Virus record (IMG/VR): IMGVR_UViG_3300007513_000123
Span: 1-32,010 of that record
From: a virus
Direction: 5' to 3' (one strand)
DNA length: 32,010 nt
Shown here one piece after another: positions 1 through 32,010 of the stretch (position 1 is the stretch's first letter; every line of letters starts with the position of its first letter). The notes below the pieces were generated by a model. It was not told the origin of the DNA and did no database searches. It saw only the letters and a program-made list of their open reading frames with translations. The position numbers and the translations under genes are program-made.

Positions 1-474
1 TCTTTGGAAGGGGACCTTAACTATTTTGTCGCAAGGAGTTATAATGGTAATTGGAAGAAGTACATGAATCCTCCTGCGTCTAGAGATATTATATTTAATG
101 ACTTGATGATAAATTGGGATTCTGATATTGTTTTAGTTGAGGGAGTCTTTGACGCCTTGGTAGCAGGAACAAATTCGATCCCCTTGTTGGGATCCCAGAT
201 TAAAGAAGGTTCAGTATTGTTTCAAAAGATTATTGATAAAAAACCAAAAGTTTATCTGGCTTTAGATCCAGATATTGAAAAAAAATCAGCAAAAATAATC
301 AAAAAAATGTTGACATATGGCGTCGAACTTGCTAAAGTAGAGATTAAACCATATTCAGACGTCGGAGAGATGTCAAGGGAAGAGTTTCAGCGTCGGAAGT
401 CCTCCGCAGTATCTCTTTCTACCTCATTTGTGGATTATTTTTCTTATTTGTTAGGACACACGGTTAAAATATGA
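1..474 (+). CDS. DNA primase, Toprim domain, C-terminal part (5' truncated)
   Basis: This is the C-terminal end of a gene that starts outside the window; the frame is open from base 1, so the TTG at 4 is probably not the real start. The visible protein contains a Toprim-type acidic motif, VLVEGVFDAL (residues 43-52 counted from codon 4), followed by an LGS turn and a second acidic motif, LALDPD (85-90). These are the metal-binding elements of DnaG-type primases and related enzymes. The tail reads PYSDVGEMSREEFQRRK, which I recall from phage primases encoded next to SbcCD-type nucleases. The likely role is RNA primer synthesis at the replication fork. The stop overlaps the start of the recombination nuclease gene as ATGA (471-474), so the two are probably translationally coupled. 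The Toprim call is firm; the exact primase family is inferred. Confidence 0.75.
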   Translation, partial: SLEGDLNYFVARSYNGNWKKYMNPPASRDIIFNDLMINWDSDIVLVEGVFDALVAGTNSIPLLGSQIKEGSVLFQKIIDKKPKVYLALDPDIEKKSAKIIKKMLTYGVELAKVEIKPYSDVGEMSREEFQRRKSSAVSLSTSFVDYFSYLLGHTVKI

Positions 475-3400
475 AGTTTGCACACATAGCTGATACACAT
501 ATCAGAAATTTGAAATATCATTACGAGTATAGGGCAGTGTTTGAGAAACTCTACGAACACCTCCGCGCCGAAAAGGTAGACTATATTATTCATTGTGGCG
601 ACATTGCACACACTAAGACGCAGATTTCTCCGGAATTTGTCGAGATGTGTGCCAAATTCCTTGGGAACCTGGCTGATATCGCCCCAACCTATGTAATTTT
701 GGGTAATCACGACGGAAATCTGAAGAATTCCAGCCGTCAGGACGCACTTTCACCGATTGCAGAGGCTTTGGACCATAAAAACCTCCATTTGTTGAAGAAT
801 TCGGGCGAAACTGAGCTAAAAGACGGGTTTACTCTCAATGTTTTGTCTGTTTTTGACACAGACAACTGGGTAAAGCCCACTCCCGGTGGAGATCGGGTCA
901 ATATTGCTCTATACCATGGCTCAGTAAGCGGTTGCCAGACGGATACGGGCTGGACAATGGATTATGGCGAGAATGACATCAGTATCTTCGACAATCACGA
1001 CTATGCTTTCTTGGGAGACATCCATAAGACAGACCAGTCATTGGACAAGGAAGGTCGCATTCGGTATCCGGGCTCCACGGTCCAACAAAACCACGGAGAA
1101 ACCAACGACAAGGGGTTTTTAATTTGGGATATTAAAAATCGCGATGATTATATTTGCAAACACATTGTTTTGGAGAACCCCAAGCCGTTTGTTACGATTG
1201 AAATGACCCCAAAAGGTCGCGTACCCAAAGGGACAGAGGTACCAGAAGGTGCGCGCATTAGATTGGTGTCCAACAACAACCTTCCTCTTGATAGGATGCG
1301 CCGAGCAGTCGATGTAGTTAAAACGAGATTTAAACCGGAATCAATTACTTTTTTAAATCGTGCCGCTGGCGAGCGAGGTTCCGTTGAGGACCTTACAGAC
1401 GGACTACAGCAGGAGGACTTGCGAGATATTGCAGTGCAAGAAGAACTTATCGCTGAATACCTGAAGGACTATCAAGTAGAGGATGAAACGCTGCAACGGG
1501 TGTTTGCAATGAACGAGAAATATAATTCTAAGGCAGAAGAAAATGAAGAAGTAGCTCGCAATGTGAATTGGAAACTAACCTCTTTGGAATGGGACAATCT
1601 TTTTAACTATGGAGAGGGCAACCGAATTGATTTTACAAATTTAAGTGGCATTGTTGGGATATTTGGTAAGAACTTCTCTGGGAAATCAAGTATCATTGAT
1701 AGTTTTTTATATACCTTATTTAATTCAACTTCGAAGAACGTTAGAAAGAATTTAAACATTATCAACCAAACAAAAGAGTTTGGTAGTGGTAAGGTTACGA
1801 TTGAAATTGGCAATAAAGAATATGTTGTTGAGAGAGACTCCGAAAAATATACCAAAAGACTTAAAGGGGAAGAAACAACAGAAGCAAAGACAAATACCAA
1901 TTTTATAAGTAAGGATCATGTTCTACAAGAAGAGGTTAGTTTAAATGGATTGACAAGGGCAGATACCGACAAGGCTATTCGCAGGGTCTTTGGTGGTTTA
2001 GATGATTTTCTTTTAACCGCAATGTCTTCTCAGTTGGGTTCTTTGGCATTTATTAGTGAAGGTTCGACAAGACGTAAGGAGATTCTTGCAAAGTTTCTCG
2101 ACTTGGAAATATTTGATAAAAAATATAAATTGGCACACAATGACGCTGCTGATTTGAGAGGGGCACTGAAGCGCCTGGAGGAAAGAAACTTTGATGAGGA
2201 ACTAGTCGAGGCTCGCCAACTATTATTTGAAAACGAAGCCAAGAGCCTGGGTCACAAGAACGCTTGCAAGAATATTAAGAGGAAGATAACCAAAGCACAG
2301 AAGCTTGTAACCAACCTTCAAGAGTCGATTGACGCGGTACCAGGGGAGCCAATAAATATCAAGAATGTGGAAAGGCTCCGAGAGGAGTTGATTAACTCTT
2401 TAAAAAAATACGAACAAAAAAATACAACAAATCAAAAAAATATTGAAAAAAATAATATTTTTATTGAAAAGGCAAAGAGTTTTCTTAGGGATTTCGATAT
2501 AGAAAAATTAGAAGAAAAACAGCAAATTGAAAAATCCAAGAAGCAGGAACTGGATCAAATAAACAAGTCCTTGACAGAAGAGTCTAGAACCCACGAACTG
2601 TATTGTAATCGTGCTAAAACCCTTGAAGGGGTTCCTTGTGGGAATCAGTTTGTTACTACTTGCAAGTTTATAAAAGATGCCTATAGTGCATCAAAACTGA
2701 TTGATTCTGTCGCAGATAACATTGCTGAACTAGAGGGTAATACCAAGAAGATAGAACAAGAGGTCGTCGAACTTGACATGGATTCAGTTCGAACTTATAT
2801 AAAAAAACATAAGGAGTTGCTTGACAAGAAAACCAAAGTAGAGAATGATAATGTCAAGCTTCGACTTGGCATAGAAAGAAGTAACAACCAAATCTTACAG
2901 GATACCAGTAGTTTAGAGAATTGTCAAGAAAAAATAGATTATTATTATGAAAACAAGACAGCAATTGAAAACTATAATGTTCTTTTGAATCAAAAGGAAG
3001 ATGCACTTATAAGTATTCGAGAATTGGAATGTTCGCTAGAAGAATGTGAAAATGAAGTGCTTGAACTTTATAAGATTCATGGTTCATACGAACAAAATAT
3101 AATTAACCTTGAACAGTTGAAAGAAGAGCTTCAGCAACATAGGCAGTCCTATGAGGCATATGATCTATATTTGAAGTGTATGAATAGCAATGGAATCGCT
3201 TATGACATTATTAAAAAAAGGCTGCCTGTTATTAATAATGAGATCGCTAAAGTTCTAACCAATATAGTTAACTTTGACGTTTTCTTGGAAAATGATGGAA
3301 GAAAGCTGGACATATATATAAAGCACCCAAGATTTGAGCCAAGACCGCTGGAGTTGGGATCCGGCGCCGAGAAAACTATTTCGGCTATGGCTATCCGCCT

Positions 3401-3629
3401 AGCCTTACTCAGTGTATCGTCTTTGCCAAAGGGGAATGTCTTTATTCTTGATGAGCCGGGTACGGCATTGGATGAAGACAATATGGAAGGGTTTGTTCGT
3501 ATTTTAGATATGGTCAAAGATTATTATAAGACTGTGTTACTTATTAGTCATTTGGACAGTCTTAAAGATTGTGTCGACACTCAAATAGTTATCGATAAAA
3601 AAGATGGATTTGCTTTTATTAACCAGTGA
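471..3629 (+). CDS. Fused SbcD-SbcC (gp47-gp46-like) recombination nuclease/ATPase
   Basis: One continuous 1052-residue protein carries both halves of an Mre11-Rad50/SbcDC/T4 gp47-gp46 complex. Residues 1 to about 340 are a calcineurin-like nuclease: D8-x-H10, HCGD (D44), LGNHD (N79, H80), YHG (H149) and GDIH (H185). Residues from about 368 on are an SMC-like ATPase: P-loop GIFGKNFSGKSS (K405), a long coiled coil (about 560-900), signature LGSGAEKT (962-969), Walker B FILDEP (D994, E995) and the H-loop histidine H1027. At the coiled-coil apex a C723-x7-C731 pair stands where the zinc hook is usually CxxC. The family processes DNA ends for recombination-dependent replication. In T4 these are two proteins of roughly 339 and 560 residues, so the fusion is unusual. 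The start is the ATG in the ATGA overlap with the primase. Confidence 0.93.
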   Translation: MKFAHIADTHIRNLKYHYEYRAVFEKLYEHLRAEKVDYIIHCGDIAHTKTQISPEFVEMCAKFLGNLADIAPTYVILGNHDGNLKNSSRQDALSPIAEALDHKNLHLLKNSGETELKDGFTLNVLSVFDTDNWVKPTPGGDRVNIALYHGSVSGCQTDTGWTMDYGENDISIFDNHDYAFLGDIHKTDQSLDKEGRIRYPGSTVQQNHGETNDKGFLIWDIKNRDDYICKHIVLENPKPFVTIEMTPKGRVPKGTEVPEGARIRLVSNNNLPLDRMRRAVDVVKTRFKPESITFLNRAAGERGSVEDLTDGLQQEDLRDIAVQEELIAEYLKDYQVEDETLQRVFAMNEKYNSKAEENEEVARNVNWKLTSLEWDNLFNYGEGNRIDFTNLSGIVGIFGKNFSGKSSIIDSFLYTLFNSTSKNVRKNLNIINQTKEFGSGKVTIEIGNKEYVVERDSEKYTKRLKGEETTEAKTNTNFISKDHVLQEEVSLNGLTRADTDKAIRRVFGGLDDFLLTAMSSQLGSLAFISEGSTRRKEILAKFLDLEIFDKKYKLAHNDAADLRGALKRLEERNFDEELVEARQLLFENEAKSLGHKNACKNIKRKITKAQKLVTNLQESIDAVPGEPINIKNVERLREELINSLKKYEQKNTTNQKNIEKNNIFIEKAKSFLRDFDIEKLEEKQQIEKSKKQELDQINKSLTEESRTHELYCNRAKTLEGVPCGNQFVTTCKFIKDAYSASKLIDSVADNIAELEGNTKKIEQEVVELDMDSVRTYIKKHKELLDKKTKVENDNVKLRLGIERSNNQILQDTSSLENCQEKIDYYYENKTAIENYNVLLNQKEDALISIRELECSLEECENEVLELYKIHGSYEQNIINLEQLKEELQQHRQSYEAYDLYLKCMNSNGIAYDIIKKRLPVINNEIAKVLTNIVNFDVFLENDGRKLDIYIKHPRFEPRPLELGSGAEKTISAMAIRLALLSVSSLPKGNVFILDEPGTALDEDNMEGFVRILDMVKDYYKTVLLISHLDSLKDCVDTQIVIDKKDGFAFINQ

Positions 3630-3632
3630 ACA

Positions 3633-3642
3633 ACTATTTATA
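3633..3642 (+). promoter_or_regulatory. Putative late promoter element ACTATTTATA
   Basis: First of seven near-identical intergenic copies of (A/T)CTATTTAT(A/T). It lies in the 48-base spacer after the nuclease gene, with 35 bases to the next start codon and an AGGAG ribosome binding site in between. It marks the step from recombination genes to late genes. The promoter role is inferred from repetition and position. Confidence 0.5.
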
Positions 3643-3677
3643 AGTGTTAATTGAATGTTTTTTTATAGGAGAAAATT

Positions 3678-3863
3678 ATGAGAGAATTAGCTGATAAATT
3701 ACTTGATAAGTTGATTTCGAGAAAACTAATGGTCTGGATGACTGCCACGGGGCTCCTGGCTTATTCCGATTTATCCTCAAGCGATTGGGTCGCAATTTCG
3801 CTGGTGTATATCGGCTCTGAGGGTCTTGCTGATATAGCTTCCCGCTGGAAACACGGAAGATAA
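3678..3863 (+). CDS. Small membrane protein, holin-like candidate
   Basis: A 61-residue protein with a basic N-terminal helix (LADKLLDKLISRKL) followed by a hydrophobic stretch, LMVWMTATGLLAY (about 17-29), then a second moderately hydrophobic stretch, WVAISLVYIGSEGLADI (about 37-53), and a charged tail. The start is ATG after a clear AGGAG site. Its small size, one or two membrane segments, and its position next to two envelope-spanning candidates suggest a holin or holin-like lysis protein. No holin family can be confirmed by eye, and no endolysin gene lies nearby in this window. Other small phage inner-membrane proteins look similar, so the function is a hypothesis. Confidence 0.55.
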   Translation: MRELADKLLDKLISRKLMVWMTATGLLAYSDLSSSDWVAISLVYIGSEGLADIASRWKHGR

Positions 3864-3877
3864 TATTGGGATGGGTT

Positions 3878-4306
3878 ATGACAAATATGTCGTGGAGTGC
3901 TACAAAAGTATTTCTAAAGAAGTCTTGGGTCTGGATTAAAACTCACTGGTACGTGCCGCTTGTTTTAATTTATACTGTTATACTGTGGTTTATGTTTCGT
4001 CGAAATGATGCCGCAACCAGAAAGGTATTGGAAGCTTCTAGAGAAAGTTATGAATCGCAAATAAAAAGTATTAATGAGACACATGCCAAGGAGATTGCTG
4101 GAAGGGATAGGGCACTCCAAAATTATGAGGCGATCGTTAGTGCCCTAGAAGAAGAATATGCACTGAAGAGAGAAGAGTTAGACGAAGCAAAAAAAGAAAA
4201 AATAAAAGAATATGTGGAAAAATATGAAGAAGACCCCGAAGAGTTGGCGCGTATTATTGAAGAGCGATTCGGGATAAGGTATAAACCAAATGAAGAAAAC
4301 GAATAA
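3878..4306 (+). CDS. Membrane-anchored coiled-coil protein, i-spanin-like candidate
   Basis: About 142 residues. Near the N-terminus there is one transmembrane segment, WYVPLVLIYTVILWFMF, preceded by basic residues and followed by RRN. The rest is a long, highly charged helical coiled coil (from about residue 45) ending in an acidic tail. This N-in, C-out anchor with a soluble coiled coil matches the layout of inner-membrane spanins (Rz) but also of other membrane-tethered phage proteins. The start is uncertain: ATG 3878 is chosen, while a TTG at 3866 and an ATG at 3887 are in the same frame, and no strong ribosome binding site separates them. The 3' end overlaps the next gene by 17 bases in another frame, an arrangement also seen for Rz/Rz1-type pairs. 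I do not recognise a specific family. Confidence 0.6.
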   Translation: MTNMSWSATKVFLKKSWVWIKTHWYVPLVLIYTVILWFMFRRNDAATRKVLEASRESYESQIKSINETHAKEIAGRDRALQNYEAIVSALEEEYALKREELDEAKKEKIKEYVEKYEEDPEELARIIEERFGIRYKPNEENE

Positions 4307-4781
4307 ACTTGTATCTTTAATATTGTGCTTTTTGTTGGCTTTTCCAGCGAGCGTATATGCCGAACCTGAACAACCCCCAGAATCGTCGACTGAATTGAGT
4401 TTGGGTACTTTTACCCTCTTGAAAAAGCAAGATAAAGCCCCCTTTACTGGCTTTTTAATTGATCAAACCGGGATGGCAAAACTGCTCGCTGAAACAGAGT
4501 TCAAAATTCAACAGCTAGTATTGGAACACAAATTTTCACTCCAGAGTAGCGAAGCTCTTTGGAAGTTAAAGCTAGAAAACAGTCAGACATCGTTAACATC
4601 ACTGCAAGAAAAGCATAGTTCTTTACTAGCTATTAAAGATAACGAGATTAAAAGGTTGTCAGACATAGCAATGGAGAGTCCGAACGATTATAATGCGTGG
4701 TGGTTTGTCGGCGGTATTGTGTTAGGTGTGGGACTTACCATTGGTGTAGTATACGGAGTGGCAGAAACGCTAGAAAACTAA
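4290..4781 (+). CDS. Exported protein with signal peptide and C-terminal membrane anchor, spanin-like candidate
   Basis: 163 residues. The N-terminus is a classical signal peptide (KK, hydrophobic core LVSLILCFLLAF, cleavage expected after SVYA, residue 24). It has no lipobox cysteine, so it is not an obvious lipoprotein. The middle (about 68-130) is helical and probably coiled coil. The C-terminus has a transmembrane segment, WWFVGGIVLGVGLTIGVVYG (about 136-156). A periplasmic coil tethered at the C-terminal end recalls unimolecular spanins, but those carry an N-terminal lipid anchor that is missing here. It overlaps the preceding membrane-coil gene by 17 bases and its stop overlaps the next start as TAATG. 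The export signals are clear; the lysis role is inferred from topology and neighbours. Confidence 0.62.
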   Translation: MKKTNKLVSLILCFLLAFPASVYAEPEQPPESSTELSLGTFTLLKKQDKAPFTGFLIDQTGMAKLLAETEFKIQQLVLEHKFSLQSSEALWKLKLENSQTSLTSLQEKHSSLLAIKDNEIKRLSDIAMESPNDYNAWWFVGGIVLGVGLTIGVVYGVAETLEN

Positions 4782-6553
4782 TGCCTATTATTACTCAAAA
4801 AAGGAGAAGTACCACTGTCGGCAACATGAGTCGCGCCCAATTAAAAGGGTTTGTAAGCGGCTCCGGCGGTGTCGGCGACACTGGCGCTGATGGCGCTGAT
4901 GCCTTTACACTTTTTGCCACTAGTGGCGGCGTTATTATGGCAGCAGTTGTAAACTCGTCTGGCGCAGTGACTGATAACGCATCAGACTTTGTTTTAATTA
5001 AGGGTCTGCGTGCAAATACTACCATTGTAAATAATGGAAACACGGCAGGTGCCGAGGGCACAACCAATGATCGCTTTGCTTTAGATGTTGAGACTAACGA
5101 CAAAGTTACTGGGCACAGTTATGACACTAGTGGTAACGAACGAGATGTACATTCAACTTGGAACAGTGGTAAAATAGAATTGCGAGATAATAGTGTCAGT
5201 GGGGCGATTATCGCCAAACTTACAGTAAGCGACACGGGAAATGATGCAAAACTATTATTAACTGATTTCGCGACGGATCAACGAGGAGCTTCCAGCAACA
5301 CCCTTCAAAAGATTGTGGTCGACGTTCCTGTAGATGTAAGGGTTAATGGTGCCTCAGTTACTGGGTATCCAGTCACTATAACCATTGTCAAGAACATTCC
5401 CGGCGCTAACGGCTCTAATGGTTCAAACGGTTCTGATGGCTCTGATGGGTCGGATGGAGCAGCCGCCCATCGAATTTGGTTAACAGGAGGGCATCAGATT
5501 ACAGCAACACATGTAACCTCTGCCGGGGCAGTAACAAATAGTTCTGCCGATTACGTTGAAGCCAAAGGCTTATTATATCCGTCGACATCCATCCTCTACA
5601 ACGGCAACACTGCTGGGGCAGAAGGGGGCACTAATAATCGGTTTGCATTAGATGTTGAAACAACTGATAAAGTTACTGGACATAGTTATGACATTGATGG
5701 CAACGAGAGAGACGTACATTCAACTTGGAACAGTTCATACATAGAATTAAGGGACAACTCCACTGGTGGTTCGATCATAGCCAAGTTGACTCCTACAGAC
5801 ACTGGAGATAATGCTAAATTGTTGCTGACCGATTTTGCAACAGATCAACGTGGCGGTTCCAGCAACACACTACAACAAATAAAAGTTGATATTCCTGTTG
5901 ATGCCCGAGTCAACAGCACCTCAACCGATGAAACGGTTTCTTTGGATATAATTAAAAATATTCCCGGTGCGTCCGGAACTAACGCACCTTCGTTTATTTC
6001 TATTTCCGGTTCCGTATCAAGCGGACTTATAAGTGCCAGATCTACTGGTCACTGGTTGGTCCATGGCGGCTCTTCCGCTCCTGGCAGCGGCTGGAACCTT
6101 ACCAGTGGGATAGAGATTGGTCGTGACAATGATAATGCAGGCTCCCCGTCGTCGACACTTACTCTGGATTCTGGTGTTGGAGAACCTAAAGAAACATTAA
6201 TCGCAATGGTTCCGGCAGGTAAAACTTGGACATTTAAAAGTGTTTCAGGCACTATTGAGACGACAGCAAGTGGAGCGGCTTCTCCTCTTGTTGAGGGGGT
6301 TTTATGGATTGCCAAAACATCCGCTGCTGTTTCAGGTATGAGTGGCGATGAGGACGTGGTTTTGATGGATGACTCTGCCGCTCTTGACATTGATCATTCT
6401 GGTGCTGGCACCATGGCTACGTCAGTATACTACACATTAGATGAAGCAGTTTCTGCGGGTTATGGCATCACGCTAGTCTTGTTTGTTGAAACCCTCGCCG
6501 ACAGAACTGTTAATATCGGCTTTAATCTTACTTTGGAATTTGAAATTACATAA
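4781..6553 (+). CDS. Fibre-like virion protein with collagen-type linkers and a duplicated domain
   Basis: About 590 residues from the ATG that overlaps the previous stop (TAATG); the frame is open further upstream but that part is a shadow of the preceding gene. After a short basic N-terminus there is a Gly-rich linker (about 26-40). Then come two copies of a roughly 168-residue beta-rich domain (about 41-208 and 229-398) joined by a collagen-like GxN/GxD repeat (about 208-227). Both copies share NGNTAGAEG, RFALDVET, VTGHSYD, ERDVHSTWNS, IELRDNS, LLLTDFATDQRG and IKNIPGA-type blocks. The C-terminal 190 residues form a different Ser/Gly-rich beta domain that could bind a receptor or cap the fibre. 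Gly-x-y linkers and repeated beta domains are typical of trimeric phage fibres. Whether it belongs to head or tail is unknown. Confidence 0.7.
   Translation: MPIITQKRRSTTVGNMSRAQLKGFVSGSGGVGDTGADGADAFTLFATSGGVIMAAVVNSSGAVTDNASDFVLIKGLRANTTIVNNGNTAGAEGTTNDRFALDVETNDKVTGHSYDTSGNERDVHSTWNSGKIELRDNSVSGAIIAKLTVSDTGNDAKLLLTDFATDQRGASSNTLQKIVVDVPVDVRVNGASVTGYPVTITIVKNIPGANGSNGSNGSDGSDGSDGAAAHRIWLTGGHQITATHVTSAGAVTNSSADYVEAKGLLYPSTSILYNGNTAGAEGGTNNRFALDVETTDKVTGHSYDIDGNERDVHSTWNSSYIELRDNSTGGSIIAKLTPTDTGDNAKLLLTDFATDQRGGSSNTLQQIKVDIPVDARVNSTSTDETVSLDIIKNIPGASGTNAPSFISISGSVSSGLISARSTGHWLVHGGSSAPGSGWNLTSGIEIGRDNDNAGSPSSTLTLDSGVGEPKETLIAMVPAGKTWTFKSVSGTIETTASGAASPLVEGVLWIAKTSAAVSGMSGDEDVVLMDDSAALDIDHSGAGTMATSVYYTLDEAVSAGYGITLVLFVETLADRTVNIGFNLTLEFEIT
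4901..5404 (+). repeat. Tandem domain duplication, copy 1
   Basis: First copy of the about 168-residue fibre domain. It matches 5465-5974 clearly in protein and in places in DNA (for example the stretch encoding VTGHSYD and ERDVHSTWNS), which implies an internal gene duplication. Confidence 0.8.
5465..5974 (+). repeat. Tandem domain duplication, copy 2
   Basis: Second copy of the fibre domain, separated from copy 1 by the collagen-like linker. Synonymous changes are frequent while protein blocks are kept, so the duplication is not recent. Confidence 0.8.
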
Positions 6554-6942
6554 TGGCGGATAATAGAGACAGAATTGCTGGCATCGAGAAAGTCATCAAA
6601 GAAAAATATGGCGAGGAAGCAATTGTTAACCCTCGCTCTCTTTGGGATGACGAAAAAGAAAGAAATTATCTTGAACAGTTGAGGAAAGTGACCGCACAGC
6701 ATTACCAAAAAACTGAAAAGCCAGATAAGGTCGATAATGACGGTTTTTTCATTTCAAAGAAACTACTTAATAGAGAATCAGAACGAGAGTGCCCTGTATG
6801 TGAAATATATTCTTTTGATGTTCGAGATGATGTTTATATGAGTAAATATGAATGTTGTTTCAAATGTTATGTTCAATATGTTGAAGACAGGGAGGAAAGA
6901 TGGCTAAACGGATGGAGGCCCAATAATGGCAACAACACTTGA
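6553..6942 (+). CDS. Hypothetical protein with zinc-ribbon-like cysteine pairs
   Basis: 129 residues, starting in a TAATG overlap with the fibre gene. The N-terminal two thirds are charged and probably helical. The C-terminal part has CPVC (C80, C83) and CCFKC (C101, C102, C105), spaced like a small zinc ribbon or zinc finger, followed by an acidic-aromatic tail (YVQYVEDREERW). I do not recognise the family. Its place between a fibre gene and the packaging genes suggests a late protein, either a minor virion component or an assembly factor. The metal-binding idea rests only on the cysteine spacing. It overlaps the next gene by 17 bases. Confidence 0.6.
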   Translation: MADNRDRIAGIEKVIKEKYGEEAIVNPRSLWDDEKERNYLEQLRKVTAQHYQKTEKPDKVDNDGFFISKKLLNRESERECPVCEIYSFDVRDDVYMSKYECCFKCYVQYVEDREERWLNGWRPNNGNNT

Positions 6943-7486
6943 AATCGCGAGAGGAATTTCGCAAGTAATGGCAAATGTGCACGACGGTGCGCTTGACGAG
7001 AAGGGAGATCCAATCAGTATTGGTCTTCGAAGAGAAGAGGATGTGTGTATACACGACCGACGATTAATGGATGGGTTTAAAGTGGCTCTTTATGGAGATC
7101 ATCTTTGTTTGAAGTACCATGGAGAGGTGTTCCTTAAAGAAGTTCACGCCAACGGCTTTGAAGATGATATTGCTAAAATGATTAAGACGTGTTTGAAATA
7201 TCTTAAAAAGGAATATAAAAACGTTACAGGTGGCGCCCTCTCCCTTAAAGCTGTCGATGAGCCGGATATTATGGTGCAAAACACTTCTCGTGTTCGTTCG
7301 TGGGTCCAAGCTCAACAGCATTTTCAGATTAGTGGCATGGATGGCACTGAAACTGTTAAGCAGGAGAGTGAAGATCGGTTGGACGATGCTATTAAAAACT
7401 GGCTAGCTATTGGAAAAGATAAATTTCCTAAGACAAAAAAACCGGAAAATGTATCCGGTAAAAGAGATGAGGAACCAAGATCATGA
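6926..7486 (+). CDS. Hypothetical late protein
   Basis: 186 residues, start ATG at 6926 inside the end of the preceding gene, stop overlapping the next start as ATGA. It is a soluble mixed alpha/beta protein: an N-terminal helix (LEIARGISQVMANV), a region rich in beta strand (FKVALYGDHLCLKYHGEVFLKEV), a basic helix (about 86-101), and a charged Lys/Glu C-terminus. There is no signal peptide, membrane segment or catalytic motif that I can identify. Tight coupling upstream of the terminase block makes a packaging or head-assembly role possible, but no function can be assigned. Confidence 0.6.
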   Translation: MATTLEIARGISQVMANVHDGALDEKGDPISIGLRREEDVCIHDRRLMDGFKVALYGDHLCLKYHGEVFLKEVHANGFEDDIAKMIKTCLKYLKKEYKNVTGGALSLKAVDEPDIMVQNTSRVRSWVQAQQHFQISGMDGTETVKQESEDRLDDAIKNWLAIGKDKFPKTKKPENVSGKRDEEPRS

Positions 7487-7800
7487 AAATGTCAAAAACA
7501 AGATTATTAGATATTATTAGAGAAGAAATCGAAAATATTTCTTTATTTGAAGCAGAGCCCGAAGGAGGTGATGTCGGGGCACCTGCCGGTGAAGAAACTA
7601 AAAGGGACGTTCAACGAGTGGGCGATAAAATGGATAAGACGGCAGGCTTGGATAGGTTGCTTGCTGCCATTAATACTCCGGAAGAATTCCACCAATTGAT
7701 GGTTATGTTCTTGCAAAAAGCCTCTCAACACCCTTCGATTAAACCAACCCAGGTCAAGAGATCTCTACTACAATTATCAAGAGAAGCTGCGAAACAATAA
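7483..7800 (+). CDS. Small protein upstream of terminase; core-protein or small-terminase candidate
   Basis: 105 residues, start ATG in an ATGA overlap; a second ATG two codons later is equally possible. The N-terminus is a short basic-amphipathic helix (about 4-20) that ends in LFEA (L21-F22-E23-A24). This fits the LxE|A/G site cut by T4-type gp21 proteases. A Gly/Pro/Glu linker and a helical C-terminal domain (about 48-105, Leu-rich with several Lys/Arg) follow. Two readings are possible. It could be a small capsid-targeted core protein whose leader is removed, or a gp16-like small terminase subunit judged by its place directly before gp17. T4 gp16 is longer (about 164 residues), so I lean to 'unknown, possibly core'. 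Confidence 0.55.
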   Translation: MKMSKTRLLDIIREEIENISLFEAEPEGGDVGAPAGEETKRDVQRVGDKMDKTAGLDRLLAAINTPEEFHQLMVMFLQKASQHPSIKPTQVKRSLLQLSREAAKQ

Positions 7801-7812
7801 AACGAGTAATGG

Positions 7813-9390
7813 ATGGGGTATCAACTAACCAAGAGTGAAATTGTGCGAGAGGTTGTTAAGTGTGGCAAAGACCCAGCATATTTTATTAATAGTTATGCAA
7901 AGATTTCCCATCCTATGAGGGGGCTTATACCTTTTCGCACATATGATTTTCAAGACGATCTCTTGAGAGATTTCAATGATTATCGCTTTAATGTAATATT
8001 AAAAGCTCGTCAGCTTGGTATTTCCACGGTGACCGCTGCTTATGTTGCTTGGATGATGATGTTTCATCGTGACAAAAACATTCTTGTTATCGCCACGAAG
8101 TTTTCGACAGCAGGAAACTTAGTCAAAAAGGTCAAGCACCTCATTCGAAACCTACCGGATTGGATGATGGTGGCTAGTATTTCCGTTGACAACCGAACGT
8201 CGTTTGAGCTTTCAAACGGATCCCAAATTAAAGCTTCTTCAACATCGGGCGATGCTGGACGTTCAGAAGCGTTATCTCTCCTTGTTATTGACGAGGCAGC
8301 ACACGTTGAGGGCTTGGAAGAACTGTGGACAGGTTTGTATCCCACACTGTCGACTGGTGGTCGCTGCATCGCCCTGTCGACACCAAATGGTGTTGGCAAT
8401 TGGTTTCATCAAACTTTTATCGACGCTGATATAGCTGCAAACGATTTCCATCCGACAACACTCCCATGGGACGTCCACCCTGATCGAAATCAAGAATGGT
8501 TTGAAAAAGAAACAAAGAATATGTCGCGACGTCAAATTGCACAAGAGCTTGAGTGCAATTTTAATATGTCCGGTGAGACAGTCCTTCACCCAGCAGATTT
8601 GGAAAAGTTGGAGAGCGAACATTTATGTGAACCCAAATATAAAACGGGCTTCGATAGAAATCTTTGGATATGGGAGACACATAATCCGGAACATGGGTAC
8701 TTGCTTGTTGCTGACGTCGCTCGCGGCGACGGCAAAGACTATTCAGCATTTCACGTTATCGACTTGGTGACTTTGGAACAGGTTGCAGAATATCAAGGTC
8801 GACCGAACCTTGAGTCATATGCACAATTGCTTTTTGAGACTGCTAAAGAATATGGTGAATGTATGTTAGTAGTTGAAAATAACAATATCGGATTTGCTAT
8901 TTTGGAAAAATTGATTGAAGCTGGGTACCCAAACATTTATTTTTCTGTTAAGTCGACTCACGAGTATATTGAACCGCACCTAGCCGAATATGCTAGTAAT
9001 TCGGTGCCGGGATTTACTACGACTATGAAGACTAGACCGTTGATCATTGCTAAACTTGAAGAATTTATACGCAATCAACTAATTATTCTGCGTTCACCGA
9101 GGACAATAAACGAAATGAAAACTTTTATTTGGAATAACGGAAAACCAGAAGCGATGAGGGGATACCACGATGACTTGGTGATGAGTTTGGCAATTGCCTG
9201 CTGGGTGCGAGATACAGCACTAATAACCAATCAAAAAGATTTAGAATATAAAAAATCTTTCTTAAATTCTATGACAAAATCGAATAGTATATTAGATACG
9301 ACTATACCGGGCATGACCGGACACAAGCACAGCGAAGCAACAGATGCGATCAAGAAGCGAAAAGAATTTATCTGGCTTCTTAAAGGTTAA
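7813..9390 (+). CDS. gp17: Terminase large subunit (gp17-like packaging ATPase/nuclease)
   Basis: 525 residues. The N-terminal ATPase has the adenine-side region FRTYDFQ (41-47), a P-loop-like LKARQLGISTVTA (63-75), Walker B LLVID-E (156-161, with D160/E161) and coupling motif LSTPNG (188-193). The C-terminal RNase H-fold nuclease keeps the acidic set: VADVARGDGKDYS (D301), VVENNN (E355) and YHDDLVMS (D453, D454). The enzyme cuts the concatemer and pumps DNA into the prohead through the portal. The P-loop lacks the usual GK[ST] lysine, having GIST instead, with a lysine at K64 and an arginine at R66 just before it. The start ATG at 7813 is 12 bases after the previous stop; an out-of-frame ATG precedes it at 7809. 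The portal gene follows directly. Confidence 0.95.
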   Translation: MGYQLTKSEIVREVVKCGKDPAYFINSYAKISHPMRGLIPFRTYDFQDDLLRDFNDYRFNVILKARQLGISTVTAAYVAWMMMFHRDKNILVIATKFSTAGNLVKKVKHLIRNLPDWMMVASISVDNRTSFELSNGSQIKASSTSGDAGRSEALSLLVIDEAAHVEGLEELWTGLYPTLSTGGRCIALSTPNGVGNWFHQTFIDADIAANDFHPTTLPWDVHPDRNQEWFEKETKNMSRRQIAQELECNFNMSGETVLHPADLEKLESEHLCEPKYKTGFDRNLWIWETHNPEHGYLLVADVARGDGKDYSAFHVIDLVTLEQVAEYQGRPNLESYAQLLFETAKEYGECMLVVENNNIGFAILEKLIEAGYPNIYFSVKSTHEYIEPHLAEYASNSVPGFTTTMKTRPLIIAKLEEFIRNQLIILRSPRTINEMKTFIWNNGKPEAMRGYHDDLVMSLAIACWVRDTALITNQKDLEYKKSFLNSMTKSNSILDTTIPGMTGHKHSEATDAIKKRKEFIWLLKG

Positions 9391-9409
9391 ATAAAAGAGG
9401 GACAATTAT

Positions 9410-11302
9410 ATGGCTGATAATACAAATAATCCAAGAAATTCAGAATCAACACTTTTTAAAAGATTAACGCGCTTGTTCTCTGGACCCATCGTGAATCATA
9501 GAGCACAAACACCGAGATCCTCGCGCCGCCGACAACTTGATAAATATAAATTTACCTCTACGACCGGACAACAATTTAAAAAGACCCAATATAATCCGTT
9601 TGAAAGTCTTTCTAGTGCCTATATGTCAAATCAAAATCGTGGCGATCGTTACGCGGACTTTGATCAAATGGAATATACCCCAGAAATTGCATCTGCTCTG
9701 GACGTATATGCTGATGAAATGACCACATCCACATCTTTGCAACCGTTAATGACAATCGATTGTCCAAACGGCGAAATCAAAGATGTGTTAAATTCGCTTT
9801 ATCACAATATATTAAATGTTGAATTTAACTTGTTTGGATGGTGTAGGACGATGTGCAAATACGGAGACTTTTTCCTATATGTCGACATCGATGAAAGAGA
9901 AGGTGTTAAAAATGCCATTGGCTTGCCGCCACACGAAGTAGAACGTCTAGAGGGAGAAGACAAAACTAATCCAAACTATGTACAATTCCAGTGGAACTCA
10001 GGCGGTTTGACATTTGAAAACTGGCAAATTGCACATTTGAGAATTTTGGGTAATGATAAATATTCTCCATATGGCACATCTGTTCTAGAACCCGCTCGCC
10101 GGATTTGGCGCCAGCTTACTTTGCTTGAGGATGCCATGATGGCTTATCGTATTGTCCGATCACCTGAGCGTCGTGTTTTCTACATCGATGTTGGTAATAT
10201 TGCTCCGAATGACATTGAGCAGTACATGCAACGGGTAATGTCCCAGATGAAACGATCGCAAATTGTTGATCCGGATACCGGAAGGGTTGATCTTCGCTAT
10301 AACCCAATGAGTGTTGATGAGGACTATTTTATTCCTCAACGCGGTGGGCAGTCTTCTAGAGTAGAAAGCCTTCCCGGTGGAACCTATACGGGTGACATTG
10401 ATGACGTCAAATATTTGCGTGATAAGTTATTCTCCGCGCTTAAAGTGCCGATGTCGTACCTTTCCAGGGGCGAAGGCGCTGATGAAGACAAAGCGACGTT
10501 GGCTCAAAAAGACATTCGATTCGCTCGAACGATCCAGAGACTCCAGAGAGCAATCATTTCTGAGCTTGAAAAGGTGGGTATTATACACTTATATACACTT
10601 GGCTATCGCGAGGAAGATTTAGTTTCTTTTAAATTGAAGCTTAATAATCCCTCTCGAATTGCAGAACTTCAAGAACTAGAACATTGGAGGACAAAGTTTG
10701 ATGTTGCTGGGTCTGCAACTGACGGATTTTTTAGCAAGCGATGGATTGCAAAGAACGTTTTCAGTCTTTCGGATGAGGAACATCTTCAGAACCTGCGGGA
10801 AATGTTCTTTGATAAGAAACACGAAGCGGCGCTAGAAGCTGCCGCCGCAGGCGATGTAGAAGCAGGCGGCGATGATCTTGGCGGTGGAGGAGACTTTGGT
10901 GGTGACGAGGATGATTTAGATCTTGGCGGAGACGATGAAGGCGCCGAGGAAGCGGAAGAAGGACCACTCCTTGCCGCACCAGCCCGCCGAGCCGATGACG
11001 GCTCATACATTACTCCCGGCGCCAAGGGAAAATATTATACCCCGGTTAATTCTGATAAAAGATCTCTAGGTGCAAAAAATAGAAGCTTGAGATCAGATTA
11101 TTCTGATGAATCTGGGCGTAATACAGTACGGAATACCTTTAAGGGCATGACAGATATTAGGACCCTTGTTAAAACCACTGGGCTTTCGGAAAATAAAGAT
11201 TCTAATTACCAAATAGAAGAAAAGATGTTAAGTGTCGATAGCGACGTTAAATCATTGATTAAAGAGTTGGAGACAAAAACAAATGAAATTAAAGCACAAT
11301 AA
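9410..11302 (+). CDS. gp20: Portal protein (gp20-like)
   Basis: 630 residues. Recognisable T4-portal blocks include YADFDQMEYTPEIASALDVY (about 81-100), the crown/clip region IWRQLTLLEDAMMAYRIVRS (about 230-250), a PERRVFYIDVGN stretch, YNPMSVDEDYFIPQRGG (about 300-316) and FSALKVPMSYLSR (about 342-354). The protein forms the dodecameric ring at the capsid vertex through which terminase drives DNA. It is longer than T4 gp20 (524 residues). Most of the extra length is a C-terminal tail with an Ala/Gly/Asp/Glu-rich, very acidic stretch (nucleotides about 10830-10975, residues about 473-522), followed by a helical, charged end. The start ATG at 9410 is preceded by AGAGGGA. The 3' end overlaps the next gene by 20 bases. 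Confidence 0.93.
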   Translation: MADNTNNPRNSESTLFKRLTRLFSGPIVNHRAQTPRSSRRRQLDKYKFTSTTGQQFKKTQYNPFESLSSAYMSNQNRGDRYADFDQMEYTPEIASALDVYADEMTTSTSLQPLMTIDCPNGEIKDVLNSLYHNILNVEFNLFGWCRTMCKYGDFFLYVDIDEREGVKNAIGLPPHEVERLEGEDKTNPNYVQFQWNSGGLTFENWQIAHLRILGNDKYSPYGTSVLEPARRIWRQLTLLEDAMMAYRIVRSPERRVFYIDVGNIAPNDIEQYMQRVMSQMKRSQIVDPDTGRVDLRYNPMSVDEDYFIPQRGGQSSRVESLPGGTYTGDIDDVKYLRDKLFSALKVPMSYLSRGEGADEDKATLAQKDIRFARTIQRLQRAIISELEKVGIIHLYTLGYREEDLVSFKLKLNNPSRIAELQELEHWRTKFDVAGSATDGFFSKRWIAKNVFSLSDEEHLQNLREMFFDKKHEAALEAAAAGDVEAGGDDLGGGGDFGGDEDDLDLGGDDEGAEEAEEGPLLAAPARRADDGSYITPGAKGKYYTPVNSDKRSLGAKNRSLRSDYSDESGRNTVRNTFKGMTDIRTLVKTTGLSENKDSNYQIEEKMLSVDSDVKSLIKELETKTNEIKAQ

Positions 11303-12122
11303 AAAAAGAAATACAGCTTTTTTATTTGAGGCGCTTGTACGAGAATACACGAGAGCCGCAATTAGAAAAGATGAAAGAGTCATGACTGAATGTCGGGTTA
11401 TTCTAAAAAATTATTTTTCTGTTAACACGATCTTGGGGAAGGAACTGTCCTTATATCGCTCTTTGTATGAGACAGTGGGATTATCAAAATCCGCCGCCGA
11501 AAAACTGATACTGGAAGTCCGTAGGGCTTATAAAGATATTATTTCTGAAAGTCAAAATGAGATCTTTGCCGAACAAAGCGCTGTAATTAATAAGATTAAT
11601 AAGAATGTTTCTACAAATGTTTTTTCTAATTTTGTGCCACAATATAAGAACCTTGCAACCGTCTATCAAATATTTAATGGCGGATTGCCTCCTGAAAAAA
11701 GAATTCTTCTAGAGGAATATATAAGCGGCGCAATTTCCAGCCCCCCGGTTGAAAAAATACCGAAAGCTAAAGATCCCGTAGATAATTTAGTGCTTAAAAA
11801 CTTTTTAAAAAAGTTTAATAATAAGTATGGAAACTCTCTTCTTGAAGAGCAGAATAAACTTCTGAACCGATATGTGCTTTCTTTTTCGGACAATGGGTTG
11901 GCTTTCCGGGCATACCTCAACGAAGAACTTGGGCGACTTAAATTAGCTGTGTCACATGGTTTAAAATCGGAAGAGATCGCAAACGACAAGGATATGGTTG
12001 AAAAAACAGAGAAAGTTACAACCATATTAGACAATTTTGCTACTAAAAAAATGACAAACGAAGGCTTGCACCAAATTTTAAAAATTCAATCGCTAGTCAA
12101 GGAGATAAACACTAATGGCTGA
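11283..12122 (+). CDS. Conserved-type prohead protein between portal and protease, core candidate
   Basis: 279 residues, almost wholly alpha-helical and Lys/Glu/Leu-rich. The N-terminus is basic (KLKHNKKRNTAF) and runs into LFEA (L14-F15-E16-A17), a match to the LxE|A/G site of T4-type prohead protease. In T4 the interval between gp20 and gp21 encodes prohead core proteins (gp67, gp68), so the position supports a role as core or internal prohead protein. I cannot align it to gp67/gp68 by eye and it is much longer than either. It overlaps the portal gene by 20 bases and the following gene by 8, implying tight coupling. The function is inferred from context only. Confidence 0.6.
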   Translation: MKLKHNKKRNTAFLFEALVREYTRAAIRKDERVMTECRVILKNYFSVNTILGKELSLYRSLYETVGLSKSAAEKLILEVRRAYKDIISESQNEIFAEQSAVINKINKNVSTNVFSNFVPQYKNLATVYQIFNGGLPPEKRILLEEYISGAISSPPVEKIPKAKDPVDNLVLKNFLKKFNNKYGNSLLEEQNKLLNRYVLSFSDNGLAFRAYLNEELGRLKLAVSHGLKSEEIANDKDMVEKTEKVTTILDNFATKKMTNEGLHQILKIQSLVKEINTNG

Positions 12123-12672
12123 TATTACAATAAAGGTTAATGCTCCGGAAAGTGAACCTGCTCCACAAACAACCGTGGAACTTATAGCTAGGAAAACCCT
12201 TGATGGCAACATTCTGATTATGGATCATGAGGAAATCGATATTGTTGTATATCCAGAAAATAAAAAAATACTGGCTTTAGCCAAGGAAAGTTTCCGACAT
12301 ACAGTATACGAAACACAGGAACGTTTTTTTAAATTTTTGTGGAAAACCGGAGTTATTGATATGTCTTCTATACAAGCGGGCAATATATTTGCTTCTATGG
12401 AGGGGGCAATTCTTGAATCTTCCTCTGAAGGCGTTGATTCAATCCAGATGGCAATGCTCTCTATAGATAAGTTTATGAACGAAGAAAGACCATATTTTAT
12501 GGTCAGCAAAGCATACGAGAAAGCTGAACTGGAGCGTTTGACAGAACCGGACGCCGATGAGAGCACTGAAATGGGAGAAGTCCCTAGCGCCGAAGAAAAG
12601 GGAGCGCTGGGCACCGCCTTGGCATATGGAACGGGCGGCGCACATCAGCAACGCGGCAGGCGCTACGTTTAA
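12115..12672 (+). CDS. Hypothetical protein of the prohead block
   Basis: 185 residues, start ATG overlapping the end of the previous gene by 8 bases. The N-terminal third looks beta-rich (ITIKVNAP, TVELIARKTLDGNILIMDH, EIDIVVYP); the middle is helical (ILALAKESFRHTVYETQERFFKFLWKTG); the C-terminus is acidic and then Gly/Arg-rich with no clear fold. No membrane segment, signal peptide or catalytic motif is visible. The family is unknown to me. Its position between portal and protease suggests a head-assembly or minor head protein. Confidence 0.55.
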   Translation: MADITIKVNAPESEPAPQTTVELIARKTLDGNILIMDHEEIDIVVYPENKKILALAKESFRHTVYETQERFFKFLWKTGVIDMSSIQAGNIFASMEGAILESSSEGVDSIQMAMLSIDKFMNEERPYFMVSKAYEKAELERLTEPDADESTEMGEVPSAEEKGALGTALAYGTGGAHQQRGRRYV

Positions 12673-12681
12673 GAGGTACAT

Positions 12682-12990
12682 TTGAGTTTAATATATTTTA
12701 TTTTATGTGCGTTCGGAATGACGCAAATTATAACTTATGGAAAGCTATTTGATGCCATTAGACCCGGCTGTGACAAATACTTGGGTTTTTTTCATTGTCC
12801 GATGTGTATCGGGTTTTGGGTCGGTGCTTTTCTGTGCGGAATAAACACTTATACCGAACTATTTATTTTTGAAATAAATGTTACGAACATTTTTTTGTTA
12901 GGGTGCTTGAGTTCTGGAACTTCATATATTTTAAGCACCCTTTTTGATGATTGGGGTATAAGAAGTGAACATTTTACAAGAAGAGAATAA
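12682..12990 (+). CDS. DUF1360-like membrane protein (TTG start)
   Basis: 102 residues. The start is TTG at 12682, supported by AGAGG seven bases upstream and by the lack of a suitable ATG. The protein is hydrophobic with three likely membrane segments (about 2-18, 43-60 and 74-90). The first loop has the motif HCPMCIGFWVG (C39, C42), which matches the CxxCxGFW signature I know from DUF1360-type small membrane proteins of phages and bacteria, whose function is not established. A membrane protein inside the prohead gene block could help anchor prohead initiation at the membrane, since T4 proheads start on the inner membrane, but that is speculation. A copy of the ACTATTTATT element occurs inside this gene at 12858. 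Confidence 0.6.
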   Translation: MSLIYFILCAFGMTQIITYGKLFDAIRPGCDKYLGFFHCPMCIGFWVGAFLCGINTYTELFIFEINVTNIFLLGCLSSGTSYILSTLFDDWGIRSEHFTRRE

Positions 12991-13053
12991 AACAATTATG
13001 AAACGTTGGGGGTTACAACCAGTACGGCGATGCTGTAAAGGTTCGTGACTCGC

Positions 13054-13077
13054 GCAGGTAATGCCTGCAAAAAGGAG
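13054..13077 (+). promoter_or_regulatory. Stem-loop next to the ribosome binding site of the protease gene
   Basis: GCAGG (13054-13058) pairs with CCTGC (13064-13068) around a TAATG loop. It ends four bases before AAGGAG (13072-13077), the binding site for the protease start at 13083. The hairpin is short but so close that it may influence initiation. The role is inferred. Confidence 0.35.
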
Positions 13078-13082
13078 TAAGG

Positions 13083-13688
13083 ATGTCTAAATTAGTTTTA
13101 CGAGAATATTTTGAACTTTGTGAAGGTGGCGTGTGCCAAGATTTTTTAACCGAGGCAGAAAAAGCTGAAGTCAAAAACGGTACGCTGTACTTGACTGGGA
13201 TAATGCAGAAATCTAATACACCTAACGGCAATGGTCGGGTTTATCCTGACAAGGTTCTCCGTCGCGAGGTTGAAAATTATAAAAAACTTGTTAAAGAGCG
13301 CCGCGCACTTGGTGAGTTGGATCACCCAGAAGATTCGGTCATCAACTTGAAGAACGCTTCCCACATGGTTACCGATATTTGGTGGGACGGTCAGAGTGTA
13401 ATGGGAAAAGTAAAGGTTCTCAATACCCCTTCTGGTAGAATTCTTCAAGACCTAGTGAGTTCAGGAGTTACACTTGGAATATCTTCACGTGGACTAGGTT
13501 CCGTGCACGAATCTAACAATGGCGCAGCTATTGTAGAAGATGACTTCCAGTTAATTTGTTTTGATTTTGTGTCAGAACCATCGACCCCCGGCGCCTATAT
13601 GATGAAAGAACATAAGGAGCCTAATATTTTTACAAAGGCAGATCGAATCAATCGAGCTTTGAACGACATTATAACGAGCGTGGAATGA
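13083..13688 (+). CDS. gp21: Prohead core protease (gp21-like)
   Basis: 201 residues, close to T4 gp21 (212). Family motifs are clear: NGNGRVYP (48-55), GELDHPE (77-83) with the catalytic histidine H81, and GISSRGLGS (132-140) with the expected catalytic serine in the SS pair (134-135). A conserved core FDFVSEPS (160-167) follows. This serine protease of the herpesvirus-assemblin fold cuts scaffold, core and capsid proteins at LxE|A/G-type sites during head maturation. A possible self-processing site, FLTEA, lies at 21-25. The start ATG at 13083 is set by AAGGAG six bases upstream. Its stop overlaps the next start as ATGA. Confidence 0.93.
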   Translation: MSKLVLREYFELCEGGVCQDFLTEAEKAEVKNGTLYLTGIMQKSNTPNGNGRVYPDKVLRREVENYKKLVKERRALGELDHPEDSVINLKNASHMVTDIWWDGQSVMGKVKVLNTPSGRILQDLVSSGVTLGISSRGLGSVHESNNGAAIVEDDFQLICFDFVSEPSTPGAYMMKEHKEPNIFTKADRINRALNDIITSVE

Positions 13689-14107
13689 AAAAAGAACAAA
13701 TTAAAGAAACCTTAAAGCCTATAATCAAGCAGTGTATTAAGGAGGTACTCTTCGAGGAAGGGGTACTTTCAGGCATTGTGTCAGAGGTTGTTCAGGGCTT
13801 GGGACGTCCCGCAGAGGTTATTCGAGAGGATAACAATAATGTGACAGAATCCTCAGCACACCGAGAAAGAGAGTTGTACATACAACAAGCCAGAGAAGAA
13901 CACAGGAAAGAAATAGAAGCTCAACGGAAATCGTTGAATGAGTCTATATCTTCTCGCTTTGGTGGTGTTGATTTATTTGAAGGGACAGCGCCTATTTCTA
14001 AGGCTGGTTCCCCAGACGGTACCGTCACGCCAACCGGAGCCCTCCAAGGGGTGGACCCGAGCGATTCCGGTGTGGATATATCACGCTTGGGAATATTTGG
14101 AAAATAA
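13685..14107 (+). CDS. Small helical protein after the protease, core candidate
   Basis: 140 residues, start ATG in the ATGA overlap with the protease gene. The N-terminus is an amphipathic Lys/Ile/Glu helix (about 1-40) containing LFEEG; the middle is a charged coiled coil (about 58-90). The C-terminus is a flexible Gly/Ser/Pro/Asp region with a second protease-like site, LFEG (97-100). The order N-terminal amphipathic helix, coil, then cleavage-like site, together with strict coupling to gp21, suggests a prohead core or internal protein. No named family is recognised. The bS21 gene follows after 10 bases. Confidence 0.58.
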   Translation: MKKEQIKETLKPIIKQCIKEVLFEEGVLSGIVSEVVQGLGRPAEVIREDNNNVTESSAHRERELYIQQAREEHRKEIEAQRKSLNESISSRFGGVDLFEGTAPISKAGSPDGTVTPTGALQGVDPSDSGVDISRLGIFGK

Positions 14108-14117
14108 AGGAAGACCA

Positions 14118-14333
14118 ATGGCAAAACGCCCTATCAACGTAGAAATTAAACCTAAACACAACGAACATCCGGATCGGCTTATCCGCCGCTTTACCAGAAA
14201 GGTAAAAAAAGAAGGTATTTTGGATGAAGTTCGGGAAAGAAGATATTATGAAAAACCTTCTACCCGTAAACGAAAAGAAAAAATTAGAAGAAAGCGTCTT
14301 GCTAAGCGAGAACAAGAGAAGAACAGTAAATAA
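14118..14333 (+). CDS. rpsU: Phage-encoded ribosomal protein bS21 homologue
   Basis: 71 residues, the usual bS21 length, very basic. The core LIRRFTRKVKKEGILDEV (21-38) followed by RERRYYEKPSTRKRKEK (39-55) matches the bacterial bS21 pattern of an RRF helix, a Gly-x-Leu turn, an Arg-rich helix and YEKPS-x-x-R-K. The C-terminal tail is Lys/Arg-rich as in bacterial S21. bS21 sits on the 30S platform near the 3' end of 16S rRNA and takes part in mRNA selection. Homologues have been reported in other phages, including pelagiphages. The frame is open upstream to 13938, but the ATG at 14118 with AAAGGAAG just before it gives the correct bS21 N-terminus. It sits in the late head operon, so expression is probably late. 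Confidence 0.88.
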   Translation: MAKRPINVEIKPKHNEHPDRLIRRFTRKVKKEGILDEVRERRYYEKPSTRKRKEKIRRKRLAKREQEKNSK

Positions 14334-14336
14334 TAG

Positions 14337-14346
14337 ACTATTTATA
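14337..14346 (+). promoter_or_regulatory. Putative late promoter element ACTATTTATA
   Basis: Copy of the shared intergenic element, three bases after the bS21 stop, with 16 bases and a GAGGAG site before the next start. Role inferred from the shared pattern. Confidence 0.5.
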
Positions 14347-14362
14347 GTACGAGGAGAACACA

Positions 14363-14770
14363 ATGGCAACAGGAAGATCAACATGGCAAAGCTATGGACG
14401 CACACGGTGTCCCAAAAATATAGCAGGGGCACACGGCACCGCAGTTACGGTTCTTGCCCACGACGCCGTTCCATCAGGTATAACAGCGACCAATGGCTCT
14501 GGAGGTTATTCGACTGAAAATCAAAGATATTTACACGTGACGGTTGATAACGCTGGAACAGATGATCCCGGTGAGGATATTGAGGTCTGGGCGTATTCAC
14601 ATTTTTCTGGCGTGTGGTCAATTTTTACTACTATTAATTGCGATGCCATAACTCAAAATACAACATATGTAATTGAGATTTACGGCGCCGACCGCGTTGC
14701 TTTTGTTACAGGCGGATCCGGCGCATTTGATCACGCTCCTGCCGTTTACGCAGCTTGCAGCACATTTTAG
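14363..14770 (+). CDS. Putative virion protein, beta-rich
   Basis: 135 residues with no long helices. It is rich in Thr, Ala, Gly and aromatics with alternating beta-strand patterns (RYLHVTVDNAG, EDIEVWAYSHF, TYVIEIYGADRVAFVTGG). It starts with MATGRSTWQSYGRTR and has no signal peptide. The fold looks like a small beta sandwich, as found in head decoration or fibre-associated proteins. The start ATG is set by GAGGAG at the expected distance. It lies between bS21 and two S74-domain fibre-like proteins, so a minor structural role is likely. I do not recognise a family. Confidence 0.6.
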   Translation: MATGRSTWQSYGRTRCPKNIAGAHGTAVTVLAHDAVPSGITATNGSGGYSTENQRYLHVTVDNAGTDDPGEDIEVWAYSHFSGVWSIFTTINCDAITQNTTYVIEIYGADRVAFVTGGSGAFDHAPAVYAACSTF

Positions 14771-14780
14771 GAGGTAGTTT

Positions 14781-15509
14781 ATGGGAGGCTTCGCTAAATT
14801 TAGTAAGAATTTTGGTCGTGGATCCGTCGGAGGCGGCGCCGTAACCCTTCAGGACCTTACTGATGTGGGCTGGACTCTTCCGACGGAGGCAGAAAACCGC
14901 GAAGTGTTAACCTATAACGGCAGCAAATGGACACCCTCAGATACCCCTCCTTTTTTGGAGGGTGGAGACACAGGTGGTGGTGATCGCACCATTGGTAACA
15001 AGGACTCATATGCTCTAAATCTATCTACCAACAACTCCACTCGAATGCAAATCAAAAATGATGGTTATATCGGTATCGGTTCGACTGGGGCAGACGTCAC
15101 GCACAAACTTACACTTCCAAATGATTCGAATGGAAATAACGGTAAAGCAAAAGCCTTTGCTTGGGCAACTTATTCATCTAGACGATATAAGGAAAATATT
15201 GAGCCTATTAAAAATCCGCTTGGGATCATCAATAATATTGAAGGGGTGACATATAACTGGAAAGATTCTGGATATAGCGATATTGGATTTGTTGCAGAAG
15301 AAGTTGGTAAAGTTGTACCTTGTGTGGTTGACTATGAAGAGAACGGCACAGACGCTATAGCGATGGATTATACACGCCTTAATGCAATACTGGTTGAAGC
15401 CGTGAAAGCACAAGACCAAAAAATAAAAAAATTAATTAATTTAATCGATTCAGTCCATGAAATCCAGCGCAGCAAAATAAACTCAATCTGTACTATTCTG
15501 AAGCCATAA
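14781..15509 (+). CDS. Short fibre-like protein with C-terminal S74 (endosialidase-type) chaperone domain
   Basis: 242 residues. The N-terminal part is Gly-rich (FGRGSVGGGAVTLQDLTDVG, a pattern common in phage fibre stems), followed by a short beta stretch (about 75-120). From about residue 128 it is an S74 intramolecular chaperone domain: YSSRRYKENIEPIKNPLGII, YNWKDSGYSDIGFVAEEV and a helical end AILVEAVKAQDQKIKKL. In this family a Ser/Lys pair releases the domain after trimer folding. S132 and K137 have the spacing seen in the larger neighbour (S881/K886), although the usual Asp after the Ser is Ser here. There is an AGGAGG site just upstream. The mature part would be only about 131 residues, so it is a very small fibre or a satellite of the next gene. 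Confidence 0.75.
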   Translation: MGGFAKFSKNFGRGSVGGGAVTLQDLTDVGWTLPTEAENREVLTYNGSKWTPSDTPPFLEGGDTGGGDRTIGNKDSYALNLSTNNSTRMQIKNDGYIGIGSTGADVTHKLTLPNDSNGNNGKAKAFAWATYSSRRYKENIEPIKNPLGIINNIEGVTYNWKDSGYSDIGFVAEEVGKVVPCVVDYEENGTDAIAMDYTRLNAILVEAVKAQDQKIKKLINLIDSVHEIQRSKINSICTILKP

Positions 15510-15589
15510 AATTCGACTAATTAGTAGGAACATTTGCAAAGGGCACTGGACCCAGCGCATTTGTTTTTTATTTTGGGAGGAATAAATTT

Positions 15590-18559
15590 ATGGCTACAGA
15601 ATATGGAAGATATTCAATCGGGGTTGAAACAAATCACAGTGATACAAACACTGACCCCAGCGGGGCGTCCGGAGAGGCGTCCATTTTTGTCTCAGGCTCA
15701 GGCACTGCGGCAAAATTTTATCAGGTTAACGGTAATGGAGACAAGGGTACGGTTTTGACAACCGACATCGTTTCCGGTGACGCAACCATGAGTGCCGCAG
15801 GCGCACTCACAATTGCAGCAGGCGCTGTTGAAAACAGTATGCTTGCAGATGATGCTGTTGACAGCGACGAAATCGCCGCAGGGGCAATTGACACTGCACA
15901 CATTGCAGATAATCAAGTAACTCTTGCTAAGATGGCGGGATTGGCTCGCGGTAAGCTTATTTACGGTGATGCTTCTGGTGACCCTGCGGCTCTTGCTGCT
16001 GGCGGAAACGGGAAGCTTCTCGTTGCTGACGCAAACGGCGACCTTTCGTGGACTACTTTGAGTGGCGATGCCACTTTAAGCGCAGGCGCTCTTACAATTG
16101 CTGCTACATCGGTTGAAGGCTCTATGCTTAACAACAACGTGGTTAGTGGATTGACAGACATTGGCGCTGATTTCGCAACAACTGACGAGATCCTCGTTAG
16201 TGACAATGGTACGATTCGTCGTGCCGATCTTTCGCGATTTTCGCCACTGTTGGCTGGCACTGTCACAACGAGTGGTCTTGCAGACAACTCTGGAGTACTT
16301 CAAGTTGACATTAATAATTTGACTGCCGAGACAGCCGTAACAGATGCAGATCTTGTTATGGTTTATGACGCAACGGCTAGCGCCCTTCGCAAGATGACTC
16401 GCGCAAACTTTATTGAGAGTGTTGCTCTCGATTCCATCAATATTGACGGTGGAGCAATTGACGGCACTCCAATCGGTGCAAACTCTGCTGCGGCAGGTAC
16501 ATTTGCTGCACTTAAATGGTCTTCGCTTAGTGGTTCCGGTAATGCTGAAGTTGTAGGTACAATCGCTTCGACTGGTGCAATTGCATCTAGTGGCTCGATC
16601 ACCGCTGGTTCAAGCTTTATTATTGGTTCTGCTGACATGAACGAGGCTGACTTGGAGAAGCTTGATGGTATTACCAACGGTACTGCCGCTGCAAGCAAAG
16701 CAGTTGTTCTTGATGCTAGCAAAAATATTGCAACCCTCGGTACCGTTGGTTGTGGTGCTATCACCTCAACTGGCGCTTCGTCCATGGGTTCGTTGAACAT
16801 TGGCGGCACGCTAGCGTGTGACACGAGCTTCACTATTGATGCCGTGGTTTTAAACGCTACCGAGCTTGGATACCTTGACTCAACTACCGCTGGTACTTCT
16901 GCTGCATCCAAGGCGATGGTAACAGATGCTAGTGGTGACATCCTTATGCCAGACAGCGACAAGTTTGAGCTTGGCGCTAGCAGTGATATGCAGTTATATC
17001 ACGACGGTACCAACTCTTTTATTGCTAACAAGACTGGTGCATTAAAGATTGCCACAGAAACTTCTGGTATCGCTGTAACGATCGGTCACAGCACTTCTGA
17101 GGTGACTGTTGCTGACAACCTGACTGTTTCTGGTAACTTGACTGTTACTGGTACAACGATCACGGACTCGGTAGAAGTTATTTCTACATCGAGCGGTGTT
17201 CTGTTCGAGGGTGGCACTGACGACGGTCACGAGGGTACTTTGATTTCTGCTGTTGCAGGAGCCGATGTAACTTACACGTTGCCGAACTTGACTGGTCACA
17301 TTCCTTTGTTGGCTGGCGCAGCCTCAAATGCCAATGTAACTGCTGCTGAATTCCATCTTCTTGATGGTGGCTCAACCGTTGATAACAGTGTTACTGTTGC
17401 CGACGGCGACGGCGTACTCTTCAATGACGGTGGTACGATGAAGCAGGTCGACGTGCGTGCACTTGCAGGCTACTTTGATGACGAAATCACTGCAATGCCC
17501 AACTTGGTAACAGTTGGAACTATTGGTAGCGGTGTGTGGAACGCAGGCGCGGTTACTTCCTCTGGAAGAATCGTATCTGACGACGCAACCGAGGCTACCT
17601 CAACAACTGACGGTTCTTTACAGACCGATGGTGGTTTGAGTGTTGCTAAGAGCGCGGTCATCGGTGATGACTTGGATCTCTTGTCTGACGGCGCAATCTT
17701 GAATTTCGGCGCAGATAAAGAAGTTACACTGACTCACGTTCATAACGAGGGGCTCCTCTTAGCAGGTGGTAACCATGAACTTCAGTTCAGAGATTCCGAT
17801 CTATACATTAGTGGTGAAAACGATGGTGTTTTGGAATTAGCTGCTGATACAAGCATTATGTTTGATACCGATAACGTTCTCTTCACGAGTTCGACAAGTG
17901 ATGCTCCAACGGTTGCAATCAAAAACACCAATGCTGATGCCAATCCCGGCACCTTGCTTTTCCAACACGACAGTGCTTCGCCTGCCGATGATGATGAGCT
18001 TGGCGAGGTTGTTTTCAATGGTGATGACGACGGTGGTAACGACACCATGTTCGCCAAGATTGTTGGTGTGTCCACGGACGTATCCAATGGTTCCGAAGAT
18101 GGAATGCTTGAGTTTAAATATCAGGGTGCCGGTGCCGTCAAAGAATGGCAGCTTGGTGGTGGAGCAGGACTTGTTGGTCCTAACGACAGCACCTACGGTA
18201 CTGTTAAGGCTCACTCCTTCGTTACCTACTCCGATGAGAGCTTGAAGACCAACTTCAAAGCCCTTGACAATCCTCTTGAGATGGTCAAGAAGCTGAATGG
18301 TCTTAACTACACTTGGAAGTCTGATGGCTCCAAGGATATTGGTTTCATCGCTCAGGAAGTTGAGAAGGTTGTACCCGAGGTTGTTTACAGTAACGGTGGC
18401 GAAGCCGGTAGTTATGGTATGGATTACTCCAGCTTGACTGCTCTTCTTACCGAGGCTATCAAACAACAAGATGGTGAAATTACTGCTCTTAAAGCCACTC
18501 TTTCTAAGGTTCTTTCTTCTCAGGAAGAGCTTCTCAAGAAACTTGGCGTTAAGTCCTAA
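15590..18559 (+). CDS. Large fibre protein with C-terminal S74 chaperone domain
   Basis: 989 residues. The stem is built of repeated short beta modules such as GDATLSAGALTIAATSVEGS, GKLIYGDASGDPAAL and NLTVSGNLTVTGTTI, typical of trimeric long fibres of marine myoviruses. The C-terminus (from about 875) is an S74 intramolecular chaperone: YSDESLKTNF (S881, K886 as the cleavage pair), DIGFIAQEVEKVVPEVV and a terminal helix of Leu/Lys/Glu. Cleavage before S881 would leave a mature fibre of about 880 residues. The gene starts after GGGAGG and ends at a strong terminator. It prefers GC-rich Ala/Gly/Thr codons compared with the recombination genes. Attachment to head or tail cannot be told from sequence. 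Confidence 0.82.
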   Translation: MATEYGRYSIGVETNHSDTNTDPSGASGEASIFVSGSGTAAKFYQVNGNGDKGTVLTTDIVSGDATMSAAGALTIAAGAVENSMLADDAVDSDEIAAGAIDTAHIADNQVTLAKMAGLARGKLIYGDASGDPAALAAGGNGKLLVADANGDLSWTTLSGDATLSAGALTIAATSVEGSMLNNNVVSGLTDIGADFATTDEILVSDNGTIRRADLSRFSPLLAGTVTTSGLADNSGVLQVDINNLTAETAVTDADLVMVYDATASALRKMTRANFIESVALDSINIDGGAIDGTPIGANSAAAGTFAALKWSSLSGSGNAEVVGTIASTGAIASSGSITAGSSFIIGSADMNEADLEKLDGITNGTAAASKAVVLDASKNIATLGTVGCGAITSTGASSMGSLNIGGTLACDTSFTIDAVVLNATELGYLDSTTAGTSAASKAMVTDASGDILMPDSDKFELGASSDMQLYHDGTNSFIANKTGALKIATETSGIAVTIGHSTSEVTVADNLTVSGNLTVTGTTITDSVEVISTSSGVLFEGGTDDGHEGTLISAVAGADVTYTLPNLTGHIPLLAGAASNANVTAAEFHLLDGGSTVDNSVTVADGDGVLFNDGGTMKQVDVRALAGYFDDEITAMPNLVTVGTIGSGVWNAGAVTSSGRIVSDDATEATSTTDGSLQTDGGLSVAKSAVIGDDLDLLSDGAILNFGADKEVTLTHVHNEGLLLAGGNHELQFRDSDLYISGENDGVLELAADTSIMFDTDNVLFTSSTSDAPTVAIKNTNADANPGTLLFQHDSASPADDDELGEVVFNGDDDGGNDTMFAKIVGVSTDVSNGSEDGMLEFKYQGAGAVKEWQLGGGAGLVGPNDSTYGTVKAHSFVTYSDESLKTNFKALDNPLEMVKKLNGLNYTWKSDGSKDIGFIAQEVEKVVPEVVYSNGGEAGSYGMDYSSLTALLTEAIKQQDGEITALKATLSKVLSSQEELLKKLGVKS

Positions 18560-18588
18560 GTTTAATTTTAAAAGTTATTAAAACTTTT

Positions 18589-18621
18589 GCCCGCTCAGTC
18601 TTCGGATTGGGCGGGCTTTTT
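18589..18621 (+). terminator. Rho-independent terminator after the large fibre gene
   Basis: A 12-base-pair stem (18589-18600 with 18605-18616) closed by a TTCG tetraloop and followed by five T residues. The stem has GC-rich lower pairs and three G-T pairs. It ends the fibre transcription unit. Confidence 0.9.
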
Positions 18622-18642
18622 ATTTCTTTTTATGTGAAAATA

Positions 18643-18652
18643 TCTATTTATA
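18643..18652 (+). promoter_or_regulatory. Putative late promoter element TCTATTTATA
   Basis: Copy of the shared intergenic element with one changed first base, placed between the fibre terminator and the next gene, 28 bases before its start. A promoter directly after a terminator is a sensible arrangement. Confidence 0.5.
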
Positions 18653-18680
18653 TAGTGTAAAATGTCTAAGAGGTGAAAAT

Positions 18681-19184
18681 ATGGCAATTGGCGACACAAG
18701 CCCAACAACTTATAGAACAGTATCGGGACTCGGACACGCTCCGGCATATCAAGTTTCCGGTCGACCATGGATGACTGGATCACAGATAGAACCATCGGGA
18801 ACTATTACTATAACTTTTCCGAGTGTTACAAAGAATTTTACTATTGTAAATACGAGGCACCATAGAGGTGTATCAAATAATGATACTCATACCGGATCGT
18901 TAGCGATTTATTTTGGTCCGACCCCAGGTTCCGATTGGGACGGCTCGAATATAAAACAGATTTATCACAACCATTACGTTATGCTAGATGGTCCAGATGA
19001 TGCTTACACATTTGAAACAAAAGCTGATAAGGTTCATATCACTTGTTTGGGATATGGAAATTATTCTGCTGGACTTCCGCAACACTTATCTGGCGTTTCT
19101 GGCTCCTTTCGCATCTTGGCAGAACTGACCGGAATCCCTACCGACAGTATGTATCCACTTACTGGTTCAGGAATTGACGAATAA
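18681..19184 (+). CDS. Putative virion protein of a marine-phage type, function unknown
   Basis: 167 residues, beta-rich. The pattern SGTITITFPSVTKNFTIVNT (about 39-58), a strand SLAIYFGPTP, and the C-terminal FRILAELTGIPTDSMYPLTG (about 143-162) followed by SGIDE are familiar to me from structural proteins of marine myoviruses, but no function is known to me. There is no signal or membrane segment. The start ATG is preceded by AGAGGTG. The gene stands alone between a terminator/promoter pair and the scaffold promoter, so it may be expressed strongly by itself. A decoration or fibre-related role is possible. Confidence 0.62.
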   Translation: MAIGDTSPTTYRTVSGLGHAPAYQVSGRPWMTGSQIEPSGTITITFPSVTKNFTIVNTRHHRGVSNNDTHTGSLAIYFGPTPGSDWDGSNIKQIYHNHYVMLDGPDDAYTFETKADKVHITCLGYGNYSAGLPQHLSGVSGSFRILAELTGIPTDSMYPLTGSGIDE

Positions 19185-19206
19185 AGGGTTTTTTGTGATA
19201 AAACAT

Positions 19207-19216
19207 ACTATTTATT
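19207..19216 (+). promoter_or_regulatory. Putative late promoter element ACTATTTATT
   Basis: Copy of the shared intergenic element, 38 bases before the scaffold gene start, which has its own AGGAG site. It would drive the scaffold-major capsid unit. Confidence 0.5.
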
Positions 19217-19254
19217 TGTGATAAAAAGTAACTTTTATTTTTAGGAGTAATCAA

Positions 19255-20235
19255 ATGTCGAAAATGTTACAAGAGGCTATTGTTGATGCAGAGGCACTTC
19301 GCGAGGCATCCTTGCGAAACGCAGAACAGGCAGTCATAGAAAAGTATGAGTCCGAAATTAAAGCAGCAGTTACCGCATTGCTGGAAGCCCCGGAAGATCT
19401 TGCCTTGGATGCAGACCCAATGGGCTTGGGAGATGAAGCTCCCGAAGGTGTGGAGACTCTTTCACAACAATTGCCAGATGCAGCAACTGACGGTGAAAAT
19501 CTTTGCCCTTGCCCCGAAGAAGAAGAAGCAGTTGAATTAGACTTGGACGCACTTGTTGCCGCCGCTTCCGCCGAAGAGGAGCCTCCTGCGGGTCTTCCCG
19601 GCGATTTAGCTTTGGAAGAGGAGAAAGTGGATTTGAGCGAGGACCTTCTTTCTAAGCTTGTAGCTGATTTATCTGAAGAGCTAACTGTTGATGTTTCCCC
19701 TAAATCTGATGGTTGGGCAGGTGCCACAGCCGGTCAGGTGGAAGAGGCTGAAGAACAAGCAGTAGCAGAAGAACAAGATACAGAGATTTCCGAGGAAAAC
19801 GAGGAACTCAGAAAGAACATCAAAGACCTTGAAGAAAAGTTGGCAAGATCCAGCAAAAGATTCAAGGTTCTTAAAGAAGAAAAGAACAAAATTAAAAATA
19901 TCACTCTGAAAATGCGTAATCATGTTGATAGCGTAAACCTTCAGAATGCCAAACTACTCTACACTAATCGTGTTTTGTCTAGCGCCTCCCTGAATGAGCG
20001 GCAAAAAATTAAAATTGCTGAAGCTATTTCAATTGCGAAATCCGTAGATGAAGCGAAGACCATCTTTGAGACTCTTCAAAACGCAGTGGGGACTTCTTCT
20101 AAAAAGAATCCTAAATCACTGAGTGAAGTAGTGGAACGACGGACTTCAACTCTGCCTCGGGCGACCAAGGTAGAAAAAGCATCCGATCCGGCAGCGGAGA
20201 GGATGAGAATTCTAGCAGGAATTTCTAAGAAATAA
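19255..20235 (+). CDS. gp22: Prohead scaffold protein (gp22-like)
   Basis: 326 residues, highly acidic and helical. The N-terminus has three protease-type sites close together: LQEA (5-8), LREA (15-18) and LLEA (42-45). The middle (about 45-175) is Asp/Glu/Ala/Pro-rich; residues about 178-235 form a coiled coil. The C-terminal part KLLYTNRVLSSASLNERQK (about 235-253) with the following AEAISIAKSVDEAKTIFETL matches the conserved end of T4-type gp22 scaffolds. Scaffold fills the prohead and is degraded by gp21 before packaging. The position directly before the major capsid gene agrees with T4 order 22-23. T4 gp22 is shorter (269 residues). The start ATG is fixed by AGGAG. Confidence 0.85.
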   Translation: MSKMLQEAIVDAEALREASLRNAEQAVIEKYESEIKAAVTALLEAPEDLALDADPMGLGDEAPEGVETLSQQLPDAATDGENLCPCPEEEEAVELDLDALVAAASAEEEPPAGLPGDLALEEEKVDLSEDLLSKLVADLSEELTVDVSPKSDGWAGATAGQVEEAEEQAVAEEQDTEISEENEELRKNIKDLEEKLARSSKRFKVLKEEKNKIKNITLKMRNHVDSVNLQNAKLLYTNRVLSSASLNERQKIKIAEAISIAKSVDEAKTIFETLQNAVGTSSKKNPKSLSEVVERRTSTLPRATKVEKASDPAAERMRILAGISKK

Positions 20236-20261
20236 AACAATTAATAAGGGAGGACAATAAA

Positions 20262-22094
20262 ATGTCTGTTTTAGAAAAACTCACAGAAGGTATTGTTAAC
20301 CGTTCCCTCGCCAAAGATGGTCAGGCACTTCTCAATAAATGGGAAAATACTGGTCTTTTGGAGGGGTTAGGTAACGACACTACCAAGAATAGTATGGCTT
20401 GTCTCCTAGAGAATCAAGCCAAGGAGCTTCTCCGAGAAGCTTCAGCCATGTCACAGGGTGACGTGGAAGGGTTCGCAGCAGTTGCGTTCCCAATCGTCCG
20501 TCGCGTATTCGGTGGACTTATTGCTAACGACCTCGTTAGCGTTCAGCCTATGAGCTTACCCTCTGGTCTGATCTTTTTCCTTGACTTCCAACACACTGAT
20601 AGCCGGTTGCAGTTCTCTGCTGGGGACTCTATCTATGGTGGTGGAAAGGTAGCCAAGGGTATTGTCGATGGTGTTAGCACCACTGGCGGGTTCTATGATC
20701 TGTCTAACGGCTATGCTTCTCCGACTGGTTCTGTGCTGCTGGCCATCGCTGGTGGTGGTTCTGGTGACCCCGACCCGGCAGATATGGCTGACAACGAGAT
20801 CAATGATGGTGCGACTGCGGCGAACGCTTGCTTCACACAGGCGACTGGTCACACCATTGCTGCCCTCAACAACGCTCAGAAGAAAGCGATTCGCTGGGAT
20901 CCTGACGTGCTCGGCGATTCGGACACTACGAAGGAGGTTACCTCTGTAATTGTTAAGCTTGGAACGTCTGAAATGGCAGAGCTAAACGCGGACCAGTTGA
21001 CTTCTTGCGTGCTTCGCACCACGGCTGAAGGCTCAACCGTATCGGTTAATGGTCTTAGTGGCGATTCGTATTTGCGTCGACTGACCCATCTCGGTTATTA
21101 CGACGTCAATGGCGATCTCGTCGCCGGTTCTAAGGATCAGTTCCTTTCGATGTACATTCTTTCGACGGCTGGTTCACTGGCGCTCTCGGGCGATCAGTTC
21201 CTGCACTTCGCTCGTAAGGATGCGTTTGCGGCTGGCGGCGCCACTGGTGCGGTCGTGGGCGCTGACGGTTGGGGTCTTGAGGGTCGCACCAACTCTCCGG
21301 CTTCTGATCTTTCCAGCGCCGATTTGAACACTCGTATCCCTGAGATCGACATCAAGGTAGACAGCATCGCTGTGACTGCCGTGACGAAGAAGCTCAAGGC
21401 TAAGTGGACTCCGGAGTTGGGACAGGATCTCAACGCCTATCACAACCTTGACGCTGAGGTTGAGTTGACTGGTATTCTCTCCGAGCAGATTGCTCTTGAG
21501 ATTGATCAGGAGATTCTCAACGATCTCGTTCAGGGAGCCACGGCTGGCACACTCTATTGGAGTCGCCGCCCCGGTCAGTTTGTAGATCCTGAGACTGGCG
21601 CAAGCATCACAAGTGCAACCGCACCTCCGGACTTCACCGGAACGGTTTCCGAGTGGTATGAGACGCTTGTTGAGACAATCAACGACGTTTCCGCTCGTAT
21701 TCACCGCAAGACTCTTCGTGGTGGTGCCAACTTCCTTGTTTGTGGACCCGAGGTCGCAAACATCCTTGAGTTCACCAGTGGTTTCCGCGCAAGCATTACC
21801 GCTGACGACGACAAAGGGACAGTTGGCGCTGTTAACGCTGGTTCAATCAGCAAGAAGTGGGATGTATGGGTTGACCCTTACTTCCCGCGCAATGTGGTCC
21901 TTGTTGGACGTAAGGGTGGTAGCTTCCTTGAGAGTGGCTATGTGTATGCTCCTTATGTTCCTCTTCAGGTCACACCAACCATCTTTGGTGACGAAGATTT
22001 CCTTCCTCGTAAGGGAGTAATGACTCGTTATGCTAAGAAGATGGTTCGCCCCGACATGTATGGTCTTGTCGTGGTACGCGATCTGATTGGTTAA
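20262..22094 (+). CDS. gp23: Major capsid protein (gp23-like)
   Basis: 610 residues; T4 gp23 has 521. The N-terminal 59 residues look like a cleaved propeptide ending at LLREA (56-60), close to the T4 cleavage point at residue 65. AFPIVRRVFGGLIANDLVSV (75-94) starts the HK97-type core. The strongest T4-family match is KLKAKWTPELGQDLNAYHNL, followed by EVELTGILSEQIALEIDQEI, in the second half. Between the GGKVAKGIVDGVSTTGGFYD region and that block there is a Gly/Asp-rich stretch of over 200 residues that is larger than in T4 and probably forms a surface insertion. The gene has a GGGAGG site and ends at a strong terminator. Its codons are markedly GC-richer than those of the recombination genes, as expected for a highly expressed protein. 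Confidence 0.95.
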   Translation: MSVLEKLTEGIVNRSLAKDGQALLNKWENTGLLEGLGNDTTKNSMACLLENQAKELLREASAMSQGDVEGFAAVAFPIVRRVFGGLIANDLVSVQPMSLPSGLIFFLDFQHTDSRLQFSAGDSIYGGGKVAKGIVDGVSTTGGFYDLSNGYASPTGSVLLAIAGGGSGDPDPADMADNEINDGATAANACFTQATGHTIAALNNAQKKAIRWDPDVLGDSDTTKEVTSVIVKLGTSEMAELNADQLTSCVLRTTAEGSTVSVNGLSGDSYLRRLTHLGYYDVNGDLVAGSKDQFLSMYILSTAGSLALSGDQFLHFARKDAFAAGGATGAVVGADGWGLEGRTNSPASDLSSADLNTRIPEIDIKVDSIAVTAVTKKLKAKWTPELGQDLNAYHNLDAEVELTGILSEQIALEIDQEILNDLVQGATAGTLYWSRRPGQFVDPETGASITSATAPPDFTGTVSEWYETLVETINDVSARIHRKTLRGGANFLVCGPEVANILEFTSGFRASITADDDKGTVGAVNAGSISKKWDVWVDPYFPRNVVLVGRKGGSFLESGYVYAPYVPLQVTPTIFGDEDFLPRKGVMTRYAKKMVRPDMYGLVVVRDLIG

Positions 22095-22122
22095 TAGCCT
22101 AAAGATAACGTTTTAGTTATGA

Positions 22123-22159
22123 AGCCCCGTGTTAGTTTTGCTGATGCGGGGCTTTTCTT
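22123..22159 (+). terminator. Rho-independent terminator after the major capsid gene
   Basis: A stem of 13 positions (22123-22135 with 22141-22153), GC-rich at the base (AGCCCCG with CGGGGCT), loop TTTTG, and a T-rich tail. It closes the scaffold-capsid unit. Confidence 0.9.
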
Positions 22160-22197
22160 TTGTCCAAAAACTAATTACACGTGGAGGAACTTAGCTT

Positions 22198-23472
22198 ATG
22201 GCAACACCCACTTTGACACCTGCTTCTACGGTTAGCGTTTCAAGATTATCTGTGACCGGCAGCACCGATGACGTCGCTGCGGAGTTACCACTTGGGATCT
22301 ACGCCGCGTCGGCACCATTTATATCAGGCGCCTCTGATCAGGTCGCTTATGTATATAAAAAGCTAGGAGGCGATGTACTCGATATTGAAATCACTAATGG
22401 TCAAGTATATTCAGCCTATGAAGAAGCCACATTAGAATATTCTTATCTGGTAAATATACATCAAGCAAAGAACATCCTTGGTAATGTCCTCGGAGGTACA
22501 ACAGGTTCGTTTGATGAAGACGGTCAATTGACCAATGGTCATGCACTGGAAGGAAAAAATGTAAATTTGCGACTCCCACGATTTGATTTCGCATATGCCC
22601 GCCGCGTTGCTGAAGGGATTTCTGCTGAAAAAGGCATGGGGGTTGCGACGATATATTCTGCCTCTTTCCCGTTAGAAGGCGGCGTGCAAGATTATGATTT
22701 ACAACAGATTATTTATAGTGCCTCGGTGGATGCTGGCAACTCAGATTTTCCTTATTATAATAAGGTTGGGCTTAATAAGATATCAATTTCAAAAGTATAT
22801 TTTAAAACGAATTCGGCTCATTGGAGATTTTTTGGATATTACGGTGGACTAAACACTGTTGGAAATTTAGGCACATATGGTCAATATGCCGATGACTCGA
22901 CATTTCAAGTGGTGCCCGCGTGGCAAAATAAAGCTCAAGCAATTGCATATGAGGATGCTCTTTACACACGAAATTCTCACTGGTCATATGAATTGAGAAA
23001 TAATAAGGTTCGAGTTTACCCAATTCCCCCCACTTCTGGAGGATACCCAGAGAAACTATGGATTGAGTTTTCCCCAACCGGCACGAACACTTGGGAAGAA
23101 CAAGCCGATCGAAAAGAGGGAGTTGAGGGCATTAACAATATGAACACACTGCCGTTTGAAAATATACCATATGGAAGTATTAATGCAATTGGTAAGCAGT
23201 GGATTCGCCGGTTTGCGCTGGCTTTAAGCAAAGAGATGCTTGGACATGTCAGATCTAAGTTCGCTTCTATTCCGATTCCCGGCAACGATGTGTCGCTAAA
23301 CGGCTCAGATTTAATAAGTCAAGCCAAAGAAGAACAAACAGCTTTACGCGACGAATTGAAGACAGTACTTGATGAAACAGCTTATGGTGAGTTGATGAAG
23401 GGAGACGCGGATATTGTCGACGCTTCGAACAAGGTCCAACAAAATGTACCGACATTGATTTATAGTGGATAA
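22198..23472 (+). CDS. gp13: Neck protein (gp13-like)
   Basis: 424 residues, longer than T4 gp13 (309). The C-terminal third carries the most recognisable block: KQWIRRFALALSKEMLGHVR followed by SKFASIPIPGNDVSLNGSDL and a long helix of Glu/Leu/Thr, a pattern shared by gp13-type neck proteins of T4-related marine phages. The N-terminal part is mixed alpha/beta, with YEEATLEYSYLVNIHQAKNI and a Gly-rich loop. With gp14 this protein closes the filled head and makes the site for tail joining. The start ATG has GTGGAGG upstream. Unlike T4, where gene 13 precedes 17, here it follows the major capsid gene. Confidence 0.8.
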   Translation: MATPTLTPASTVSVSRLSVTGSTDDVAAELPLGIYAASAPFISGASDQVAYVYKKLGGDVLDIEITNGQVYSAYEEATLEYSYLVNIHQAKNILGNVLGGTTGSFDEDGQLTNGHALEGKNVNLRLPRFDFAYARRVAEGISAEKGMGVATIYSASFPLEGGVQDYDLQQIIYSASVDAGNSDFPYYNKVGLNKISISKVYFKTNSAHWRFFGYYGGLNTVGNLGTYGQYADDSTFQVVPAWQNKAQAIAYEDALYTRNSHWSYELRNNKVRVYPIPPTSGGYPEKLWIEFSPTGTNTWEEQADRKEGVEGINNMNTLPFENIPYGSINAIGKQWIRRFALALSKEMLGHVRSKFASIPIPGNDVSLNGSDLISQAKEEQTALRDELKTVLDETAYGELMKGDADIVDASNKVQQNVPTLIYSG

Positions 23473-23486
23473 GGAGGTAATTTAAA

Positions 23487-23975
23487 ATGGCAGACGACAA
23501 ATGGACACAGCCATCAGCCCCTCCGCCACCCCTGTTTGCAGGAGAAAAAGAGAGGAACTTGGTTAAGCAAGTGAACGACGAACTTATTGAGCGAGTCATT
23601 GGTCAGCAAATTGCTTATTATCCGATAAGCGTCGAGCATACAAATTATCATCCCCTATATGGAGAGGCAATCCGAAAAACGTTTTTGCCCCCTGTAAGGG
23701 TATATGCTTTAGTTGAGTGGGAGGGTAGTGACACCACAACATCCAACTTGGGAATCGACAGGAAGGGTTCTATTGTTGTACACTTTCATAAAAAAAGATT
23801 GGTTGCCGACCAAAATTTATTCGTCAGAGAGGGCGACTTTGTGGCTTACGGCAGTAAGTTTTATGAAATTGTCACGCTTGGCGAACCAAGAGAAATGTTT
23901 GGACAACCAGAAAACAAAGTTGAAATAGTTGCTAAATGTATTAGAGCGAGAGAGGGCTTGTTTAATGGCGAATAA
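23487..23975 (+). CDS. gp14: Neck / head-tail joining protein (gp14-like candidate)
   Basis: 162 residues. After a Pro-rich N-terminus (PSAPPPPLF) comes a helix (KERNLVKQVNDELIERVIGQ), then a beta-rich body with IDRKGSIVVHFHKKRL, REGDFVAYGSKFYEIVTLGE and the end VEIVAKCIRAREGLFNGE. The strand-rich body and this ending resemble head-tail connector proteins placed at the gp14 position in T4-related marine phages. It is shorter than T4 gp14 (256 residues), so the assignment rests on position between gp13 and gp15 more than on similarity. The start has AAGGAGG upstream. It overlaps the next gene by 11 bases. Confidence 0.6.
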   Translation: MADDKWTQPSAPPPPLFAGEKERNLVKQVNDELIERVIGQQIAYYPISVEHTNYHPLYGEAIRKTFLPPVRVYALVEWEGSDTTTSNLGIDRKGSIVVHFHKKRLVADQNLFVREGDFVAYGSKFYEIVTLGEPREMFGQPENKVEIVAKCIRAREGLFNGE

Positions 23976-24825
23976 AGATCCAAATACAACAGAAATACCA
24001 TTTCAACCATCGACCATAGAAACCATTGACTATGCAATAACAAATTGGCTTAAAGACATGAATATTCATGCCAGTTCTAACAAGGGGTTTAGGTCTATAC
24101 CAGTTCAATGGGTAACTCCAGAAAGAGCATACTCAGTTAAAAAGAACAAAGACATAAGAGATTCGGGCGGCGCCCTGATTTTGCCGATTTTATCAATTGA
24201 AAGAACGTCGATGGAAAAGAATCTTTCGAAAAAGGGCACTTGGTGGGCAAACATTCCCCCACACGGCGACTATAAAGGTGGCTCTATAGTTATTGCACGA
24301 AACATAAATCAAAAAAAGACGTCAGAATTCGCTAGCGCAGATGCAAAATATAATAAAAAGCAATTCAACTATCCACGTAAAAATTCGAAAGTGGTGTATG
24401 AGACAATAACAATTCCAATGCCGGTATACGTTGATGTCACTTATAAAATTACTGCTCGTACAGAATATCAGCAGCAGATGAATGAAGTGATTCAGCCGTT
24501 TATAACAAAGTTTGGTAGCATTAATCATTTCACCGTCAAGCATGATGGGCACAAGTTTGAATCTTTTATGCAAGCAGACTTTGCTCAAGAGAGTAATATA
24601 GCGGAGATTGGAGAGGAAGAACAATATTATCAAACAGCGTTTGAAGTAAACGTTTTGGGTTATTTGGTTGGTGGAGGCACAAATCAGGACAGCCCAAAAA
24701 TGGTTGTTAGAGAAAATGCAGTAGAAGTAAAAATCAGCAGGGAACGCACTTTACTTGGCGATGAACTTGAGGGTGCCGGTAGAAATAAAAATAAAGCCGG
24801 GATTGACGGGAAGTATCGTTCTTAA
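23965..24825 (+). CDS. gp15: Tail terminator / sheath stabiliser (gp15-like)
   Basis: About 286 residues from the ATG at 23965; the frame is open upstream to 23929, but MANKDPN with GAGAGG upstream is the better start. Similar in length to T4 gp15 (272). Family-type blocks are PVYVDVTYKITARTEYQQQM (the N-terminal Pro at about 157), NEVIQPFITKFG, FTVKHDGHKFESFM and a YQTAFEVNVLGYLVGGG strand pair. gp15 forms the hexamer that ends the tail tube and sheath and docks to the neck. The gene sits between the gp14-like and sheath genes, as in T4-related phages, and a spacer with a putative promoter follows. Confidence 0.8.
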   Translation: MANKDPNTTEIPFQPSTIETIDYAITNWLKDMNIHASSNKGFRSIPVQWVTPERAYSVKKNKDIRDSGGALILPILSIERTSMEKNLSKKGTWWANIPPHGDYKGGSIVIARNINQKKTSEFASADAKYNKKQFNYPRKNSKVVYETITIPMPVYVDVTYKITARTEYQQQMNEVIQPFITKFGSINHFTVKHDGHKFESFMQADFAQESNIAEIGEEEQYYQTAFEVNVLGYLVGGGTNQDSPKMVVRENAVEVKISRERTLLGDELEGAGRNKNKAGIDGKYRS

Positions 24826-24850
24826 AATAAGGTATTTGAGTTTCTATGCA

Positions 24851-24860
24851 ACTATTTATT
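24851..24860 (+). promoter_or_regulatory. Putative late promoter element ACTATTTATT
   Basis: Copy of the shared intergenic element, 33 bases before the sheath start; AAGGAG lies between. No terminator is seen before it, so readthrough from the neck genes is likely as well. Confidence 0.5.
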
Positions 24861-24893
24861 AGAGAAAATCTTTAGTTTAAGGAGATCATAAAC

Positions 24894-27764
24894 ATGTCAG
24901 TAAAGAGATTTAAATTTGTTTCGCCCGGAGTGTTTATTAATGAAATTGATAACTCTCAACTCCCGCGAACCCAAAACAAGTTAGGACCAGTTATTATTGG
25001 ACGCACATTACGAGGACCAGCAATGCGTCCCGTAACAGTTGAGTCCCAGTCAGAATTCGTAGAGATGTTTGGACAACCCCAGCCCGGTGGTGTTGCTAAC
25101 GATGTTTGGCGTGAAGGTAATCTTCAATCACCAATGTACGCGACTTATGCTGCGATGTCATACCTAAGAAACAATGGTCCTGTTACTATGGTCCGCTTGT
25201 TGGGTAACAACCATGAAGATGCGACCGGCGCAGGCGAAGCAGGTTGGTCAGTCGCGAAAGAGGCTTACGGACTCTTTCTTTGGGATTCCGGCGCCGCACA
25301 CAATCCAGCGACTCCAGTAACTGGTACATTGGCGGCTGTTTTCTACAGCAAGCTAGGTGCGCCGGTACTTAAAGGTCCTGCGCGAAGTGGCTCCGCAGAC
25401 AATATGACTCACGTTAGCGGTACCGGTGGTGCTATTAAAAGTGTTGGCGACGACCGAGAGTTTATGATGACGATTTGGAATACAGCCGCAGGTTCTACTG
25501 CCGCTGTTAGTAAAGATATTACGACTTCATTCAACTTTAATAAAAGATCAAGCAAATTCATTAGAAAGGTGTTTAATACAAATCCGGCTCTTTTAGACGC
25601 AACTAGTATTGCAGCAGAGAACCGAAAAGATTATTTCTTGGGTCAAACCTTTGAGAATACCCTTGTTGATTACCTAGGTAATTCAGATGCAGGCTCTGTT
25701 CTTGGAATAGTTGCTCCACTACGCGAAAAGTCTGGTGGCTCCAATAGAGCAGGTAATGATTTCCGTATGGCTGCAACTGCTGGAACCACTGGCTGGATCT
25801 TTTCTCAAGACTTGACCGCTGATTCTGGCTCTTTTGCGCCTGCCTTATCAGATGCCGGTGCCGTAACTGGTGGTGTAGATAAACTATTTAAAATTCATGC
25901 ATTGAACAGCGGCGAGTGGGAATCTAAAAATCTTAAAGTTTCTATTCGCGACATCAAGTATGCACGAAACCCAGAAGAGAATCCGTATGGAACGTTCACC
26001 GTTGAGGTGCGTAGAGTACAAGATTCTGATATTTCACGTCAAGTTGTAGAATCATTTTCGAATTGCAATTTGAATCCCTCTTCACCAAATTACATTAAAA
26101 GAAAGATTGGTGATCAATCACTAAGCTGGAATGAAACGGAACGCCGTTACACATATCAAGGGGATTACGAGAATAATTCTCGTTTTATTCGTATTGAAAG
26201 CTCTGAAGATTTGGACGCCGCCGCGTTAGATCCCCAGTGCCTACCGTTCGGCTTCTTTGGTCCGCCGAAGTTGTCGTCTGTCAACCTTGCAGGTAACAAC
26301 GACGTCACTTGTCCAGCGAATGTACTGTTCAATGTAACAACTTCTGATGTCGATTCACTGGCTCCAGCAGGAAACAAGTTCAAAGCCTATGATGAAATCG
26401 AGTTGCAGCTTGATTTTCCTGAGTGCCCAATTCGAAAGAATAGTGCTTCTGGCTCCCTTTCTAACAGAAAGCAAGCCTATTGGGGAGCATATACACAAGA
26501 GCCAAGCAACGATAAGACAACTAACGCTTCTTGGGGCGACCACATGTATCCTCTCCCTGATTCACTTGGTACAGATAGTGATCTAGTAGAGGCATCCTGT
26601 TGGGCATTTTCGCTTGATGATATTAAGTTGAGCGGATCGAATAATGCCGATGCTCTCTGGGCAGCAGGTAACCGCAAGGCGAACGATTCTATCAGTGTGA
26701 CCTCCAGTTGGAGCGGCACATTGGACCAGGGTTGTGATAAATTTACAATGCCGCTGTGGGGTGGTTTTGACGGTCATAACATTAATGTACTTGATCCGTA
26801 TGCTCCAGATGTTGTAATGGCATCAGACTCCACAGACAAGACCGATTCTTCGTTCTACTCCATCAAGAAAGCAATTGATGCTTGTTCTTCGCAGGAAGAG
26901 GTTGAATTTAATTTGATGGCAATGCCAGGAATCACACACCGAGTACTCAATCGCCACATGGTAGACGTTTGTGAATCCCGTGGTGATGCACTGGCAGTGT
27001 TGGACATCGCAGGGGGCTATAAACCCCGCGCTAACCGCTCTGCGGGTGACGCTTTTAGCTCATATGGCGGTACGGTTGATGCTACTCTTGACGAGATTGA
27101 TGAGCTACAAATTAATTCAAGTTATGCTTGTACTTATTATCCTTGGGTGCAAATTAAGGATTCCGCCACCGACGCTGTTCTGTGGTCACCTCCTTCGGTT
27201 GTTGCACTTGGTACTTTCGCTAGTTCCGAGAGGAAATCAGATGTTTGGTTTGCCCCAGCCGGTTTCACTAGGGGTGGACTGACAGAAGGTTCAGCGGGCA
27301 TGCCAGTACTTGGTGTTCGAGATCGCCTCACTGCAAAAGATCGTGACGATCTATATGCAGCTAGGGTCAATCCGATTGCCAGCTTCCCGGCAGAGGGTAT
27401 TGTAATCTTTGGTCAAAAGACAATGCAGGTAACAGCTTCCGCTCTCGATAGGATTAATGTCCGTCGCTTGATGATTTACGTCAAGAAAGAGATTTCGCGA
27501 ATGGCTGCAACCACACTTTTCGAGCCGAACGTCCAAAGAACTTGGTTTAACTTTACTTCAAGAGTTGAGCCTTTCCTTCAGGGCGTCAAGGCAGGTCTAG
27601 GACTGGAAGACTTTAAGGTTGTGTTGGATGAAACCACAACCACACCAGACTTGGTTGATCGTAACATTATGTATGCTAAGATCCTCCTGAAACCAACAAA
27701 AGCTATTGAATATATTGCGATTGACTTCGTGATTACAAATAGTGGAGCTTCTTTCGAAGATTAA
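24894..27764 (+). CDS. gp18: Tail sheath protein (gp18-like)
   Basis: 956 residues against 659 in T4. The N-terminus FVSPGVFINEIDNSQLPRTQ (8-27) followed by LGPVIIGRTLRGPAMRPV is the classical start of contractile sheaths. The C-terminal domain (from about 845) has ALDRINVRRLMIYVKKEISR, a WFNFTSRVEPFLQ block and a final strand IEYIAIDFVITNSGASFED, the parts that join neighbouring subunits in the sheath. The extra length lies in the middle and probably forms surface domains. Sheath subunits contract to drive the tube through the envelope. The start ATG follows AAGGAG. A hairpin with a short T-rich tail follows the stop. Confidence 0.93.
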   Translation: MSVKRFKFVSPGVFINEIDNSQLPRTQNKLGPVIIGRTLRGPAMRPVTVESQSEFVEMFGQPQPGGVANDVWREGNLQSPMYATYAAMSYLRNNGPVTMVRLLGNNHEDATGAGEAGWSVAKEAYGLFLWDSGAAHNPATPVTGTLAAVFYSKLGAPVLKGPARSGSADNMTHVSGTGGAIKSVGDDREFMMTIWNTAAGSTAAVSKDITTSFNFNKRSSKFIRKVFNTNPALLDATSIAAENRKDYFLGQTFENTLVDYLGNSDAGSVLGIVAPLREKSGGSNRAGNDFRMAATAGTTGWIFSQDLTADSGSFAPALSDAGAVTGGVDKLFKIHALNSGEWESKNLKVSIRDIKYARNPEENPYGTFTVEVRRVQDSDISRQVVESFSNCNLNPSSPNYIKRKIGDQSLSWNETERRYTYQGDYENNSRFIRIESSEDLDAAALDPQCLPFGFFGPPKLSSVNLAGNNDVTCPANVLFNVTTSDVDSLAPAGNKFKAYDEIELQLDFPECPIRKNSASGSLSNRKQAYWGAYTQEPSNDKTTNASWGDHMYPLPDSLGTDSDLVEASCWAFSLDDIKLSGSNNADALWAAGNRKANDSISVTSSWSGTLDQGCDKFTMPLWGGFDGHNINVLDPYAPDVVMASDSTDKTDSSFYSIKKAIDACSSQEEVEFNLMAMPGITHRVLNRHMVDVCESRGDALAVLDIAGGYKPRANRSAGDAFSSYGGTVDATLDEIDELQINSSYACTYYPWVQIKDSATDAVLWSPPSVVALGTFASSERKSDVWFAPAGFTRGGLTEGSAGMPVLGVRDRLTAKDRDDLYAARVNPIASFPAEGIVIFGQKTMQVTASALDRINVRRLMIYVKKEISRMAATTLFEPNVQRTWFNFTSRVEPFLQGVKAGLGLEDFKVVLDETTTTPDLVDRNIMYAKILLKPTKAIEYIAIDFVITNSGASFED

Positions 27765-27772
27765 TAATAAAG

Positions 27773-27799
27773 GTTAAGGTGATATTAAGTCGCCTTAAC
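27773..27799 (+). terminator. Stem-loop after the sheath gene, weak terminator
   Basis: Ten-base-pair stem GTTAAGGTGA (27773-27782) with TCGCCTTAAC (27790-27799), loop TATTAAG, followed by an imperfect T-rich stretch. The T tract is poor, so it may only attenuate or protect RNA ends. The 3' arm overlaps a putative promoter element by two bases. Confidence 0.5.
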
Positions 27800-27807
27800 T
27801 ATTTATT
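27798..27807 (+). promoter_or_regulatory. Putative late promoter element ACTATTTATT
   Basis: Copy of the shared intergenic element 35 bases before the tube gene start. A variant, ACTGTTTATA, follows at 27817-27826, 16 bases before the same start, so this highly expressed gene may have two elements. Confidence 0.5.
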
Positions 27808-27842
27808 AATAACAAAACTGTTTATATAGGAGAAAAAAATAA

Positions 27843-28355
27843 ATGGCTGAAAAATTTTGGACAGACTCAACCGCCGAGCCAAAAAGAGCGTATCGATGGA
27901 CAGTTCTTCTGGGAACGGATAGAAACAATCTAGCTCACTTTGTGGCGAAGAAGGTTACAAAGCCCAGTTTCACGGTGACTGAAACCGCGCATTCATATCT
28001 AAATCACAAGTTTTACTATCCCGGTAGATTGGAGTGGAACACTGTTACGCTAACGTTGGCAGATGCGATATTCCCAAACTCCGCTGAGGTTGTACGAAAT
28101 ATGTTGGAAGATTCCGGTTACCACATTCCAGATCGTGGTAACTATGCTACAATTGGTAAAAACAAGTCCGTAGGTGCATTGGGAGTTGTACAAATCACCC
28201 AGCATGATTCAGACGGAAACCCAATTGAATATTGGAAGCTACATAATGCTTGGATAAAAGATGCTAAGTTTGGCGATCTCGACTATGAGTCTGATGATAT
28301 GCTTGAAGTCGAGTTGGAAATTCGTTACGACTACGCTGAACTAGTTCAGGCTTAA
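27843..28355 (+). CDS. gp19: Tail tube protein (gp19-like)
   Basis: 170 residues, nearly the T4 gp19 length (163). Tube-family features are AYRWTVLLG (20-28), KKVTKPSFTV (about 41-50), the YYPGRLEWNTVTLTLAD block (about 63-79) and the C-terminal strand pair AWIKDAKFGDLDYESDDMLE (about 140-159) ending in VELEIRYDYAEL. It forms the inner tube through which DNA passes. It follows the sheath gene as in T4 and has an AGGAG site. The spacer behind it (28356-28431) is AT-rich and holds only an imperfect element, ACTATTTTATT at 28356. Confidence 0.93.
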   Translation: MAEKFWTDSTAEPKRAYRWTVLLGTDRNNLAHFVAKKVTKPSFTVTETAHSYLNHKFYYPGRLEWNTVTLTLADAIFPNSAEVVRNMLEDSGYHIPDRGNYATIGKNKSVGALGVVQITQHDSDGNPIEYWKLHNAWIKDAKFGDLDYESDDMLEVELEIRYDYAELVQA

Positions 28356-28431
28356 ACTATTTTATTCTTAACATTATTTAATAAATCTTCTATTATATAA
28401 ACAAAGTTATTTCACAAAAAAGAGGTGATAA

Positions 28432-29292
28432 ATGTCAAGGAATAATGAAGCTCGCACTGGGGCAACCCCCGCAGCGGACACCCCACCAGAGCAAATGCTC
28501 TCCACAGCAGCCGAGGAGAGTCCCTCTCCAATGCAATTTACTACTCCAACCGAGTTTGTTGATTTACCGTCAAGAGGTCGTTTTTACTCCGAGGATAGTA
28601 CACTCCATGGAAAAGAAAGTATTGAAATTCGCTATATGACGGCGAAGGATGAAGATATTTTAACATCAAAATCCCTGTTAAAGAAGGGACTAGCAATCGA
28701 TCGACTCCTCCAGAACATTCTGGTTGACAAAACGATTCGTTTAAGCGATATGTTAATTGGCGATAAGAACGCTTTAGTGGTCGCTGCCAGAATCTCTGGC
28801 TACGGAAGTGAATACAACACTAAAGTAACTTGCCCTGCGTGCTCACTAGTGCAACAATATGAATTTGATCTAGACGAGCAGGAGATTATTGAAGGTGGGG
28901 ATAGTTTGAATGCCACTCCCACTGGCAATGGCACGTGGGTGGTAGACTGTCCTAAATCTGGTGTTAAGGTTGAAGTGCGACTTTTGACAGGAGCAGACGA
29001 GAAATGGTTAACCACAACACAGGCAAATCGAAAGAAGAATAAGCTTCCGGAATCGACCGCAACGGATCAACTTAAACTGATGATCAAATCAGTGAATGGT
29101 GATGAGAAACAGGCATCTATTAATAAATTTATTAATTCAATGCCCGCTCAGGATGCAAGATTTGTGCGATCCGCATACGAAGAACTAATGCCCGATATTG
29201 ATCTGTCGCAGCATTTTGACTGTCAAGAGTGTGGATTTGACATGGACATGGAGGTTCCGTTCACAACGGACTTTTTTTGTCCTAAGCGATAA
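28432..29292 (+). CDS. gp26: gp26-like baseplate / tail assembly protein
   Basis: 286 residues. After a Pro/Ala/Glu-rich N-terminus comes FVDLPSRGRFY (42-52) and IEIRYMTAKDEDILTSKSLL (64-83), the signature I know from T4 gp26-type baseplate-hub proteins of marine myoviruses. C134/C137 (CPAC) and C264/C267 (CQEC) could bind one zinc. The gene starts after AGAGGTG. Its last codons read through a run of seven T (29272-29278), and an open frame in the +1 phase continues downstream to 29485. It lies between the tube gene and the tape measure gene, where non-T4 tailed phages encode frameshifted tail-assembly chaperones, so a chaperone role is a real alternative to a hub subunit. Confidence 0.78.
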   Translation: MSRNNEARTGATPAADTPPEQMLSTAAEESPSPMQFTTPTEFVDLPSRGRFYSEDSTLHGKESIEIRYMTAKDEDILTSKSLLKKGLAIDRLLQNILVDKTIRLSDMLIGDKNALVVAARISGYGSEYNTKVTCPACSLVQQYEFDLDEQEIIEGGDSLNATPTGNGTWVVDCPKSGVKVEVRLLTGADEKWLTTTQANRKKNKLPESTATDQLKLMIKSVNGDEKQASINKFINSMPAQDARFVRSAYEELMPDIDLSQHFDCQECGFDMDMEVPFTTDFFCPKR

Positions 29293-29485
29293 GTACGTTG
29301 AAAGCGTATATGAACAGATTTTTCTCTTAAAGCACCACGGCGGCTGGAGCTTTGTTGAAGCATATAGTCTCCCAATACAGATTCGTCACTGGTTTGTTCG
29401 TCGTTTAAGTAAACAATTCGAGCAAGAAAAAGCAGAGATGGATAAGGCTAAAGCGAAAGCCCAGTCCCAAGCAAAGAGAAAATGA
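29270..29485 (+). CDS. Downstream frame of the tail-assembly pair (gp51-like), probably reached by frameshift
   Basis: About 70 protein-like residues in the +1 phase relative to the gp26-like gene: VLSDKYVESVYEQIFLLKHH, GGWSFVEAYSLPIQIRHWFV, then a Lys/Ala/Glu-rich coiled end. The part before 29270 in this frame (formal starts ATG 29198, GTG 29231, TTG 29237) is only an out-of-phase shadow of the upstream gene. No good ribosome binding site precedes any of those starts, and no ATG, GTG or TTG follows until near the end. So independent translation is unlikely and a shift on the T run is the simplest route, giving a fusion of about 350 residues. The sequence recalls short gp51-type hub-assembly proteins of marine T4-like phages. 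A terminator follows directly. Confidence 0.62.
   Translation, partial: TFFVLSDKYVESVYEQIFLLKHHGGWSFVEAYSLPIQIRHWFVRRLSKQFEQEKAEMDKAKAKAQSQAKRK
29272..29278 (+). other. Candidate programmed frameshift site (seven T run)
   Basis: In the upstream frame the codons are GAC TTT TTT TGT. A +1 slip or a -2 slip of the Phe tRNA keeps perfect TTT pairing and enters the downstream frame. A -1 slip would reach TAA within two codons. The zero frame itself ends four codons after the run. Confidence 0.5.
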
Positions 29486-29489
29486 TATA

Positions 29490-29514
29490 AGGGCGCTATC
29501 CGGCGCCCTTTTTT
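29490..29514 (+). terminator. Rho-independent terminator after the tail-assembly genes
   Basis: Seven-base-pair GC-rich stem AGGGCGC (29490-29496) with GCGCCCT (29503-29509), loop TATCCG, then a run of T. It starts four bases after the stop of the downstream frame. Confidence 0.88.
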
Positions 29515-29526
29515 CTTTATAAAAGA

Positions 29527-29536
29527 ACTATTTATA
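29527..29536 (+). promoter_or_regulatory. Putative late promoter element ACTATTTATA
   Basis: Copy of the shared intergenic element, 13 bases after the terminator and 31 bases before the GTG start of the next gene. It would open the tape-measure unit. Confidence 0.5.
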
Positions 29537-29567
29537 TTTGCATTAATATATTATTGGAGTTTCCCAA

Positions 29568-29906
29568 GTGTCAGAAGAGCAAAAAGATTTAACCCCTATA
29601 GTAATTGACTTAAACGCTGCCAAATCTGGCGAGCTAAAAGAATTCAATCCGTTGGCTATGCTTAAACATGGCGTTGGAGCCCTATTATCTATGATGTTCG
29701 GAGGCTCCGCTGTGCCTGTGAAACTTAGAGGGTCAAAAAGCGATGTAAAAGCATTTGCCAAGGCTTTGGGGAATGAGAAGAGATATATCGACGCCTATAG
29801 AAAGTATGGTCTTAATGACGCAAGAACATATAAAAACAAATATAAACTCAATAATGCTATTAAGGATTTCAATAAAAAGACGGGCTTGAAATGGCCATTT
29901 AAATAA
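29568..29906 (+). CDS. Small conserved-type protein preceding the tape measure gene (GTG start)
   Basis: 112 residues, start GTG with TTGGAG upstream; there is no ATG in a better place. The N-terminal half has VIDLNAAKSG and a short hydrophobic stretch, LKHGVGALLSMMFGGSAVPV (about 32-51). The C-terminal half is basic and helical: VKAFAKALGNEKRYIDAYRK and YGLNDARTYKNKYKLNNAIK, ending in KKTGLKWPFK. I recall this C-terminal pattern from small proteins next to tape measure genes in marine phages, without a known function. A role as tape-measure partner or chaperone is plausible from position alone. The next gene starts 18 bases after its stop. Confidence 0.65.
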   Translation: MSEEQKDLTPIVIDLNAAKSGELKEFNPLAMLKHGVGALLSMMFGGSAVPVKLRGSKSDVKAFAKALGNEKRYIDAYRKYGLNDARTYKNKYKLNNAIKDFNKKTGLKWPFK

Positions 29907-29924
29907 TTAGGGAAAGCTAAATGA

Positions 29925-32010
29925 ATGGCTGATGATCAAATTAAAAACGCGGAAAGACTCGCTGATTTACAATCGCAGGAAGAAATTCGTTTAAAAAATA
30001 TAACGAAAGCCGAAGAGGCGCGCTCCGTAGTACTTCAGAATCAAGTGGGAATGCTGAAAGAGATGGAGAAAGCTGTTATGGCGCTCCAAGCAGCGGGGGA
30101 TGATGCTCTCAAAGCTGAGGAACAAGCAGTCGAAGCAGCCAATGGCAGACTCCAGACACTTTTGCAGATTGGTACTGCAAGCAAGGAAGAGATTGAGTAC
30201 GCACGAACCCTTTTAGGTGAAGCCGAAAATCAATTGACAGCGCGCCAAGAGCTTAGGGATGTTAGCTTAGATGCCATAACTGAAGAACGTACCGGCAGAG
30301 AAAAAATTTTAGAGAAGCATGAGAAAGAGCTTGAATTAAAAGACAAGTTAAATTCCAAGACACAACAGATTTTGTCGGCAATGACCGGTATCGATGATAT
30401 GGCTAAGAACACGGTTATAGGACAGTTCTTTGCAACGGCACAGGCAATTGGGTTTGTTGGTGCCTTAGCACAGGTCGGCGCTGCCATGAAATCGGTCTTC
30501 ACAATGACTAATATTTTAGGCTCCGCTGGCATCGGGCTTGCCTTTTATTTGATGAAAAACGCATATGCGGCAGAAGCGGCACGTGCTGAATTCAACGCAA
30601 CTACTGCTGCTGCCGGAGCGTTCGACGCTCAGATTGTGAACAGCACAGCGCATATGAAGAGTCTTGGTATGGATACGAAAGATTATGCCAATGCGCTGGG
30701 ATCGCTGCGGAATAACATATCCTTTTTTGCCGACTTGCCCGATCACGGTGACGCATTAGCCAAACTAAATGCACAAATGGGTAAACTTGGTGTTGATCAA
30801 GCTGCGCTAAATTCATTGCAGGAATTTGAGCATACGCTCGGCGGCGGCAATGTCGAAGAGTTCACTCTCAATCTCCTTGGCGCCTCAAAAGCTATTGGTA
30901 TGGACTTGAATAAGGTTGTTGCTAATGCCTCGCAGCATATGAATAAATTTGCAGTTTATGGTGATCGAGCGAAAGAAGTTTTTATAGGAATGCAATCACA
31001 TGCAAAGAAACTCGGCGCCGAAATCAGTGATTTAACAGACATAACAGATCAATATAACACGGTTAGTGGCTCGATTGCTGCTGCCGCAAAATTAAATATG
31101 GCACTCGGCGGCGCTTATATCAATGCAAATAAAATGAGAGGTCTTTCGGACGAACAGAGAATTGTAGAAATCAAAAGGGCAATCGAAGCCTCCGGTCAAA
31201 GTATAGAGACAATGAGTGTTGAGTCAAAACGTCGTTTTATTCAACTATCGGGAATTAAAAATGAAGCTTTGGCATTAAAAATGCTAGGCAAGACAAAGGC
31301 TGAAGAATTAAAAAAAGCGTCTGACGGCGCCATCGCCGCGACGGCATCCCAAGACGAACTAAACAAGGCGACGGAGAGTTCTCTAACGCCAATGCAAAAG
31401 CTGGCAACGTTGTTTTCTGACCTTCTTGCAGTCGTTAAACCAATCATCGATGGTTTGCACTGGGTCGCCGATGGAATGAAATCAATTTTTGGTGGTGGGT
31501 TCTGGGCGGGTCTTGGAACAATGGCTAGTCTATGGGCGGGTTATAAGCTTGCAGTTTGGGCTGTGGTAGCAGCAAAGACCGCATTTATGACTCGGATAAT
31601 TGGGTTGTGGCCATGGCAGGTAAAATCCGCTGCCACAACAGCGCTAGACGCAGGAGCACAAAAGGATGGTGCCGTCTCTACAGAACTAAATAATGCAGCA
31701 AAATTGAAGGGTACTCCTATTACACAAGCATTCGGCGCCGCAGCCTCGATGAGCGCGGGACAGATTCTGGCAATGGGCGCCGCTCTACTGTTTGCTGCGA
31801 TCGGCATTGGGATCATTGTTGGTTCTTTAGCATTATTGGCTATGCAAATGAAAGAGATGTCTGTTGGTCAGATGGCTATGTTTACAGGAGTCATTATAAC
31901 TATTGGACTTGTTCTGAAAATGCTGATTCCTGTTTTCGCAGCTAACGCAGCAGCAGCATCAGCAGCAGCCGGTGCTTTTACACTACTGGCAATTGCTGCA
32001 TCAATGGCAG
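29925..32010 (+). CDS. Tape measure protein (3' truncated by window end)
   Basis: At least 695 residues; the frame is open to the last base. The start is ATG 29925 (MADDQIKN); an ATG at 29921 stops after three codons. The N-terminal 140 residues are a charged coiled coil (KAEEARSVVLQNQVGMLKEM and onward). A hydrophobic region follows (FFATAQAIGFVGALAQVG and ILGSAGIGLAFYLM), then a long helical part rich in Ala/Lys. Further membrane-like segments come after it (GGFWAGLGTMASLWAGYKLA, LLFAAIGIGIIVGSLALLAM, MFTGVIITIGLVLKMLIPVF). Coil plus several hydrophobic helices, large size and position after tube and tail-assembly genes are typical of tape measure proteins, which set tail length and help DNA cross the inner membrane. 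It is already longer than T4 gp29 (590). Confidence 0.85.
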   Translation, partial: MADDQIKNAERLADLQSQEEIRLKNITKAEEARSVVLQNQVGMLKEMEKAVMALQAAGDDALKAEEQAVEAANGRLQTLLQIGTASKEEIEYARTLLGEAENQLTARQELRDVSLDAITEERTGREKILEKHEKELELKDKLNSKTQQILSAMTGIDDMAKNTVIGQFFATAQAIGFVGALAQVGAAMKSVFTMTNILGSAGIGLAFYLMKNAYAAEAARAEFNATTAAAGAFDAQIVNSTAHMKSLGMDTKDYANALGSLRNNISFFADLPDHGDALAKLNAQMGKLGVDQAALNSLQEFEHTLGGGNVEEFTLNLLGASKAIGMDLNKVVANASQHMNKFAVYGDRAKEVFIGMQSHAKKLGAEISDLTDITDQYNTVSGSIAAAAKLNMALGGAYINANKMRGLSDEQRIVEIKRAIEASGQSIETMSVESKRRFIQLSGIKNEALALKMLGKTKAEELKKASDGAIAATASQDELNKATESSLTPMQKLATLFSDLLAVVKPIIDGLHWVADGMKSIFGGGFWAGLGTMASLWAGYKLAVWAVVAAKTAFMTRIIGLWPWQVKSAATTALDAGAQKDGAVSTELNNAAKLKGTPITQAFGAAASMSAGQILAMGAALLFAAIGIGIIVGSLALLAMQMKEMSVGQMAMFTGVIITIGLVLKMLIPVFAANAAAASAAAGAFTLLAIAASMA

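Follow-up and report, generated by a model that had tools for sequence, protein, structure and literature searches.

A Conserved +1 Frame at the End of a T4 gp26-Like Gene Points to a G/GT-Type Tail Assembly Chaperone Pair in Phages

Introduction

Does a small open frame that overlaps the end of a gp26-like gene belong to that gene, being reached by a ribosomal frameshift? This question was raised by the window, the whole stretch of 32,010 nucleotides analysed here (IMG/VR virus record IMGVR_UViG_3300007513_000123), in which a T4-type head and tail module was identified with a gp23-like capsid protein, a long sheath protein, a tube protein and a gp26-like protein. In the accessible part of a review on the T4 tail, gp26 and gp51 are described as hub assembly chaperones, and gp51 is called essential, with a function that is unknown (PMC3004832). 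There, gp51 is also stated to be required for assembly yet absent from the particle (PMC3004832). In the available portion of a recoding review from 2016, G-T frameshifting is called conserved "except T4" (PMC5009743). No paper linking gp26/gp51 to G/GT was found by title or abstract opening, in a search outside of which most subscription journals remained. The accessible text of the PRFect paper mentions neither baseplate nor gp26 nor cyanophage, and baseplate is likewise absent from that of the GeneTack paper. As outlined below, the locus very probably codes for a G/GT-type tail assembly chaperone pair via a +1 frameshift, for which neither a fusion peptide nor reporter data are available.

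Loci and Scope of the Counts

Relatives of the window gp26 were taken as the best 80 from a scan of viral contigs, and two further scans contributed at least 100. Together with 10 records of named or uncultured phages, one more contig and the window, these scans form the near-clade set of 192 loci, of which 187 contain a complete gp26 gene and five lack the gp26 stop. The cyanophage-type set consists of at least 160 loci from two scans, four annotated cyanophages and two contigs close to phage phi-Grn1, the group of which, Schizotequatrovirus, we take to be the KVP40 group. Scans of viral contigs with the gp26 proteins of XacN1, SP-15 and phi-Grn1 gave 0, 1 and 2 loci, respectively. A genome scan gave eight loci in MAG records, and the tail was in the +1 frame in all four that were inspected (L195, L199, L200 and L201).

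All locus counts describe near relatives of seven queries and named phages, among the matches listed. The 141 junctions of the +1 type, which are +1 by selection, and the 147 of the cyanophage type are distinct junctions from which identical ones were removed; contigs of the same phage were merged only if their junctions were identical (L091 and L193 are both SP-15). The tail profile was iterated on the same loci on which it was tested; the profile built from the seed only already matched 180 of them at E<0.01.

The Locus in the Window

The following features were assigned, all on the + strand:

27843..28355, +, tail tube gene, the upstream neighbour (phrog_4542, E 2.5e-29)
28432..29292, +, gp26-like gene, putative short (G-like) product of 286 aa with two zinc-ribbon-like CxxC pairs
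28432..29485, +, predicted frameshift product (GT-like) of 350 aa by a +1 shift, inferred from the conservation of frame and slip site
29272..29278, +, run of seven T (T7) with the putative slip site, conserved in relatives
29275-29277, +, putative P-site slip codon TTT, followed by T29278
29278-29280, +, frame-0 A-site codon, TGT in the window
29279..29485, +, +1-frame tail domain (T-like, gp51-like), 68 codons and stop, homologous to cyanophage gp51
29489..29510, +, terminator-like stem-loop of 9 pairs and then a T-rich tract, directly 3' of the tail-domain stop
29925..32009, +, probable tape measure gene, still open where the window ends, assigned solely from its position and length

By its sequence, the gp26-like protein is a member of the T4 gp26 family PF12322, which it matches with an E value of 5.3e-14 (52.9 bits, above the curated cut-off of 24.5); it also matches the baseplate hub family phrog_150 (E 8e-17). 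In frame 0 the gene ends with GAC TTT TTT TGT CCT AAG CGA TAA. As the original prediction had claimed, the gene thus stops just after seven T, and a protein-like +1 frame without stop codons continues until 29485, its 68 codons after the slip spanning 29279-29482. Further points of that prediction were also borne out, namely the terminator immediately behind the second stop and the exclusion of a -1 slip in the window, where TAA is met at once. Terminator-like sites were found four times in 1701 bases, compared to 1.6 expected from shuffles (sd 1.5). The tail domain matches PF20546 (DUF6760) only below threshold (E 0.0011; 19.4 bits, with the cut-off of 27 not met).

The long open reading frame 29925..32009 was without a convincing family match in searches with phrog and PF profiles; at the equivalent position a tape measure protein is annotated in Listeria phage LIS04 and Flavobacterium phage immuto. 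The neighbours of gp26 are not tube and tape measure genes everywhere, since they differ in P-SSM2, T4 and others. An open reading frame of 112 aa with a GTG start (29568-29906) separates the terminator-like stem from the presumed tape measure gene; it gave only a weak match to a tape-measure profile (E 0.1). The sheath protein (24894-27764) is long, with 956 aa, and has its sheath domains toward the C-terminal side.

The Second Frame in Relatives

In 184 of the 187 loci listed with a complete gp26 gene, the tail profile matched at E<1e-3, in 180 cases in the +1 frame and in four in the -1 frame. The arrangement predicted from the window alone is the one found in 180 of the 184 loci with a tail match, which exceeds what chance would give. 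The remaining three (RAS14, XacN1 and Atu_ph07) have a weak match (E 0.01-0.1) in the -1 frame. Isolates with a +1 tail are Microcystis phage Mel-JY01, Flavobacterium phage immuto, Bacillus phage SP-15, Listeria phage LIS04 and Streptococcus phage GXN1. Among these five, a coding sequence covering the tail frame from the junction on is annotated only for Mel-JY01; for immuto and SP-15 a shorter one lies inside the frame, and for LIS04 and GXN1 there is none. One locus of the near clade, L010, has GAT in place of GAC and so contains eight T, with its tail in the -1 frame; judged from its sequence, the direction of the shift seems to have been switched there at an unchanged site.

Tails in the -1 frame were also identified in other lineages. 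RAS14 and XacN1 contain the heptamer U UUU UUU and have no start in reach, and Atu_ph07 contains U UUU UUC. For Prochlorococcus phage P-SSM2, gp26 and a gp51 of 57 aa in the -1 frame are annotated, with U UUU UUC at the end of gp26. Desulfovibrio phage 7757 has a -1 heptamer and no start in reach, while in Rhizobium phage RHph_I1_9 the heptamer is U UUU UUG and the gp26 stop is overlapped by an ATG. The heptamer is absent from Vibrio phages D531 and 207E48.1 and from Aeromonas phage phiA8-29. The tails of the two types are homologous, with an hhalign probability of 96 and an E value of 4.7e-9 for one pair, and the -1 tail profile matches 24 of 138 +1 tails at E<1e-3. The -1 relatives at the same site imply that the direction of the shift changes while its place stays.

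The Putative Slip Site

The predicted slip codon, which is the second of two Phe codons, is TTT in 137 and CTT in three of the 141 distinct +1 junctions; the remaining one, L084, is diverged, with TTT-CTA at the slip place by eye. The base after it is T in 137 junctions, and the next codon is TGG in 134, with TAC in two members that have lost the Trp; the window is counted among the 141. Elsewhere in the same genes, TTC accounts for 335 of 1327 Phe codons (25%). On the protein tree, no synonymous change between TTT and TTC was counted at the slip codon, compared to four at the preceding Phe codon, which serves as an internal control, and 11, 15, 17 and 19 at four other conserved Phe columns.

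The preceding Phe codon is TTC in 14 of the 141 junctions, giving TTC-TTT-TGG, and the three CTT members read TTT-CTT-TGG. Since the preceding Phe may be TTC, the conserved feature is the four bases YTT-T and not the length of the run. The conservation of the T run that the original prediction had expected thus holds for the four slip bases, whereas the run as such is broken to TTC-TTT-T or TTT-CTT-T in some relatives; a missing run had been named as refuting, and the broken runs do not refute the shift because these four bases are retained.

At the cyanophage and KVP40-like junctions listed, U UUU UUC is present in register in 146 of 147; the exception, L378, is without the heptamer and has an odd gp26 end. 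Five different codons precede the heptamer, all ending in T. The wobble bases of the three heptamer codons are invariant in 143 of 143 gp26 genes, a count that leaves out L231, L307, L308 and L378; in the same genes, ten other Phe columns had 5 to 31 changes, and the median over 63 other columns was 25. In both the +1 and the -1 type, a putative slippery site is conserved in register at the junction. This conservation, together with that of the frame, strongly supports the proposal that the gp26-like and the gp51-like frame are joined by a frameshift.

Alternatives to a +1 Shift

The second frame might instead be a separate gene with its own start, for which the rare AUU, AUA or CUG would also be possible, or be translated by reinitiation after the gp26 stop. 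In the window, the +1 frame was inspected between its preceding stop and the 20th codon after the slip. As ATG, GTG or TTG it contains there only three TTG and one GTG, located 35-74 nt 5' of the first of the two Phe codons, in agreement with the claim that a credible start is missing; these codons lie in the tail frame and could still serve a separate gene. An own ATG for the tail is clear in L183, L188 and L086, start codons overlap the gp26 stop in Vibrio phages D531 and 207E48.1, and at 122 of the 146 cyanophage-type junctions with the heptamer an in-frame ATG is present, so that coupled initiation could coexist with a shift. Against this stand 35 of 141 +1 junctions in which no ATG, GTG or TTG occurs between the preceding stop and the 12th codon after the slip. 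Of the 146 junctions of the cyanophage type, 20 likewise have none in reach (24 lack an ATG). Starts in the +1 frame are also not constant in position, the commonest being a TTG at -56 in 32 of 141. A second conserved frame that overlaps the gp26 3' end without a conserved start was thus identified from the aligned junctions. A separate start would moreover explain neither the invariant wobble bases of the slip codons nor why the +1 frame is conserved as far back as the T run. The expectation that relatives lack a separate start stood for these 35 junctions and failed for L183, L188, L086 and the two Vibrio phages; the latter do not refute the shift because none of those named is among the 80 nearest loci, nor do the cyanophage ATGs, because the invariant heptamer is retained besides. 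A separate start is considered unlikely, and a shift remains the preferred reading.

The original prediction had left the direction open as +1 or -2. A -2 shift of the Mu-like kind is permitted by the T7 run, on which tRNA-Phe could pair again two bases back, and would give a product with one extra Phe. In the 14 junctions with TTC and the three with CTT, however, the tRNA would be mismatched on UCU or UUC after such a move, while pairing after a +1 move is kept in all variants. These variants narrow the direction to +1, so that only this half of the prediction was upheld, and a -2 shift is judged improbable.

Slippage of RNA polymerase on the T run, yielding mRNAs one U short, would fit the seven-T run present in most members of the +1 type. 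The frame arrangement is kept with only TTTT or with a run broken by C, however, and the -1 relatives keep the exact codon register and not merely the length of a run. The retention of YTT-T is as expected if the tRNA in the P site moves by +1, and it fits neither a -2 re-pairing nor slippage of the polymerase, which we regard as very improbable.

That the frame break is an error of sequencing or assembly, to which homopolymers are prone and for which the difference at base 29280 between the window and the nearly identical contig L002 could be quoted, is refuted by a +1 break at the same place in independent contigs and in the isolates Mel-JY01, immuto and SP-15, and a homopolymer error is not the explanation because L002, which differs from the window at 4 of 5858 aligned bases, shares the T7 length.

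At base 29280 the window has T and L002 has G (TGT compared to TGG), the T changing the Trp codon of a conserved FFWP motif to Cys; it remains undecided whether this is a variant or a sequencing error.

For the preferred +1 shift, no stimulator was identified in general. Shine-Dalgarno-like sequences were not enriched at the +1 site (12 of 141 sites, with 88 of 705 for the control windows). Folding of the sequence downstream of 24 sites likewise showed no structure in general (mean z -0.1, single-base shuffles), with four of the 24 having a z of -3 or lower. In the absence of both, we infer that ribosomes probably slip only rarely, as would be required for a chaperone pair. An upstream hairpin of 16 nt (29256-29270 in the window), with -2 kcal or lower in 71 of 141, was not accepted as a part of the site.

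T4 gp26 and gp51

In T4, genes 26 and 51 are divergent. PF12322 matches both proteins over nearly the whole profile (8e-65 for gp26 and 1.8e-53 for gp51), and the two match each other with E values of 4e-6 by blastp and 9e-6 by phmmer in a three-protein database. With 249 aa, gp51 is 41 residues longer than gp26 (208 aa). The -1 tail profile matches gp51 at 207-246 with 18.5 bits, compared to 9.7 for the best of 3000 gp51 shuffles. Among long paralogues it gives E values of 1e-11 for 44RR, 5e-6 for a Slopekvirus phage, 4e-4 for T4 and 6e-3 for an Acinetobacter phage (Z=1000), and it has no match in the short paralogues of the same four phages. The +1 tail profile alone fails to reach T4 gp51, and the link runs via the -1 tails. 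By these profile matches, the C-terminal domain of T4 gp51 is homologous to the +1-frame tail via tails of the -1 type. Hence T4 gp51 is, on sequence evidence alone, a gp26 paralogue with the tail domain fused in frame. Both protein domains, the frame and the slip site are conserved, and the paralogy in T4 is likewise shown by the sequences.

In the Slopekvirus phage phiKp_23 (Klebsiella phage, L303), a long and a short gene of the gp26 family lie in tandem on the same strand with a 4-base overlap. This is as expected from a duplication, and the tandem is a possible intermediate behind T4 gp26 and gp51. In all nine other phages examined, including phi-Grn1 of the T4 family, PF12322 identified a single gene, and it identified one each in P-SSM2, SP-15, Atu_ph07 and XacN1. 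It found no gene in Mel-JY01 and immuto, the gp26 of which rests on tblastn, which means that single-copy counts can overlook divergent copies. T4 gp28 was tried as a homologue of gp26 or of the tail and gave no significant match.

Predicted Fold of gp26

The gp26 sequence had no match among the described tail assembly chaperone (TAC) families, and no solved relatives were found by sequence below E 0.1. An AlphaFold2 model of the window gp26 from 60 sequences reached a pLDDT of 87 and a pTM of 0.79. With Foldseek, no match of the model to the PDB was obtained at E<0.001 (2ob9 had E 1.4). After re-alignment of the Foldseek top 1000 with VIA-align, by which 996 chains were ranked, the first three were all tail assembly chaperones, namely 3klu (YqbN; Z 5.9, rmsd 5.5 over 91), 2ob9 (HK97 gp13; Z 4.6, rmsd 4.2 over 95) and 5ir0 (Z 4.3, rmsd 5.5 over 82), with the next row at Z 2.6. 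According to the accessible parts of the sources, YqbN is a tail assembly chaperone (PMC9603447) and 5ir0 a chaperone of PLE1 (PMC12987554). The predicted gp26 fold thus appears to resemble tail assembly chaperones; Z scores as modest as these can be due to chance, and it is the shared identity of the top three that is informative.

The suggestion in the original prediction that gp26/gp51 and G/GT may be the same kind of system has therefore gained support from the -1 sites of cyanophages, the chaperone matches of VIA-align and the paralogy of gp51.

Proposed Mechanism

Most ribosomes would end at the gp26 stop and yield the G-like product. While tRNA-Phe sits on UUU (29275-29277) in the P site and a presumably slowly read codon, UGG or here UGU, is in the A site, a minority would move ahead by one base (from UUU U to UUU) and translate 68 codons in the +1 frame, giving gp26 with the tail as the GT-like product. 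If the parallel to lambda holds, the tape measure protein would be coated by the G-like form, and tube subunits would be brought in through the tail domain of the GT-like form. That ribosomes slip here, how efficiently they do so, the ratio of the fusion and the roles on tape measure and tube are inferred.

The same two-protein output may be reached by -1 slippage at U UUU UUC in cyanophages, KVP40-like phages and the Desulfovibrio phage, by a separate coupled start in a few T4-type phages and by gene duplication in T4, with gp26 as the short and gp51 as the long form. If true, gp26 and gp51 are the short and long tail assembly chaperone, for which many relatives use recoding and T4 uses duplication. 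This would also account for cyanophages S-CAM22, ACG-2014a and S-MS29, in which the start of the next coding sequence is annotated about 50-90 nt past the gp26 stop, inside the conserved domain.

Contractile Injection Systems

Two samples of bacterial genomes, of 299 and 369, contained 2 and 3 genomes, respectively, with DUF6760 above cut-off, one of them shared. In the four loci examined (L391, L392, L396 and L397), it lies in the -1 frame of a small upstream chaperone-like gene; L393-L395, with DUF6760 below cut-off, are outside this count. The appearance of the four loci as injection-system clusters was judged only from neighbouring open reading frames. Just before the stop of the small gene a heptamer of the -1 type is present, GGGAAAG in L391 and GGGGGAG in the other three. 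In the DUF6760 frame, L396 has no ATG, GTG or TTG and L391 none near, while L392 has an ATG and L397 a TTG; L391 was judged from its codons and L392 from its translation. Two of the small proteins were compared to gp26 and gave weak scores of 8.6 and 4.2 bits (shuffle maximum 6.8); among the Pfam chaperone families, the best match was that of one of these proteins to Mu gp41, below threshold (E 0.07).

With only four loci and weak chaperone homology, the G/GT scheme may extend to contractile injection systems. We consider it likely that T4-type tails and at least part of the contractile injection systems share one ancestral chaperone gene of the G/GT type, and that T4 is no exception, gp26 being G and gp51 being GT. 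In this widest reading, the two outputs would be obtained by +1 in the clade of the window, by -1 in cyanophages, KVP40-like phages, several giant phages and the injection loci bearing DUF6760, by coupled genes, or, for T4 and its close relatives, by duplication.

Comparison with Known Systems

Like lambda G/GT, the locus combines a short and a predicted frameshift-extended protein from one gene, which lies between the gene for the tube and the one presumed here to encode the tape measure protein; no start is conserved in the frame of the tail domain. It differs in the direction, which is -1 in lambda and is predicted to be +1 here, at the putative slip site YUU-U-GG, and in the first protein, which belongs to PF12322, has zinc-ribbon-like motifs and falls into no described TAC family by sequence.

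The +1 site of prfB, the gene for release factor 2, is CUU-UGA-C. Both sites have YUU in the P site followed by U, with slippage to the overlapping UUU, and the TTT-CTT-TGG variants resemble the prfB site. In contrast to prfB, the A-site codon is the sense codon UGG and not the stop UGA, and a Shine-Dalgarno-like element is not found upstream. The window clade adds a putative +1 slip site at a sense codon which is conserved across a large phage group.

For HSTV-2, a very likely +1 G-T frameshift is given in the available part of the recoding review (PMC5009743). It is likewise a tail gene of a myovirus with a presumed +1 shift, and differs in belonging to a haloarchaeal virus; no sequence comparison was made.

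With T4 gp26 and gp51, the locus shares the PF12322 family, and the C-terminus of gp51 matches the tail family via tails of the cyanophage type. In T4 the two are divergent genes, and gp51, a gp26-like body with the tail, needs no frameshift. This suggests that T4 keeps the short and long pair as two separate genes.
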